This document shows, one piece after another, positions 1 to 64,000 of a stretch of DNA of 64,000 bases. Source of the DNA: a bacterium (GTDB lineage Bacteria > Planctomycetota > Planctomycetia > Planctomycetales > Planctomycetaceae). Within the stretch, counting starts at the first letter, position 1, and every line of letters begins with the position of its first letter. The position numbers and the translations under genes are program-made. The notes under the pieces are model-generated. The model made no database searches and had not been told where the DNA came from. It worked only from the letters and a program-made list of their open reading frames with translations. Location: the NCBI GenBank assembly GCA_016125225.1, contig WGME01000004.1, forward strand, positions 248,001-312,000. Reading direction: 5' to 3'.

Positions 1-490
1 TGAGGGCCATGAGAGCCCCCTTGCTAGCACAGTAAGCGGACAATCCCCGTTGGCCGATCAGACCAGCGATGGAACTCAACATGACGATGCTGGCGGGATT
101 CGCCACCACGCCGCGCTGACGAAAGCCTTTGGTCAACATCACCGCCGAGTTGAAATTGATGTCCATTAACTCGTTGAGTTTCGATAGTGAGAGGACACGC
201 AACGGCAACATCGAGACAACACCGGCGCTGTGAACCAGGCCATGCAGAGGTCCTGTGGTTTCGCAGACCTGCTTCATCCACTTGGGGATGGCATCGATCT
301 CGGTGCCGAGGTCGCGCTCAATGATGTGGTGCCCCTCGCCTGCCAATTGGGCATGGGTTTGTTCGAGTCGGTCGCGATTTCGCGCAACGAGCACCAGTTG
401 AGCACCGAGTTGGCTCAGTTGAATTGCCGTGGCACGGCCGAGTCCGGATGAGGCTCCCGAGACCATGACGCGGCGGCCGGTCATATCCAT
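1..490 (-). CDS. SDR-family reductase, C-terminus cut by window edge
   Basis: The frame stays open from the ATG at 490 to the left edge, so only the N-terminal ~163 residues are present. Seen: a Rossmann nucleotide-binding glycine motif near the N-terminus (SGASSGLG), an HSAG in place of the usual NNAG, a catalytic serine in MLSSIAG, and the YCASK catalytic Tyr-Lys pair close to the edge. Family knowledge: classical short-chain dehydrogenases of this form often reduce 3-oxoacyl thioesters or sugars. It starts 8 bases after the stop of the ketoacyl synthase on the same strand, so the two are almost certainly co-transcribed. With the neighbouring acyl carrier protein this favours a 3-oxoacyl-ACP reductase role, which is inference. 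Confidence 0.85.
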   Translation of the reverse strand, partial: MDMTGRRVMVSGASSGLGRATAIQLSQLGAQLVLVARNRDRLEQTHAQLAGEGHHIIERDLGTEIDAIPKWMKQVCETTGPLHGLVHSAGVVSMLPLRVLSLSKLNELMDINFNSAVMLTKGFRQRGVVANPASIVMLSSIAGLIGQRGLSAYCASKGALMAL

Positions 491-498
491 CGGGTTGA

Positions 499-1575
499 TC
501 ACGCCGCCTGCTCCTGTGTCAAAGAGTTCGTCGAGGGTTCGACTGTGAGAATTTTCAATTCCGGCAGGGGACCACATTCCATGGCGACGCTGCCCCAAGA
601 GTACCCCACGCCAAATCCCACCATCACGAGCTTTTGTGTCGAGGTGGTCAGAGCTGTATTCATGGCGGCGGCCATGGTCAGCGGAATCGTCGCGGAGCTG
701 GTGTTGCCGAACTCACCGATCGAAAGTGGCATCTTCTCGGCCGGTAACTTCATCCGCTTGGCAAGATAGTTCAAAATGAAACCATTGGCCTGGTGCATGA
801 CGACGGCGTTGACATCGTCCATCGACCAGTTGGCAAGCTTCAATGTCTGCTTGATGAGCGGCGGGACTTCCTGCAGCGTGAAAGTGAAGATTTCCGCTCC
901 ATCCATGAACAGCAACGGCCCTTCTGCCGTATTGCCTCGGGCTGTGCCGAAGCGATCCGATTCACGGAATAAGCCATGCTTAACGATGAGGTTGTTTTTC
1001 CCTTCTCCGTCGGTCCCCATCACAAAGTATGAGGGGCCGGCCGATGGATCGGCTGTGATCGCCGTAGCAGTTCCGGCATCACCGAATAAGGGTCGTGTGC
1101 TGCGATCTTCCGGCCGACAGACGCGACTCGGTGTATCACCCACCAGGAGCAGCACGCGTTTCAGGCCGGTGCCAATCATCTGAGATGCGAGCCACATGCC
1201 GTAGACATACCCAGAGCAGCCCAGGTTGATATCGAAGGCCGCGCACTTGGTTGACAGTCCGAGGCGAGACTGAAGGCAACAGCTCGTCGCCGGGAGCAGA
1301 TAATCAGGCGTCTGCGTGATGAAAATCAACGCGTCGACCGAATCGCGCTCCCAGCCGAGTCGATCCAGCAAGTCCTCAGCCGCAGCTTGACACAGGTCAG
1401 ACGTGCAGGTTTGCGAATCAACAATCCGGCGAGACTTGATGCCCGTCGTTTCGCTGAACTTCAGGGCCTCTTCTTCGCCGTATAACCCGATATCGGTACT
1501 GGTATCTTCAATGGCGGATGGAACGGCACAGGTGATGCCAGCCAGCCGCACGCCAGAGATGGTCGCTTGAGCCAT
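499..1575 (-). CDS. 3-oxoacyl-ACP synthase III family protein (FabH-like)
   Basis: A 358-residue thiolase-fold condensing enzyme. Seen: the active-site cysteine in NLGCSGYVYG, the catalytic histidine in VVMHQANGF and the asparagine in GNTSSATIP, i.e. the complete Cys-His-Asn triad of KAS III enzymes. Family role: decarboxylative condensation of an acyl-CoA with malonyl-ACP. I chose the ATG at 1575 because GAGGGG lies about eight bases upstream; a longer open frame to 1617 has no better site. It sits between an acyl carrier protein gene and a reductase gene on the same strand, so it probably belongs to a dedicated acyl-chain system of the glycan locus rather than to bulk fatty-acid synthesis. 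The synthase assignment is firm; the substrate is unknown. Confidence 0.9.
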   Translation of the reverse strand: MAQATISGVRLAGITCAVPSAIEDTSTDIGLYGEEEALKFSETTGIKSRRIVDSQTCTSDLCQAAAEDLLDRLGWERDSVDALIFITQTPDYLLPATSCCLQSRLGLSTKCAAFDINLGCSGYVYGMWLASQMIGTGLKRVLLLVGDTPSRVCRPEDRSTRPLFGDAGTATAITADPSAGPSYFVMGTDGEGKNNLIVKHGLFRESDRFGTARGNTAEGPLLFMDGAEIFTFTLQEVPPLIKQTLKLANWSMDDVNAVVMHQANGFILNYLAKRMKLPAEKMPLSIGEFGNTSSATIPLTMAAAMNTALTTSTQKLVMVGFGVGYSWGSVAMECGPLPELKILTVEPSTNSLTQEQAA

Positions 1576-1682
1576 GATGCCCCCCTCAGATTTCCGCCGT
1601 GAGAATGTCGGCACCATGCAGTACGGCCAGACGATCTCTCTCGGCTAACTCGGCGCACGTTCGATGCGATCGCGCGAATAAC

Positions 1683-1931
1683 TCAAGCCGCCTTGGACAT
1701 GCCAGCGGAGTCGCCGCCGATCAGGCTGGCAAGATCCGCAACAGAAGCCGCCTTCAACACGGCAGCGGGTTTCAGAGTGACTTCGTACTCTTCGTCAACC
1801 ATCGCAATCAGCCCCATGAATGTCAGCGAACTCCAACCGGGAATCTGCTGGAGCGAGTCGGTGGGCTTAACGGTTCCGGCGTCGAGTTCGAAAAGATCGT
1901 CGAGCTGGCTGCAGAAGTCGGTGAGGTTCAT
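1683..1931 (-). CDS. Acyl carrier protein, variant phosphopantetheine site
   Basis: 82 residues, the usual ACP length. The helix-II region reads GWSSLTFMGLIAMVDEEY, which aligns with the ACP motif DSL followed by an acidic helix; here the normal Asp is Ser, so the site is SSL. The second serine (~residue 35) is the expected phosphopantetheine attachment site. AAAGGGA lies eight bases before the ATG. The gene is followed on the same strand by ketoacyl synthase III and an SDR reductase, and preceded by a sugar-phosphate transferase. This suggests an ACP dedicated to a specialised acyl chain, perhaps one attached to a glycan or glycolipid. The Asp-to-Ser change leaves open how well it is recognised by a phosphopantetheinyl transferase. 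Confidence 0.87.
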   Translation of the reverse strand: MNLTDFCSQLDDLFELDAGTVKPTDSLQQIPGWSSLTFMGLIAMVDEEYEVTLKPAAVLKAASVADLASLIGGDSAGMSKAA

Positions 1932-2099
1932 AGCGAAAATCCCTTTGAATTACGAAGCGATGAGGCATCGTCCGGCGTCCGTGCCGATGCAAGTCCACTC
2001 ACCGATCAGACTGGTCGATCGGCAGATTTTGCTGAGTCGCGAACTTATACGAGGCGATGCGTTTCAGGGTCAAGAGCCATTTCTGAGAGGGAAACAGTC

Positions 2100-2777
2100 T
2101 CAGGCAGCGCGACGTTGAGGGACTGCGGGCACCGAAGTGCCTGTAAATTCCGGCATTGTGGCGGTTTCGCCGTGGCTGACACCGTCGCGTTTGAGGACTT
2201 TTCCCACAGTGGCCCAGGCGATGGAGACATCCAACGGCAGTGTCAGATGGTCCACGTACCACACGTCGTGAGCCAAGCGTTCTTCCCAGGTGGTGGCATT
2301 GCGGCCGTGAATTTGTGCCCACCCGGACAAACCCGGCCGGACGTCATGTCGCCGTGACTGTTCGGGTGTGTACAGCGGGAGGTACCGAACCAGCAGCGGA
2401 CGCGGACCGACAAAACTCATGTCGCCGATAAGAATATTCCAGAGTTCGGGGAGTTCATCGAGACTGGTGGATCGCAGCCAGCGACCGAATTTTGTCAGGC
2501 GGATGTCATCGGGAAGCAGGTTTCCCGCTGCATCACGGGCATCGGTCATCGTGCGGAATTTGTAGATCGAAAACACACGCCCCTGCAAACCGGGGCGGTC
2601 TTGGCGAAACAGCACGGGTGATCCGAGGCGGAAACGGATGAGCACGGCCAGACTGGCCAGCAAGGGAGAAAGCAGCAACAGCATGCCTGCCGCGGCAAGG
2701 GCGTCCAGGCAACGTTTTCCACCACGACGATACCAGCCTGTTGTGTTTTTTGCAGCCATTTGTTGACTCCCGGCCAT
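2100..2777 (-). CDS. Bacterial sugar transferase (polyprenyl-phosphate glycosyl-1-phosphate transferase)
   Basis: 225 residues. Seen: one N-terminal hydrophobic segment (~residues 24-46), followed by family hallmarks: RQDRPGLQG, FSIYKFRTM, TKFGRWLRSTSLDELPELWN, GDMSFVGPRPLL, and RPGLSGWAQI-GRN. These are the conserved blocks of small monotopic phosphoglycosyl transferases that load the first sugar phosphate onto undecaprenyl phosphate. A second ATG at 2759 has a GGGAG seven bases upstream and is an equally good start. It is divergent from the flippase gene, with a ~190-base intergenic region that should hold both promoters. It probably starts assembly of the glycan that the rightward genes extend and export. 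Confidence 0.92.
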   Translation of the reverse strand: MAGSQQMAAKNTTGWYRRGGKRCLDALAAAGMLLLLSPLLASLAVLIRFRLGSPVLFRQDRPGLQGRVFSIYKFRTMTDARDAAGNLLPDDIRLTKFGRWLRSTSLDELPELWNILIGDMSFVGPRPLLVRYLPLYTPEQSRRHDVRPGLSGWAQIHGRNATTWEERLAHDVWYVDHLTLPLDVSIAWATVGKVLKRDGVSHGETATMPEFTGTSVPAVPQRRAA

Positions 2778-2970
2778 GCAGGCGATTCCTACTTTCCATC
2801 GAGTGGGAAATGTCCTGCCAGTGCTGGGTTTGGGTCAACCCCAGATTGCTCGGTTTGGGCATCGAACTGGTCTTGTCGCGACTCCCGGAATTCGCCTATG
2901 TTCCGGCGACATTCACCTCACAGGTGCAGGGAACGACTGCGCCGATTGGGTGGGATCAGAAGGAGGGGCT

Positions 2971-4305
2971 GTGAAGCTGCTGGGACCGGCCATTGTGTTC
3001 GCATTGCGTGTGGGAGGGGGACTCTCACTCGTCGGACTGCAATTGCTGATGGCCCGCCTCTTGTCACGAGATGAGTTTGGCCAGTTCGCGTATGTCTTTT
3101 CGATGACACTGCTGGCATCGATTTTTGCGTCCTGGGCCTTGGAAGCAACCGGTCTTCGATTTCTTTCAGCGTACCGGACTGCTGTCGATCGCAAGCCACT
3201 GGCCGAATTTCGCCGCTACAGTTGGAAACTTGTCTGGGCTTCGGGACTGGGTGTCATGTTTCTAGGTGGAGCGCTCGCGACCGGATTGGTCGAGTTGAGA
3301 GTGAGCCATGTCCCGCTGACCGTCTGGTGGTTGGCTGCTGCCTCAATGCCAGGGATTGGCATCTCAATGATGCTCAGTGGTTGGTTACGGGCCAATGAGC
3401 AACTGATTCCCAGCTTGCTGGCTCCCGTGTTCCGTCCACTACTCACAGGCATTCTGATTCTGACTGCCGTCGTCAGCGGGTGGAAATGCACGCTGGAGTT
3501 GGCTTTTGGATGCTACTGCTTTGCCAGTTCGCTGGTAGCTTTGGGATTGTTCCTGTATGAACGGCAGTCCTTGTCCATCTGCGATTCAATCGTAGAAGGT
3601 GCCATCGAATTTCACACGCCTGGCTATTGGTTTCGGACATCGACCGGACTGATGCTCAATGGATTGATGGCGTGGCTACAAGGCCGTTGTGGTGTACTGC
3701 TTGCGGGGCTGTTACTGACCGATCGTGATGCTGCATTATTTGCCGTTGCAGAGCGTTGTGCCGATGTCGCCTTGCTAGGTTTGGTCTCGGTCAATCAGTA
3801 CTCGGCTCCGCAGTATGCCCTGTTACATGCCACCGGTAAGCACCGTGAGTTTCAGTCTCTGGTAACGACCTCGGCACGACAGGCCACGGCCTTCATGTTG
3901 ATTGCCTGTGTCAGCTTTGCGGTGTTAGGTCCCTGGTTATTGGGCCTGTTCGGCGAGGACTATTTGCCGGCTTATGGCGTGACGTTAACGCTGTTTGTCG
4001 GATCGCTGTTCAACGCCGGATTTGGTTCCGTCGGGGTTATCGTGCAGATGACGGGTCATCAGTCGATATCGAATCGGCTGCTGGTCTACACGGGGCTCTT
4101 GAATCTTGTGATGGCGGGGCTGCTCGCGCCTGTTCTCGGTGTTTATGCGATCGCCGTCTCAGCAGTCACAGCCGTCACGCTTTGGAAGGCCTGTATGGCC
4201 TGGTCCGTTCAACAGAAACTGGGAATCCGCAGTGATGTGCTGGCGGCTCGACCCGTGATTGGTCAGACAGAGCCTGTTCCGTTCTCCCATGTTCGAGCCG
4301 CGTGA
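2971..4305 (+). CDS. Polysaccharide flippase / lipopolysaccharide biosynthesis protein (Wzx-like)
   Basis: 444 residues, almost all hydrophobic: about 12 membrane segments, starting with an N-terminal GPAIVFALRVGGGLSLVG helix and ARLLSRDEFGQFAYVFSM, a pattern typical of the MVF/Wzx superfamily. Family role: moves polyprenyl-linked oligosaccharide units across the inner membrane. The start is the GTG at 2971, preceded by AAGGAGG two to ten bases upstream. A longer in-frame reading back to 2776 exists, but it overlaps the divergent promoter region and its residues are not membrane-like. It is the first gene of the rightward arm and is followed 16 bases later by an O-antigen-ligase-like gene. 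Confidence 0.87.
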   Translation: MKLLGPAIVFALRVGGGLSLVGLQLLMARLLSRDEFGQFAYVFSMTLLASIFASWALEATGLRFLSAYRTAVDRKPLAEFRRYSWKLVWASGLGVMFLGGALATGLVELRVSHVPLTVWWLAAASMPGIGISMMLSGWLRANEQLIPSLLAPVFRPLLTGILILTAVVSGWKCTLELAFGCYCFASSLVALGLFLYERQSLSICDSIVEGAIEFHTPGYWFRTSTGLMLNGLMAWLQGRCGVLLAGLLLTDRDAALFAVAERCADVALLGLVSVNQYSAPQYALLHATGKHREFQSLVTTSARQATAFMLIACVSFAVLGPWLLGLFGEDYLPAYGVTLTLFVGSLFNAGFGSVGVIVQMTGHQSISNRLLVYTGLLNLVMAGLLAPVLGVYAIAVSAVTAVTLWKACMAWSVQQKLGIRSDVLAARPVIGQTEPVPFSHVRAA

Positions 4306-4321
4306 TTCTGACGGTTTTGCT

Positions 4322-5710
4322 ATGACACGTCTGGCAACTTATCCACAACCTGCAAATTCGTTGCTGTGGGCAAAACCACAGATCGGCCAACGTCCAACTC
4401 CTTCAGCCGGGCCGGTGACTAAGCTGCTGGCCTTCTTACTGGGGGCGACGCTGCCCATTATTACTCTGGAACAGAATGTTACCAGCACAAGTGGCGCGCT
4501 GACTGATCGCGTGGTTCTGGCTGACTTCATGGCCATTGGCTTTCTGGTTCTGAGTGGTCTGAAAACACAGCTCCAATTTCGATCCACCACGGTGCTCTAT
4601 CTTGGGGCATTGCTCTATGCCTTCTCTGTGGCAATGCTGCGTCACAACGATGGCGACACATTTATAGAAGCCGCAAAGGCATTTCTCGCCATTGGTTTTG
4701 CGGTGGCATTCGTGGTCGCCGGTGCCACCGCAGCGATGTCCGAAAAAGTTCTGTACTGGCTCACCCTTGGGGCCCTGTTAGGCCTGTTTGGTGAATTGCT
4801 GATTGCTGCTCACGACTTTCTTCTGCCCTCAAATCCCTGGTTTGTCGATGCCATGGAGCGGCGTGTGCGTGGTACGTTCAAGAAGAGTGGGCAACTGGCT
4901 TCGTATGGCTTTTCTGCCGTGGTGTTTCTGGGTGCCACCTACAAACTGCTATCTAATCGCAAGTTTCTTGGAACGTTGATTTTGGCCGGTGTGATGGCGG
5001 GGTGCTTCATTCTTGTGGCCTCGACCCGTCGCTCGGCGCTGGTTGGCGTGGTCGCGATGATGCTGACCTTTCTGGTCATTGGCACCCGCTTTGCCAAAAG
5101 TCGTTTGTATCAGGTTTCCCTGGCCTCCGTCGTTGCGGGGGGACTGTTCTTGCTCGCGAATCTCTCTGGCCTCAGTGATTCGTTTGTCATGCAGCGCTAC
5201 TCCAGTGCCTTCAATAATCTCGATTCGAGTGATAACTGGCTGATGGTGGAAGTTCACAACGCCTATGACACGTCCGATGCCTGGTTTCCGTTCGGGATAG
5301 GGCTCGGGCAGGGCTTCCGCATTGGTGCCACCGGTGAACATGAAATCCACAACGGCCACTTAGCCATGATGGTGGAAGGTGGCTTGCCGCTCTACTTCTG
5401 CACTTTGGCGCTCATCCTCTATCCCGCCTGGATTTCGTTGAAAACCGTATCATCCCCACGCAGTGACATCGCGGCCGTGATTCTGGTCGCCATATTTGTC
5501 GGAGCGGTGATCTTCATGGGGCATAACCGTGTCTACCGCGACCGTATGTTCATGTTGGCTGCTGGTGTTGGCACGGTGGCCGCGATGCGGTTCGCCGCCG
5601 CGGTCCGCACGAATCCATCAACACCGCTGGGACAAAACTCTGGAGGACGCCCGAAACTTCCGGTCAGAATCCCTGCCACTCCGCAGCGATCTCGGCCTAA
5701 GGCAGCATAG
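4322..5710 (+). CDS. O-antigen ligase/polymerase-like membrane protein
   Basis: 462 residues with roughly ten hydrophobic segments. A large non-membrane loop around residues 285-350 contains EVHNAYDTSDAWFPFGIG and HNGHLAMMVEGGLPLY; the H-N-x-x-L...E-x-G arrangement is the recognisable part of the Wzy_C/O-antigen ligase family. An STRRSALVGVV motif precedes the loop. The ATG at 4322 is used because the region from 4259 overlaps the end of the flippase and is not membrane-like. The role (ligase versus polymerase) cannot be told from sequence alone. Its placement directly after a flippase fits polymerisation or ligation of exported repeat units on the outer face of the membrane. Confidence 0.78.
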   Translation: MTRLATYPQPANSLLWAKPQIGQRPTPSAGPVTKLLAFLLGATLPIITLEQNVTSTSGALTDRVVLADFMAIGFLVLSGLKTQLQFRSTTVLYLGALLYAFSVAMLRHNDGDTFIEAAKAFLAIGFAVAFVVAGATAAMSEKVLYWLTLGALLGLFGELLIAAHDFLLPSNPWFVDAMERRVRGTFKKSGQLASYGFSAVVFLGATYKLLSNRKFLGTLILAGVMAGCFILVASTRRSALVGVVAMMLTFLVIGTRFAKSRLYQVSLASVVAGGLFLLANLSGLSDSFVMQRYSSAFNNLDSSDNWLMVEVHNAYDTSDAWFPFGIGLGQGFRIGATGEHEIHNGHLAMMVEGGLPLYFCTLALILYPAWISLKTVSSPRSDIAAVILVAIFVGAVIFMGHNRVYRDRMFMLAAGVGTVAAMRFAAAVRTNPSTPLGQNSGGRPKLPVRIPATPQRSRPKAA

Positions 5711-5743
5711 CTTGCGTTCATAACCAAACCGTCGAACGGACGC

Positions 5744-6670
5744 GTGACAGAACTTCCAATGGATTGGCAGATGACAACGCAGCGAAAACAACTCATCTAT
5801 GTGGCGGGCTATGGTCGCAGCGGTTCCACGTTGTTGGATACCGTGCTGTCCAATCACCCGGCGATTTTCGGGGGCGGTGAACTCACTTGGTTATTCCAGC
5901 AGATACTGGAGCACCAGACCTGTTCCTGCGGGACCGATCTGCAGGCCTGCCCGGTATGGACCCGTGTGGTGGAACAACTGCACCAGCGTTTGCCCCACTT
6001 CAATCTCACTGCAGCGGCCGATCTAACACTCTCTCAGGAGCAATGGTTTTCGTGGCGAACCCAAGTGGCAGACTATGTCCGTTTATGGGATGCCACGTGG
6101 GACGCAATGGCGGATGTCACCGGCTGTACCACGATTGTTGACTCCTCGAAAAACTCACGGCTTTCCCGGTTTCGACTGGAACTCATGCTGGCATCGCAAA
6201 CTTGTGATGTCGCTGTCATCCATCTCATCCGCGACCCGCGCGCCGTAATGTATTCCACCGCACGTGGCAGTAATCGCAAGCTGGAAGCGGGCGATCATCA
6301 TGTCAGCTGGCTCACGCCCTATAAAGGCCTGATGAGTTGGGCCTACTCAAATTCCTGCGTCGATCATCTTCAGGCCAAATATCCACAACTGCGGCTGTTG
6401 CGGATTCGGTATGAAGACTTCGTTCAGCAGTTCGAGAACTCGTTGAATCAATTGTCCAACTTCCTGCAGCTCGATTTTTCCCAGACCGCAGTCAACGTTC
6501 GCAATGAGGCAGATTTTGATGCGGGACATGGAGTTGCCGGTAACCGCATGCGTCGCAATCCCAAAATCAAACTGCGGTATGACGATGAATGGAGCCAGCG
6601 GTTGCCGTGGTACTATCGCCGCAGCAGTGCATTGGTCCGTCCCTGGATGAACCGTTATGGCTACAAGTAA
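5744..6670 (+). CDS. Sulfotransferase family protein
   Basis: 308 residues from a GTG; ATG codons at 5759 and 5771 are alternatives, and none has a strong ribosome-binding site. Seen: the 5'-phosphosulfate loop GYGRSGSTLLDTVLSNHP near residue 22 and the 3'-phosphate site in IHLIRDPRAVMYST, together with IRYEDF in the C-terminal half. These are the standard PAPS-binding elements of sulfotransferases. There is no signal peptide, so the enzyme is cytosolic. It sits inside a glycan operon and its last 14 bases overlap the glycosyltransferase gene, so a carbohydrate acceptor is the likely substrate (inference). Confidence 0.88.
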   Translation: MTELPMDWQMTTQRKQLIYVAGYGRSGSTLLDTVLSNHPAIFGGGELTWLFQQILEHQTCSCGTDLQACPVWTRVVEQLHQRLPHFNLTAAADLTLSQEQWFSWRTQVADYVRLWDATWDAMADVTGCTTIVDSSKNSRLSRFRLELMLASQTCDVAVIHLIRDPRAVMYSTARGSNRKLEAGDHHVSWLTPYKGLMSWAYSNSCVDHLQAKYPQLRLLRIRYEDFVQQFENSLNQLSNFLQLDFSQTAVNVRNEADFDAGHGVAGNRMRRNPKIKLRYDDEWSQRLPWYYRRSSALVRPWMNRYGYK

Positions 6671-7904
6671 CCATCGGAATGAACTGCCTGTGACGATGCC
6701 TCCACAATCGCCGGTCCGAGTGGGCTATGCCGTCAGTGATGCGCGTACGGTGCGTGCTTTTCTCCGCTTTCAGATTGGCGATCTCAAAGCTCACGGCTTG
6801 GAACCCAATGTGTTTTGTGGCGGAAATCACTCACCGTCCGACCAGGGAGAATTGGGACGCATTACTCCAATTCCATTCAGCCGCGAGATGAAACCTCTAG
6901 CCGATCTGAGGGCCTTGCTGGCCCTTCTCGGTTCGCGGGAATTTCGCTCACTGGACGTCTTGAATGCCAGTACTCCGAAGGCGGGGTTGCTGGGCATGTT
7001 GGCTGGCTGGATGTGCCGCATACCTGCGCGAATTTATCTCGTGCGGGGATTACGGTATGAGACGGCAACGGGTTGGAAACGGTGGCTGCTGATGACAGCA
7101 GAGAAGCTGGCCTGTGCCAGTGCCCATCGCGTGGTCTGCATCAGCGAAAGTGTTCGGCGGGAATTGATTTCCCATGGTCTGGTGGCCGCGAGTAAGACTT
7201 GTATCCTGGAGTCGGGTTCTTCCAATGGCGTAAATTTCGCCCGCTTTGCCGATGTGCCAATGACGCGAGTGAATGCGCTTCGGGATGAACTCCGCATTCC
7301 TGCTGATGCCCCGGTGATTGGGTTCGTGGGCCGCTTAACCCGTGATAAGGGAATCGCTGAGCTCTGGTCTGCTTTTCAGCAAATCCGTCAACGCTGGCCA
7401 GCCGCTCGTTTGTTGATTGTGGGCGACTTTGAAGCGGGTGATCCTGTCGCGAGTGAAGTCCAAACGGCTTTGCGCCACGATCCAGCCGTGCATATCACGG
7501 GGTTTGTCAGTGATACTTCTCCGTATTTCCACTTGATGAGTCTGCTCGCCTTCCCGTCGTATCGTGAAGGGTTCCCCAACGTCATTCTCGAAGCCTCCTG
7601 TGCGGGAATTCCCACCGTCGGTTTCTCAGCGACGGGGACGATTGATGCCATTGTGGATGGCCAAACGGGCCGCATCGTGCCTCTCCCGGATATCAACCGG
7701 TTGGCAGAGGCGATCAATTTGTATCTTGCGGATGATCTGTTGCGACAACGTCACGGCCTGGCGGCTCGTGAGCGTGCTCTCCGCGACTTCAATCCCGAGC
7801 GCATCAGTCGGGCGATGTATGCCCTGTATGATGAACTGCTTCGGTCTCATACTGGCCGCGGATTACCAGTGATCGAAGACGAGGCACTACCGGCTGCCGC
7901 TTGA
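6657..7904 (+). CDS. Glycosyltransferase family 4
   Basis: 415 residues, GT-B fold. Seen: the C-terminal domain begins with VIGFVGRLTRDKGIAEL, then ARLLIVGDFE, and ends with the nucleotide-sugar site PSYREGFPNVILEASCAG, where the E-x7-E retaining-GT4 motif is visible. N-terminal domain: RVGYAVSDARTVRAFL and a substrate-side VVCISESVRRELISHG. The start at 6657 overlaps the sulfotransferase by 14 bases; a downstream ATG at 6696 is possible and would also keep the whole domain. It presumably adds a sugar to the polyprenyl-linked unit begun by the sugar transferase. Confidence 0.9.
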   Translation: MATSNHRNELPVTMPPQSPVRVGYAVSDARTVRAFLRFQIGDLKAHGLEPNVFCGGNHSPSDQGELGRITPIPFSREMKPLADLRALLALLGSREFRSLDVLNASTPKAGLLGMLAGWMCRIPARIYLVRGLRYETATGWKRWLLMTAEKLACASAHRVVCISESVRRELISHGLVAASKTCILESGSSNGVNFARFADVPMTRVNALRDELRIPADAPVIGFVGRLTRDKGIAELWSAFQQIRQRWPAARLLIVGDFEAGDPVASEVQTALRHDPAVHITGFVSDTSPYFHLMSLLAFPSYREGFPNVILEASCAGIPTVGFSATGTIDAIVDGQTGRIVPLPDINRLAEAINLYLADDLLRQRHGLAARERALRDFNPERISRAMYALYDELLRSHTGRGLPVIEDEALPAAA

Positions 7905-8004
7905 ACTTGGCCTGCTTTCCAGCAGGCATGAGCAGACGTTCCCGGGCGAGGTTGGTACGATCAGTGTCCAACGACTGATGATACAGCAACATCCGGGGCG
8001 ACAG

Positions 8005-8775
8005 ATGCTCTCACAACGGTTCGATCTCACGGGTAAGGTGGCACTCGTTACGGGTGGCAGCAAAGGGTTAGGTCTCGCGATGGCACGCGGTCTGGCCGAA
8101 GCCGGGGCCGATATCGTCATTGCCAGCCGTCATGAAAAGGAACTGATTCCGGCCCTCGAACAGATTCTGCAGGGAACCGGGCGGCGCGGCCGGTGGTTCG
8201 TCGCCGATCTCACCCAGCGGGCTGCGGCCCAACAACTGGCTGATCAGGCGTTGCAGGCGTTCGGGCAGATCGACATCTTGATCAACAACGCTGGGAGCAA
8301 CACTCCCCAGTCGATCGAAGACATTGATGATGCCACCTGGGATCGGCTGGTGGAACTCAACCTCTCTTCCTGCATGGCACTCACGCGGGCACTTGTTCCC
8401 TCGATGAAAACGAACGGGTGGGGACGTGTGATCTACATCTCCTCGATCATGGGTTTCGTCTCAACGGCGGGACGTTCCGCTTATTCCGCCACCAAGGCGG
8501 CACTTGTCGGCATGGCCAAAGCCCAGGCGCTCGATTTGGGGGCCTATGGAATTACAGTGAATTGTCTCGCGCCGGGGCCGTTCCTCACCGATCTTCCCAA
8601 GAGCTGCTTCAGTCCAGAACAGTTGGCGAAACTCGCGGCCGGTACGGCATTGGGCCGCTGGGCCGATCCCGAAGAACTGGTGGGCCCAGCGTTACTGCTT
8701 GCCTCGAATGCCGGCAGCTACATCACCGGCGAAACCTTGCTCGTGGACGGCGGCGTCGTCGGAAAAGCGTTCTGA
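8005..8775 (+). CDS. SDR-family oxidoreductase (3-oxoacyl-ACP reductase-like)
   Basis: 256 residues. Seen: LTGKVALVTGGSKGLG (cofactor loop), INNAGSN, catalytic Ser in IYISSIMG, YSATK (Tyr-Lys pair) and the C-terminal GETLLVDGG, the complete classical SDR set. GGGGCGA lies five bases before the ATG at 8005; the frame is open back to 7978. It is the last gene of the rightward glycan arm, 100 bases after the glycosyltransferase. It could reduce a 3-oxoacyl thioester made by the ketoacyl synthase of the leftward arm, or a sugar or polyol. Sequence does not decide. Confidence 0.88.
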   Translation: MLSQRFDLTGKVALVTGGSKGLGLAMARGLAEAGADIVIASRHEKELIPALEQILQGTGRRGRWFVADLTQRAAAQQLADQALQAFGQIDILINNAGSNTPQSIEDIDDATWDRLVELNLSSCMALTRALVPSMKTNGWGRVIYISSIMGFVSTAGRSAYSATKAALVGMAKAQALDLGAYGITVNCLAPGPFLTDLPKSCFSPEQLAKLAAGTALGRWADPEELVGPALLLASNAGSYITGETLLVDGGVVGKAF

Positions 8776-9155
8776 CCGCTACAACCCGATTCAGGTCGCC
8801 CATTGACATCATAGTGCGTCGAGCAGCCGAATTTCCGGAACAAAACGCCAGGGCAGTGGTGTCTCTCTACTGGTAACACAGTCGTCTGATGGCGGACGGT
8901 TGCGAGCTGAAATCTCTCCAGAATGACACAATTCTGCACGAAATGTTGAACATCTCTGCGTGAATAGGGCGGAAGCACCGACGTCCGTGAGACGAAATCT
9001 CGGCGGCACTTGTTTTCGTCTTGCAGGGAGCCAATCGGCTGAGCATGATGAAGCCCGGTTCACTGCCCGATACAGGTCGACTCTGCGGGAAATCACCGCT
9101 CTTTAACAGGCGGTTCGGAGTTTACGTTTTCACATCAAAGTCGGGTCTGACAGCT
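8776..9155. other. Intergenic region before the secretin-like gene
   Basis: I see no convincing gene in these 380 bases. A small inverted repeat, CAGAAT at 8919-8924 and ATTCTG at 8931-8936, lies mid-region. The stretch 9021-9155 is in frame with the next gene, but it lacks a hydrophobic leader and is probably untranslated. A promoter for the downstream gene is expected here, though no clear -35/-10 pair stands out. Confidence 0.5.
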
Positions 9156-12100
9156 ATGAAACGCGTAAGTCTCCCCTTGCTGATCACATTCAATGTGCTC
9201 ACTGCTGCCCTCTGGGCACAACCTCCGGGAGTCGTCGTCCAGAATGGACCGGGCGGTCCACGTCCTGTCCCTCCGAATGGTCAACCTGGCCAACCGCCGG
9301 GACAACCCCCCAATGGTGCCCCCGGAGCTGATGGCAAACCAGCCGACGCCAAGAAAGAGGGGGATGCCGCCAGCCCACCCGCCATCACCCGACCGGCGAC
9401 ACCCAAGAGTTCCGGCGATCGCCAGCAACTGACGATCCGGCCCGATTCTGCAGGTAAGGTTCAACTCAATTTTCAGGGCCAGAAGTGGCTCGATGTACTC
9501 GACTGGTATGCGGAAATCGCCAATCTCAGTCTCGACTGGCAAGAGGTCCCGGGTGACTATCTGAACCTGCGGACGCAGCGCAGCTACTCCGTCGAAGAAA
9601 TTCGGGATGTGCTGAATCGGCATCTGATGGACCGGGGCTATACGCTGCTAAGGAGCGGCGAAGTTCTGATCGTCGCGAATCTCAAAAAGCTCGATCCGTC
9701 ACTCGTTCCGCGTGTCATGCCGGAAGACCTTGAGAATCTGCAGGAACATGAGTTCGTCAGAACCTCGTTCAAGCTCGACTGGTTGATCGCTGAGCAAACC
9801 GTTGAAGAACTCAAACCGCTCCTCAGTCCGAATGGAAAAATCTGGGCGTTGAAGGCGACTAATCGGATTGAAGCACTAGATGCCGTCGGCAATCTGCGAT
9901 CCATTTATGATGTGCTCAAAGATGAGCAGTCAGGGCATGGGCAGGAACGCCTCGTTCGCGAATTTCGCCTGGAGCATACGCGAGCCGATGAAGTCTACGA
10001 ACTGTTGCTGGGGTTGCTGGGCAAAGAGAAGCCCAAGAAAGACGAAGGCCCGATGGACCCTCGTCGCATGATGCAGATGCAGCAGCAGATGATGCAGATG
10101 CAGCAAATGCAACAGAATCAACAAGGCGGAAAACCTCAGCCACAGAAGCCCGGCGAAATTCATCTCGTGGTGAATCGCCGTGAAAACAGCATTCTGGTGA
10201 ATGGCCCGCCCGATCAGGTGGCCATCGTCGAACAGGCCGTCAAACAACTCGATGTGTCACCCGACTCGGCCAATTCGCTGCTGCAGAATCCGAATCGGAT
10301 GCAGATTTATCGCCTGGCTTCGATCGATCCCGAACCCTTGGTCGAGACATTGTCGGAGGTTGGTAACCTCGATCCGGAAACGCAGCTCCGCGTCGATGCA
10401 AAGAACAAGTCGATCATCGCCTACGCCACTTTGGCCGACCATGTCACGATTCGTTCGATGATTGAGAAGCTGGATGGCACCGACCGACGCTTTGAAGTCA
10501 TTCGTTTACGCAAGCTGGAAGCAGACTACGTTGCGGGCACCATTCAGTTCATGATGGGCGAAGAAGAAAAGCCGCAGCAACAGCGGCGTTCTTACTACTT
10601 CTATGACCCGTTCGGTGCGGGTTCCGGCGGCTCTTCGGAAGAGAATGCATCACGCAAGTTTCGGGTTGATGCGGATGTTGAACATAATCGGCTGCTCGTT
10701 TGGGTGAACGATATCGAGTTCGAAGAGATTCAGAATCTGCTGGTCAAACTGGGGGAAATCCCCCCGGCTGGATCGCGTGCCGCCACGTTCCGCAGGCTCG
10801 ATTCCATTCCCTTGGAAGATGCTCCCTACCTGATTGAACGGCTGCGTGAAGCCTGGCCAGGATTGGGGGACAATCCGCTGCAGCTCAAAATTCATCCGCG
10901 AGCTGATGACGGCGATCAACCCACGTTGCCCTTGCCCCTGAATCGACCTACAAAAGAAGACCCGTCAACCAGTGTTGATCCCAGCGAGTTCCTGGAAACG
11001 TTGCCCACCGTTTTCCGCTTTTCCAAATCATCGGTCAGTCATACCGGGGCAGCCAGAACGCTGGCTGTCGCTCATGAGAAAGCTGACTCGTCAATTGTTC
11101 GTCCGCCGGCTCCGTCTCTGCCCGAAACTCTCGACAGAGGACCGCAGATTGTGACGATTGGCCCCGCGCAACAAGATCATGCAATCGCACAACTCCCCCG
11201 GGAACGAATCGAGGAACGCCCCACGTCGAAGCCTCCCGTGATGATCGAACTCGATCCGGAAGGCCGTTGGGTGCTGCGTTCGGAAGACACCGCCGCACTC
11301 GATCAATTAGAAGATTTGCTGAATGAACTCTCGCCACCCCGTCGCGATTACAAATTGTTCCAACTTCAGCACAGCACCTCGTGGGCCTATGGGATTGCCC
11401 TGACCTTGGAAGAGTTCTTCAAGGATGAAGAAGAGAAGTCCAGCCCGAACACCCGACGCTACTACTATTACGACTCCGCCCCGCAGGAAAAGAAGGAAGC
11501 CAATCGGCTTTCGAAGCGTCGCCCGTTGAAGTTTATTGCCGATAGTGATTCCAACTCGATCCTGGTTGTCGGTGCCGACCCACATCAACTGCGAACCATC
11601 GCAGATCTCATTGAATACTATGATCAGCCGGTCGCGTCTGATGCCAAGGCTCTCCGGCGGACCGAGATTTTTCAGATTCAGCATTCCCAGGCGCAGACCA
11701 TTGCTGAGGCAATTAAAGATGTCTATCGCGACCTGTTGAGTGAAAATGACAAAGCGCTGCAACAGCAGAATCAGAACAAGGAGCAGCAACGGGCTTCCGA
11801 CCGATCCGTGACCTATGTCTATGACACCTTTGGAGATTCGGGCGGCGATAAGAAGGCTTCTGATCCGCCTGCCCCGGTACGGTTCAAAGGGGCTTTGTCG
11901 ATCGGAATTGATGAAGTTTCGAATTCGATCATTGTGTCATCTACAGAAACGCTCCTTCTGAACATCCGTATGATTGTGGAACGGCTCGATCAGGCTGCGG
12001 TTCCCAAGCTGCCGACGATGCAGGTGGTGCACGTGGGCCAGAATGTCCCGACCGATGTCCTGCAGGAAAAACTGGCAAAGTTGCTGAAAGAACAGAAACG

Positions 12101-12185
12101 ACAGCAGGCTCAGCAACCGCAGCAGGGACAACAGAACCGCCCGCAAAATCCGCAGCCGCAAGTCGAGGAAGGCCCTTTTCCTTAG
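9156..12185 (+). CDS. Secreted protein with repeated secretin-N-like modules, no evident secretin barrel
   Basis: 1009 residues. The ATG at 9156 opens a clear signal peptide (MKRVSLPLL...ALWAQ). A Pro/Gly/Asn-rich linker (~20-75) follows, then an N0/STN-like domain (~90-170: QKWLDVLDWYAEIANLSLDW). The rest is a chain of secretin_N-type modules, each ending in a strand like NRRENSILVNG, VEHNRLLVWVN, SDSNSILVVGA or EVSNSIIVSST followed by a helix. Several modules carry a low-complexity insert: a Met/Gln tract (~305-325), then tyrosine-rich YYFYDPFG (~479), YYYYDSAP (~768) and TYVYDTFG (~886). The C-terminus is a Gln/Pro tail. No Secretin pore domain is visible after the N-modules. Probably periplasmic and oligomeric; function unknown. 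Confidence 0.85.
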   Translation: MKRVSLPLLITFNVLTAALWAQPPGVVVQNGPGGPRPVPPNGQPGQPPGQPPNGAPGADGKPADAKKEGDAASPPAITRPATPKSSGDRQQLTIRPDSAGKVQLNFQGQKWLDVLDWYAEIANLSLDWQEVPGDYLNLRTQRSYSVEEIRDVLNRHLMDRGYTLLRSGEVLIVANLKKLDPSLVPRVMPEDLENLQEHEFVRTSFKLDWLIAEQTVEELKPLLSPNGKIWALKATNRIEALDAVGNLRSIYDVLKDEQSGHGQERLVREFRLEHTRADEVYELLLGLLGKEKPKKDEGPMDPRRMMQMQQQMMQMQQMQQNQQGGKPQPQKPGEIHLVVNRRENSILVNGPPDQVAIVEQAVKQLDVSPDSANSLLQNPNRMQIYRLASIDPEPLVETLSEVGNLDPETQLRVDAKNKSIIAYATLADHVTIRSMIEKLDGTDRRFEVIRLRKLEADYVAGTIQFMMGEEEKPQQQRRSYYFYDPFGAGSGGSSEENASRKFRVDADVEHNRLLVWVNDIEFEEIQNLLVKLGEIPPAGSRAATFRRLDSIPLEDAPYLIERLREAWPGLGDNPLQLKIHPRADDGDQPTLPLPLNRPTKEDPSTSVDPSEFLETLPTVFRFSKSSVSHTGAARTLAVAHEKADSSIVRPPAPSLPETLDRGPQIVTIGPAQQDHAIAQLPRERIEERPTSKPPVMIELDPEGRWVLRSEDTAALDQLEDLLNELSPPRRDYKLFQLQHSTSWAYGIALTLEEFFKDEEEKSSPNTRRYYYYDSAPQEKKEANRLSKRRPLKFIADSDSNSILVVGADPHQLRTIADLIEYYDQPVASDAKALRRTEIFQIQHSQAQTIAEAIKDVYRDLLSENDKALQQQNQNKEQQRASDRSVTYVYDTFGDSGGDKKASDPPAPVRFKGALSIGIDEVSNSIIVSSTETLLLNIRMIVERLDQAAVPKLPTMQVVHVGQNVPTDVLQEKLAKLLKEQKRQQAQQPQQGQQNRPQNPQPQVEEGPFP
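10068..10105 (+). repeat. Short tandem repeat encoding a Met/Gln tract
   Basis: A 17-base unit beginning ATGATGCAGATG occurs at 10068-10084 and again, identical, at 10089-10105, a period of 21 bases (7 codons). It codes for the Met/Gln-rich insert in the secretin-N-like protein and is a likely site of length variation between strains. Confidence 0.85.
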
Positions 12186-12491
12186 TAAACATGGCCTGGG
12201 CACGCCCCGTCATGCCGTTCTTGGGGCTGATTTTTCTGCCTTTCTTACAAGACAGTCAGAAAACCGGAAAAGAAACGACAGGGCGAAACCTTCATTCTTC
12301 CCGAGTGTTGATTCTGCAGCATGGTTGCGTTGCTCATCACAACCACCATGTGGGCGGAAATTGCAACACGGCGAACTAGGGAACGCCGATTGCTGATTGG
12401 CGTTCTTGTCGCCTCGCCCGCCCCAATGCCCCCTGCCTGAAAGCGATGCCGCTCGCTTCAGCGCCCTCCTTCCTAGCGGTTTGGTGATGCC
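12186..12491. other. Intergenic region with one hairpin
   Basis: These 306 bases contain no gene I can support. GAACGCC at 12381-12387 pairs with GGCGTTC at 12399-12405 to give a 7-bp hairpin. It is followed by TTGTC rather than a T-run, so it is at best a weak terminator for the upstream gene. Confidence 0.45.
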
Positions 12492-12638
12492 ATGAGCGAT
12501 TTTTCCTTGTTGGCGTATGTCGACCCCGGTGTGGGTAGCCTGCTGATGCAAGCGCTTGTCGGCGGTAGTGCCGGTTTTTACATTTTTGCAAAGCACCTGT
12601 GGCGTACCTACCTGGTTTCGTCAGCCACACGTTCTTGA
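12492..12638 (+). CDS. Small YVDPG-type membrane protein (48 aa)
   Basis: A complete 48-codon frame opens with ATG at 12492, with GGTGA a few bases upstream. It encodes MSDFSLLAYVDPGVGSLLMQ, then a glycine-rich hydrophobic segment and a basic/aromatic end (FAKHLWRTY). This layout, Tyr-(Ile/Val)-Asp-Pro-Gly-x-Gly-Ser followed by one membrane helix and a positively charged tail, is one I recognise from small, usually unnamed proteins found beside methyltransferases and phosphodiesterase-like enzymes in many bacteria. A large SAM methyltransferase follows 143 bases downstream on the same strand, which fits. Function is unknown. The gene is shorter than common annotation cut-offs. Confidence 0.75.
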   Translation: MSDFSLLAYVDPGVGSLLMQALVGGSAGFYIFAKHLWRTYLVSSATRS

Positions 12639-12781
12639 GGCCTTGCGATCGCAACCGACCATAACAGTGGTGGGTATGCGTGTGGACTTGGCGATCGCGA
12701 TTGTTGCTGCCTTAGCGTTTGCACAGGCGATCGCCGGGATGGACACTCACTTACTCAGTCGATACGGATCGATTGAACACG

Positions 12782-14224
12782 ATGGTTTCAAGCCTGCCCG
12801 ATGTGGCAACCGATCGAACGACCAATTCCACACTAAGATTCGATACCGGTTCGTTCCGTGACCGTGATAGCCGCGTTTTCGCGCACCACGGAAAGATCTA
12901 TCGTGCTCTCTCCAGTGCCGCGCTCGCGCATTGGGAGTCTGCGTCTCAATGCGAATTCTGGCAACAGCATCTCTCGGCCGGTTCGTTGATTTCTTCGCAG
13001 GTCATAGATGCTACTGAAGCCGCGGCTTTGGTCGGCCCACCGTGGGCGGCCGTGTTGCAACATCCCCGTCTAGCCTGGATTTCTTATCCCTACGAGTGGA
13101 CGTTTGGCATGTTGCAGTCAGCAGCCTTACTGCAACTGCAGATCCTCGAAGATGCATTGGCCAGCAACATCACCTTGAAAGATGCTACGCCATACAACAT
13201 TCAGTTCATCGGTACGCGACCCATCTTCATTGATGTTGGTTCGTTTACCCCCTATGTTCCCGGCACACCGTGGCTCGCTTATCGCCAGTTTTGCCAGCTC
13301 TTTCTGTATCCTCTGCTATTGCAGGCGTATCGCGGGTGTGACTTTCAAGCCTGGCTGCGCGGCTCTCTTTCCGGCATCAGTCCACAACAATGTCGGTCGT
13401 TATTTTCCTGGACCGATCTCTGGCGACCCGGTCTGCTCAGCCATGTCTGGTTGCATGCCGCGATGGAACGGAACATCCAGGTCGATAGTTCGACGGTTTC
13501 GTCGCAACTCCGTGCCAGCGGTTTCACCAAAGACATGGTGCTGCAGAACGTACGAGGCCTGCGAAAGTTGATTCAGCGACTCCGCTGGCAGCCAAACCGG
13601 TCACGATGGTCGGAGTATGATCGTTGCTCTGCCCCGGTCCGGTCCGATGCCGCCGTGAAAGAAGAACTGGTGCAGCAAATCACCCGTCAGCAGCGCTGGT
13701 CGCTGGTGTGGGACATCGGTTGCAATCGCGGCCGCTATTCACGTATCGCCTCGGAGCAATCCGATCTGGTCCTCGCGATCGATTTTGATCATCTCACCGT
13801 TGACACTCTGTATCAGGAACTGACTCAATCTGGTGAGACGGGCATTACACCGGTGGTGATGAACCTGGCTGATGCCTCACCCGGTTGGGGTTGGCGAGGT
13901 CTGGAACGGCGGCGATTTGAAGATCGTGGCCAACCCGACCTGATTCTCATGCTGGCCGTTATTCACCATCTCGTTCTCGGCGAGAATCTGTTGCTGGACG
14001 ATGTGCTGGACTGGATTGCGGAGCGCCGGGCCGAGGTGGTCTTGGAATTCGTGGATCGTGACGATCCGCAAGTTCAAACATTGTTAGCGCACCGGGCCAT
14101 CGAGGAACCCGATTACACGCGGGAACGCTTCGAAGCCGGTGTGCAAAGCCGATTTAATCTGGTCGCGCGATACGATTTACCCTCGGGAACCCGCACGCTG
14201 TTTCATCTATCCCCACGCGAATGA
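12782..14224 (+). CDS. Class I SAM-dependent methyltransferase with long N-terminal domain
   Basis: 480 residues. The C-terminal half has the SAM-binding motif VWDIGCNRGRYSR (~residue 309) followed by VLAIDFDHLTVDTLY, a Rossmann methyltransferase. The N-terminal ~280 residues contain LKDATPYNIQFIG (~131) and PIFIDVGSF; this resembles the catalytic/metal loops of kinase-like folds (D-x3-N...D), but I do not claim kinase activity. The ATG at 12782 is chosen because the open frame upstream to 12719 looks non-coding. No signal peptide. The small YVDPG membrane protein just upstream is a frequent neighbour of this type of methyltransferase. Substrate unknown; a surface glycan or lipid is plausible from context. 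Confidence 0.8.
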   Translation: MVSSLPDVATDRTTNSTLRFDTGSFRDRDSRVFAHHGKIYRALSSAALAHWESASQCEFWQQHLSAGSLISSQVIDATEAAALVGPPWAAVLQHPRLAWISYPYEWTFGMLQSAALLQLQILEDALASNITLKDATPYNIQFIGTRPIFIDVGSFTPYVPGTPWLAYRQFCQLFLYPLLLQAYRGCDFQAWLRGSLSGISPQQCRSLFSWTDLWRPGLLSHVWLHAAMERNIQVDSSTVSSQLRASGFTKDMVLQNVRGLRKLIQRLRWQPNRSRWSEYDRCSAPVRSDAAVKEELVQQITRQQRWSLVWDIGCNRGRYSRIASEQSDLVLAIDFDHLTVDTLYQELTQSGETGITPVVMNLADASPGWGWRGLERRRFEDRGQPDLILMLAVIHHLVLGENLLLDDVLDWIAERRAEVVLEFVDRDDPQVQTLLAHRAIEEPDYTRERFEAGVQSRFNLVARYDLPSGTRTLFHLSPRE

Positions 14225-14440
14225 TGCGTTCTAGCTTCGCGGTTGTGGCGATTTGTCATCAGTCCGGCGAAGGGCATACCGGCAGGTTATAACGCTGGTG
14301 ATAGACACCGCAGATTGCGTGCACTGTCCGTCGCGGTTGCTGGCGAATGCCTCTTGCGTTCGGAAGCGAACACAGCCATCTTGATGTGTCGGGCCGGGCA
14401 TCACTTCTGTACTTCGTTTCGATTTCTGTGAGACCCGATC

Positions 14441-15400
14441 ATGCGTGCGCTCATTCTGGTCTGGTGCGTGATTTCGTGCATGGGTGCGGTTGCCGCCCCT
14501 GCTGTTGCGCAGAGTCCGACGATTTCTGGCGTACCGATTCTGCCCGCCGACCACGTCTGGAATACCCGCATCGATCACTTGCCGGTGGATAGCCACTCCG
14601 CGGCCTACATTCAGTCGATTGGCCCCAACGATCCATTGAAGGCCGACTTCGGTGCGGGACTATATCGCGGTGCACCCATCGGCATTCCGTTTGTGACCGT
14701 GCGAGGCACACAACCGCTGGTGCCGATCCGCTTTCAGTATGCCGACGAAAGCGATCCCGGGCCGTATCCCTTTCCACCACAAGCGCCGATTGAAGGCGGC
14801 AAGCTGAGCACCGGTGATCGGCATGTGCTGGTGCTTGATGTCGATAACAAACGGCTTTATGAGGGCTATCGATGTGTGCCGTTCAATAATGGCAGGAAGT
14901 GGCTGGCGGGAAGTGGTGCGGTGTTCGACATGACATCGAATGAGTTACGACCAGCGGGTTGGACCTCAGCCGATGCGGCAGGACTGCCGTTGTTGCCGGG
15001 TCTGTGTCGCTGGGACGAAGTCGCCGCGGGGGAAATTCGGCATGCGTTACGGTTCACAGTTTCGCAAACGCGAGCAGCTTATGTCTGGCCGGCGCGGCAT
15101 AAAGCTTCGTCGAACACCGATCCCAATCTACCGCCGATGGGTCAGCGATTTCGGTTGAAAGCGAACTTCAATACCACGCCGTTCTCACCAGAGACGCGCG
15201 TGATTCTTATCGCGCTTCAACGCTACGGCATGATACTCGCGGATAACGGATCGGACTGGTACATCAGCGGTGTCCCAGATGACCGCTGGAACAACGACCA
15301 TCTCCGCGAACTCGCACAAATCAAAGGGAGCGATCTCGAAGCGATCGACGAATCGTCGCTAATGATTGATCCCGATTCCGGTCAGGCACGGCAGCCTTAA
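14441..15400 (+). CDS. Conserved secreted protein of unknown function
   Basis: 319 residues with an N-terminal signal peptide (MRALILVWCVISC...AVAQ). Strongly patterned mature sequence: WNTRIDHLPVD, FGAGLYRGAPIGIPFV, YADESDPGPYPFP, STGDRHVLVLD, RPAGWTSADAAGLPLLPGL, HALRFTVSQT, YVWPARH, PPMGQRFRLKA and LADNGSDWYISG. I recognise this as a widespread but functionally undescribed family of exported bacterial proteins in which these blocks are highly conserved. The many invariant Asp/His/Trp residues hint at an enzyme, but no catalytic motif is recognisable. It stands alone between a methyltransferase gene and convergent genes. Confidence 0.78.
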   Translation: MRALILVWCVISCMGAVAAPAVAQSPTISGVPILPADHVWNTRIDHLPVDSHSAAYIQSIGPNDPLKADFGAGLYRGAPIGIPFVTVRGTQPLVPIRFQYADESDPGPYPFPPQAPIEGGKLSTGDRHVLVLDVDNKRLYEGYRCVPFNNGRKWLAGSGAVFDMTSNELRPAGWTSADAAGLPLLPGLCRWDEVAAGEIRHALRFTVSQTRAAYVWPARHKASSNTDPNLPPMGQRFRLKANFNTTPFSPETRVILIALQRYGMILADNGSDWYISGVPDDRWNNDHLRELAQIKGSDLEAIDESSLMIDPDSGQARQP

Positions 15401-15456
15401 CCCATCAGAGATTGGGCAGGGCTTCATGGGCCAGCGGTCTGTGTTGCAGGCAGGAA

Positions 15457-16167
15457 TTAAGCCGCGGCGCGAACTGCAGAATCGGTGGGTAGCTGCCAGA
15501 CCGTTGTCATCCACGGGCGGTCACCAAACGGACCCAATCCATAGAAGTTCTCGCAGAGGCAGTCACGAAACTGGTCGTGTGCGGGCTGAAATTCCGGCCA
15601 TTCTGCGTTGTCCAGAATGAGGTAGCCCCCCGGTTTGATCTTGGACACTGCGTGCTGAATGCAAGCCAGACGTGCCAGACCATCGACCGCGACGAGATCA
15701 AAATGCCTGTCGGGATAGGCATCAATCGATTTGGCGTAAGCTTCAAAGCGTCCGCCCGTCTTGACCCGTTTTTCGCCGACGTAAATATCTTGCGGTCCCT
15801 CAGTGGCTGGCGTCTGGGGTACAAGTTGTACCTGACAGTTGCTGAGGTGCGATGTGCTCAGCGTTTGCTGAACCTGTTGATACCAGATGGGGTCATGTTC
15901 TACCGCAATGACCTGTGCCACGCGCTCAGCAAAAAAGAGCGTCGAACCGCCAGAGCCGAACTCAAAGACCCGCATCTCGGGGCGCAGAGTCCCTTTAAGC
16001 CATTGGATTGCACGGTAAGTCATCCAGGGGTGGCGGCGTTGCAGGGGAGAGCTTTGGCTCCAAACCGTTTCCAGCCAAGCCGGGATATAGGGAACTGACG
16101 ATTGATTTCGCACCGCAACGTGGCGTAGTCCACGAAAAGTCCAACGAATTCGCTGAGCCAGCGACAT
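15457..16167 (-). CDS. SAM-dependent methyltransferase
   Basis: 236 residues. Motif I is MRVFEFGSGGSTLFFA, followed by VIAVEHDPIWYQQVQ (acidic residue that binds the ribose of SAM) and FDLVAVDGLARLACI, where motif IV is expected. GGYLILDNAEWPEF lies near the C-terminus. GAGGGGG lies about seven bases before the ATG. It has no membrane segment, so it is cytosolic. It is downstream of an FkbM-type methyltransferase on the same strand (115-base gap), probably in one unit. Substrate unknown. Confidence 0.83.
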   Translation of the reverse strand: MSLAQRIRWTFRGLRHVAVRNQSSVPYIPAWLETVWSQSSPLQRRHPWMTYRAIQWLKGTLRPEMRVFEFGSGGSTLFFAERVAQVIAVEHDPIWYQQVQQTLSTSHLSNCQVQLVPQTPATEGPQDIYVGEKRVKTGGRFEAYAKSIDAYPDRHFDLVAVDGLARLACIQHAVSKIKPGGYLILDNAEWPEFQPAHDQFRDCLCENFYGLGPFGDRPWMTTVWQLPTDSAVRAAA

Positions 16168-16282
16168 GAATTTCCCCCTCGATAACCGTTAGCTGCCACC
16201 GCCCATGGCGCAGTTCCGGTTTTGGCCGCGAACCATAGCAGCCGTTGCGGGTTTTGCCTATAGAAGTTTTGTAGTCACCTGT

Positions 16283-17107
16283 TCATGCAGCGGAGCGGAG
16301 TGAACACGCGGCTGGCTGGGGTATCGGCACGAGAGGATCGAAACTGAGAACAAGGGACGTGAATTCGCGGGCGGCACGGTTGCCCGTCAGGAAATCGGAC
16401 GAGTTCACGAGATTCAATTGAGAATCGTAGCAATAGGGGAAGAGTTCCAACGCGGGGAGCAGCGATTGCAAGGCAACCAGTGGTTCCTGCTTCCAGGGGG
16501 CATGCAGCGAGAGGTAAACCCTGGGGCGATATTCCTCGAAGAACTCTCCCAGCGCGGGAATCAGGTCGAACTCGGCCCCTTCAATATCAATTTTCATCGC
16601 ATCGGGCACGGGCAGATGATGTTCGTGAATCCAAGTGGCCGGATGATGCACCTCGGCCGTGACAAAGTCTTTGGTCACGCGATCGGCAAAGAGCACGCTG
16701 GTGACGCTGCTGCCCAGGTTTGATCCTTGAGGCGGCGCGAGCTTCAATTCACCACTGGTGGCTCCGACAGCCGCTGGCTGGAGTTGAACGTTCTCCAGAT
16801 GATTTCCGTTGATGTTTCGCTGGAGAACCCGGAATGCAAAGGGGTCGGGTTCGAAGGCAATCACCTGACGGCATAACCCGGAGGCGTACAAGGCGGTCGG
16901 CCCGATCCAGGCCCCCACATCCCAGTAGCAGGAATCCGGGGTGAGCATGGTATCGAGGATCTGCAGCGTTTCCGGTTCCCAACGGCCCTGGTCGAGCTGG
17001 TACCAGAACTTGGCATGTGCCGCGTCACAATAATATGTCTGCCCATTGAGCGCGAGGGGATAGCTTCCCGTCCAACGACTCAGCCAGCGTCTTGCCCGCT
17101 TCCACAT
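16283..17107 (-). CDS. FkbM family methyltransferase
   Basis: 274 residues. SAM motif I is CYWDVGAWIGPTALYAS, followed by VIAFEPDPFAFRVLQRNI and the diagnostic FkbM block DAMKIDIEGAEFDLIPAL. Family members O-methylate sugars or polyketides. The ATG at 17107 has GGGAG eight bases upstream; a TTG six bases further out is in frame but less likely. It is first in a leftward pair with another methyltransferase. With the upstream methyltransferase and the glycan locus, a role in decorating surface glycans is reasonable but not shown. Confidence 0.87.
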   Translation of the reverse strand: MWKRARRWLSRWTGSYPLALNGQTYYCDAAHAKFWYQLDQGRWEPETLQILDTMLTPDSCYWDVGAWIGPTALYASGLCRQVIAFEPDPFAFRVLQRNINGNHLENVQLQPAAVGATSGELKLAPPQGSNLGSSVTSVLFADRVTKDFVTAEVHHPATWIHEHHLPVPDAMKIDIEGAEFDLIPALGEFFEEYRPRVYLSLHAPWKQEPLVALQSLLPALELFPYCYDSQLNLVNSSDFLTGNRAAREFTSLVLSFDPLVPIPQPAACSLRSAA

Positions 17108-17433
17108 GCCCAAATCTCCCGGTAGATCGGAGCAGGATTTCTCGATGCTGCCAGCGGCGCTGCTAACGTTCGTGAACTGCTCCAGACCATCGAAAATTTA
17201 AGGCAAAGTCCCGGCTCGCGAGAATGGATCAAGTTTGGTTGAGGCGACCCTCAGAGGAAAGAATTCTGAAATTGGAACGATGATCGGCAGAGATTGCACG
17301 TGGACAAACTCGGGGCAAGGAAGTTGGGCCGGAAACCCTTGTTCACGATGCAGTTATCCGTCACAATGCAGACGCATCCAAACTGGCTGATGTTTCGGCC
17401 TCTCCTCCGTCTTACTTCGTCGCGAGCGCCGTC
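17108..17433. other. Divergent intergenic region
   Basis: 326 bases separate the starts of the leftward methyltransferases and the rightward DUF1501 gene, so two promoters are expected. I find no convincing consensus boxes, RNA structure or short gene here. Confidence 0.45.
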
Positions 17434-18807
17434 ATGACGATTGCCCCCTCTTTTGATCTTCACCGTCGCCAGTGGCTTCAACGTGGACTTTGTGCCGGGG
17501 CCGCTTGTGGTCTGTCACTCCCCCGATTGCTGACCGCCGCTTCCGCCACGCCTGCTGGCAGCGGTTCCGCGACGGCAGAAAATGTGATTTTGCTCTTTCT
17601 CGATGGCGGTCCTAGCCATCTGGACATGTGGGATATGAAGCCCCAGGCACCGGATGGCATTCGGGGCGAATTCCAGCCCATCAGCACATCGCTCCCCGGA
17701 TACACGATGTGTGAACATCTGCCGCGGATGGCTCAGCTGGCTCATCGCAGTACCGTGGTGCGATCGATGCATCACACGGTCAATAACTCGCACGGGGCGG
17801 CGGTTTATACCGCATTGACGGGGCACGACCGGGGCGAAGCCGGTGGGCTGGCGTCGCCGACTGATCATCCTCACATGGGGGCAGTGTTGGCGAAGCTGCG
17901 GCCGACAGCGGTCGATACCCTTTCGCATGTGCATTTGCCGTACATCACCCAGGAAGGGGCTGGGAATCCACCGCAACCTGGGTTCTTCGGTGGATTTCTC
18001 GGCCGGTCTTATGATCCGTTATTTGTACTGAAAGACCCCAATGCGGCTGATTTCACCGTCCCGGAACTCACCCTGCAGTCAGAGGTAACGAATCTTCGAT
18101 TGGATGATCGTCGGCGATTGTTTTCGTCGTTGTCATCGCAACTGCCACAACTCTCGGGCGAGTTAGGTGCCTCGAAAGAGATGACCGCCATGCAGGCCCG
18201 GGCGATGGATCTGTTATCGTCCGATCGAACCCGGCTGGCGTTTCGACTCGATGACGAGCCTGCAGCCAGCCGAGAGCGTTATGGGCGTAACGTGTACGGG
18301 CAAAGTGTGTTGCTGGCACGGCGCTTGATTGAAGCCGGGACGAGGCTGGTGACCATCTCGTGGGCTCCGCATGCCAATGCCACGTGGGATACCCATGGCA
18401 GCAACTTTCAAAGTCTGAAGTCGACCTTGCTGCCGCAACTCGATGCGGCTTGTGCCAGTCTGGTCACCGATCTGGATGATCGTGGACTGCTATCGAAAAC
18501 AATCGTGGCGGTGTTCGGCGATTTCGGTCGTACCCCCCGCATCAATGGGAACAATGGCGGACGAGATCACTGGAACTACTGTTACAGCCTGCAGATGTTC
18601 GGCGGCGGATTTCGTGAAGGGTTGGTCTACGGAGCCAGTGACGAAACGGGCTCGTTCCCGGCACACAGCCCGCAGACTCCCGCGAACATTCTGGCGACAA
18701 TGTATGCGGCGCTGGGTGTCGCCCCTGAGTATGAAATCTATGATCAGCTCGCTCGCCCCCATCGAGTGGTCCCGGCTGGTGAAGTCGTGGCCGATCTTTT
18801 GGTGTGA
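17434..18807 (+). CDS. DUF1501 domain-containing protein (Tat-exported)
   Basis: 457 residues. The N-terminus HRRQWLQRGLCAGAACG is a twin-arginine leader, so export in folded form is likely. The mature part carries the family signatures FLDGGPSHLDMWDMKP, HTVNNSHGAAVYTALTG, GTRLVTISW, FGDFGRTPRING and GGRDHWNYCYS. DUF1501 proteins are alkaline-phosphatase/sulfatase-like in fold and hugely expanded in Planctomycetes; the reaction is not established. Unlike the copy at 58724-60196, this one has no DUF1549/DUF1553 partner beside it. It converges with the EamA gene, with only five bases between stops. Confidence 0.92.
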   Translation: MTIAPSFDLHRRQWLQRGLCAGAACGLSLPRLLTAASATPAGSGSATAENVILLFLDGGPSHLDMWDMKPQAPDGIRGEFQPISTSLPGYTMCEHLPRMAQLAHRSTVVRSMHHTVNNSHGAAVYTALTGHDRGEAGGLASPTDHPHMGAVLAKLRPTAVDTLSHVHLPYITQEGAGNPPQPGFFGGFLGRSYDPLFVLKDPNAADFTVPELTLQSEVTNLRLDDRRRLFSSLSSQLPQLSGELGASKEMTAMQARAMDLLSSDRTRLAFRLDDEPAASRERYGRNVYGQSVLLARRLIEAGTRLVTISWAPHANATWDTHGSNFQSLKSTLLPQLDAACASLVTDLDDRGLLSKTIVAVFGDFGRTPRINGNNGGRDHWNYCYSLQMFGGGFREGLVYGASDETGSFPAHSPQTPANILATMYAALGVAPEYEIYDQLARPHRVVPAGEVVADLLV

Positions 18808-18812
18808 GCGTC

Positions 18813-19736
18813 TCAGGCTTCCACTGCGATCGGTTCCAACTCGGTCACTGATGGAGCTGCTGCTGGTGTGACCGCAGATCGATATTGCACCAATCCGACC
18901 ATGCACAGCACGCCGAGGACTGCAGCGAGTTGGCGGCTGGTAATCGCTTCCGCGTCGAGCCAACCCCAAGCCATCGCTCCGATGGGCACAAGGTTCGTGA
19001 CCATTCCTGCGAAGAGCGGACCCTGTTGCTGCACCATCCGCAGAAAGATGCTGGTAGCAACGCCGGTGCCGACCATTCCCAGGATCATCACGGCTCCCCA
19101 GGCAAGTTCCTGAGAACCCATCGTCGCAGTCGCTGGAACTGGTGACGTCAGCGCGAGTGGCAGAAGTACGGCTAGTGAACCCAGCAAGCACCACAACGTT
19201 AGTTCCAACGGGGGAACATGACCCAGCCAGCGCCGAATCCAGGTGTTCGCGATGGCATATGCCAGGGGAACAGAGAAGGCCAATGTCAGGTCTGCGAGCG
19301 GTAGCTGTTGCTTCCAGCCATCCCACATGAGCATGGAAAGAAAGCCCAAGGCTCCGAAGACACCCAGTGTTTGCCGCAGGGTGGGTTGCGTCTTCAAGAC
19401 GATCAACGCGACGGCGATAGTGAGTAACGGTGTGAAGGCCACGGTCATGCCAATGAAGGCACTGTTCTGATGCTTGGCGATCAGCCAGGGTTGTGCCGTG
19501 TAGGGCCACACAAAACCGGTCAGAATCACGCCCGCCAATGGCAGGAGATCGCGACGACGAAAACGGAGTTCGGCCCCAAGCCTCCAGACCAGCAGCCCCA
19601 CGACCAAAGCCCCAAAGCCGACCCGTCCGGCACTGATGGCCGCTGGAGACAGGCAGACCGCGGCCCGTTTCATCAAAATGAAGCTGCTGCCCCAGATGGA
19701 GCAGATCAGCAGAAACCAGACGTACGGCATTGCCAT
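18813..19736 (-). CDS. EamA/DMT family transporter
   Basis: 307 residues with ten hydrophobic segments in two five-helix repeats. Typical marks are WFLLICSIWGSSFILMKRA at the N-terminus and, in the second repeat, TGVATSIFLRMVQQQGP and LVPIGAMAWGWLDAE. Family members export metabolites or amino acids. The ATG at 19736 has GAAGGA directly upstream; a further ATG at 19763 is in frame but lacks such a site. No neighbouring gene suggests a substrate. Confidence 0.88.
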   Translation of the reverse strand: MAMPYVWFLLICSIWGSSFILMKRAAVCLSPAAISAGRVGFGALVVGLLVWRLGAELRFRRRDLLPLAGVILTGFVWPYTAQPWLIAKHQNSAFIGMTVAFTPLLTIAVALIVLKTQPTLRQTLGVFGALGFLSMLMWDGWKQQLPLADLTLAFSVPLAYAIANTWIRRWLGHVPPLELTLWCLLGSLAVLLPLALTSPVPATATMGSQELAWGAVMILGMVGTGVATSIFLRMVQQQGPLFAGMVTNLVPIGAMAWGWLDAEAITSRQLAAVLGVLCMVGLVQYRSAVTPAAAPSVTELEPIAVEA

Positions 19737-19817
19737 TCCTTCACCTCTCGCGATCAACGACACCAGCGACAGACCGCAGGTTCGTCCGCGAGTAGTGTGG
19801 CAGGATTATAGCCGATG

Positions 19818-21245
19818 TTACTTCACAAACTCATCAATGCCAGGGTAGCTACCCACAGCCGGATATTGTCGCGGTGGCACGTGTTCGGCTGTCATGCGTT
19901 CCAGCATGATCTTCACGATGTCCGGATGTTCCGCAGCAATGTCGCGCGATTCCCCCGGGTCGACACTCAGATCGAACAACTCTGCCGTGAGTTTCGGGGG
20001 AGACTGAATCAGTTTCCACTGCATCATCCGTGCAGCCCGCGAGATTCCCAGAGGCCCACGTGCCGGGTATTCCCAATAGAGAAATTCATGACCGGGCTGC
20101 AGCTTCTTTCCTAGCCAGGTGGGGGCCAGCGATAGTCCATCGGATTGTACGGGAGCTGAAGCCCCCGCCAGTTCTGCCAGAGTGGGCAAGAGATCTTGAA
20201 ACCCAGCGACCGTGTCGACCGTTTTTCCCGCGGGGATATGCTGAGGCCAGCGGACCAGGAAAGGAACCCGGATGCCTCCTTCGTACCAGGTTCCTTTATA
20301 GCCGCGATAAATGCCGTTGCCGTGAAAGTAATCGGTCATCTCCGTCCAACCATTGTTGACGCCGCCGTTCTGGCCACCGTTATCTGATGTGAAGATGACG
20401 ATGGTGTTCTCATCCCAACCTTTTGCCTTAAGCAGATCCAGGATTTCACCGGCATGGCGATCAAGCCGCGACACCATGCCGGCGAAGGTGGCCAGTCCAT
20501 CATCCGGCGAATCGAGATATCCTGGGCGACCATCTAGAATGGCGCGGTTCGGAAATTTTCCACGGTATGGGGCTTTCGAGTCCTCCGGCACCACCAGTTC
20601 CACATGGGGCAGAATGGAGGGCAGATACAGAAAGAACGGCCGGGTTCCGTCACGCGACTTGATCCACTCCAGAGCCCGCGCCTGGATGACATCTTGGGCG
20701 TAGCTCTGCTGCCTCCGGCCGTGATTTGCTGTGAGCTGATAACGGTCGTTGTCATTCCATAACCAGCCCGCGTACTGGAAGTGCGCATGCACCTGCAAGA
20801 GTTGTCCAAAGTAGCGATCAAACCCTTGCTGCAGTGGATGCCCCGTGGTTCCCTCAAAACCCAAACCCCATTTGCCGAACACAGCGGTCTCGTAACCCAC
20901 GGCCTTTAGTGTCTTGCCGAGCGTCATATCTTCGGGCAATAACATTTGACGATAGTCGTTCGCACGACACGCGGTATGACCTGTGTGCCGACCGGTCATG
21001 ATCACGCTACGGCTGGGCTGGCAAACATGGCAACCCGCATACATCTGCGTGAAGCGAAGGCCCTCCCGTGCCATCTGATCGAGCCGAGGTGTGGCAATCT
21101 GCTTCTGACCATAGCAGCCCAGCGAACCGTAACCGAGATCGTCTGCGAGCATCAGCACGATGTTGGGTGGCCGAGTTTCTGACGACCAAGCCGTTGCTGT
21201 CGCCCACCAGAAAGTAAGACCGAGAAGCAGGCATTTCGCCGGCAT
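19818..21245 (-). CDS. Secreted sulfatase (formylglycine-dependent)
   Basis: 475 residues from the ATG at 21245, which has GGAGA eight bases upstream and opens a signal peptide (MPAKCLLLGLTFWWATATAW). Seen: metal-binding MLADDLGYGSLGCYG, the formylglycine motif VCQPSRSVIMTGRHTG with the Cys that is oxidised to formylglycine, FGKWGLG, and FTSDNGGQNGG near the middle. This is the complete type I sulfatase set. Family role: hydrolysis of sulfate esters on polysaccharides outside the cytoplasm. A longer frame to 21344 exists but starts outside the leader. The gene is alone on its strand and upstream of a divergent regulator gene. Substrate not predictable from this sequence. Confidence 0.93.
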   Translation of the reverse strand: MPAKCLLLGLTFWWATATAWSSETRPPNIVLMLADDLGYGSLGCYGQKQIATPRLDQMAREGLRFTQMYAGCHVCQPSRSVIMTGRHTGHTACRANDYRQMLLPEDMTLGKTLKAVGYETAVFGKWGLGFEGTTGHPLQQGFDRYFGQLLQVHAHFQYAGWLWNDNDRYQLTANHGRRQQSYAQDVIQARALEWIKSRDGTRPFFLYLPSILPHVELVVPEDSKAPYRGKFPNRAILDGRPGYLDSPDDGLATFAGMVSRLDRHAGEILDLLKAKGWDENTIVIFTSDNGGQNGGVNNGWTEMTDYFHGNGIYRGYKGTWYEGGIRVPFLVRWPQHIPAGKTVDTVAGFQDLLPTLAELAGASAPVQSDGLSLAPTWLGKKLQPGHEFLYWEYPARGPLGISRAARMMQWKLIQSPPKLTAELFDLSVDPGESRDIAAEHPDIVKIMLERMTAEHVPPRQYPAVGSYPGIDEFVK

Positions 21246-21380
21246 GACAGCTGTCTCCGGTTGCTGGTCCAGAATCCATTGAACGCGTTGAGTCATGCTA
21301 AACGCGGAGTGTTGTGAGTACCAGACCGGGGAAAACAACGTCAATCCCGCTGCTCATCCCTTAAGTAACTTGAGTTCTAA

Positions 21381-21427
21381 AAAGTCGATAATATTTATAT
21401 TGACTTTATGAAAATGAAAGTCATAAT
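21381..21427 (+). promoter_or_regulatory. Promoter embedded in interlocked inverted repeats
   Basis: TTGACT at 21400-21405 and CATAAT at 21422-21427, spaced 16 bases, form a near-consensus sigma-70-type promoter for the DUF2089 gene at 21470. AAAGTC at 21381-21386 and at 21417-21422 flank GACTTT at 21402-21407, so GACTTT can pair as a palindrome with either copy. The first palindrome extends with ATA/TAT inside the arms. The right-hand arm touches the -10 box and the central arm overlaps the -35 box, the arrangement expected of an operator at which a bound protein blocks polymerase. Confidence 0.65.
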
Positions 21428-21469
21428 CGAAATGAAGTTCAATTTTCATAAATTCAGAGCTCGAGAGCG

Positions 21470-21781
21470 ATGGATGCACCCCGTCACTGGATTGATCGCC
21501 TCTCCGATGAAGAGCGGGCGTTTTTGAAGCGGTTTGTGCTCGCGTCGGGCTCATTAAAGGCCATGGCAGAAGAGTACGGTGTCAGCTACCCCACCATCCG
21601 TCTCCGGCTCGATCGTTTGATTGAGAAAATCAAGATCTTTGATAGCGAACAGCGACTCTCCGAATTTGAACGGCAACTCCGAGCTCTGGCCGCCGAGGGC
21701 AAGCTTGAACTCTCCACAATGAAACTGCTGTTGGAAGCTCACCGGCTTGATCTGGAGCAACTCAAGAAGGGCAACCCATGA
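21470..21781 (+). CDS. DUF2089 family putative regulator
   Basis: 103 residues. LSDEERAFLKRFVLASGSLK is followed by a helix-turn-helix-like MAEEYGVSYPTIRLRLDRLI, then a charged C-terminal helix region (ERQLRALAAEGKLELSTMKLLLE). This matches the DUF2089 family, generally regarded as putative transcription factors; the usual N-terminal zinc ribbon of longer members is absent here. ATG at 21470 follows a strong promoter with nested inverted repeats. Its TGA overlaps the ATG of the membrane-protein gene downstream (ATGA), so the two are translationally coupled. Autoregulation through the repeats is inference. Confidence 0.82.
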   Translation: MDAPRHWIDRLSDEERAFLKRFVLASGSLKAMAEEYGVSYPTIRLRLDRLIEKIKIFDSEQRLSEFERQLRALAAEGKLELSTMKLLLEAHRLDLEQLKKGNP

Positions 21782-22677
21782 GACCATCGATCTGCTCTAT
21801 TGTCGGGTTCACTCTGCTTGCGACTTGGGTTTCTCCGGTATGGGCAGAATCCAAACCACCGGGTCCTTTGCTGAAGATCGACTGGCAGGACCAGCAAGCC
21901 GCTCAACAGTTATCCTCAGGACAATTGTTGGCTGCTGAAGGAACTGAACCAACGCGGTTACGGCTCGAACACCAGGGGGCGGGGCCACGACAATTTCAGT
22001 TGGCAGTGCTGAATGATCCCCCGATTACAACTGATCACGTCAGCTATGTGATCCGCGGCCGAGTCCGTTATGAAAATGTCACAGGAGTGGGTTATCTCGA
22101 ACTCTTGAACTACTTCGGTGATAGTCCGTACTTCAGTCGCACTCTGGCGACCAGTGGGACGCTGGGGCAATTGACCGGAACTTCGGATTGGCGAGACTTC
22201 GCTTTGCCGTTCTTCAAGAACCATGAACCCCCGCCCCAGAAGCTGGAAATCAATCTGCATTTGCCGGGTTCTGGGATTGTTGAACTGACCGACCTGGAAC
22301 TGATTGCCCCGGCTGATCTGGCGCTGTCAGGTTCTCCGGCTAATGCCTGGTGGTCGGACCGGGCCGGAGGCTACATCGGGGGAATCGGCGGATCGGTTTT
22401 GGGAATCCTGTTAGGAGCCGTCGTGGGTCCCTTAGTCGCCAAAGGGCGTGCCAAGCGATTCGCGTTGGTAACACTGGCGGTTGTTGGAACGTTGTCCGTC
22501 GTCAGTTTGCTAGCAGGTCTGGTGGCGATCTGTCTTCAACAACCATATGGCGTGTGCTATCCGCTGCTATTGATCGGCGGCCTCGGTAGCGCGTTGGGCT
22601 GGGGAGGCTTCGCCCAGACTGTTAAGAGGTATCGGGAGCATGAGTTACGGAAAATGTCGGCTCTGGACGCTCTGTGA
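21778..22677 (+). CDS. Secreted/membrane protein with extracytoplasmic domain and C-terminal helices
   Basis: 299 residues. Signal peptide (MRPSICSIVGFTLLATWVSPVWAE), then a ~170-residue extracytoplasmic domain with beta-rich pattern (HVSYVIRGRVRYENVTGVGY, SDWRDFALPF, KLEINLHLPGSGIVELTDLEL) that looks like a carbohydrate-binding jelly-roll. Three hydrophobic segments follow (~200-222, ~232-254, ~258-275) and a short basic tail. The first membrane segment is glycine-rich (GGYIGGIGGSVLGILLGAVVG). I do not recognise a named family for the whole. It is co-transcribed with the DUF2089 regulator through a 4-base overlap, so it is probably the output or sensor of that regulator. Confidence 0.72.
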   Translation: MRPSICSIVGFTLLATWVSPVWAESKPPGPLLKIDWQDQQAAQQLSSGQLLAAEGTEPTRLRLEHQGAGPRQFQLAVLNDPPITTDHVSYVIRGRVRYENVTGVGYLELLNYFGDSPYFSRTLATSGTLGQLTGTSDWRDFALPFFKNHEPPPQKLEINLHLPGSGIVELTDLELIAPADLALSGSPANAWWSDRAGGYIGGIGGSVLGILLGAVVGPLVAKGRAKRFALVTLAVVGTLSVVSLLAGLVAICLQQPYGVCYPLLLIGGLGSALGWGGFAQTVKRYREHELRKMSALDAL

Positions 22678-23039
22678 AGACTCTACTGCATTGTTAAGGG
22701 GCGGCCGAGTCGCAATCGGAGTGCAGTTTTGGTGGCTAACCTTCATATTGGCAAATGGTTACATCCATAAAAATTCACATGAATGGACTTCTGGTAGCGA
22801 AAAATCAAGTGCGATTTATCGGACACAAGCCCTTGTCCAGCCGTGAGTTATTCACCTTCATTTTTGATGCGACGGGCGAGGTTCTTCACATACTTCACTA
22901 ATTGCTCGCCAAACATTCATCTTATGTTCACAATCGTGTCTTAACATTCCCGGCCTCTGAACAGTCGGGTAAGCACGAGCGCCGGTTGGCCTTGTCCTGG
23001 CTGTTATGCCCAGGCTCTTTGTATCAGGGAAAACTCCGT
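22678..23039. other. Long AT-richer leader before the DUF1559 gene
   Basis: These 362 bases hold no gene I can support, although the frame of the next gene is open back to 22902. The stretch is visibly more AT-rich than its surroundings (22740-22960), as expected for a promoter and untranslated leader of a strongly expressed gene. No clear -35/-10 pair or riboswitch fold could be picked by eye. Confidence 0.45.
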
Positions 23040-24098
23040 ATGCCCTCCGCTCGCCTCGCCGGGTCACCCCGCCACTCCTCACGAGGATTCACACTCATCG
23101 AATTGCTCGTGGTGATTGCCATCATCGCCATCCTCATTGCCCTGCTGCTCCCCGCCGTTCAACAAGCCCGTGAATCCGCCCGCCGGACACAATGCCGCAA
23201 CAATCTGAAGCAATTGGGCCTCGCCTGCCATAACTATGAATCGACCTTTACCGTCTTTCCGTCATCGGGCGAAGGCACCCTGATCACTGGCACTTGGTGG
23301 AACGGTAACACCTCGGCTGGTCTGCCCGGCACACGCGTCTTCTTCCCCCAGTCGACCTTCACCCTGATTCTGCCCTACATTGATCAGGCTCCGGTCTACA
23401 ACCAGATGAACCTGGGCCTGCACTACTCGAACACCGTGAACCGCACCGCTGCCAAGACCAAGATTGCCGGTTTCTTGTGCCCCAGCAACGCCATCACGAC
23501 CGCCGATCCGGCCAGCTACGGCCTCGCCGACTACATGCCGGTCGCCTATGTGGACCTCGATCCTGTCACCGGATTGCGTAACCCGAACCAGTATTTGAAG
23601 AACGGTGCTCTGGGCCTCAGCGGCAACAAGATGTCTGCTTTGACCGACGGCACCACCAACACCGTGCTGATGTTCGAAGACGCGGGCAAGCCGGGCAGCA
23701 TCGGTGGTAACTACGACGCTGTCGCCAAGTTCCCGAACCAGGGTGTTGACCCGACCCAGATGATGGCGACGCAGAACGCCGTGCCTTCAGCTTTGAACGG
23801 CAACTACTCGGCCCCGAACCGCTGGGCCGATCCTGACACTGGCAACGGCGTTTCCGGCCCGCCCGCCAACCGTGGCGGCATCATCAATAACAACAAGAGC
23901 CCGAACGGTGGCCCATCAACCTGCCCGTGGTCGACCAACAACTGCGGTCCGAACGATGAGCCGTTCAGCCTCCACACCGGTGGTTGCCATGCTCTGCTCG
24001 GCGACGGCAGCGTGAAGTTCCTCTCTGAAAACCTCGATCTGCAGATTATCCGTCGTCTCTGCGATCCGGCTGACGGCGAAACCATCGGCGACTTCTAA
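23040..24098 (+). CDS. DUF1559 domain-containing pseudopilin-like protein
   Basis: 352 residues. The N-terminus has a type IV prepilin leader cut before Phe: [20 protein letters not shown], then [20 protein letters not shown]. The C-terminus has the planctomycete hallmark [23 protein letters not shown]1559 (also called SBP_bac_10) proteins are expanded to dozens of copies in Planctomycetes and are thought to be pilin-like surface proteins. The start at 23040 has AGGGA upstream. Codons ending in C dominate (AAC, ACC, TTC) far more than in neighbours, which suggests high expression. A strong terminator hairpin follows at 24133. Confidence 0.95.
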
Positions 24099-24132
24099 TC
24101 GCCAGCAGAGTTTTGTCAGATTCTGACTTCAG

Positions 24133-24165
24133 CACCCCGGCCGGATTTGATCCGTTGCCGGGGTG
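24133..24165 (+). terminator. Rho-independent-type terminator after DUF1559 gene
   Basis: CACCCCGGC at 24133-24141 pairs perfectly with GCCGGGGTG at 24157-24165 around a 15-base loop, followed by TTTGCG. It lies 35 bases after the stop codon of the DUF1559 gene. The T-run is short. Confidence 0.7.
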
Positions 24166-24260
24166 TTTGCGTTCACGGCCAGCGATCGTGAAAATGCAGG
24201 CGATCCTTCGTCTGCCTGATCATCGAACGACATCGTGACACGTATCTGGATTCGCCAGCG

Positions 24261-25424
24261 ATGACCGACCGTGAAGAGCCGATTTTTGACTCGGAAACGC
24301 CGCCAAGTTCCACCGGCGAACTGGGGCAGTCGATCGATGAAGGTCGTGGGCGCATCTTTCCCTGCGAACAATGTGGTGCCGATCTGGAATTCTCCATCGG
24401 TCAGCAGAGTTTGCAGTGTCCCTATTGTGGCTTTGTCAAAAACTTGACACCGCCTGTCGACGAGATTCGCGAAAACGATTACCGCGAGATGCTGGCCACT
24501 CTCAAGGAACAGCGAGAGCAAGGCACCGAGGCTCAATATCGGGCCGAAGACGTTAATGAATTGCGTTGCGATTCCTGTGGGGCGAATGTCGTCTTTCAGG
24601 GCACGCTCACCAGCTCCACTTGTCCGTACTGTGCCTCACCCCTGCAGCGTGACAAGGTTCACAATGCCAGCACCCGCATCCGTGTCGATGCCGTGCTCCC
24701 CTTTCTGGTCCCGCGGGAGAAGGCTGCAATCAATTTGAAGAACTGGGTCCGCACACGCTGGTTTGCTCCCAACGACTTCAAGCAACTCGGCGGCAAGGGC
24801 AAATTCAACGGTTGTTACTACCCCTATTTCACGTTTGATTCGGCCACCTTCACGCGCTACGAAGGTCAACGCGGCGATCATTACTATGTGACAGTGCGAG
24901 TTGGCAAGGAAACGCGCCAGGAACGGCGGACCAGTTGGAGTTATCGCAGCGGCGAGTTTCCCCGATTCTTTGATGACGTGCTCGTGTTGTCGTTAAAAGA
25001 TGATCAGGCCACGTTGCTGCAGGAACTGGAGCCCTGGCCGTTTGCGAAGTGTCGGCCATTTACTCCGGAAGTGCTCGCGGGTTTCTTTGCACGAACCTAT
25101 GATGTCCCTCTTGATCGGGGGTTTGAACTCGCGAAGCAACGGATTGATGCGGCTTTACGACAGGACATCTGTCAGCGGATTGGTGGCGATGAGCAGCGTG
25201 TGTCGACGCAGAAAACGGCGTATAATGCTGTGACGTTCAAACACATTCTGCTACCGGTCTGGTTGCTCGCTTACCGGTACAAAGAGAAAACATATCGCGT
25301 GACGGTGAATGCAGCCACCGGCGAAGTTCAAGGCGAGCGGCCCTACAGTTGGGTCAAAATCACATTGCTCGTGTTGTGCATCGCGGCGATCATTCTTGGG
25401 ATTGTCTTCGCGACGCAACATTAG
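24261..25424 (+). CDS. Zinc-ribbon membrane-anchored protein
   Basis: 387 residues. Two zinc-ribbon-like Cys pairs: CEQCGADLEF...QCPYCG (~residues 34-55) and CDSCGANVVF...TCPYCA (~102-124). A mixed alpha/beta region follows with aromatic-rich blocks (FNGCYYPYFTFD, RRTSWSYRSGEF), and one C-terminal membrane helix (~365-383). Proteins of this layout are often labelled as related to the zinc ribbon of primosomal helicases, but no helicase domain exists here. YVTVNAATGEVQGERPYSWVK before the membrane segment is shared among such proteins. The next gene begins 14 bases downstream. Function unknown. Confidence 0.78.
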   Translation: MTDREEPIFDSETPPSSTGELGQSIDEGRGRIFPCEQCGADLEFSIGQQSLQCPYCGFVKNLTPPVDEIRENDYREMLATLKEQREQGTEAQYRAEDVNELRCDSCGANVVFQGTLTSSTCPYCASPLQRDKVHNASTRIRVDAVLPFLVPREKAAINLKNWVRTRWFAPNDFKQLGGKGKFNGCYYPYFTFDSATFTRYEGQRGDHYYVTVRVGKETRQERRTSWSYRSGEFPRFFDDVLVLSLKDDQATLLQELEPWPFAKCRPFTPEVLAGFFARTYDVPLDRGFELAKQRIDAALRQDICQRIGGDEQRVSTQKTAYNAVTFKHILLPVWLLAYRYKEKTYRVTVNAATGEVQGERPYSWVKITLLVLCIAAIILGIVFATQH

Positions 25425-25438
25425 GAGCAAAGAACATC

Positions 25439-26371
25439 ATGCAACGCTGGTTCGCATCTCTGTCGTGTCTGCTGATGCTGTCCGCAACCGTGTATGGCGC
25501 AGAACCGCAGCCGAAAGTCCTGTTTATTGGGATCGATGGTTGCCGGTGGGACGCCGTAGAAGCGGCTCAAACGCCCAATATCAATGCGTTAACCGAGCAG
25601 GGTTGGTTGGCTGTTGGTACCTCGATACTGGCTCCGCATGAAACCAAGGGAGACACAGTCAGCGGCCCTGGCTGGTCGAACCTGTTGTGCGGAGTCTGGC
25701 CCGATAAGCATGGCGTGCTCGATAACTCATTCCGCGGAGCAAACTACACCGACTATCCGCATTACTTTGCCCGGATCAAAGCGGCTCGTCCCGAATTGTT
25801 GACGGCTTCGTTTACGGATTGGGACCCGTTGAAAGACAAGATTCTGTCAGCGGCCGATTATGCGGTTGACCTTCCCGCCCACGGTGCCGCCGACTATGCC
25901 AAGAAAGATGCCGAACTGGCCACGGAATGTGCGGACTACATTCGTACCAAACCGGTCGATGCGGTCATGTTGTATTTCGGGCAGGTGGATGAAACGGGGC
26001 ATGCCAAGGGCTTTCATCCGAAAGTCCCCGAGTATGTTGCGGCCATTGAACGTGTCGATGGATTGATTGGTCAGGTTCGTGAAGCCATCGCCGCTCGCCC
26101 AAACATTCAGAACGAAAACTGGCTGATTCTGATCGGTACTGATCATGGAGGCGTGGGCACGAATCATGGCGGTGGACGACAAATCCCGGAAATCCACCGC
26201 ACCTTCATGATTGTCAGTGGACCTGCGGCGATCAAATCGCGGACTGAAGAAGACAGTTATCAGGTCGATATCATTGCTACGGCCCTGGCTCATCTCGGGA
26301 TTACGCCCGACCCGAGTTGGAAACTCGATGGCCAACCTCGGGGACTGAAGCCGAAACCGGCCGCACAGTGA
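25439..26371 (+). CDS. Secreted alkaline-phosphatase-superfamily phosphodiesterase
   Basis: 310 residues with a signal peptide (MQRWFASLSCLLMLSATVYG). Seen: LFIGIDGCRWD (first metal site), SGPGWSNLLCGVWPDKHGV around the expected nucleophile, YFGQVDETGHAKGFHP (metal Asp/His) and IGTDHGGVGTNHGGG (metal Asp-His). These match the nucleotide pyrophosphatase/phosphodiesterase branch of the alkaline phosphatase superfamily. AGGAG is nine bases before the ATG. It lies 14 bases after the zinc-ribbon membrane protein and may be co-transcribed. Substrate unknown; hydrolysis of extracellular phosphodiesters or glycerophospho-compounds is typical. Confidence 0.87.
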   Translation: MQRWFASLSCLLMLSATVYGAEPQPKVLFIGIDGCRWDAVEAAQTPNINALTEQGWLAVGTSILAPHETKGDTVSGPGWSNLLCGVWPDKHGVLDNSFRGANYTDYPHYFARIKAARPELLTASFTDWDPLKDKILSAADYAVDLPAHGAADYAKKDAELATECADYIRTKPVDAVMLYFGQVDETGHAKGFHPKVPEYVAAIERVDGLIGQVREAIAARPNIQNENWLILIGTDHGGVGTNHGGGRQIPEIHRTFMIVSGPAAIKSRTEEDSYQVDIIATALAHLGITPDPSWKLDGQPRGLKPKPAAQ

Positions 26372-26380
26372 CTTACCGGG

Positions 26381-28216
<1,836 letters not shown>

Positions 28217-28336
28217 GGATGCAGACTCCTGGGGTACCAGATCGCGACCGGATCGATCATTAAGACTGGGACGATAGCAAAAGAGCGATGGTCCGTGAAC
28301 CCGTGTCTGTTGCTGGGAGTTCCGGCTGCATTTCGA

Positions 28337-29392
28337 TCAGGTGGTGCTGCCCCGATAACGGATTTCGCGTTTGGCGATGGTCTTGCGGGCGATGGATGCC
28401 AAGTGGTCACGATGCCCCAGCAGAATGATCGTATCGCCCAGATTGAGCATGAAGGTGCTGACTGGTTGCTGAACAACGACGCCATCGGCCCGGCGGACCG
28501 CCACCACCACAAAACCCGAAGCACCGCTGACCTCAATCTCTCGAATCTGTTGCCCCACCAGCGGGCTGCCTTCGGTCAGTTCAAACTCCTGCAATTTCAG
28601 GCCGATATGGTCGAGTTCATCGTTCAGATGCTGCTTCCCTTCGGCATCAATGAGCAGTGACTCGGCGGAGGGGCGGGAAATCAGATTCGCAATTTTCGTG
28701 GCCCCAATCATCGTAGGCAGCACGACCCGATTGGCCCCCGATCGCAGCAATTTCTTCTCGGTCGAATTCGATTCCGCGCGAGCAATGATTTCAATCTTGG
28801 GATTCAATTCCCGCGCAGTCAAAGTGATGAAGACATTGGCGGCGTCACTGGAGAGAACACTCGCCAACACGCGCGCCCGGTCGATGCCCGCCGTCTTCAA
28901 GACCGCTTCTTCGGTGGCATCACCCACCAGAACCAGAAGACCCGCCGCCTCGGCGTCACGAAGCTGTTCCATCACCGTATCGACGATGACAAACTGCTGA
29001 TGAGCCGCCTGGAGTTCGCGGGCCAGATGTTGACCGACACGGCCATACCCGCACAAGATCACATGGTTCTGCAACAGTTCGATGCCGCGTGTCATCCGCC
29101 GTGCTCCCAGAACGCGATAGATTTCCCCTTCGGCAACCATTTGGACAAAGCCGCCGATGACATACACCGCCGAGGAACACCCGGCCATGATGACGAACAT
29201 GGTAAAGACGCGGAGCCAAGGTTCCGTCAGCGGACGGACTTCACCAAAGCCGACTCCAAAGATGGTGATGACCGTCATATAGACGGCGTCAAGCAGATCC
29301 CAGCCTGCCCACATATAACCCGCAATAGCCATGATCGTCGTGAGACCAAAGAAGATCCCTCCGCGAAGCATATGCGTGAGCGGTGATTGCAT
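28337..29392 (-). CDS. Potassium channel with RCK (TrkA-N/TrkA-C) domains
   Basis: 351 residues. Two membrane helices (~12-32 and ~60-84) flank a pore helix and filter reading TIFGVGFGE (~43-51). The RCK domain follows: VILCGYGRVGQHLARELQAA (nucleotide-binding GxGxxG, ~111-130) and FVIVDTV (acidic residue after strand 2). The TrkA-C domain is ~260-340. The filter differs from the common T-T-V-G-(Y/F)-G-(D/E): the two threonines are Phe-Gly here. The ATG at 29392 has GGAGG ten bases upstream. Likely an inner-membrane K+ channel gated by nucleotide or Ca2+; ion selectivity is an open question given the filter. Confidence 0.9.
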   Translation of the reverse strand: MQSPLTHMLRGGIFFGLTTIMAIAGYMWAGWDLLDAVYMTVITIFGVGFGEVRPLTEPWLRVFTMFVIMAGCSSAVYVIGGFVQMVAEGEIYRVLGARRMTRGIELLQNHVILCGYGRVGQHLARELQAAHQQFVIVDTVMEQLRDAEAAGLLVLVGDATEEAVLKTAGIDRARVLASVLSSDAANVFITLTARELNPKIEIIARAESNSTEKKLLRSGANRVVLPTMIGATKIANLISRPSAESLLIDAEGKQHLNDELDHIGLKLQEFELTEGSPLVGQQIREIEVSGASGFVVVAVRRADGVVVQQPVSTFMLNLGDTIILLGHRDHLASIARKTIAKREIRYRGSTT

Positions 29393-29573
29393 GGGTCTGC
29401 AGCCTCCCCCATGAACAAGTCGTCGATCGACGGTCCATTGAACATTGAGGCTGCGGAGCGCCCGCCGGACCTGGCATGATCACACAAGTCCACCTGTCAG
29501 GACGGGATGATCATCCTCCGGCGACTGTGATTATGCAAGGGGCAACGTCATCGAGGTGAATGAGCTCGTCGCT

Positions 29574-32500
29574 TCATTCATGTTCTCCGGTCGGCGGGCT
29601 ATCAAACCAGCGGTAAATGGCCGGTAGAACCAGCAAAGTGAGCAACGTGCAGGTGATCAGTCCGCCAATCACCACAGTTGCCAGGGGCCGCTGCACCTCA
29701 GCCCCTGCACTGCCCGACACGGCCATGGGGACAAACCCCAGGGCACCACACATAGCTGTCATGAAGACAGGTCGCAAACGGTCCATCGCCCCGGTCATCA
29801 CCGCCGAATGGGCATCGTGTCCGTGCTCTCGCAGATGCCGCACATGCTCGATCAACACCACGCCATTCATCACGGCAATGCCGAAGAGCGCGATGAATCC
29901 GACCCCCGCAGAAATCGAGAAGGGCATGTCTCTTAACCAGAGCGCGAAGATCCCCCCCGTGGCGGCAATGGGAACGTTGAGGTAGATCAGCAAGGTCAGC
30001 TTGACGGAGTTGAACGTGACATACAGCAGCGAGAAGATCAGGAACAGAGCGACAGGAACGGCGATCATCAAGCGTTGGCTCGCCTGCTGCAGATTCTTGA
30101 ATTGACCACCCCATTCCAACGAATAGCCGGAGGGCAATTTCACCTGGTCCTCAACGATTTTTTGAGCTTCGGCGACAAACCCCCCCAGATCACGGCCGCG
30201 CACGTTGCATTGAATGAGCAGCCGCCGTCGAATGGCATGGCGGCTGATTTCCGAGGGTCCATCTTCCATACGGATATCGGCCAGTTGAGCAATCGGGATC
30301 TGTCGGCCTTTTGGATCGTCGATCTTCAGTTCCCGCAATTTTTCGATGTCTTGCCGCCATTGGGGAGCAATACGCACCTGCATGGGGAACCGCCGTTGTC
30401 CTTCAAAGACTTCGCCCACCGGCATACCCCCAATGGTATTGATGGCATTCAGCACATCGCTCGAGTTGATGCCGTAGCGTGAGATGGCATCGCGACGGAT
30501 GATCATTCGCAGATAAGGCAAACCGGCGATCTGTTGTGCCTGCACATCGGCGGCTCCGGGAACCTGGCTTAACACGCGTACGATTCGGTCGCCCTCAGCT
30601 TTCAACACGTCGAGGTCGTCGCCGTATAAACTCAGACCCACATCGGAACGCACCCCTGCGACCAGTTCCTGCACACGGAGTTCGATCGGCTGAGTAAAGC
30701 TGTAGGCATTACTGGGGACTTCTTTTTCCAGCGCGGCCTGCATTTGTTCGATCAACTCATTCTTGTCGATATGCTCCTGCCATTCATGCGGGGGTTTCAT
30801 GCGGATCAGCACGTCGGTCTGGTGCACGCCCATCGGATCGTTCGCAATTTCGGGTCGACCGGTTTTCGAGATCACACTTTCCACCTGCGGAAACTTAAGC
30901 AACGTCCGCTCCATCGCGCTGGTCATTTCGAGTGAGGTTTCCAGAGAGACGCTCGGTAACCGAGCCGCTTGAATTGCCAGATCCCCTTCATCGAGCTTGG
31001 GCACAAACTCAACACCAAACTGTGAGGCCACCAGCAGACTCGCCGCAAAGACCCCCGCCGAAGCGGCCAGCATGATCACCGGGTGGGCCATCGCATGATT
31101 CAGCAATGGCACATAGCCCCGCTTCAATCCCTGAACGAGCCAGGTGTCCTGAGCACTCACGTTCCGCACCAGAAACAGCGAGGCCATCACCGGCATCACG
31201 GTCACCGACAGAATCAACGCTCCGGTTAATGCCGACATGAAAGTAAAAGCCATCGGACGGAACATTTTTCCTTCCACACCCTGCAGGCTGAGAATCGGCA
31301 GGAAGACGATAATGACGATCAAACCGGCAAATAGAATGGGTGTGCCGACTTCCTGGGAACTCTTAAGAAAGACGGACTTGGGTACTCGTTTATCGCCTGT
31401 CTCGCGCAGATGAGCGCTCGCCGCACGAACCGCGTTCTCGATCATCACCACAGCACCGTCGACGATCACTCCGAAGTCGACGGCCCCCAGGCTCATCAGA
31501 TTCGCGGAGACCCCGGCGACTTTCATGGCTATGAGCGCACACATGGCTGAAAGGGGAATCGCGGCCGCGACAATCAGCCCAGCACGCACATCGCCCAGCA
31601 GCAGGAAGAGCATGATGATGACCAACGTCACACCGACGCCAATGTTCTCGGCGATGGTGTGGATGGTCTTCTCGACCAATTCAGTCCGGTCGTAGAACGT
31701 GTCGATATAGACCCCTTTGGGGAGCGTGGATTCAATCGCCTTGATCTTTTCTTTAACGTCCGCGACAACCTGCCGCGAATTGCCCCCCATGAGCATCATC
31801 ACCATGCCGGTGACGGCTTCTCGGTCACCGTCACGAGTCACGGCCCCTTGACGCAGCATGGGGGCGAACTTGACCTCGCTGACATCGGATACGCGGATGG
31901 CCGTGCCATCACTACGATCATCGAGCACGATGTTGCGGATATCGTCGAGCGAATTGACCAGCCCTTCGCCACGGATCAAACGTTGTTCAGAACCGTGGAC
32001 GATATATCCCCCGCCGGCATTGGCGTTGTTTTCTTCCAGTGCCTGGAAGACCCTGCTGAGGCTGATGTCGTAGTTGAGAAGTTTGTGGGGATCGACTTGG
32101 ATTTCGTAGGTTTTCAGCTCTCCCCCAAACGTGTTGACTTCGATGACGCCGGGCACGCTGCGGAGTTGAAACGCGATCTGCCAATCGAGAATGGTTCGTA
32201 AGTCCATCAGGCTGTATTTGAAGCCCGGCTTGGCACGCACTTCGAACTGATAGATTTCGCTCATCCCGGTGGCAATCGGACCCATCTGCGGATCGCCCAT
32301 GCCTGGTGGAATGTTTTCGCGGGCCTGCTGCAGGCGTTCGTTGACGAGGTTACGTGCCCAGTAGATGTCGGTCCCATCTTCAAAGGCGACCGTCACTGCG
32401 GAGAGGCCGATGCGGCTGATCGACCGGATTTCGCCCACATGCGGCAACCCGCTCATCGCATTCTCGACGGGAAAGGTGATGAACTGCTCGACTTCCACAG

Positions 32501-32672
32501 GGCCCAGCGCGGGCGAGGTGGTGAGCACCTGGACCTGCACATTGGTGAGATCGGGCACCGCATCGAGAGGCAGCGAGGCAACCGAAATGGCGCCCACCCC
32601 CATCAACACCACAGCCAGCAGCATGACGATAAAGCGGTTCTCTAACGACCAGCGAATCAAAGACCCAACCAT
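29574..32672 (-). CDS. Heavy-metal efflux RND transporter (CusA/CzcA family)
   Basis: 1032 residues, typical RND length. Seen: first helix NRFIVMLLAVVLMGVGAISV, periplasmic DLTNVQVQVLTTSPALGPVE, the proton-relay helix with DFGVIVDGAVVMIEN (Asp residues in TM4, as in the heavy-metal subgroup), and the C-terminal PLATVVIGGLITCTLLTLLVLP. AAGGAA lies six bases before the ATG. It follows the periplasmic adaptor gene by 55 bases on the same strand. The metal (Cu/Ag versus Co/Zn/Cd) is not determined here. Expected to form a tripartite pump with the adaptor and an outer-membrane channel not found in this window. Confidence 0.95.
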   Translation of the reverse strand: MVGSLIRWSLENRFIVMLLAVVLMGVGAISVASLPLDAVPDLTNVQVQVLTTSPALGPVEVEQFITFPVENAMSGLPHVGEIRSISRIGLSAVTVAFEDGTDIYWARNLVNERLQQARENIPPGMGDPQMGPIATGMSEIYQFEVRAKPGFKYSLMDLRTILDWQIAFQLRSVPGVIEVNTFGGELKTYEIQVDPHKLLNYDISLSRVFQALEENNANAGGGYIVHGSEQRLIRGEGLVNSLDDIRNIVLDDRSDGTAIRVSDVSEVKFAPMLRQGAVTRDGDREAVTGMVMMLMGGNSRQVVADVKEKIKAIESTLPKGVYIDTFYDRTELVEKTIHTIAENIGVGVTLVIIMLFLLLGDVRAGLIVAAAIPLSAMCALIAMKVAGVSANLMSLGAVDFGVIVDGAVVMIENAVRAASAHLRETGDKRVPKSVFLKSSQEVGTPILFAGLIVIIVFLPILSLQGVEGKMFRPMAFTFMSALTGALILSVTVMPVMASLFLVRNVSAQDTWLVQGLKRGYVPLLNHAMAHPVIMLAASAGVFAASLLVASQFGVEFVPKLDEGDLAIQAARLPSVSLETSLEMTSAMERTLLKFPQVESVISKTGRPEIANDPMGVHQTDVLIRMKPPHEWQEHIDKNELIEQMQAALEKEVPSNAYSFTQPIELRVQELVAGVRSDVGLSLYGDDLDVLKAEGDRIVRVLSQVPGAADVQAQQIAGLPYLRMIIRRDAISRYGINSSDVLNAINTIGGMPVGEVFEGQRRFPMQVRIAPQWRQDIEKLRELKIDDPKGRQIPIAQLADIRMEDGPSEISRHAIRRRLLIQCNVRGRDLGGFVAEAQKIVEDQVKLPSGYSLEWGGQFKNLQQASQRLMIAVPVALFLIFSLLYVTFNSVKLTLLIYLNVPIAATGGIFALWLRDMPFSISAGVGFIALFGIAVMNGVVLIEHVRHLREHGHDAHSAVMTGAMDRLRPVFMTAMCGALGFVPMAVSGSAGAEVQRPLATVVIGGLITCTLLTLLVLPAIYRWFDSPPTGEHE

Positions 32673-32727
32673 GATGGTTCCTTGGGCAGAGTTGTCGATC
32701 AGGCGATGGGGAAGCAGTGTTTGACGA

Positions 32728-34227
32728 CTACTCTTCCAGCAACCCCGCCAGCATTTTGGATTTCAAGGCGAAGCCACCTGCGATCACCACGGGTTCTTCC
32801 GCGGTAACACCAGACACAATCTCAACGGCGTCTGGAGTATTGCGTCCGAGCGTCACATCTCGGCGTGCGAATGTGCCATCACCGGTCTGGACGAACACAA
32901 ACGTTTCCCCCGCGTGATCCTGGATGGCCGACATCGGCACCTGCAGCACTTCGCCCGAGTGCAGGCTGGGCAATTCCACGGTCACGAACATTCCGGGCTT
33001 CAACAAGCCGTCGGCGTTCGTAGCCGTGGCCCGTAGCGCAATGGTCCGGGTGGTCTCCTGAACCACATCGCCGGTGTAGAAAATCTGGGCGGCAAAGGTT
33101 TTGTCCGGCCAGGATTCACATCGCAATTGCACTGTCTGCTGACTCAATTGGGCGAGCAGTGGCAGGTGGGTTTCGTAAATATCTGCGGTCACCCACACCG
33201 TCGATAAATCCGCGATCGTGAGGATTTGCCGCTCTGGTCCCACACGTTCCAGCAGCACTACATCTTTGGAGATGACCGTCCCATCAAACGGAGCCATGAC
33301 CGGATAATGGGCCAGCTTTTCACCTTGAGCGGCGGGATCGATCTGGGCAAGATCAGCGGCCTGAAATCCCAGGATGCGGAGATTGGTTTCCGCAATGGCA
33401 ATGCTGGTTTTTAATTCCTGCACTGACTGGGCAGAGAGCCGCGCGGCCTGGGTGGCATCTTGAGAAATCTGTTCGAGCAAAGCCTGCAGCGTGGCTCGGG
33501 TGGCATTCAAATCCGATTTGGCTTCCAGCAGTTGCCGGGCGGGAACGGCACCGGAATCCGACAGGGGAGACAGTCGCGCGAGATGCCCTTCGGCTTTCAG
33601 GTTGCTGACATACGCCGTCATCAACCGCTCGCGATAGTCGCCCAGGATGCGGTCTTTCAGCGACGATTCGATCTGGTCAATCGATTTCCCCGCCCGCAGC
33701 ATCTCAATCATTGACAGCGTGTTGCTGCTGATCTCTTTGGTCCATTGATCTTTCAGTTCAGCAAACTCAAGTTTCAAGCGATCCTGATAGAGTTGCAGCA
33801 TGCCCTGGCCGACTTCTTTGCTTTGCACGACGACCAGCAGTTCGCCCTTTTTGACGTGCTGGCCAAACTGCACTTTCACTTCATCGACCCGGCCTTCGAC
33901 CAACGGAAAGATATGTGCCAAACGATCTTCGTTGAGGGCAATCTTGCCGGTGAGTTGGATCACCTCATTCAAAGGAGCACGTGTGACCGGTTGGACTTTG
34001 ATGCCAGCGGACTCCCACATTTCCTGGGGAAACTCGATGCTCTCTGTGAATGCTGCGGGTTCCTCGGCTGAGGCGTGTTCGGCACCGTGCTCCGCTTCTG
34101 CATGGTCATGGCTGGTGTGCTCTGCAGCCCCTTTGACGAAATGCTCCCGCAGCAGAAAGCCTCCGCCTGCCAGGATCGCCGCGAATAACAGAAAGAGTCC
34201 CAAACGATTCATGGGGGAGGAGTTCAT
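32728..34227 (-). CDS. RND efflux periplasmic adaptor subunit (CzcB/CusB-like)
   Basis: 499 residues. The N-terminal hydrophobic anchor (MNRLGLFLLFAAILAGGGF) is followed by a His/Glu-rich stretch (HTSHDHAEAEHGAEHASAEE), a likely metal-binding segment. Membrane-fusion-protein blocks follow: IFPLVEGRVDEVKVQFGQHV (lipoyl half), a long coiled-coil hairpin (~150-280), then YPVMAPFDGTVISKDV, VWVTADIYE and KPGMFVTVELP. The ATG at 34227 is chosen for its GGAGAG seven to twelve bases upstream. It is upstream of the RND pump and downstream of a small His-rich protein gene, all on the same strand, forming a metal-efflux operon. Confidence 0.92.
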   Translation of the reverse strand: MNSSPMNRLGLFLLFAAILAGGGFLLREHFVKGAAEHTSHDHAEAEHGAEHASAEEPAAFTESIEFPQEMWESAGIKVQPVTRAPLNEVIQLTGKIALNEDRLAHIFPLVEGRVDEVKVQFGQHVKKGELLVVVQSKEVGQGMLQLYQDRLKLEFAELKDQWTKEISSNTLSMIEMLRAGKSIDQIESSLKDRILGDYRERLMTAYVSNLKAEGHLARLSPLSDSGAVPARQLLEAKSDLNATRATLQALLEQISQDATQAARLSAQSVQELKTSIAIAETNLRILGFQAADLAQIDPAAQGEKLAHYPVMAPFDGTVISKDVVLLERVGPERQILTIADLSTVWVTADIYETHLPLLAQLSQQTVQLRCESWPDKTFAAQIFYTGDVVQETTRTIALRATATNADGLLKPGMFVTVELPSLHSGEVLQVPMSAIQDHAGETFVFVQTGDGTFARRDVTLGRNTPDAVEIVSGVTAEEPVVIAGGFALKSKMLAGLLEE

Positions 34228-34412
34228 GATCACTCTCCAAAAGACAAAAATGGTCAGCGAGGTCGGGCTGATGGAGCGCCGTGGATGCCAGCAGGGGTGG
34301 GTCCGAGGGCAACTGTAGAGGAATCCGGATCTGGCACGGCTGTGCAGAGCCGTAGATCAGGAGAATCTGCTAAGCCAGCCGGTTATCAAAATGGCAAGGC
34401 ACTGCAGAGAAT

Positions 34413-34434
34413 CCCCGCAAGAAAAACTGCGGGG
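34413..34434 (-). promoter_or_regulatory. Hairpin between His-rich protein and efflux adaptor genes
   Basis: CCCCGCA at 34413-34419 pairs with TGCGGGG at 34428-34434 around an 8-base loop, just after the stop of the His-rich gene. There is no T-run after the stem on the leftward strand, so it may be an mRNA-stability or attenuation element rather than a full terminator. A second, weaker inverted repeat (ACGGCT/AGCCGT) lies at 34336-34353. Confidence 0.4.
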
Positions 34435-34444
34435 TCATGAACGC

Positions 34445-34894
34445 TCAGCAAACCATGCGACACAGCAACTGCTGTGGCGAGTGCGTGAGCATCTGCGACG
34501 TGAAAAAGTCTGCGGTATGACCTGGATCGGCGGCGACTTCCGACAGCCATTGTGCCCCACCGATGAACACCACGATGTGGTCGAAGTCAACGGTTGTGGT
34601 CGAACCGCAAGAGGCTGTCAGCGTGGCAATCACCGCAACCTTGGATAGCGGCTGATGCGATGGGCTTTCTGATTCCGACGGGTCGCTTTCGGGCAGCGAA
34701 CAGTGCCAATGCCAACCCAGCAGAGCGGCCTCGGGATCACCCGCGTGATAACGGGCGATATGTTCGGCGTCGGCTGTGGCGTCATGGTTGTGCTGATGCC
34801 CCCACAGCACCGGACCATCCCATAACGAGACCGCCAACAGCAGTCGAAACACGACTGTCGTTGTCAGACTTCGAGAGGGGGAAGAGGCCGTCAC
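34445..34894 (-). CDS. Small His-rich protein of the metal-efflux operon
   Basis: 149 residues from a GTG at 34894 with AAAGGA about nine bases upstream. A hydrophobic N-terminus (TTTVVFRLLLAVSLWDG) may serve as a leader or anchor. It is followed by a histidine cluster WGHQHNHDATADAEHIARYH and HWHC, then a compact second half with FDHIVVFIGGAQWL. I do not recognise a family. The His-rich segment and its position upstream of a CzcB/CzcA-type pair suggest a periplasmic metal-binding accessory protein, which is inference. The coding call rests on the ribosome-binding site, operon position and the leader-like start. Confidence 0.6.
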   Translation of the reverse strand: MTASSPSRSLTTTVVFRLLLAVSLWDGPVLWGHQHNHDATADAEHIARYHAGDPEAALLGWHWHCSLPESDPSESESPSHQPLSKVAVIATLTASCGSTTTVDFDHIVVFIGGAQWLSEVAADPGHTADFFTSQMLTHSPQQLLCRMVC

Positions 34895-35005
34895 AGATCA
34901 TCCTTTGGCGGAAGCTAATAAAAATCTTAGGGCCAGAGGGGAAGCCACGTCAACAGGCGAGCGCGGGACTTTCACCTCCCCCGCCCTGGAACCGACCGGA
35001 TCAAC

Positions 35006-36307
35006 CTAAGCAAACAGTTCCTGCACTGGTGTGCCACCATCGGTGATGGGGACCGGGCGATCTCCGGCGTACAACGTTTCCTTCGGATTGATACCCAAGG
35101 CATTGTAGACCGTGGCATGCAGGTCGGGCACGGAGACGGGCCGCGAGACGATTTCCATCGCCAGCTCGTCGGTCTCACCGATGGTGAGGCCATTCTTCAG
35201 GCCGCCACCCGCCAAAGCGACGGTGAAGCATTTGCCATGATGACCGCGTCCGCCACCACCATCGAAACCGGCGGGGCGACCGAATTCACTCATGACCATG
35301 ATCAACGTTTTGTCGAGCAGCTTGACGCGTTCCAGATCGAGGATCATCGCCGCCAAGGCCTGATCGAGTTCCTGGATGAGCTTGTGCTGGTTCAGTATGC
35401 CCTGATTGTGGACATCCCAACCGGTGCCATTCAGGAAGTTGAGGTTGTGGGAGACTTCGACCACACGCACCCCGGCTTCCAGCAAGCGACGGGTGAGCAG
35501 GCAGCGTTGACCGAACTCGCCGCCGTATTCATCACGCAGTGAGCCCGATTCTTCCGCAAGGTTGAAGAGACGCATGAATTGCGGCCCGCCATAACGCATG
35601 GCTTCACCGATCATGCCGTCATAGTTCTGAACCAGCTTGTTACCTTGTTCTTTGGCCAGATAGGCTTCTCGCATCTTGGCCAACATGGCTTCACGGCGGT
35701 ATTGACGATCGGCAGTGATTTCGGCGGCCCGCGCGAGTCCCGCCGGACCAGATTCCGTATCGGTCAGATAGACATAACCCGCTTTTGCACCCAGATAGCC
35801 GGGACCACGGGTCGCGCTGGGATAACCGATGAGGATATAGGGCGGCACACCATCGCCGGCGGCACCCCGTTGATCGGCGATCACCGAACCAATTGACGGA
35901 TAGGTCAGCGTCTCGCTCGTCGGGTAGCCGGTATGCATCCGATTGGTCGCGGCGGCATGTTCATCAATGACGTCGTGATGCACCGTCCGGACCAGGTTGA
36001 AGCGGTCCATGATCGGCGCACACTTCGAAAAGTGTTCGCAGACCTGAGTGCCATGCACCGCGGTATCAATCGCCGAATAGTACGATCCCGGCTTCTTGGA
36101 CTTCGGGTCGCCGAGCCGTTTCGGGTCCCAGGTGTCGATCTGTCCGGAACCACCCCCGAGCCAGACGATCACACAGTGTTCCGCCTTGCCCCGCGGGATA
36201 TCAACCGTGCTGCCGTGTTCGCCTTCGTTGGCCCGCAGATTGGCCGCGAAACCCGCAGCGGAAAGTGCGGCAGCAGACTGCGTGAGGAAATCGCGACGAG
36301 CGAGCAT
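35006..36307 (-). CDS. DUF1501 domain-containing protein (Tat-exported)
   Basis: 433 residues. The ATG at 36307 has GGAG seven bases upstream and opens the twin-arginine leader LARRDFLTQSAAALSAAGFAA. Family blocks: VIVWLGGGSGQIDTWDPK, VHHDVIDEHAAATNRMHTG, GVRVVEVSHNLN, VMSEFGRPAGFDGGGGRGHH and the C-terminal VPDLHATVYNALGINPKE. The frame reads open to 36442, but that upstream part carries no leader. Like the copy at 17434 it lacks an adjacent DUF1549/DUF1553 gene; it lies 196 bases downstream of a zinc-ribbon membrane protein on the same strand. Function of the family is undefined. Confidence 0.92.
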   Translation of the reverse strand: MLARRDFLTQSAAALSAAGFAANLRANEGEHGSTVDIPRGKAEHCVIVWLGGGSGQIDTWDPKRLGDPKSKKPGSYYSAIDTAVHGTQVCEHFSKCAPIMDRFNLVRTVHHDVIDEHAAATNRMHTGYPTSETLTYPSIGSVIADQRGAAGDGVPPYILIGYPSATRGPGYLGAKAGYVYLTDTESGPAGLARAAEITADRQYRREAMLAKMREAYLAKEQGNKLVQNYDGMIGEAMRYGGPQFMRLFNLAEESGSLRDEYGGEFGQRCLLTRRLLEAGVRVVEVSHNLNFLNGTGWDVHNQGILNQHKLIQELDQALAAMILDLERVKLLDKTLIMVMSEFGRPAGFDGGGGRGHHGKCFTVALAGGGLKNGLTIGETDELAMEIVSRPVSVPDLHATVYNALGINPKETLYAGDRPVPITDGGTPVQELFA

Positions 36308-36503
36308 GGCAAACTCCGGCGGTGTCGAGCGGCTGACACGGAACGAACAGGGGTGAATTTCACCCATCGGAAACTTCAATTGTGACAGAGTCCTGATCGA
36401 CCCGCAATGTGAATTGACCACCGATTGCTGTCCGGCGTTCAACTAAGCCTTCTAATCGTCACGGTTTTCCATTTTCCGCTGGATCATCTTTGAAAATAGG
36501 GAG

Positions 36504-38402
36504 TTAGGGGGCGGCAGCCTCCGGCATCGGCATGGCCTCTGCGGGGGCCGCGTCGGGGGCTACTTCCTGTTGCGCCGCCTCTTCCTGTTGCTGATTCGGG
36601 TCGAAGCCGAGCGCCGCCGAGGCGGCCACCACTCCCACCACAATCAAGATCACAGTAATCAAGCTGACAAACAGCGACATCAGGCACACCAGGCAGCCCG
36701 TACGGGCTTCCATCCAGTGGGTGGATGTGTACACAATCGCGCCGATAGCCCCAATCAAAGACAGCCCGATGGCAATAAGGCCCACAATCATCAGTGCAGG
36801 AACGAAGGCAACCACGAACCCACAGACGATCAGCACGACGACCGAAACCGGCCAGACACCAACCCACAGCCCCCAACCGATTCCTTCTTCCCAAGCGGCT
36901 TGAGTAATCATCGAGCTGCCATTGAAGAAGGCGACACGCAGGCCAATGAAGAATCCGGCCAGCAGTCCGACCACCATGCCTTCTTCACCGAGTGCCCCCG
37001 AAACAAATCCGATGACAAGACCGATAATCATGGAAATGGCAAAGACGGCGACGGCATCCACCGTCACCTGAGCCATGGTCTTGGGCTTTTCGTCTTCCTC
37101 GTCCTCCGGACGGGCTTTCGATACGTATTTGTATTCCTTCGCCAGCGCGACCAGGTCCAATGAGTCGCGGAAGTAATAGATAAACTGGCCATTGACCCGG
37201 CAGGAATAAGCGGCGGGAAAGCCGAGGAGAAGACACGCTGTCGCCCAGAGAATGCTTGGCACCACAAACAGTGAATAGCTGATCTTATGATATTCCTTAT
37301 CGCCGCGCGGATCGTCAGCAAACTTGGCCTGTTCCTTTTTGCCAGCATTCTCCTTGGCGGCTTTGAAGCGAGCCGTATCGGCGTTTTCTTCCATCTGCGC
37401 GACGACCTGGTTGATCTGCGGGCCATAGAGCGCACCAATGGTCGCAAGACATCCAATCGCCGGGGCATGCAGCATCAATGTCAGGAACAACCAGATCAGG
37501 GTTGGCTTAAGTGTTCGGAACCAGGCGGGAGCAACTTTCCAGAACATCCAGCCGGGGGCTTGAACCGGCATCACAAAGTGACCCGTAGAAATCGTGATCA
37601 TCGCCAGCACCGGGAGGTAACCCAGCCCGGCAAAAATCCAGAAAACAAAGGGCGGCAGTCCTACGAAAGAGGTCAGAATCCAGCCGAACAGCAAGGGGAC
37701 CAGCATCACCGGCAGGGCAAACACAATGTGCCAAGCCACCCAGCGAATGCCGAGCGCGCTGCACAGAAAGAAGTCAAAGTTCACACGCTTCAGTTTGTCT
37801 TTCTTCTGCAGTGTCCCCACCATGACTTCCTGGTCCATGAACCACAGCCATCCGGGGATCATCAATCCACTGACCGTGGCGCACATCGCAAAGAACATCC
37901 GCGGCGGCCACATCGGGATGTAGAGGTACATGAACGCACACAGGAACATCAGCATGGAGGCGATGAGGGTATACAACATCGTCCGCCAGGCGAGTCCCTG
38001 ATTCTTGAAGACAAACTTCCAGTTGCTCTTCCAGAGCCCGGCATAGAATTTATCGGGATCGGGACCTTTGAGCCGGCGCTTCTGGGCCTTTTCCCCGAGA
38101 CCACCAATGCTCGAATCGTAACCACATTTCGGGCATTCGGTTTCATCTTCGTCACGGTGCGACATGTCGTAGCCGCACTTGCCGCAGATGCGGACGTTTT
38201 CGTCCTCCGCCTGCCGCAAATCGAGCGCGGCGATGGCATCTTCCGAGTCGACCGGCTTTTTGCTCGCCGACTTTTTCGGTTTGTCAGCGGCGGGGACTTT
38301 GACCTTGGTATCGCAACTCGGGCACTTGATCGACTTGCCCCGGGCCGCATCAGGAGCTGTCAGAACTTTATCACATCCGGTGCAGCGAACTTTGACGGAC
38401 AT
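36504..38402 (-). CDS. Zinc-ribbon multi-pass membrane protein
   Basis: 632 residues. The N-terminus has two cytoplasmic zinc ribbons: CTGCDKVL...IKCPSCDTKV (~7-33) and CGKCGYDMSHRDEDETECPKCG (~75-97). A membrane domain follows with about ten hydrophobic segments, and the C-terminal tail is Gln/Glu/Ala/Pro-rich. The first ribbon has a form common at the N-termini of many planctomycete membrane proteins. The ATG at 38402 has AGGGTGAG just upstream; a GTG two codons earlier is less likely. No transporter or enzyme motif was recognised, so function is unknown. Confidence 0.82.
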   Translation of the reverse strand: MSVKVRCTGCDKVLTAPDAARGKSIKCPSCDTKVKVPAADKPKKSASKKPVDSEDAIAALDLRQAEDENVRICGKCGYDMSHRDEDETECPKCGYDSSIGGLGEKAQKRRLKGPDPDKFYAGLWKSNWKFVFKNQGLAWRTMLYTLIASMLMFLCAFMYLYIPMWPPRMFFAMCATVSGLMIPGWLWFMDQEVMVGTLQKKDKLKRVNFDFFLCSALGIRWVAWHIVFALPVMLVPLLFGWILTSFVGLPPFVFWIFAGLGYLPVLAMITISTGHFVMPVQAPGWMFWKVAPAWFRTLKPTLIWLFLTLMLHAPAIGCLATIGALYGPQINQVVAQMEENADTARFKAAKENAGKKEQAKFADDPRGDKEYHKISYSLFVVPSILWATACLLLGFPAAYSCRVNGQFIYYFRDSLDLVALAKEYKYVSKARPEDEEDEKPKTMAQVTVDAVAVFAISMIIGLVIGFVSGALGEEGMVVGLLAGFFIGLRVAFFNGSSMITQAAWEEGIGWGLWVGVWPVSVVVLIVCGFVVAFVPALMIVGLIAIGLSLIGAIGAIVYTSTHWMEARTGCLVCLMSLFVSLITVILIVVGVVAASAALGFDPNQQQEEAAQQEVAPDAAPAEAMPMPEAAAP

Positions 38403-38627
38403 GCGCACTCACCCTGGACGAAACGACGTCGGACCTCCCCATCATGAATCACTCGAATTCATGGGAAGCCAGATCCGTCGGAGACGACACCAACACGGAA
38501 GAGAGACGGGAAATTTCGCGAACAACGTGGGATACTTTACGCGCTGCAGGCAGGCTTTGCACGTCGGCAGCCCGTTTGCGAAAGAAAGTTCCCGGACTCT
38601 GCCGGACAGGTTCGATCTCTCAAGCCA

Positions 38628-38736
38628 ACAAAAAACCCCTGGGAATCTTGTCCGCAGGGGTCTGGTTGTGTGCCTGGGTGGATAATTACGAATGCCGGCT
38701 GCAACAACGTCCCGAACTGGCACACCCACAAAGAAT
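38628..38736 (-). ncRNA. Candidate small RNA, about 108 nt
   Basis: A stand-alone leftward transcription unit: near-consensus promoter at 38743-38770, predicted start near 38736, and a strong terminator hairpin with T6 ending near 38630. In between, GTGTGCC (38725-38719) can pair with GGCACAC (38674-38668). CACCCA/TGGGTG at 38723-38728 and 38675-38680 can form a competing helix that shares bases with the first, so two folds are possible. No matching protein gene lies upstream that the terminator could serve. It does not show the conserved loops of 4.5S/SRP RNA, 6S RNA or tmRNA that I know. A small peptide cannot be excluded, but frames inside it either lack a start or run past the terminator. 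Confidence 0.55.
38630..38661 (-). terminator. Rho-independent terminator
   Basis: On the leftward strand, ACCCCTG (38661-38655) pairs with CAGGGGT (38641-38635) around a 13-base loop and runs directly into TTTTTT. This is the cleanest intrinsic terminator I noticed in the window. Confidence 0.85.
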
Positions 38737-38742
38737 TCACCT

Positions 38743-38770
38743 CTTATACCGTGCAAACCCTGGCCGTCAA
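38743..38770 (-). promoter_or_regulatory. Sigma-70-type promoter for the candidate small RNA
   Basis: Leftward TTGACG at 38770-38765 and TATAAG at 38748-38743, spaced by 16 bases; each hexamer matches consensus at five of six positions. It points away from the rightward genes and into the terminator unit. Confidence 0.6.
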
Positions 38771-38947
38771 TGAGAATCCAGACCGTCTGCAACGATTTTA
38801 GTGATCGCTTCGGCGAGTTCCCTCTATATGTCGAGAGTCCGTGACCTGAACTTTTCCTTCGCATCAGTGTCGCTGGTCGCATTGTGAAGCGATTCGGATA
38901 TACTGGAGGTTGCGTGCGAATTTCTTTGCGTGGGAGATCGCTTTCAG

Positions 38948-39235
38948 ATGCCACTGTACATTTATGAAGAGGTTCTCCCTGATGGGACCGGGGGGAACAC
39001 GTTTGAACTTCTGCAAAGCATCCACGACCCCGCGTTGACGAAACACCCGGAAACCAAGGTCCCCGTCCGCCGCAAAGTGACCGCTCCCTGGACCCCGAAG
39101 CCGTTCAACAAGATCGACAAAAAAGAACAGCTCTCGGACAGAAGCCTCGAAAAACTGGGCTTCACCAAATACGTGAAGACCAAGAACGGCTACGAAAAAA
39201 CCGCCGGTGATGGACCGGAACTGAAGAAACATTGA
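38948..39235 (+). CDS. FmdB-like small protein lacking zinc-binding cysteines
   Basis: 95 residues. Starts MPLYIYEEV, as FmdB-type zinc-ribbon proteins do (MPxYEYxC). It continues with TFELLQSIHDPALTKHPETK and VPVRRKVTAP, which aligns with the FmdB core where one expects two Cys pairs around the LT-x-CPxCG-PVRR segment. Every cysteine is replaced and the whole protein has none. The lysine-rich C-terminus (FNKIDKKEQL...KTKNGYEKT) is extended. The ATG at 38948 has GGGAGA ten bases upstream. It precedes rsfS by 20 bases on the same strand, so the two are probably co-transcribed. Structure is probably kept without zinc; function unknown. Confidence 0.78.
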   Translation: MPLYIYEEVLPDGTGGNTFELLQSIHDPALTKHPETKVPVRRKVTAPWTPKPFNKIDKKEQLSDRSLEKLGFTKYVKTKNGYEKTAGDGPELKKH

Positions 39236-39255
39236 GCTACGAACTGAACAACGCC

Positions 39256-39666
39256 ATGACGAGCACTCTGGAAACACAACGCCTTCGCAGCCTGGACGAT
39301 GCCTGCCGCTGCGCACAGATCGCCGAAGAATTTCGCGGCCGAGACACGCTGGTGCTCGATCTGACCGAAGTCACCCCGATCTTCGATTACTTCATTCTGA
39401 CCACTGGCACCAATCCGCGGCAGTTGACCGCCTTGGCGGAAGAGGTCCGCATGGTCATGAAGCAACGCGGCAATCGTCCGTTAGGCACCGAAGCCGATGC
39501 GGAGAATTCGTGGGTGGTGCAGGATTATGGCGACATCGTGCTGCACGTCTTCCAACCAGCCGCCCGCGAACTTTATGATCTCGAACGGTTGTGGGCCGAT
39601 GCCAAGGTCATCGACTGGCGGGCACATCTGGGCTTACCCCCGGCGAAAACCACCGAAGCACTATGA
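39256..39666 (+). CDS. rsfS: Ribosomal silencing factor RsfS (Iojap/YbeB)
   Basis: 136 residues. Seen: the RsfS core VLDLTEVTPIFDYFILTTGTNPRQLTALAEEV, then GTEADAENSWVVQDYGDIVLHVFQPAARELYDLERLW, the conserved WxxxDxGDxxxHxF...YxLExLW pattern. Family role: binds ribosomal protein uL14 and blocks subunit joining, down-regulating translation when nutrients are short. The ATG at 39256 is chosen; an upstream TTG at 39232 overlaps the previous gene's stop. The gene lies between an FmdB-like gene and argS, a translation-related neighbourhood. Confidence 0.94.
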   Translation: MTSTLETQRLRSLDDACRCAQIAEEFRGRDTLVLDLTEVTPIFDYFILTTGTNPRQLTALAEEVRMVMKQRGNRPLGTEADAENSWVVQDYGDIVLHVFQPAARELYDLERLWADAKVIDWRAHLGLPPAKTTEAL

Positions 39667-39696
39667 TCCGCCTGGTAAGGTGTTTTGAAGTTTCTT

Positions 39697-39726
39697 GAAG
39701 CCCAGGGATCGCCATCCCTGGGCCTC
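39697..39726. repeat. Dispersed 30-bp palindrome, copy 1
   Basis: GAAGCCCAGGGAT, a 4-base centre and ATCCCTGGGCCTC form a near-perfect hairpin between rsfS and argS. The reverse complement of this copy matches the element at 48263-48292 at 28 of 30 positions. It might also work as a terminator for rsfS, but no T-run follows. Confidence 0.75.
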
Positions 39727-39754
39727 TCATTTTGCATAACGGTGCCGATCGACC

Positions 39755-41722
39755 ATGAACTTTCTCTCTGAACTTCGTGCCCGGTTGTCGCAAGCTCTCA
39801 CCGGACTGGTGGACGATCCGGCTCCGTATGTCGGCATGCTCAAGCCCGCGCAAGATGCCAAGTTCGGCGACTTTCAGGCCAACTGTGCCATGTCGCTCAA
39901 AGGTGTACTGAACAAGCCGCCGCGCGACATCGCCACGCTGATCGTTTCTCGACTGTCGCTCGACGATCTCTGTGAACCGCCGGAGATCGCCGGACCGGGG
40001 TTCATTAACTTCCGCCTGAAGACCGACCAGATTGCCACCGCGACACAGCAACTGATCAGGGATGATCGGCTTGGTGTCGCACCGGTCACAGAACCCCGCA
40101 CGTATGTCGTCGACTTCTCCGGCCCGAATGTTGCGAAGCCCATGCACGTGGGCCATTTGCGGTCGACGGTCATCGGCCATGCCCTCGACAAAATCCTGCG
40201 GTTCCTCGGTCACACGGTGATCAGTGACAACCATGTCGGCGACTGGGGCACGCAGTTCGGCATGATCATCTACGGTTACAAACATTTCCGTGATGACGCC
40301 GCTTATCAGGCCGATCCCGTCCGTGAACTCGCGCGGTTGTACCGGCTGGTGAATCAACTCGGCGACTATCACACGTTGGGAACCGAACTGCCGGCGTTAG
40401 AAGCGTCGGTCACCACCGCGACGCGCACACTGGAACTCGCTCAAGCCACGGCAACTAAGAAACCGGAAGACAAAGATCTGGCGCGTGCGGCCCGCAAAGC
40501 GCAGAACGATCTGAAGTCGGCTCAGGACGAACTTGCTTCCGCTCAGAAGAAACGGCAGGCGGTTGAGAACGATCCTGCCCTCAAATCGCTTGCCGATGCT
40601 CATCCCCAGATCGCGGAGCTGGCCCGCGCCGAAACGGCCAAACTCCACGCGGGGGACGCTGAGAATCAGACACTGTGGGACCAGTTCATCCCGCAGTGCC
40701 TCGCCGAGTTGCAGAAGATGTATGCCCGGTTTGATCTGAAATTCGATCACACGCTGGGCGAGAGTCATTTCAATCCGCTGCTCGCCGGTGTAGTGGAGGA
40801 TCTGCTGCAGCGCGGCATCGCGACCGAAAGCGATGGAGCCATCTGCGTCTTCGTCGACGGCTTCGCGGCGCCGTTCATCATTCGCAAGGCGAACGGGGCC
40901 TACACCTATGCGACGACCGATCTTGCTACGGTGCAATATCGCGTCAAGGAGTGGCAGGCCGATGTCATTCTGTACGTGGTCGATGCCCGGCAGAGCGAAC
41001 ACTTCCAGCAGCTTTTTGCCACGTGCCGCAAGATCGGCTTCGATACCGTCGACATGCGGCACGTGAGTTTCGGCACCGTGCTGGGGGAAGATAATCGTGC
41101 GTTCAAAACGAGATCTGGTGATACAATTGGGCTTGAAAGCTTGCTTGATGAAGCAATCGATCATGCTCGAATAATTGTTCGAAAGAACATCGACGGGAAA
41201 GTCCACGGTGCCGACCTGAGTGCTTCCGAAATCGATGAGATTGCAAAAGTTGTCGGCATTGGGGGGATTATCTACGCCGACCTGCATCACAACCGCGACA
41301 GCGATTACGTCTTCAGCTGGGAGAAGATGCTCGCCAAAACCGGCGACACGGCGACTTATATTCAATACGCCTATGCGCGTGCCCAAGGAATCTTCAATAA
41401 ACAATCAATTGACATCAATTCCTTGCGTTGTCAATCACAGAATATCCACATTAGCAGACTTGAAGAGCGAACGCTCGCATTGCAATTGATTGGATTCCAA
41501 AGTGCACTTTTGGACGTTGTGACTGATTATCGTCCGCACTATTTGACCCAGTACTTGTTCAAGCTGGCCAATGATTTCGCGACATTCTACGAGGAATGCC
41601 CTGTGCTTAAAGAAGCAGATGCTGGCATTCGGCAAAGTCGATTGCTGTTATGTGATCTAACTGCAAGGATCTTAAAGAAGGGTCTTGAGTTGCTTGGCAT
41701 CGAGGTCCGCGAAATCATGTGA
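39755..41722 (+). CDS. argS: Arginine--tRNA ligase
   Basis: 655 residues, longer than the usual 550-600. N-terminal tRNA-recognition domain; class I signature KPMHVGHLRSTVIG (~128-141); SDNHVGDWGTQFGM, the ArgS-specific block; FKTRSGD in the KMSKS position (~451); and the C-terminal DALR anticodon-binding domain (~530-655). A charged, Ala/Gln-rich coiled-coil insert spans ~215-298, where most homologues have a short loop. From about base 41100 the DNA changes character: codons such as AAT, ATT, TTA and TTG rise in two stretches (41100-41200 and 41390-41720), unlike the strongly GC-ending codons before. The protein reads intact throughout, so it should be active. Confidence 0.96.
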   Translation: MNFLSELRARLSQALTGLVDDPAPYVGMLKPAQDAKFGDFQANCAMSLKGVLNKPPRDIATLIVSRLSLDDLCEPPEIAGPGFINFRLKTDQIATATQQLIRDDRLGVAPVTEPRTYVVDFSGPNVAKPMHVGHLRSTVIGHALDKILRFLGHTVISDNHVGDWGTQFGMIIYGYKHFRDDAAYQADPVRELARLYRLVNQLGDYHTLGTELPALEASVTTATRTLELAQATATKKPEDKDLARAARKAQNDLKSAQDELASAQKKRQAVENDPALKSLADAHPQIAELARAETAKLHAGDAENQTLWDQFIPQCLAELQKMYARFDLKFDHTLGESHFNPLLAGVVEDLLQRGIATESDGAICVFVDGFAAPFIIRKANGAYTYATTDLATVQYRVKEWQADVILYVVDARQSEHFQQLFATCRKIGFDTVDMRHVSFGTVLGEDNRAFKTRSGDTIGLESLLDEAIDHARIIVRKNIDGKVHGADLSASEIDEIAKVVGIGGIIYADLHHNRDSDYVFSWEKMLAKTGDTATYIQYAYARAQGIFNKQSIDINSLRCQSQNIHISRLEERTLALQLIGFQSALLDVVTDYRPHYLTQYLFKLANDFATFYEECPVLKEADAGIRQSRLLLCDLTARILKKGLELLGIEVREIM

Positions 41723-41735
41723 TGTGAGTTTTGAC

Positions 41736-42452
41736 ATGACCATCACCAATGGCACCGCAATTATTGTCGGCGCGTCCAGTGGCATGGGGGCCGCGACGGC
41801 TTTGACTCTGGCTCAACACGGCTGGCGGGTCTTTGCAGCGGCGCGGCGACGCGAACGGCTCGATCAACTCGCTGAATCCCACGAACAGATCACGCCCATA
41901 GTCGCCGATGCGACCGTGGAAGCCGATGTCGCCCGGATGATTGCGACCGCGGTCGAAGCCACCGGTCGGGTTGATCTGCTGGTCTATGCGACGGGAGCCA
42001 ACATTCCGGATCGGGCTCTCACCCGGTTGACGCCGGCCCGCTGGCAGGAATTGCTCACCGCGAACCTGACCGGAGCGTTTCTGTGCACGCAACAGGTGTT
42101 GCCGGTGATGCGGCAGCAGCAGGGCGGGTTGATCATTTATCTCTCTTCGGCGGCGGTCCAGCGACCCGATGTCTCCGGCGTGGCCTATCAGGCCAGTAAG
42201 CACGGCATGGTCGGTTTGGCGCATGGCACGCGGCAGGAAGAACGGGCGAACGGCATCCGCACATCGGTCATTTTTCCCGGATTGTGTGACACCGAGATTC
42301 TGCAGCAACGTCCGGTTCCCACGCCGCAAGATGTGCTCTCACAGGCGCTTGCGCCGGAGGATGTCGCCGCCGCCGTGCTGTTTCTGGCTCAATTATCGCC
42401 CCGAGCGCTGGTGCCGGAACTGCCTTTGGTGCCCACAGGATTGTGGTCTTAA
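41736..42452 (+). CDS. SDR-family oxidoreductase
   Basis: 238 residues. Glycine-rich cofactor site AIIVGASSGMGAATALTLA; YATGANI in the NNAG position; catalytic Ser in IIYLSSAAV; and YQASKHG with the Tyr-Lys pair. The ATG at 41736 begins 13 bases after argS ends; the frame is open further upstream inside argS but that part is a shadow. Substrate unknown. It probably shares the argS transcript. Confidence 0.88.
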   Translation: MTITNGTAIIVGASSGMGAATALTLAQHGWRVFAAARRRERLDQLAESHEQITPIVADATVEADVARMIATAVEATGRVDLLVYATGANIPDRALTRLTPARWQELLTANLTGAFLCTQQVLPVMRQQQGGLIIYLSSAAVQRPDVSGVAYQASKHGMVGLAHGTRQEERANGIRTSVIFPGLCDTEILQQRPVPTPQDVLSQALAPEDVAAAVLFLAQLSPRALVPELPLVPTGLWS

Positions 42453-42722
42453 CAGATGGTTACCCCCGGTTAGTGGCAAACAGGGGCTCAATGAAAGGCC
42501 ACATGCCCGCCAACCCGTCACGCTCAACCCATTACACACTCCGCCTTCCGCGTTCCCACTTCCGGGTTTCCATCTGCCGTTTCCGCTGCCCGGTGATTCG
42601 GCTAGAATATGGCAATTCTCGGTTTCCGCCGTGCGACGGGCGGAGCCATCGGGGTGTTCCGTGCTCGCCCCGGACCAGAGACCGTTAACCGACGCAGACT
42701 CCCCGCGCGAACCCTGCCCCCG

Positions 42723-44531
42723 ATGTTTGATACCCGCAACATTCGCAATTTCTCGATCGTGGCCCACATTGACCACGGCAAAAGCACCCTCGCCGACCAG
42801 TTGCTGCTGCAAAGCGGGGCCATCAGCGAACGTGAATTCAAAGAACAGCTGCTCGACGATTTGAAAGTCGAACGCGAACGTGGCATCACTGTCAAAGCGC
42901 GGGCCGTCGCCATTAACTACGAACTCGACGGGCAGAAGTACGAGATCAACTTCATCGATACGCCCGGCCATGTCGACTTCCATTACGAAGTCTCACGGAG
43001 TCTCGCCGCGTGTGAAGGGGCGTTGCTGCTGGTCGATGCGTTTCAAGGTGTGCAGGCCCAGACCGTGGCCAATGCCTATGCCGCGATCAATGCCGACCTT
43101 GAAGTGATCCCGGTAGTCAACAAGGTCGACCTGCCGGTCACACGCATTCCGGAAGTCCTCGAAGAAATTGAAACGGTGGTCGGTCTCGATACCACCAACG
43201 TCCTCAAGACCAGTGGCAAATCGGGCATCGGCGTGAAGGACTGCCTGCGGGCCATCATCGAACGGATTCCCGCGCCGAAGGGCTCTGTCGATTCGCCGTT
43301 GCAGGCGCTGGTCTTCGACAGCAAGTACGACACCTATCGCGGCGTGATTACCTACATCCGCGTGATGGAAGGACGTGTTCAGAAAGGACAGAAGATCTAC
43401 TTCATGAAGGGGGGCACTGCTCATGAAGTCCTCGAACTGGGACAGTTTCGCCCGAACATGGTTTCCTGTGATGACCTGAGTGCGGGGCAGGTGGGTTACA
43501 TCATCTGTGGCATCAAAGAACTTGGCTCGGTCCACGTCGGTGATACGGTTACCGATTATCTGCACCGCGCACCGCAGGCGCTGCCGGGGTATGAAGTCCC
43601 GCAGCAAATGGTCTTCTGCGGCATGTATCCGGTCGATGCGACCGACTTCGAGCATCTGCGCGAAGAACTACAGAAGATGAGTCTGAACGACGCCAGCTTC
43701 TCGTTCGCGCCCGACACCAGCGATGCCCTCGGCTTTGGTTTCCGTTGCGGCTTCCTCGGCATGCTGCACATGGAAATCATCCAGCAGCGGTTGGAGCAGG
43801 AAGCCGATGTCGATCTGATTCAGACCGCGCCAAACGTGACCTATCAGATCGTGAAGACCGACGGCGAAATCCTGCAGGTCGATAATCCGCAGGAAGTCCC
43901 CGATGTCGGTTCCATCGACGAATTCCGCGAACCGATTGCCAAGGTGCACTTCATTCTGCCGAGCGACAAAATCGGCCCGATCATGCAGTTGAGTGCCGAT
44001 CGCCGGGGGACGTATCTCACTACGGAATACCTCGGCCCCAACCGCGTGCAGTTGGTGTATGAGCTGCCGCTCGCGGAAATCGTCTTCGACATGTACGACA
44101 AGTTGAAGAGCATCACGCAGGGCTATGGCACCATGAACTACGAGGTGATCGGCTTCCGCCCGGCCGACCTCGTGAAGATGGACATCCTCGTCAAAGGTGA
44201 AAAGGTCGATGCATTGGCCGTGATTGTGCATCGGACTCAGGCCGAGCGTCGGGGTCGGGCTGTGTGCAAGAAGCTGAAAGAAGAAATCAGCCGGCATCAG
44301 TTCGAGATTCCGCTGCAGGCCGCGCTCGGGGCCCGCGTGATTGCCCGTGAAACGATTTCTGCTGTGCGTAAAGATGTGACCGCGAAGTGTTATGGCGGCG
44401 ACATCAGCCGCAAGCGGAAGCTGCTCGAAAAGCAGAAAGAGGGCAAGAAGCGCATGAAGCAATTCGGCGCGGTCGAAATCCCGCAGAAGGCCTTCCTCGC
44501 TGTCCTCAGCACATCGGAAGATGGCGATTGA
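42723..44531 (+). CDS. lepA: Elongation factor 4 (LepA)
   Basis: 602 residues, the usual EF4 length from the ATG at 42723 (an open frame to 42609 adds a basic stretch with no homology). Seen: G1 AHIDHGKST, switch region ERGITVKARAV, G3 DTPGH, G4 NKVDLP, then domains II-V with GFRCGFLGMLHMEIIQQRLE and the LepA-specific C-terminal part KCYGGDISRKRKLLEKQKEG. GTPase that back-translocates or remodels stalled ribosomes. It follows a 270-base gap after the SDR gene, so it probably has its own promoter. Confidence 0.97.
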   Translation: MFDTRNIRNFSIVAHIDHGKSTLADQLLLQSGAISEREFKEQLLDDLKVERERGITVKARAVAINYELDGQKYEINFIDTPGHVDFHYEVSRSLAACEGALLLVDAFQGVQAQTVANAYAAINADLEVIPVVNKVDLPVTRIPEVLEEIETVVGLDTTNVLKTSGKSGIGVKDCLRAIIERIPAPKGSVDSPLQALVFDSKYDTYRGVITYIRVMEGRVQKGQKIYFMKGGTAHEVLELGQFRPNMVSCDDLSAGQVGYIICGIKELGSVHVGDTVTDYLHRAPQALPGYEVPQQMVFCGMYPVDATDFEHLREELQKMSLNDASFSFAPDTSDALGFGFRCGFLGMLHMEIIQQRLEQEADVDLIQTAPNVTYQIVKTDGEILQVDNPQEVPDVGSIDEFREPIAKVHFILPSDKIGPIMQLSADRRGTYLTTEYLGPNRVQLVYELPLAEIVFDMYDKLKSITQGYGTMNYEVIGFRPADLVKMDILVKGEKVDALAVIVHRTQAERRGRAVCKKLKEEISRHQFEIPLQAALGARVIARETISAVRKDVTAKCYGGDISRKRKLLEKQKEGKKRMKQFGAVEIPQKAFLAVLSTSEDGD

Positions 44532-44560
44532 GACGTCTGACATCACTGGCCATATCTGGC

Positions 44561-45661
44561 TTACCACCAGATCAGCCAGCGGATGCACCACCAATAGGCG
44601 GCGAACACGGGATTGGCGACGCGCTGCACCAGCCAACCGGGCAACAGCGTTTCATCAAACATGGCCACAAGGTTGCGTGATAACTCCCGATCACTGACGG
44701 TACGCAATCTCTGTTGCTGCCGTCGAATGCGAAATTGATGCCGGATCGCTGCTGGGGAAAGAAGTTCGCGATAAGCCCACCAGCGCTGAGGTAACAGGCC
44801 ATGCTGAGCGGCGAAGAGCCATTGGCCAATCTCCATTAGCAGCATCGCCGGTGCTAACAGCAGCAGTGTCGGCAGTCGATGATAGGTCAGCCACAGCCAC
44901 CAGCGATTGCGTTCGAGATAGCCGTACCGTTGGAACGGGGCCGTGAACGTGTAGCGATGGATCAGCTGACTTTCGGGGACGAGCCAGCATTGCAGCCCGC
45001 GTGAACGCAATCGCCAACCGAGTTCCGTGTCCTCGAGATACAGGAAATAGCGTGCATCAAAGAGATCTTCGGTGCCCATCGCCTCACAACGAATCAGAAC
45101 GGCGGCACCCGATGGCGAAGCGATCTCACGGGGTTGCTGCGGTGCCACTTCGATCGGTTGCCCATAGGCGGTCATCAATCCAAAGCCGAGATAATGGCAG
45201 GCGTTGCCGAGAGTGTTAATGTGACCAGCCGGTTGATCCAGCAGCAGTAACGACTGTGCGGCCGCGACTTTGGCATGCTGTTCCATCCAGTCGATGAGCG
45301 GCGGTAACCAACCTGGTTGTACCACCGTGTCGTGATTGAGCAACATCACATAGTCGAGTTCGTAGCGTTCCCGCAGCCATCGCCAACCGGCATTGTTGCC
45401 CCCCGCGAAGCCCCGGTTTTCTTCGAGTCGTAGCCACTCGATTTGCGGAAACTGTTCGGCCAGCCCCGTGAATGTCTCGGCAGGGGAACCGTTATCGACC
45501 ACCAAAGTCGTGATCAGTTCGAAGTCGCCAGCGGTTTGCAGAACGACCGCGGTCAGACAGTCACGTAGTAACTCACGCTGGCAGTAGCCGACGATGAGAA
45601 TCGCAACGCGTGGACGGACCGCAGAGGGCATTGGTTGTTCAAGCACTTCAGCCGTGGTCAC
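44561..45661 (-). CDS. Glycosyltransferase family 2
   Basis: 366 residues. Seen: PRVAILIVGYCQRELLRDCL, LVVDNGSPAETF, EENRGFAGGNNAGWRW and LLNHDTVVQPGWL (nucleotide-sugar/metal site), then DARYFLYLEDTELGWRLRSRG, the rhamnosyl-type GT2 pattern. A hydrophobic segment near ~285-305 (LPTLLLLAPAMLLMEIGQW) could anchor it to the membrane. The GTG at 45661 has GGAG seven bases upstream; an ATG 30 bases further in is an alternative, and the frame upstream to 45817 is not protein-like. It is divergent from the next GT2 gene. Probably builds a surface glycan. Confidence 0.88.
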   Translation of the reverse strand: MTTAEVLEQPMPSAVRPRVAILIVGYCQRELLRDCLTAVVLQTAGDFELITTLVVDNGSPAETFTGLAEQFPQIEWLRLEENRGFAGGNNAGWRWLRERYELDYVMLLNHDTVVQPGWLPPLIDWMEQHAKVAAAQSLLLLDQPAGHINTLGNACHYLGFGLMTAYGQPIEVAPQQPREIASPSGAAVLIRCEAMGTEDLFDARYFLYLEDTELGWRLRSRGLQCWLVPESQLIHRYTFTAPFQRYGYLERNRWWLWLTYHRLPTLLLLAPAMLLMEIGQWLFAAQHGLLPQRWWAYRELLSPAAIRHQFRIRRQQQRLRTVSDRELSRNLVAMFDETLLPGWLVQRVANPVFAAYWWCIRWLIWW

Positions 45662-45905
45662 GCTGTTCTCCGGCCGTAGATGGTCCCAAGGGTCGGCGAG
45701 GGAATGATGTAGTTTCCGCGAAGATTCGCCGTGATTCGATGGCCGGGTATGAATTTTTGATGTGGATTGCCGGACGGACCACGACAGTGATTGCCGATGT
45801 CGATTTTGCGGAGCCACAATGCGTCGACAGGGACGGATTCAACTCATCGCACGGAAGGCGACCCAGCAACGTGCAACACCGTTGGCTCTCCGGTGGAAAT
45901 TCTCC

Positions 45906-46643
45906 GTGGCGACTCATCTGATTGTGCTGCCCGCGTACAACGAAGCCGAGGCGTTGCCCTCGACGGTTCGGACGCTGCAGCAATTGCCGGATGGGTATGA
46001 GCTGCTAGTGGTTGATGACGGTTCACAGGACCACACCGCCCTTGTAGCCCGCGAACTGCGAACGCAAAGTCGCTTGCCCTTGCATGTGGTTTCACTGCCG
46101 GCGAACTGCGGCATCGGTGCGGCGGTGCAAACGGGCTATCTCTTTGCGGCTCGCAAGAATGGCTATCAGTATGTGATTCAATTCGATGCCGATGGTCAGC
46201 ACGGAGCCGACTATCTGACGCGGTTGGTGCAGACCTGCGAAGACCAGCAACTCGATTTGTGCATCGGTTCGCGGTTCCTTTCCGGCGTGGGCAATGAGTT
46301 CCGGTCCACATTTCTGCGACGCATTGGCATCCGCTTTTTCGCCGGATTGATTTCGCTGCTCACCGGGCAACGGGTGACCGACCCCACCAGCGGATTCCGT
46401 TGTGCCGGGCCACGGGCTTGGCGGGCGTTTGTCGAGCGTTATCCCGATGACTATCCGGAACCGGAGTCGCTGTTCTGGTGTGCCCGGAATGATTTGCGGA
46501 TCGGTGAGATTCCGGTCCGCATGCAGGAACGAAGTACCGGTGTCTCGTCGATCCGTTCGCTCCGCACGGCGTACTACATGATCAAGGTGACGCTGGCGAT
46601 TCTGATCGACCGGTTCCGTCCGCTGGAGCGGTTTGAAACATGA
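45906..46643 (+). CDS. Glycosyltransferase family 2 (polyprenyl-phosphate mannosyl/glucosyltransferase-like)
   Basis: 245 residues from a GTG at 45906. Seen: LIVLPAYNEAEALPSTV, LVVDDGSQDHTALVA, NCGIGAAVQTGYLFA, IQFDADGQHG (metal site) and TDPTSGFRCAGPRAW, the DPM1/DPG-synthase-like pattern of GT2 enzymes. An ATG at 45819 with GGAG nearby is a possible alternative start and would add 29 residues. Its stop overlaps the ATG of the DUF2304 gene (ATGA). This pair is a common arrangement in bacteria: the enzyme makes polyprenyl-phosphate sugar for transfer outside the cytoplasm. Confidence 0.87.
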   Translation: MATHLIVLPAYNEAEALPSTVRTLQQLPDGYELLVVDDGSQDHTALVARELRTQSRLPLHVVSLPANCGIGAAVQTGYLFAARKNGYQYVIQFDADGQHGADYLTRLVQTCEDQQLDLCIGSRFLSGVGNEFRSTFLRRIGIRFFAGLISLLTGQRVTDPTSGFRCAGPRAWRAFVERYPDDYPEPESLFWCARNDLRIGEIPVRMQERSTGVSSIRSLRTAYYMIKVTLAILIDRFRPLERFET

Positions 46644-47026
46644 ACGCCGAACGCCTGATGATGCTTGGCGGAATGGCCGCCTTCTGCCTGACGTTCTACT
46701 GGGTGCGTGGGCGGCAGTTGCGGGAAAAGTATGCCGTCGCGTGGATGTCGGTCGCCACGGTACTGCTGCTGCTGGGCCTGTTTCCGCAACTGATCAAAGG
46801 GTTCGCCGAGAATTCCGGGCTGGCGTATCCATCAGCCGTGCTGTTTCTGGCGTTGGGGGCGATTTACCTCTTTTCGATGTCGGTTTCGCTTTCTTTGACC
46901 CGCACGCGGCGGACTTCGGTCCGGCTGATGCAGGATCTGGCCCTGACGCGGTACGAAGTCGAGGGCTTGCAGCAGCGCCTCAGCCGACTGGAACACCAGT
47001 TCAACACGTCCAATACACAGGCATAG
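46640..47026 (+). CDS. DUF2304 membrane protein
   Basis: 128 residues, three hydrophobic segments (~7-21, ~34-55 and ~66-86) followed by a coiled-coil-like C-terminus (YEVEGLQQRLSRLEHQF). LREKYAVAWMSVATVLLLLG is a hallmark of DUF2304 proteins. It is joined to the upstream GT2 by a 4-base ATGA overlap. These small proteins almost always lie beside polyprenyl-phosphate GT2 enzymes and probably partner with them in the membrane. Confidence 0.88.
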   Translation: MNAERLMMLGGMAAFCLTFYWVRGRQLREKYAVAWMSVATVLLLLGLFPQLIKGFAENSGLAYPSAVLFLALGAIYLFSMSVSLSLTRTRRTSVRLMQDLALTRYEVEGLQQRLSRLEHQFNTSNTQA

Positions 47027-47153
47027 ACCTGCCTTGGCCAGCGGCGAACCTGCCGCGACTGGTTTGACTCTCACCCCGCGCGGGCGATAGTGTGCGGACA
47101 TCAACGGGGAAACTCCGCCTCAGGTCGTGCGGAACTCCCATCAAGGAATGGAC

Positions 47154-48236
47154 ATGACTCAACGTATCTGGAACTTTTCTGCGGGTCCGGCGGTGATGCC
47201 GGAAGCCGTCCTCGAAGAAGCCCGCTCCAACCTGCTGTCGCTGGGAACCAGCGGCATCGGCATCATGGAACACTCACACCGGGGCAAGGCGTTCCTCAAG
47301 GTTTACGAGGAAACGGAAGCCCTGTGCCGCGAAGTCGGTGGCATTCCGGCCAACTATAAGGTGCTGTTCCTGCAAGGCGGAGCGTCGTTGCAGTTTGCGA
47401 TGGCGCCGATGAACCTGCTGGCCAAAGATCGCACGGCCGATTATCTCATCACGGGGGCCTGGGCGGAAAAGGCCCGCGACGAAGCTCAGCGGTTCGGCAG
47501 CGTGCATGCCGCCTGTTCCAGTGAAGATGCCAATTTCTCGTACATTCCCGGCGAATGCCTATTCAGCGCTCACCCGGCGTATGTGCATTTCACCTCGAAC
47601 AACACGATCTTCGGGACACAGTTCCGGAGTGAGCCGACACCGCCTCCCGGTGCCGATCTCATTTGCGATGCCAGCAGCGACATCTTTTCGCGACCGCTCG
47701 ATATCTCGAAGTACGGCATGATCTACGCCGGAGCGCAGAAGAACCTGGGCCCGTCGGGTGTCACGCTGGTCATCATGCGGGACGATCTGGTCGACCGTGG
47801 CCCGAAAGATCTCCCGGCGATGCTGCAATACCGCACGCATGCCAAGAACGATTCGATGTACAACACTCCGCCGACCTTTGCGATTTATGTCGTCGGCCTG
47901 GTCCTCAAGTGGATCAAGGAGCACGGTGGCCTGGCGGGCATGGAAGAACGCAATCAACGCAAGGCTGGCAAGCTCTACTCGTATCTCGAACAGAGCGGCA
48001 TGTTCAAGCCGACGGCCCGGCCCGACAGTCGCTCGCTGATGAATGTCACCTTCGTCACCGGCAATGAAGAACTCGATGCCAAGTTCTGCTCGGCCGCTAC
48101 GAAAGCCGGGTTCGATGGACTCAAAGGGCATCGTAGTGTCGGCGGCATGCGGGCCAGCATCTACAACGCCTTCCCCGAAGCGGGAATCGACGCCCTGATC
48201 GAATTCCTGAGGGAATTTGAACATCAGAACGGTTGA
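47154..48236 (+). CDS. serC: Phosphoserine aminotransferase
   Basis: 360 residues. Seen: [20 protein letters not shown] (substrate-side N-terminus), [32 protein letters not shown], and the PLP lysine in [17 protein letters not shown], then [19 protein letters not shown] near the C-terminus. The full length and every block match SerC, which makes O-phosphoserine in serine biosynthesis (and a step of pyridoxal phosphate synthesis in some bacteria). The ATG at 47154 has AAGGA seven bases upstream; 47148 is a near alternative. A palindromic repeat follows the gene. Confidence 0.96.
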
Positions 48237-48262
48237 TTCCTACCACGATCACGAGATGACAC

Positions 48263-48292
48263 GAAGCCCGGGGATGGCGATCCCTGGGCTTC
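48263..48292. repeat. Dispersed 30-bp palindrome, copy 2
   Basis: GAAGCCCGGGGAT, a 4-base centre and ATCCCTGGGCTTC form a perfect or near-perfect hairpin 26 bases after serC. It matches the reverse complement of the element at 39697-39726 at 28 of 30 positions, so the two copies lie in opposite orientations. No T-run follows. Confidence 0.75.
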
Positions 48293-48313
48293 TGATGTTC
48301 TAATGGGCAGACT

Positions 48314-49075
48314 ATGAGTGAAGATGTCGCCGAGATTGACGCAGCCCAGGCCGATATCGGCATCGTCTGTGCGCTGCCCATGGAACTGGCCGATTTCGTC
48401 CGGCGTTGTGAACGAGTGAAGACTTACAAAGGCCGCGATTTCACCTTTCGCGGCGGCCTGTATGACGGCATTCGCGTGGTGGTCGTCGAAGCAGGCACCG
48501 GACAGTCACGGGCAAGGCGGGCCACGCAGGCTTTGATCGATGCCCATCATCCGCGTTGGATTCTCTCCTGCGGATTTGGTGGCGGGCTCACAGAGACTTC
48601 GAGAATTGGTGACCTGATTGTCGGTAACCGGATTTTGCACACCAAGTTGCCGCCGATTCAGATCGACTTTCAGATGCCCAGCGATGAACAGCAACGGACC
48701 TTTGTCGGGGGCATTGTCACCGCGGAAGCGATTGTGCGAACTGTTGCTGAGAAGCGGGCCTTGGCAGAACAGCATCAGGCCCTCGCCGTTGATATGGAAA
48801 CTTATGCTGTGGCGGCCTTATGCCGGGAACAGCATCAGCGGTTCTTTGCGGTCCGTGCGCTCAGTGATGATGCCCAGCGTGATCTGCCGGCAGAAGTGTT
48901 GAGCCTGCTGGGAGCCACTGGGGCGGTGCGCGTTGGGGCAGTGATTGGTGCCCTGTGGAAGCGACCGGGGAGTTATCAGGACATGCTGCAACTGCGCGAG
49001 CAGGCCCAGATCGCTTCGCAACGCCTTGCCGATTTTCTGGATGGGATTGTCCGACAGTTGCATCAGGCCCCGTAA
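48314..49075 (+). CDS. MTAN/purine-nucleoside phosphorylase-like protein
   Basis: 253 residues. Seen: IGIVCALPMELADFVRRC at the N-terminus, then EAGTGQSRARRATQALID, ILSCGFGGGLTETSRIGDLIV, and the base-recognition block ALAVDMETYAVAALC. This is the 5'-methylthioadenosine/S-adenosylhomocysteine nucleosidase and phosphorylase fold (PNP_UDP_1). Substrate could be methylthioadenosine, S-adenosylhomocysteine or, as in some relatives, a hopanoid-pathway adenosyl compound. BtpA follows nine bases downstream, so the two are probably co-transcribed. Confidence 0.83.
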   Translation: MSEDVAEIDAAQADIGIVCALPMELADFVRRCERVKTYKGRDFTFRGGLYDGIRVVVVEAGTGQSRARRATQALIDAHHPRWILSCGFGGGLTETSRIGDLIVGNRILHTKLPPIQIDFQMPSDEQQRTFVGGIVTAEAIVRTVAEKRALAEQHQALAVDMETYAVAALCREQHQRFFAVRALSDDAQRDLPAEVLSLLGATGAVRVGAVIGALWKRPGSYQDMLQLREQAQIASQRLADFLDGIVRQLHQAP

Positions 49076-49084
49076 GGCGACGAG

Positions 49085-49900
49085 ATGACCGTGCTTTTGC
49101 CTGAGTGGTCAACGGTGACGCATCCCATCATCGGGATGTTGCATGCTCCGCCGTTGCCCGGTTCGCCACGTTATCAGGAATCAATGGAGGCTATTCTCCA
49201 GCATGTCTTGCGAGATGCGGAGACGCTGGCAGAGAACGGCGTCGATGGGCTGATGCTTGAAAACTTTGGCGATGTCCCCTTTACGGCAGGGGCAGTCTCC
49301 GCAGTGACAGTCGCCAGTCTCACGCGTCTCGCCGCTGAAGTCCGACAACGCTTTGCCTTGCCTTTGGGGATCAACGTTCTACGGAACGATGCACTGGCGG
49401 CTCTTGGCATAGCCGCAACGGTCGGTGCCCGTTACATCCGCGTGAATGTGCTCAGCGGCGTCCGTGTGACGGATCAAGGCCTGATCACCGGACCGGCCTA
49501 CGATTTGTTGCGACAGCGAGAGCAACTGGCCGCGAACGAGGTTCGCATTCTCGCCGATGTTGATGTGAAACATTCGGCACCGATTACACGCCGACCGTTA
49601 TCCGAAGAGACGGAAGAACTCGTGCTGCGAGCCGGGGCTGATGGCGTGATCGTGTCTGGCGCCGCGACAGGCAAACCAGTGAATCTGACCGACCTGCCGG
49701 AAGTCGTCGCTGCGGCTCAAGGTCGCCCGGTCTTTGTCGGCAGTGGTGTTTCCGTGGAAACCCTGCCACGCCTGTTGCCGTTCTGTCACGGCGTCATCGT
49801 CGGCAGCAGTCTGAAACCCGGCGGACAAATCGACGCACCGGTTTCTGCCGAACGTGTGTGTCAAATGGTCGCGGCCATTCGAAGCTGGCAACCGGAATAG
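49085..49900 (+). CDS. BtpA/SgcQ family protein
   Basis: 271 residues. Seen: PIIGMLHAPPLPGSPRYQ at the N-terminus, then NGVDGLMLENFGDVPF, PLGINVLRNDALAALGIA, YIRVNVLSG, ILADVDVKHSAPI, GADGVIVSGAATGKP and the phosphate-gripping GVIVGSSLKPGG. TIM-barrel protein. In cyanobacteria BtpA stabilises photosystem I; in non-photosynthetic bacteria the role is unknown, perhaps a sugar-phosphate reaction. Nine bases separate it from the nucleosidase-like gene upstream, suggesting a shared pathway around nucleoside-derived ribose (inference). Confidence 0.92.
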   Translation: MTVLLPEWSTVTHPIIGMLHAPPLPGSPRYQESMEAILQHVLRDAETLAENGVDGLMLENFGDVPFTAGAVSAVTVASLTRLAAEVRQRFALPLGINVLRNDALAALGIAATVGARYIRVNVLSGVRVTDQGLITGPAYDLLRQREQLAANEVRILADVDVKHSAPITRRPLSEETEELVLRAGADGVIVSGAATGKPVNLTDLPEVVAAAQGRPVFVGSGVSVETLPRLLPFCHGVIVGSSLKPGGQIDAPVSAERVCQMVAAIRSWQPE

Positions 49901-49920
49901 CACACGCGGTGGCTTGGTGA

Positions 49921-50505
49921 TCACCAGTAGCTCGCCCGGATAAATGCGCGCTGAGTTGATGGCGAGTACCAGATATCGAACCCCGTGCCCCGCTGCGAAT
50001 GCCAGCCCTTGTAGCAAATCACGTCCGGCGGATACTCCCAGTTCAACTTGCCGAAATCCAGCGACCAAAACTGGCCCGCAATCTGAGGGTCTGAAAGTGT
50101 GTCATCTCGCACAAAGGATGTCGCATTCTGGTTGTACCCCCGGAGTTTCTGGGTGACTTTGACCATCCAGGCCACAAGCTCGGCTTGCGATACCGAAAAC
50201 ATGACTTCGTGCCCCGAAGCATATTTGTGTAGTGTGATGTCTTTCGCCGAAGCGGGTAACAGTACATAGGGGTCTTGAACCTGAGTGGCGGTCTGGTAGG
50301 TGAAAATTCCATATCGGACTGCATCGACAGCAAAACCCGTGGCAATCAGGGCTGGGATGAAAGCAATGATTGCAAAGAATACCGACAACATTGCAGCCGA
50401 TTTCTGATACTTCGTTCGGTAACGTAGAAAGCCATACAGGCCCACAGCTAGCAAAAAGACGACCAGTGTGGTGATCTGAATCGGCAAGATCATGGGCTTC
50501 AACAT
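49921..50505 (-). CDS. Hypothetical membrane protein
   Basis: 194 residues from the ATG at 50505 (GAGAGAC upstream). Two N-terminal hydrophobic segments (ILPIQITTLVVFLLAVGLYG and MLSVFFAIIAFIPALIATGF) are followed by an extracytoplasmic domain of about 120 residues with aromatic-rich blocks (SLDFGKLNWEYPPDVICYKG, FDIWYSPSTQRAFIRASYW). No family recognised. It converges with btpA with a 20-base gap. Confidence 0.7.
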   Translation of the reverse strand: MLKPMILPIQITTLVVFLLAVGLYGFLRYRTKYQKSAAMLSVFFAIIAFIPALIATGFAVDAVRYGIFTYQTATQVQDPYVLLPASAKDITLHKYASGHEVMFSVSQAELVAWMVKVTQKLRGYNQNATSFVRDDTLSDPQIAGQFWSLDFGKLNWEYPPDVICYKGWHSQRGTGFDIWYSPSTQRAFIRASYW

Positions 50506-50950
50506 GGCGTCTCTCGACAAATCACTGAGGTGTGGACATTCCCTCAGATGCCAAGTCTATCAGCGAGGCGCCAATCACCCAGAACTCGTCCGCCAACTGG
50601 TGACGGCCGTGAGATCTTACCAGCCTGAGGCGTGAATCGGCGGAAATCGCCCGGTGTTGTAAGTTCTGCGCGGCCGGGCGGTATTTCCCGTAAACGAAGT
50701 CTGTGTCGCGGGTTGCCACCGCCATCTTTTCGTCTCAATTCCTGTTGATATCGAGAGGTTTCGATGGGGAATTCTGAGCGCGAACCTGAGAAGTGCGTCA
50801 TGTTTCTGATCCGACAGTCGACATCTGGTGTTTATCAGATACAACTCGCTGTAACCGCCGACGCCACGTTGGCAACAGACGAGATAACGCTGACGCCGCG
50901 CCGCCTCGCAGCCTGGCCGTCGCAAACCGCATTGGTATCAAAGGTTGATC
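50506..50950. other. Intergenic region upstream of the sigma-factor unit
   Basis: 445 bases without a gene I can support. CTGAGG at 50525-50530 and CCTCAG at 50542-50547 form a small inverted repeat in front of the leftward membrane-protein gene. A long rightward open frame that starts at 50764 and later merges with the sigma factor has no family pattern before 51250. It also overlaps a better small gene, so I treat it as non-coding. Confidence 0.45.
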
Positions 50951-51100
50951 ATGTCCGAAACGCAGCAATTGGAGATTCTGGCCCGCAAAGACTTCGTCGA
51001 AGCGCTGCGCCGTCAACAGGCCCTGGCTTTCTGGTTCAAGAGTTTCGCCGCGGGAGTTGCCGCAGTCATCACCTTCGTGGTGCTGAAGGTCGTGCTGTAA
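50951..51100 (+). CDS. Small single-pass membrane protein (49 aa)
   Basis: A complete frame from ATG at 50951 to TAA at 51100 encodes a charged helix (TQQLEILARKDFVEALRRQQ) followed by one hydrophobic segment (~30-48: FAAGVAAVITFVVLKVV) that ends at the stop. This layout, amphipathic helix then tail anchor, is not expected by chance and codon use matches neighbours. It lies 149 bases upstream of the sigma factor. Family unknown. It could be a membrane-associated partner of the sigma/kinase unit, which is inference. Confidence 0.6.
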   Translation: MSETQQLEILARKDFVEALRRQQALAFWFKSFAAGVAAVITFVVLKVVL

Positions 51101-51249
51101 GTCTTTCGCCACAAAACGAGGTTGCGGAGTCGTGCCTCCGGAATCGGGTGGCACGATCGCAAGTTGGACGAGTTGCGGGTTATGATGATGTCACGTTGCG
51201 GCAGGCTCACCAGACGGCAACGGATCGAATCTCCTGGCAGGAGAGGCTT

Positions 51250-51864
51250 GTGGCCACATCCGACTCACCAGTTACGCGTGCCAGTTTATTGGTACGCTTA
51301 CGCGACCGGACCGATCAGGTCGCGTGGTCGGAATTTGTGGATCTGTACAGCCCGGTGATCTATGGCTTTGCCCGCAAGCGCGGGTTGCAGGATGCCGACG
51401 CCGCCGACCTGATGCAGGATGTCTTGCGCTCGGTCAGCAATGCCATCGAACGTCTCGATTATGACCCGAAGCAGGGGAGCTTCCGCGGCTGGCTGTTCAC
51501 GATCACCCGGAATAAGGTGTTCAATCATCTCTCGGCCCGCAAAGGGAAAGCACGGGGCACGGGGGATACCGGGGCTCATGCTCAGTTAGCCTCTTACCCC
51601 GATCAAAGCCCCGACCTCGATGCCGCCTGGGAGCAGGATTATCAACGGCAGCTGGCTTCGCTGGCGTTGAATGAAATTCGCAGCGAGTTCCAACCCAAAA
51701 CGTGGGAGGCTTTCTGGCGAACCGCCGTGGATGGCGAAGGAGCCAGTGAGGTCGCGCGGCGCTTATCCATGTCGGCGGGAGCCGTCTATGTTGCCAAGAG
51801 CCGCGTTCTTGCTCGGCTCAAAGATGAGGTTCAGCGCCGGTTAGCGCTGGATGACGAGGAATAA
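51250..51864 (+). CDS. ECF-type RNA polymerase sigma factor
   Basis: 204 residues from a GTG at 51250 with AGGAG directly upstream (51239-51243). Region 2: WSEFVDLYSPVIYGFARKRG, DAADLMQDVLRSVSNAIERL and GSFRGWLFTITRNKVFNHLS. Region 4: TWEAFWRTAVDGEGASEVAR and RLSMSAGAVYVAKSRVLARL, the DNA-recognition helix-turn-helix. No region 3 or 1, so an ECF-group factor. The receptor kinase gene starts five bases after its stop and carries an N-terminal zinc finger of anti-sigma type, so the kinase probably holds and releases this sigma factor. ECF-kinase pairs of this kind are a known planctomycete arrangement. Confidence 0.93.
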   Translation: MATSDSPVTRASLLVRLRDRTDQVAWSEFVDLYSPVIYGFARKRGLQDADAADLMQDVLRSVSNAIERLDYDPKQGSFRGWLFTITRNKVFNHLSARKGKARGTGDTGAHAQLASYPDQSPDLDAAWEQDYQRQLASLALNEIRSEFQPKTWEAFWRTAVDGEGASEVARRLSMSAGAVYVAKSRVLARLKDEVQRRLALDDEE

Positions 51865-51869
51865 TCATC

Positions 51870-54122
51870 ATGCAACCTCCTGTGACACCGTGTCGCTGTC
51901 CTGAACCGACAGAATTGCAAAATCTGCTCGACGGTCGCCTGGTTGAGACGGCACAAATGTCGCTCGAACAGCACCTCGAAAATTGTCCGGCCTGCCAGCA
52001 GCAACTGGAACATCTCGCTGTCTCGGAATCGTGTGTGTGTGAGTTGGTCAAACACATCGATCAGGCCGGACCGTCATCGGATTCCGCCTACTGGCCGGCG
52101 CTCAAAGAGTTGCAGGGCAGCCTCGGCGAAACATTGGTGCCCGGAAAGAACTCCACGCCCCGCAGTGGGAACTCACGCGGCGAGTTATCGCTAGACTTCC
52201 TTGAAGGTGCCGAAGACCCAGCGTATTTGGGCCGTCTGGGACACTTTGAAGTGGCCCGCGTCGTGGGCAACGGGGGCATGGGGATTGTTCTCGAAGCCTA
52301 CGATTCGCATCTGCATCGCACCGTTGCGGTGAAGGTGCTCGCCCCGGATCTTGCTGATGATGAAGTCGCCCGGCAGCGGTTCTGTCGCGAAGCTCGCGCC
52401 GCCGCCGCTATCACCCACGAACATGTGGTGGCGGTGCATCAGGTGGAACGGACCTCGGAAGCCAAACTGCCTTACCTTGTGATGCAGTTCATCCAGGGAG
52501 AAACGCTGGAGAAGAAGCTGGCTCGCGAAGGCAAACTCCCTTTGCCGACGATACTGCGGATTGGCATGCAGACGGCGGCCGGTCTGGCGGCCGCTCACTC
52601 CGAAGGCTTGATCCACCGCGATGTGAAGCCGGGCAACATCCTGCTGGAGCAGACCACCGGCCGCGTGAAGCTGACCGACTTCGGCCTGGCTCGTTGCATA
52701 GAAGACATGAAGATCACGCGGACGGGGTTTGTCACCGGTACGCCGTTGTATATGGCACCCGAACAAGCGCTGGGTGAAGAGATCGACGAACGGGCCGACC
52801 TCTTCAGCCTGGGAGCGGTGCTGTACGAAATGTGTGTCGGCGAGCCTCCCTTCACTGGGAATACTCCGCTGGCCGTGCTCAAGCAGATTACCGATACCCC
52901 GGCTCGGTCGGTCCGCGCGGCCAACCCGGAAATCCCAGCCTGGCTCAGCGATCTGATCCAAAGACTGCTGGCCAAGAAGCCCGACCAGCGACCGATCTCG
53001 GCCTCAGTCGTGGCCGAGATGCTGGCCGATCGGCTTTCCGTGTTTGAACCCGTCTCGCCGCTACAGGTCCCTGCAGTGCATACTTCGGGGGCTTGTCAGA
53101 CGGCGCAGCGGCAGCAGAAACGGATGCGGATGCTGTTTCTGGTGCTGGGCACTTTGCTCGGCGGGGCACTCATGCTGGCGGCGATGCTGCCGTTCCTGGG
53201 ACGCATGCAGACTCAACCGGCCGTGGTTCCCTCGGGTCCGGCGGCTGTCGCCACTTTGGTCGGCAACTCCGGCCCAGTCTGGACGCTGGCGTTTTCACCC
53301 GACGGCCAATCGCTGATGATGGGCATCGACGATGGCACCGTGAAGTTCTGGAATGTTGATAGTGCCCAACTGCGATCAACGATCAAAGTGCATAACGGAC
53401 CCGTGTGGGCCAGTGCGCTCTCCGCCTCCGGCAAATACTTCGCAACCGGGCATGGGGACGGTAAGGTCCATATCTATGACACGGCGACGGAATCGCTGGT
53501 CCATAGTTTTGCGGCCGACGGTGCCGTGCGTAGTGTTGCCTTTGCCCCGAAGGGTTCCCTGCTGGCGGTCGGTACCCGCTCTGGCAAGGTGGCCATCTGG
53601 GATGCCGAGCGGGCCGAAAAGGTTCTCGAAATGCCCGGGCATGAAGGGGAAGTAGTTTCCGTGGCCTTTTCTCCCGATGGTTTGACGCTCGGCTCCGCCA
53701 GTGGCGACAAAACCGGTCGGTTGTGGAACATCGATACCGGTCGCGAACGGGCTCGACTCGAAGGACATAACGGCGGCGTCTATTCCATCGCCTTCTCGTC
53801 GGATGGTAAGCGTGTGGCAACCGGCGGCTGGGACCATACCGTGCGGTTATGGGAGACCTCTTCCGGATCGCCACAGGGGGTGTTGCAGGGCAATGAGTCG
53901 GACGTCTGGTCGGTGGCGTTCTCGCCGAAAGCCCCCATCATTGCGGCCGTGGGAGAAGATCGTGTGGTTCGTCTCTGGAACTACGAGACCCTGAAGCCGC
54001 TGCCGCAGCGCGTCGGCCATACCGGCACGTTGTATACAAGCACGTTCTCCTCTCGGGGGCAACTGGCCACCGCCGGTCGCGATGGTACCGCCCGTATCTG
54101 GAATGTCTCGCTGGAAGAATAG
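51870..54122 (+). CDS. Ser/Thr kinase with anti-sigma zinc finger and seven WD40 repeats
   Basis: 750 residues. Order: a zinc-finger H35-x3-C39-x2-C42 (HLENCPAC) like that of ZAS anti-sigma factors; kinase domain ~127-390 with glycine loop GNGGMG (133-138), VAVK lysine 155, HRDVKPGN (catalytic Asp251), DFG (270-272) and APE (296-298); one membrane helix (~421-443); then an extracytoplasmic seven-blade WD40 propeller (~460-750) whose blades end in VKFW, VHIY, VAIW, GRLW, VRLW, VRLW and ARIW. All catalytic residues are present, so it should be active. Topology: finger and kinase in the cytoplasm, propeller outside. It sits five bases after the ECF sigma gene. It probably senses an outside signal and controls the sigma factor by phosphorylation or binding. 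Confidence 0.95.
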   Translation: MQPPVTPCRCPEPTELQNLLDGRLVETAQMSLEQHLENCPACQQQLEHLAVSESCVCELVKHIDQAGPSSDSAYWPALKELQGSLGETLVPGKNSTPRSGNSRGELSLDFLEGAEDPAYLGRLGHFEVARVVGNGGMGIVLEAYDSHLHRTVAVKVLAPDLADDEVARQRFCREARAAAAITHEHVVAVHQVERTSEAKLPYLVMQFIQGETLEKKLAREGKLPLPTILRIGMQTAAGLAAAHSEGLIHRDVKPGNILLEQTTGRVKLTDFGLARCIEDMKITRTGFVTGTPLYMAPEQALGEEIDERADLFSLGAVLYEMCVGEPPFTGNTPLAVLKQITDTPARSVRAANPEIPAWLSDLIQRLLAKKPDQRPISASVVAEMLADRLSVFEPVSPLQVPAVHTSGACQTAQRQQKRMRMLFLVLGTLLGGALMLAAMLPFLGRMQTQPAVVPSGPAAVATLVGNSGPVWTLAFSPDGQSLMMGIDDGTVKFWNVDSAQLRSTIKVHNGPVWASALSASGKYFATGHGDGKVHIYDTATESLVHSFAADGAVRSVAFAPKGSLLAVGTRSGKVAIWDAERAEKVLEMPGHEGEVVSVAFSPDGLTLGSASGDKTGRLWNIDTGRERARLEGHNGGVYSIAFSSDGKRVATGGWDHTVRLWETSSGSPQGVLQGNESDVWSVAFSPKAPIIAAVGEDRVVRLWNYETLKPLPQRVGHTGTLYTSTFSSRGQLATAGRDGTARIWNVSLEE

Positions 54123-54214
54123 CCCGCCGACATTTGCTCATCGCCTCCCGACGTGTCAAGATGCTGTGGTTGCCTGTCTGCACCATTGAGTCTGACATCC
54201 GGGAGTTACGATTC

Positions 54215-55393
54215 ATGATCCGGTATCGCCGTATCGTCAGCGTGGTCCTTCTAGGGGTTCTCTGCCTGTCGACGTATCGCACCGAAGCCGCTGATATGGT
54301 GCTGCTCTGGCCCGAGGGAACTCCCGGCAAAGTCGGTGATGAAGACGTCGATCAGCCGTGGATGTGGGTCTATCCCGCCGACAAGGCCACTGCGACAGGG
54401 ACCGCAGTCGTGATCTGTCCCGGTGGCGGTTACGGGGGACTTGCCCTCGAACATGAAGGGTCGCAGGTCGCCCGTTGGTTCAATTCGTTCGGGGTCACGG
54501 CGTTTGTCTTGAAGTATCGGCTGGGTCCACGTTATCACCATCCGGCTCCCATGCAGGATGTCCAACGGGCCATGCAATATGTTCGCGCCAACGCCGGGAA
54601 CTATCGCGTGGTCTCACACCGCATTGGCGTGATGGGTTTCTCAGCGGGAGGGCATCTCGCCTCCACCTGCGCCACGCACTTCCTGGCGGGGGACCCGCAA
54701 TCCACCGACCCCTTGGCCCGGGTCAGTTCCCGTCCCGATTTTGCCATTCTCGCATATCCGGTCATCACCATGACGGAACCGTGGGGGCATGGTGGATCGA
54801 AACGCAATCTGCTCGGCGACAAACCAGATCCCGAACTCGCGAAATCGCTGTCCAACGATCTGATGGTTACCTCGGAAACACCGCCGACCTTCCTCTTTCA
54901 TACTGCGGAAGATACGAGCGTTCCCGTGGAGAATTCTCTCGCCTTTTATACGGCGATGCGGAAGCACAAAGTGCCTGGCGAAATGCACATTTACCAGTTC
55001 GGCCCCCACGGTGTCGGCTTTGCTTCGGGCGATCCGGCTTTGTCGACCTGGAAAGATCGTCTGCACGACTGGCTCAAGAACTCCGGCCTGCTCGCCGATG
55101 TGCAGCGGGCTGCCATCTCCGGAAAGATTGTCTTCAATGGCACACCCATCAGCCGGGGGCAGGTTGCCTTTCATCCGTTGAATCCGTCGGCTCCCGTCGC
55201 CGTGGCGATGATCCGGAATGGCGACTACAAACTCGATGCGACTCACGGCCCGGTTATCGGCAACAACCGTGTCACCGTGGTTCACATGGGCGACGTCGAC
55301 CCGGTGCCGGCACGATATATGGCGGCTGAGCAAACACCGCTGATGGTCAATGTTCTGGATGACAGCAACAGCATTGATGTGGAAATTCGGTGA
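54215..55393 (+). CDS. Secreted alpha/beta hydrolase (carbohydrate-esterase-like) with C-terminal beta domain
   Basis: 392 residues. Signal peptide (MIRYRRIVSVVLLGVLCLST). Hydrolase core: VVICPGGGYGGLALEHEG (oxyanion region), nucleophile Ser in GVMGFSAGGHLA (~144), and HGVGF with the probable catalytic His (~267). This is the acetylxylan-esterase-like group of alpha/beta hydrolases. The last ~100 residues (GKIVFNGTPISRGQVAFHPL...) look like a separate beta-sandwich of a type often seen at the ends of planctomycete secreted proteins. The ATG at 54215 has GGGAG ten bases upstream. It follows the kinase gene by 92 bases; whether it is a target of that system is unknown. Confidence 0.85.
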   Translation: MIRYRRIVSVVLLGVLCLSTYRTEAADMVLLWPEGTPGKVGDEDVDQPWMWVYPADKATATGTAVVICPGGGYGGLALEHEGSQVARWFNSFGVTAFVLKYRLGPRYHHPAPMQDVQRAMQYVRANAGNYRVVSHRIGVMGFSAGGHLASTCATHFLAGDPQSTDPLARVSSRPDFAILAYPVITMTEPWGHGGSKRNLLGDKPDPELAKSLSNDLMVTSETPPTFLFHTAEDTSVPVENSLAFYTAMRKHKVPGEMHIYQFGPHGVGFASGDPALSTWKDRLHDWLKNSGLLADVQRAAISGKIVFNGTPISRGQVAFHPLNPSAPVAVAMIRNGDYKLDATHGPVIGNNRVTVVHMGDVDPVPARYMAAEQTPLMVNVLDDSNSIDVEIR

Positions 55394-55431
55394 GTCCTGC
55401 CCTGTAGACCGCGAAGCCGAGAAGTGAACCA

Positions 55432-56532
55432 ATGCGTCTGCAAGACATCATCGCCGAATTGGAATCGCTGGCCCCGCCGTATCTCGCGGAGTCTTGGGAC
55501 AATACCGGACTGCTCCTGGGTGATCGCACGACCGATATCCAACGCGTCATGACCTGCCTGACGTTGACTCCGGATGTGGTCGCGGAAGCAGTTGCGCGGA
55601 ACGTGCAACTGATGGTGTCGCATCATCCGTTGATGTTCAAACCGCTGCAGCGCATCACGGCGGATACCATCGAAGGTCAGACGCTTTGGAATCTCGCGAA
55701 GCATGGCATCGCGGTCTACAGTCCGCATACATCCTGGGACAATGCCCCATTGGGCATCAATCAGCAACTTGCGGAACGCTTGAAACTTCACGATGTGGAA
55801 CCAATCCGTCGGCAAATGTCGCCCGCCGGTTACAAACTGGTCACGTTCGTTCCCGTCGACACTCTCGACGTGGTGCAGCGGGCTTTGTGGGATGCCGGGT
55901 GTGGCGAAATCGGCAACTACACCTGTTGCAGTTTCGTATCGCCGGGGCATGGCAGCTTCTGGGGCAATTCCTCAGCGGAGCCAGTCGTCGGTCAATCGGG
56001 TCAGTTGGAACGAGTGGAGGAGTTGCGGCTGGAAGTGCTGTGTCCCAAGTCGCGGCTACAATCTGCCTTGGCAGCTTTACGATTGGCCCATACCTATGAA
56101 GAACCAGCCATCGACGTGATCCCCGTGGAATCGCTCGCTTCACCGCATGGAGCGGGTCGGATGGGGACGCTCGCAAAGCCGTGCACGCTGACAGAACTGG
56201 CCGCCACGGTCAGGGAAAAGTTACCGTCATCCAGCGTGCAATTTGTGGGCGATCCACAAACCAAGGTCTCACGCGTGGGCATTGCCTGCGGGTCTGCCGC
56301 CGAGTTCTGGAAAGAGTCCCGGCAGGCGGGATGTGATGTGCTGCTGACGGGCGAGTCCCGTTTCCACGGCTGTCTGGAAGTGCGCGACGCAGGCTTCGCC
56401 ATGATCCTCGCAGGCCATTTTGCCACCGAGCATCTTGGCATGGAGCAACTCGCCGCCTTGTTGAGTGAACGCTGCAGCGGCTTAACCGTCACGGCCAGTC
56501 AATGGGAACGTGATCCGTTGCAGACTCACTGA
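55432..56532 (+). CDS. Nif3-like dinuclear metal-centre protein
   Basis: 366 residues, the long YqfO-type form. Seen: LAPPYLAESWDNTGLLLGD at the N-terminus; metal-binding VSHHPLMFKPLQRI (His pair) and YSPHTSWDNAPLGINQQLA; a central insert (~125-235: YKLVTFVPVDTLDVVQRALW) resembling the PII/CutA-like domain of YqfO; and the C-terminal metal site ILAGHFATEHLGMEQL. Family members form toroidal hexamers with a di-metal site; GTP cyclohydrolase activity has been reported for some. It overlaps by 7 bases, tail to tail, with the nnrE gene. Confidence 0.93.
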   Translation: MRLQDIIAELESLAPPYLAESWDNTGLLLGDRTTDIQRVMTCLTLTPDVVAEAVARNVQLMVSHHPLMFKPLQRITADTIEGQTLWNLAKHGIAVYSPHTSWDNAPLGINQQLAERLKLHDVEPIRRQMSPAGYKLVTFVPVDTLDVVQRALWDAGCGEIGNYTCCSFVSPGHGSFWGNSSAEPVVGQSGQLERVEELRLEVLCPKSRLQSALAALRLAHTYEEPAIDVIPVESLASPHGAGRMGTLAKPCTLTELAATVREKLPSSSVQFVGDPQTKVSRVGIACGSAAEFWKESRQAGCDVLLTGESRFHGCLEVRDAGFAMILAGHFATEHLGMEQLAALLSERCSGLTVTASQWERDPLQTH

Positions 56533-57218
56533 AGATTTCCCCTTGCGTCACCAGCCGATTCGATAGCCACCAGCAAAGCCCGGGGCACGCCGATATCGAG
56601 GACATGCACTTTGCCGGTCCACAGGTTGGCTCCCGGAGCGCTGAAGCCTTGTTTGTGAGCCACAAAGGTCCCGGTGAGCGTGGCTCGCACACAGGTTCCC
56701 AGCGGTTGGCCAGTATCGCAGTCCATCCCCGAGGGCAGGTCGACCGCAAAGACTCGCTGGCCAGAACGATTAATCGCCTCGATCACCCCCACATACGGCG
56801 GCCGCACGGTACCGCTTAAGCCGGTCCCCAACAGGGCATCGACGATCCATGCCGCAGACTTGAGTTCCCGCTCCCAGTCCTCCCGTGACGCTTGACTGAG
56901 ATCAACGATGGTAATGCCAGCCCGCTGGATCACCTCAAAATGAATGCGGGCATCTCCCGTGATTTCCTCGGGTCGACACGCCAGAAGGACTCGGAGAGTG
57001 TGGCCACGATTCTCCAGATGCCGGGCCATCACGTAAGCATCGCCGCCATTGTTCCCTTTACCGCACACCAGATGAATCGGCCCCGCGATCTGCTGCGAAT
57101 CGAGTAACAGGGCCGCATTGCGACCGGCGTTCTCCATCAGCACGATGCCGGGAAGTCCGTAGTCTTCAATCGCCCGGCGATCAACATCCCGGACTTCGAT
57201 TCGAGACATCTGGCGCAT
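56526..57218 (-). CDS. nnrE: NAD(P)H-hydrate epimerase (YjeF N-terminal domain)
   Basis: 230 residues. Seen: YGLPGIVLMENAGRNAALLL, HLVCGKGNNGGDAYVMARHL (the GxGNNGGD site), AWIVDALLGTGLSGTVRPPY and VFAVDLPSGMDCDTGQPLG. This is the complete epimerase domain. The dehydratase (kinase-like) domain fused to it in many bacteria is absent, so that partner would be elsewhere. Role: epimerises the damaged R-hydrate of NAD(P)H so that the dehydratase can repair it. Confidence 0.93.
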   Translation of the reverse strand: MRQMSRIEVRDVDRRAIEDYGLPGIVLMENAGRNAALLLDSQQIAGPIHLVCGKGNNGGDAYVMARHLENRGHTLRVLLACRPEEITGDARIHFEVIQRAGITIVDLSQASREDWERELKSAAWIVDALLGTGLSGTVRPPYVGVIEAINRSGQRVFAVDLPSGMDCDTGQPLGTCVRATLTGTFVAHKQGFSAPGANLWTGKVHVLDIGVPRALLVAIESAGDARGNLQ

Positions 57219-57279
57219 GAGTGACGCCTTCGTGTTGCAGCAGACTTCGCGTGGCGGTTATCCAGATACTGCGGAAATT

Positions 57280-58674
57280 CTACGCCTCTCCCAGCGGACC
57301 ATCGACCAGCACATCCGCCGGAAGTTCGACAGGGCGATTAGTCCGGCATTGGATGATCCGGCTGCCCGGAGCCTTCCCGGTCCAGCGGATCGAGGCCGCC
57401 GTCTTCGGTTCGTCGCGGGTATCGAGAATCGAGCAGCCTGTCAGCAGCACATCGGATGAATCGACCAGATGCAGGGCATCGGGATAACCCTCGAAAACTT
57501 GCACACCGGTCAGGTTCACGCGACGGCAGCGAATCAGTTCGATCAGGCCGTCACGCTTGATGGGTACCGCACCGGCGACGGTGTGTTCCCCGGCTTGAGC
57601 ATCCTGAATCTGCAGGCCGGTCATGGTGATATTCTCGCAATCTTCCAGCCGAATGCCGGTGCAGAGTTCCTTCTCCAGATAGTCCGGGTTGTGACCAAAG
57701 CAGTTCGAACCGATCACCAGGCTGTGGCAACGCTCCGCGAGGAAGTTGCGATGATGCCCGCTGTAGATGTAGTTCCCTTCGATGGTGATGCCGCGGGCAT
57801 TGGTGAGATGGACGTTGGTTTCCTGACTCCCAATGACGTTGCCACTGATGCAGCACATACCGGCCTTTTGCCGTTCGGGCGTGTCCGACCCGATGATGCG
57901 GATGTTCGCACCCTTGGGGCTGTAGGTAGCCTGAATGGTATTGCTGCTGATCGTCACTTCACGCACGGTGCCGGTCGGGCCGCAGTCGACATAGATTTCC
58001 GCAGTAGGAATATCGTCGGCATCGGGAACTTTATGGGCCCGGTTGTTGTTGTACTCGATATCGTTGCCGGTGATTTCGAGATTGCGGATTTCGCTGTTTT
58101 CGATGCGGATTCCGCCCAGCCGTCCGTAACTGATATGGCAGCCGGTAATGATGATCTGATGCAGATTCACACGATCGAGCCAGACATTGATGCCGGTGTT
58201 GTAATAGAAATGGCAGTGACTGAGGAGTACATTGCGGGCCCGCTCGGTGATGTGGACCGCATTCCGGACCTGCCGGATGAGCACACCGGCGAGTGTCGGC
58301 TGCATCACGCCTTGAATCTTTACGCCGTCAGCATCGGCATGCTTACCTTCGATCTCGATCTGCGAGATGGTCGGCATGCGTTCGCGCTGCCATTCCTCCG
58401 GGCGGAAACTTAACGGGTCGGCCGAGGTGGTGTGTGTCCCTTTGAGAAAGATCGCCGGGCCGGCGCCATACATGAGCAGCTTGGCGATTCCGCCGGTGCC
58501 ATGAATCGCGGTGCGGCTGTACTTCTGCAAGTCGACAACGATGGTGGACGTGATGCGATAATCACCCCGGGGGAATTCCAGTTCGCCATCCCCCTCTTCG
58601 AGCGCATGCACAATCGCGGCGGTATCATCATGCATGCCATCGCCCATGGCACCAAATTCGCGCACATTCGCCAT
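57280..58674 (-). CDS. Right-handed parallel beta-helix (pectate-lyase-like) protein
   Basis: 464 residues. VREFGAMGDGMHDDTAAIVH at the N-terminus is the usual start of the pectate-lyase_3/glycoside-type beta-helix. Rungs follow with repeated N-x-I-x patterns (RLGGIRIENSEIRNLEITGN, VREVTISSNTIQ, RGITIEGNYIYSG, VLLTGCSILDT). The ATG at 58674 has AGGA six bases upstream. No signal peptide is visible, which is unusual for a family that acts on outside polysaccharides. It could be cytoplasmic, or exported by another route. Substrate and reaction unknown. Confidence 0.85.
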   Translation of the reverse strand: MANVREFGAMGDGMHDDTAAIVHALEEGDGELEFPRGDYRITSTIVVDLQKYSRTAIHGTGGIAKLLMYGAGPAIFLKGTHTTSADPLSFRPEEWQRERMPTISQIEIEGKHADADGVKIQGVMQPTLAGVLIRQVRNAVHITERARNVLLSHCHFYYNTGINVWLDRVNLHQIIITGCHISYGRLGGIRIENSEIRNLEITGNDIEYNNNRAHKVPDADDIPTAEIYVDCGPTGTVREVTISSNTIQATYSPKGANIRIIGSDTPERQKAGMCCISGNVIGSQETNVHLTNARGITIEGNYIYSGHHRNFLAERCHSLVIGSNCFGHNPDYLEKELCTGIRLEDCENITMTGLQIQDAQAGEHTVAGAVPIKRDGLIELIRCRRVNLTGVQVFEGYPDALHLVDSSDVLLTGCSILDTRDEPKTAASIRWTGKAPGSRIIQCRTNRPVELPADVLVDGPLGEA

Positions 58675-58723
58675 CACAGGTCTTTCGTTTTGTTGCTCAG
58701 AGTTGTCAGATCGTCACGGCTGA

Positions 58724-60196
58724 CTAGGCCAAAATCTCACGAATCGGGTGTTGGGGTTCGACGCCGGTCAAACGTTGATCGAGACTCTGGAATTTGTAAC
58801 TCAACCGTTCGTGATCGATGCCCATGCATTGCAGAATTGTGGCGTTCAGATCGTTCACATGGGCCGGTTGATCAACCACGTTGTAGCTGAAGTCGTCGGT
58901 CTCGCCGAAGCTGACGCCCCCCTTGATGCCGCCACCGGCGAGCCACATACAGAAGTTGCGGGGATGATGATCGCGACCGTAGTTCTCTTTGGTAAGAGTC
59001 CCCTGGGAATAGACGGTCCGGCCGAATTCCCCACCCCAGACAACCAACGTGGAATCGAGCAAGCCCCGCTGCTTGAGGTCCGTTAGCAGGGCGCCAATTG
59101 GTTGATCGATATCGCGGCATTGCAGAGACAGATCACGCGGCAAGTTGCCGTGCTGGTCCCATCCGCGGTGCAGGATCTGGACCACGCGGACGCCCTGTTC
59201 GATCATGCGGCGGGTGAGCAGCAGGCTGGCAGCAAAGGTGCCGGGCTTTTCCACATCGGGGCCGTACATCTCTAACGTGGCCCGTGTTTCGGTCGTCAAA
59301 TCGACCAGACTGGGCACGCTCGCCTGCATGCGGAAAGCCATCTCGTACTGCGAAATTCGGGTTTGAATTTCGGGATCGTGCAGTTGCTGATAGCTTTGCT
59401 CGTTCAAGACCGATAAGGCATCGAGCATCACGCGGCGGTCGTGTTCGCTCACTCCCGGCGGGTTCTGAATGTAGAGCACGGGGTCGCCGACACTGCGGAG
59501 GGCCACACCGGTGTGCTTGGTTGCCAGGAAGCCGCTGCTCCACATCCGTGTGAACAAAGCCTGTGCCGCCGACTGCGAAGACCACGTGGGCGTGAGCACC
59601 ACAAAGGCGGGGAGTTCGTTGGTTTCGGCGCCGAGCCCATAACTCAGCCACGATCCCAGACTGGCCTTGCCGGGGACTTCGCTGCCAGTCATTACGAAGG
59701 TACAGGCCGGGTCGTGATTAATCGCGTTCGTATGGACCGATTTGACGACGGCGAGGTCATCAACATGTTTTGCGGTGAAAGGCAGAAGTTCGCTCACCCA
59801 GCGGCCACATTCCCCGTGCTGGGTGAATTGGAACTTGCTGGGAGCGACCGGCAACCGCTTCTGGCCGCTGGTCATGGTGGTGATGCGCTGGCCTTTGCGG
59901 ATGCTTTCCGGGAGGTCAGCGTCGAAGTGGTCCTGCAACTTCGGCTTGTAGTCCCAGAGATCGATCTGCGACGGACCGCCGTTCATGTGCAGATAAATGA
60001 TCGATTTCGCTTTGGGCGGAAAGTGTGGCAAACCCGGCAGAGCCGGTTGCATCCGGGCTTCAGCGGCCTGCAGTCGCGGCGAGCTGCCCGATGTTGCCAG
60101 CATCGAAGCTAACGCAACGCCGCCCATCCGCAGTCCCGTATGACCAAAGAATTGCCGCCGGGTGAGTGACCGCTGGTATTCAAAAAATGGGTGCAT
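58724..60196 (-). CDS. DUF1501 domain-containing protein, partner of DUF1549/DUF1553 gene
   Basis: 490 residues with a twin-arginine leader ([20 protein letters not shown]). Blocks: [69 protein letters not shown] and [14 protein letters not shown]. Together these mark the long DUF1501 subgroup found next to the cytochrome-type DUF1549/DUF1553 gene. It starts four bases after that gene's stop, so they are co-transcribed, as is usual in planctomycetes. The pair probably works outside the cytoplasm on an organic polymer or sulfated compound; this is not proven. Confidence 0.94.
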
Positions 60197-60200
60197 GAAT

Positions 60201-63200
60201 TCAGTTCCGGTTCACGGTTTCGTCGAGATTTAGAATGAGGTTGCACAGCAGCGTGTAGGCGGCGAGTTCCGCGGGTTCGGCGACCACATGCGTGCGGGTT
60301 TCGCCCACGGTCAGCAGTTTCGAGGCCGCGGCGGTATCGCTCCGGTAACGTTCCTGGTACTGAGCAAGCGTCCGCAGCAGGACCGCTTGTTCGGCTGGAG
60401 TCGGTGTGCGGGACAGCACGGTGCGGTAGGCGAACGTCAGACGTTCTTCCGGAGAGTTGCCCTGTTCAATCAGACGTTCGGCAAACACGCGGGCGGCTTC
60501 CACATGCTGCGTGTCATTCAGCAATTGCAAGGCCTGCAGCGGGGTATTGCTCCGCGACCGCCGTGAGCAGAACTGCTCGCGGTTCGGGCCATCGAAATTG
60601 CTCATGAAGGGCGGCGGGGCCGTCCGCTTGAGGAAGACATAGATACTGCGGCGATAGAGTTTGTCGCCGTGATCTTGAATGAAGTACCGGGTGTTGCTGT
60701 TGGCATAACCCACGGGTTCCCAGATGTTCGGCGGTTGATACGGCTTCACGCCGGGACCACCCATCTCCAGATTCAGCAATCCACTGACGTACAAGGCATT
60801 GTCTCGCAGTTGCTCGGCATCGAGTCGCAGGCGGGGACCGCGAGCGAGCAACCGATTGTTCGGGTCGGCCGTGAGTGATTCAGTGGTCACAGTTGCTGCT
60901 TGCCGGAAGGCTGCCGAGGTGACCAGCAATTTCACAAGTTGCTTCGTATCCCAATCGTGTTCGCGATACCAGACGGCGAGCCAATCAAGCAGTTCCGGAT
61001 GACTGGGCACGGCCCCTTGCGAACCGAAGTCGTCACTGGTTTCCACCAGTCCTGTGCCAAAGAACTGTTGCCAGTACCGGTTCACCGCGACACGAGCCGT
61101 GAGTGGGTTGTCGGCTGACACCAGCCACTTTGCGAGATCAAGCCGGCTGGCCCGCGTGCGTCCCTGCGGAAGCGTGATCTGCGGGAAGATTGCTGGAACT
61201 TTCGGCTCGACCTTTTCACCGGGCTTATCGTACTGCCCGCGCTGCATGACGAAAGCGTCTCGCGGATTCGTCATGTCGGCGAAAGTGAACGTTCCAGGAA
61301 TGCGGTCCTCAAACGTGGCCCGATCTACGATGGAGTGCTGGTAGGCTTCCTTTGCCGCTTGCCATTCCGGTGTCGTTGGGCGGGCAATGTAAGCCAGATA
61401 GTAGCGTCGCAGTTCCTGCCGCTGTTCGGCGGCTTTGCGGTTTTCGGCCGAGTTCGCGGGATCGAGGGCATTGGCTGGTGCCATCGAATCGTTCACCAGA
61501 GTATCGGGCCCACGCTTCAGCAAATCTTGCAGGGCACCGGGTACACCGAAGGTTTCTTGTCCAGTGCGATTGGTCCACCACTTCTGGAAGGAGTCCCGCA
61601 GGTCTCCGCTCGACTGGCCCCGCACGACCAGCCCATCCCACCAGCAAACGCCGCCGAACTCTTCGAGAGCGATGGTCTTCACCACGTCACCGGGTTGCAG
61701 TTTCCAATCGGCAGCAGACACACGGTAGGGCGTCCAGACACCGGGTGTGGGCAAGTCGCGTACGATGCGTTCGGGAGAAGCCGCCCCGCCGCCTGCGAGC
61801 TTGCTGTTATCTCCCAGCAGCAGCCGTCGTACGCCGCGCGAGGTGACCAGTTCCAGCAGCATGGATTTCGGCGGTTCCTGCGGATCGGTCCGTACATAGA
61901 TTTCGATGGCGGCTTCATCGGGAATGATGAACGTCTCGGCGATCTGATCAAAACGATCCTGGTATAGATCTCCGCCATATTGCTTGAACGCTCGCCGACC
62001 GCGCGGGATTTCGACCTCATCCTGCGTGCTCCACAGGGCCTGATTGCGCGAGGTGGTGGTAATGCGCTGAGCCGGCGGAATCACATCATCCAGCCAGACA
62101 TCTTCCACAGATCGCGGCGAACTCTGATTACTCATCGATGGGTCTTGATAGTTCGGTTCGAAGTGTGTCACGAACTGTTCGAGCCGCTGTTTCGCCTGGT
62201 GTTCCCGCGATTTCAGCTCGGCCAGTTGTTTCGCCTGCTCGGCGTTGGCCAGCGAGAGGAACGGAGCGGTGTCGCGAGTGTTGCCGTCCATCGCCGGGTC
62301 AGCGGCGCTGTAGAAGAAGGCGTACAGCGAATAAAACTCTGCGGTCGAGAGTGGGTCAAATTTGTGGTCGTGGCAGACCGCACAACCGGCTGTCAGTCCC
62401 ATCCAGGCTTGAACCGTGGTGCTGGCTCGTTCGACGGCATAGCGATATAGAAACTCCTCGGCGATCGAACCCCCTTCGCTGGTGGTGACGTTGCAGCGAT
62501 TGAAACCTGTCGCGGTGAGTTGGTCTTTGGTCGGGTTCGGTAACAGATCACCGGCCAATTGTTCGATGGTGAATTCATCGAACGGCAGATTGCGGTTGAA
62601 CGCACCGATCACCCAATCGCGATACGCCCACATTTCGCGTTCATTATCGAGATGCAGGCCATGCGTATCAGCGTACCGGGCCACATCGAGCCAGTGCCGG
62701 GCCATCTCTTCGCCATAACGCGGCGAATTGAGGTAGCGGTCGACCATCGCCTCATATGCCGTGGAAGACTTGTCTGCGAGATAGGTTTCCAGTTCTGCCA
62801 TCGAAGGAGGCAAGCCGGTCAAGGCGAAACTGACGCGGCGGATCAGCACTTCCTTGGGAGCTTCCGGATTGGAAACGAGATGCTGGGCCTGCATCTGCGG
62901 AATGAGAAACCGATCAATCTCATTCCGCACGGTATGATGTGCTTCATCGATCTGCGGCGGCGTCACCTTTTGCGGTGGTTCAAACGCCCAGTGCTTCTGG
63001 TACTTCGCTCCCTGTTCAATCCAGAGTTTGAGTGTGGCGATCTGCTCCGGCGTGAGCGGGTTTTTGGTTTCCGGCGGTGGCATGATGACGTCGGGATCGA
63101 TCGAACTCACCCGGTGCCAGACTTCGCTGCGTGCCAGATCCCCCGGTTGAATTGCCGTAGTTCCCTCGTGATCAGCGTAGGCACCCTCGGAGAGATCCAA

Positions 63201-63374
63201 TCGCAATTCGGCCTGCCGCGTTTTGGCATCGAACCCATGACAGGCAAAGCAATGTTCCGACAGAATCGGCCGGATGTCGCGATTGAATTCCAGAGGTTCG
63301 TCAGCACGACTGGACGGGGACATGAAGAGTGCCCCACATAACACGATGAACCAGGCCAAAAATCGGGGGAACAT
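60201..63374 (-). CDS. Planctomycete cytochrome C / DUF1549 / DUF1553 (PSD1) protein
   Basis: 1057 residues. Signal peptide ([20 protein letters not shown]), then the heme-binding CFACHG (C-x2-C-H, ~42) of the PSCyt1 domain with [20 protein letters not shown]1549 (~130-345) has [20 protein letters not shown] and [19 protein letters not shown] ~200-residue middle domain shows beta-sandwich patterning. DUF1553 (~745-1035) has [40 protein letters not shown] and [16 protein letters not shown]. Planctomycete genomes carry many such proteins, always with a DUF1501 partner. The ATG at 63374 opens the leader; the frame to 63413 adds no leader-like residues. Confidence 0.94.
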
Positions 63375-63597
63375 GGCAACATTCCAGGCGGGACAACGGG
63401 CGGAATACGACATCCTTCAGTGTAACGCATCGGCTGGTGTTGATGAAACTCATCGCCAATGATTTCTGAGTCCCAGCTCAGAGGAACCTTCCGACCACCT
63501 GATGTGAATTCCAGTTCATAATCCTCGGGATGCGTACGGCCTTCATTGCGGAGGGCGTTGATCTCGTGACATCATCACCCGAGAGAGACCTCTCCTG

Positions 63598-64000
63598 ATG
63601 CTGGCTCGAAATCAATGTCATCCCCTGTGGAATCTGACAACCCGCCGGTGGTTCTGGCTGCTGACGATTGTTGTCGTGGGTCTGTTGGCCTACAGCAGCA
63701 GTTGGCAGGGAACTTTCGTCTTCGATGACTGGGGCGTGGTCATCGGCGGTCCCTGGTGGAACTCCGGGGCGGAGGGTTGGCGTGTCGCGATCTCAAGTGG
63801 TCGCCCCGTGACCGATTTCAGCTTCTGGCTCGGTCAAGAGTTGTGGGGCCGCGATGCTGCCGCTGTCCACATTGTCAATTTGACGATCCATCTCCTGACG
63901 GGTTGTCTGCTCTTTCTCACGATCCTGTTGACGTGGCAATTGCCCGTCGTGTCCCAACACCACGGCGGAGACGCTATTGATGCTGCCAGTTGGTCGGCAG
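63598..64000 (+). CDS. Multi-pass membrane protein, 3' end beyond window
   Basis: The frame opens at ATG 63598 and stays open to the right edge (134 codons). It starts with a basic segment and a membrane helix (WFWLLTIVVVGLLAYSSSW), then GTFVFDDWGVVIGG, SGRPVTDFSFWLGQELWG, and VHIVNLTIHLLTGCLLFLTI as a second helix. The order F-D-D, R-P, H-x-x-N-x-x-I-H is that of large membrane proteins related to protein O-mannosyltransferases and TMTC-like TPR proteins. Acceptor and sugar are unknown. Confidence 0.75.
   Translation, partial: MLARNQCHPLWNLTTRRWFWLLTIVVVGLLAYSSSWQGTFVFDDWGVVIGGPWWNSGAEGWRVAISSGRPVTDFSFWLGQELWGRDAAAVHIVNLTIHLLTGCLLFLTILLTWQLPVVSQHHGGDAIDAASWSA

Follow-up and report, generated by a model that had tools for sequence, protein, structure and literature searches.

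The window is a continuous stretch of 64,000 nucleotides from a Planctomycetaceae genome of 6.35 Mb in 42 contigs. Two divergent genes in it are separated by a gap of 545 bases, from the ATG at 38402 on the minus strand to the ATG at 38948 on the plus strand; the initial annotation had given the same length. The minus-strand gene encodes a 634-aa protein with hydrophobic stretches and a zinc-ribbon-like N-terminal part (both read by eye), for which Pfam returned nothing but a HypA match below the cut-off; homologs of the gene were present in 154 of the 170 family genomes, this one included. On the other side lies a gene for a small zinc-ribbon protein, followed by rsfS, and shortly 3' of rsfS (39700–39723, plus strand) there is a hairpin, GCCCAGGGATCGCCATCCCTGGGC, with a 10-bp stem and a weak T tail. 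Within the gap, a promoter-like site and an intrinsic terminator delimit a putative non-coding transcript (Table 1).

Table 1. Features of the gap and its flanking genes, numbered by position in the window.
Feature	Position	Strand	Remarks
Downstream gene, 634-aa protein	36504..38408	-	start 38408/38402
Promoter-like motif TGCAAA-16-TAAAGT	38534..38561	-	between terminator and 634-aa gene, which it may serve
Putative non-coding transcript, ~105–113 nt	38628..38740	-	predicted from promoter and terminator
Intrinsic terminator hairpin and T6	38630..38663	-	dG −17.4 kcal/mol; pair probability 0.99–1.0
Helix GTGTGCC (38725–38719)/GGCACAC (38674–38668)	38668..38728 region	-	ensemble probability ~0.15–0.17
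Competing helix TGGGTG (38728–38723)/CACCCA (38680–38675)	38668..38728 region	-	ensemble probability ~0.15–0.17
Sigma-70-like promoter TTGACG-16-TATAAG	38743..38770	-	10/12 consensus bases; predicted
Divergent neighbor, small zinc-ribbon protein	38930..39235	+	Zn_ribbon_8 below cut-off; start 38930/38948
rsfS, next after zinc-ribbon gene	39232..39666	+	RsfS above its Pfam cut-off

The promoter reported in the initial annotation was present on the minus strand, with its −35 element at 38770–38765 and its −10 element at 38748–38743. By weighted score it ranked fourth among all positions of the window, and it was one of four sites with at least 10 of the 12 consensus bases in 128 kb (both strands). 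A stricter ready-made scan of 36000–42000 reported no promoters, and passed over this site because it accepts only −10 elements with T as the sixth base. The terminator hairpin, which lies about 80 bases past the promoter, has a 6-base loop and one bulge and runs into six Ts. It had been described as the clearest T6 terminator of the window, and among the 22 minus-strand hairpins followed by T5 runs it was the only one to reach −14 kcal/mol or below, so that it is the strongest on its strand; five plus-strand hairpins also passed this mark, all with T5 rather than T6, and one of them, at 11668, was slightly stronger (−17.5 kcal/mol). A ready-made scan of 36000–42000 listed 13 terminators and missed this one, probably because of the bulge in its stem. 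The T-run stands on the minus-strand side only and no gene-like ORF ends at the hairpin, and therefore any transcript terminated there must begin in the gap or run antisense to the neighboring gene.

RNA polymerase would be predicted to start at about 38737–38735 on the minus strand and to stop at the T-run, releasing a free RNA of ~105–110 nt with the terminator hairpin at its 3' end. With 4 sites that have at least 10 of 12 consensus bases and 6 hairpins of −14 kcal/mol or stronger in 128 kb (both strands), a simple estimate gives ~0.04 promoter–terminator pairs expected by chance at a distance of 60–250 nt, and one was seen; such a same-strand pair with the spacing of an sRNA gene is more than chance, though it was chosen post hoc. 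The transcript sequence occurs as a single copy in the genome, and the five ORFs tested in the gap carried no coding signal, each having a codon score below all 51 held-out real windows. A peptide translated across the terminator had been named beforehand as an observation that would speak against an RNA unit. The corresponding frame, of 67 aa from GTG 38740, is indeed open; its codon score of −0.245 was nevertheless under every one of the 51 real windows and was matched by 55 of 255 wrong-frame windows, its ribosomes would have to translate an RNA crossing a strong terminator, and a longer ORF on the same strand (38442–38954), which was the Pfam query in place of the 67-aa frame, had no match. 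A short protein gene is thus scarcely credible here.

Bacterial intergenic base-pairing sRNAs typically have their own promoter, a length of 50–250 nt and a 3' intrinsic terminator, and often a narrow distribution. The unit resembles them in its promoter-like site, size, 3' intrinsic terminator, intergenic position and narrow distribution, as well as in the lack of protein-coding signal; it differs in that no relatives of it were found and that its transcript and any target or chaperone dependence are putative.

The initial annotation went further and proposed an RNA with two mutually exclusive folds, as in switching RNAs. Both helices could be confirmed, and they have bases in common. The minimum-energy fold, as read from its dot-bracket string, contains neither of them exactly and uses a third register, GTGGGT/ATCCAC. 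The 73-nt part preceding the terminator folded at −19.2 kcal/mol, against a shuffle mean of −19.3 (sd 3.0; z 0.02), and 47% of 1000 shuffles folded as well. The whole RNA had a z of −1.93, with 5 of 200 shuffles equally good, and this excess stems from the terminator, because the part without it has none. When sequences were shuffled 2000 times each, helices of 7 and 6 bp in competition with each other turned up in 35 cases (1.75%) for the pre-terminator part and in 197 (9.9%) for the whole RNA; since the two helices had been selected post hoc, these counts were not taken as evidence. Bistability was typical of such sequences, 62% of 300 shuffles being equally or more bistable, and the terminator formed when either helix was forced.

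A fold competing with the terminator was also sought, in terms of equilibrium energies as opposed to folding during transcription. When the 3' arm of the terminator was barred, the RNA reached only −22.6 kcal/mol compared to −38.7 for the full molecule, i.e., 16 kcal/mol weaker, and with the terminator nearly certain in the ensemble, no competitor of the kind seen in riboswitches and attenuators was found. The best fold of such an unfinished RNA combines the GTGTGC helix with pairing of the RNA's 5' part to the 5' arm of the terminator, and is weaker than the shuffle mean (z +1.2; 90.5% of 1000 shuffles as good or better). A switching RNA of the riboswitch or RNA thermometer type, alternating between the two helices, could draw on their shared bases, on their similar ensemble probabilities, on the rarity of such a pair among shuffles of the pre-terminator part and on the fact that one of them accompanies the other pairing open to the terminator's 5' arm in the unfinished RNA. 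Against this stand the ordinary bistability, the greater frequency of such pairs in whole-RNA shuffles, a terminator that forms either way, and the failure to find an Rfam family, conservation or a relative in which the pairs could be compared. Such a switch is extremely unlikely, and of the original proposal it is the stand-alone terminated unit that holds as the best reading, with the switching folds unsupported.

The initial annotation also stated that there was no protein gene for the unit to serve, which is wrong, since the 634-aa gene (36504–38408) starts ~220 bases downstream of the terminator on the same strand. Attenuation leaders and riboswitches place a terminator upstream of a same-strand gene and can form alternative pairings. 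The unit shares the first property with them and alternative pairings can be drawn for it; it departs from them in having no similarly strong competing fold, a separate promoter-like motif downstream and no conservation. This motif, TGCAAA-16-TAAAGT, is weak by the general consensus (the best-scoring position within 38565–38545 ranked 225th). Of 30 homologous upstream regions, this one included, 14 carried a similar motif 121–157 bases ahead of the gene start, when counted with a pattern derived from the same sequences; four genera contributed to these 14 (with six, four, three, and one region), and the other 16 lacked it. Upstream regions of 30 homologs, from the 154 genomes that have one, were further inspected for hairpins within 32 bases ahead of T5 runs. 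None of the other 29 had a comparable hairpin, the next best being −11.5 kcal/mol, so that, as a leader of the 634-aa gene, the unit is not conserved. Nor was any structure found to be kept before orthologs of the gene, whether in the 30 upstream regions or with a structure model over the 170 genomes.

An attenuator-type 5' leader, in which the terminator would decide whether polymerase continues into the 634-aa gene, is suggested by the position and strand of that gene and by the fold available before the 3' arm of the terminator exists. The weakness of this alternative fold relative to the terminated one and to shuffled sequences, the ~220 intervening bases with their recurring promoter-like motif, and the absence of a comparable hairpin from the other upstream regions all count against it. 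A separate unit is favored over a leader because of that motif's place after the terminator and ahead of the gene, and overall the leader appears unlikely.

Conservation was searched in a family set of 170 genomes, this one included, of which 130 were of high quality. A DNA search of the set, scoring four candidates per genome, found no homolog of the unit in the other 169. Besides the unit itself it gave seven short matches of 23–44 bases (E 0.002–0.008); where examined, these appear to be chance matches or to belong to other genes. Two (L002 and L004) lay inside coding genes, L003 and L005 have the look of coding sequence, and in three (L006–L008) the matching part was a terminator. The last of these stands in another genus of the family, where a leuA-type gene is preceded by a terminator and by a leader peptide rich in leucine, MNNLLLTLSLLLLPS (~1501–1640 of locus L008, minus strand), an arrangement that looks like a leucine attenuator; L006 and L007 matched through the same terminator. 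Two relatives from the same genus, G001 (99% complete) and G002 (64%), had no DNA match with all candidates scored. An nhmmer search over 94 loci, with the unit's own copies excluded, had a best E of 0.32, and a DNA search of plasmids and phages gave no match.

A structure model was also run, built from a single sequence entered twice and hence without covariation and weakly informed. Over 16 sources it recovered the window itself only, and under stricter filters it identified no relative in the 169 other family genomes, returning four matches with E between 0.2 and 0.5, of which three were rejected for their location. Two of these, L101 and L104, are related to each other and lie antisense in what we take to be an RNase E/G-type gene (by the ORF list for L101 and by sequence for L104); L102 falls at the end of a presumably DegP-type gene, with that gene's terminator; and L103 is known from its alignment only. 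The covariance comparison proposed in the initial annotation therefore had no relative in which paired bases could be compared. As a yardstick, the genome's own 6S RNA was recovered by DNA search in five of eight chosen relatives with all candidates scored, at 75% identity in G001, and was missed in G002, G023, and G005. Since it was found in G001, a well-conserved RNA would probably be detectable in that genome, and a fast-changing one perhaps not. The unit is not detectably conserved in the relatives searched.

As the initial annotation had judged by eye, the unit is unlike SRP RNA, 6S RNA and tmRNA. No Rfam family, SRP and 6S RNA included, matched the window at the gathering cut-off; the region 38400–38960 had five weak matches (best E 1.3), and ARAGORN predicted no tmRNA or tRNA genes in the window. 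The genome's 6S and small SRP RNAs are located elsewhere, on contigs C4 and C26. The former (L098, 1501–1698) scored 65.6 bits with the Rfam model and the latter (L099, 1501–1597) 40.3 bits, just above the cut-off of 40. The unit is like 6S RNA (RF00013) in being a small stand-alone RNA, and unlike it in that the genome's own 6S RNA is 198 nt long, lies at another locus and is found in most of the chosen relatives.

The gene neighborhood was compared by tblastn in nine loci, this one included, within ~1.5 kb of the 634-aa gene. Its zinc-ribbon neighbor was absent from this distance in the eight relatives examined. In G001 and G002 a different divergent gene stands beside the 634-aa gene, and its best match in the present genome is on contig C16, at 65% identity; the G001 protein had 55 matches in this genome, where it belongs to a large paralogous family. 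The zinc-ribbon gene, sampled at 23 loci with the upstream regions of six inspected, lies 170 kb from rsfS in G002, next to what is presumably a superoxide dismutase-like gene, and at a contig end in G001. With the two genes unpaired in all eight relatives, and with the neighbor found in G001 and G002 matching best on C16, the gap looks recent, and the gap bearing the unit is probably particular to this lineage.

These results bear on whether the unit has a function. A fortuitous promoter, with a hairpin that stops antisense or spurious transcripts in a gap of recent rearrangement, would account for the lack of detectable conservation, the chance-level folding of the core and the unstable gene pair, and it would do so less easily for a promoter and a terminator that are each among the best of the window and stand together on one strand. 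Such a functionless origin is a possible, if somewhat doubtful, explanation. A young, lineage-specific intergenic unit that yields a free non-coding RNA has about an even chance of being correct, and a stand-alone unit is the reading that best fits the promoter and terminator, the ORFs' lack of coding signal and the separate promoter-like motif downstream. The sequence itself shows the promoter-like site, the terminator, the absent coding signal, the single copy and the absence from searched relatives, while transcription, a free RNA and any target are inferred. A bolder version, a newborn sRNA gene in a new 545-base gap made by a rearrangement joining two gene neighborhoods, already equipped with its own promoter and terminator and with two folds that would determine which part can pair, seems very unlikely.

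By its anatomy only, the unit is a plausible sRNA candidate of the ordinary kind, matching no RNA family searched. Should it be transcribed, the unit would add a lineage-specific sRNA to a phylum with seemingly few on record: a review table gives 8 for the whole PVC group versus 345 for Proteobacteria, numbers that were taken as distinct sRNAs (PMC9029176). No planctomycete sRNA map appeared by title among the literature matches listed.

If functional, the RNA would most likely be an ordinary trans-acting base-pairing sRNA, its 3' end protected by the terminator stem. A scan for targets among the starts of 46 ORFs called mechanically in the window (at least 130 aa, a length that excludes the zinc-ribbon gene), run without accessibility, gave no convincing candidate; the best z was −2.8, with −1.2 for rsfS and −0.2 for the 634-aa gene. 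The stretch UUCGUAAUU at ~38692–38684 was mostly unpaired in the predicted ensemble and would be the candidate pairing part.
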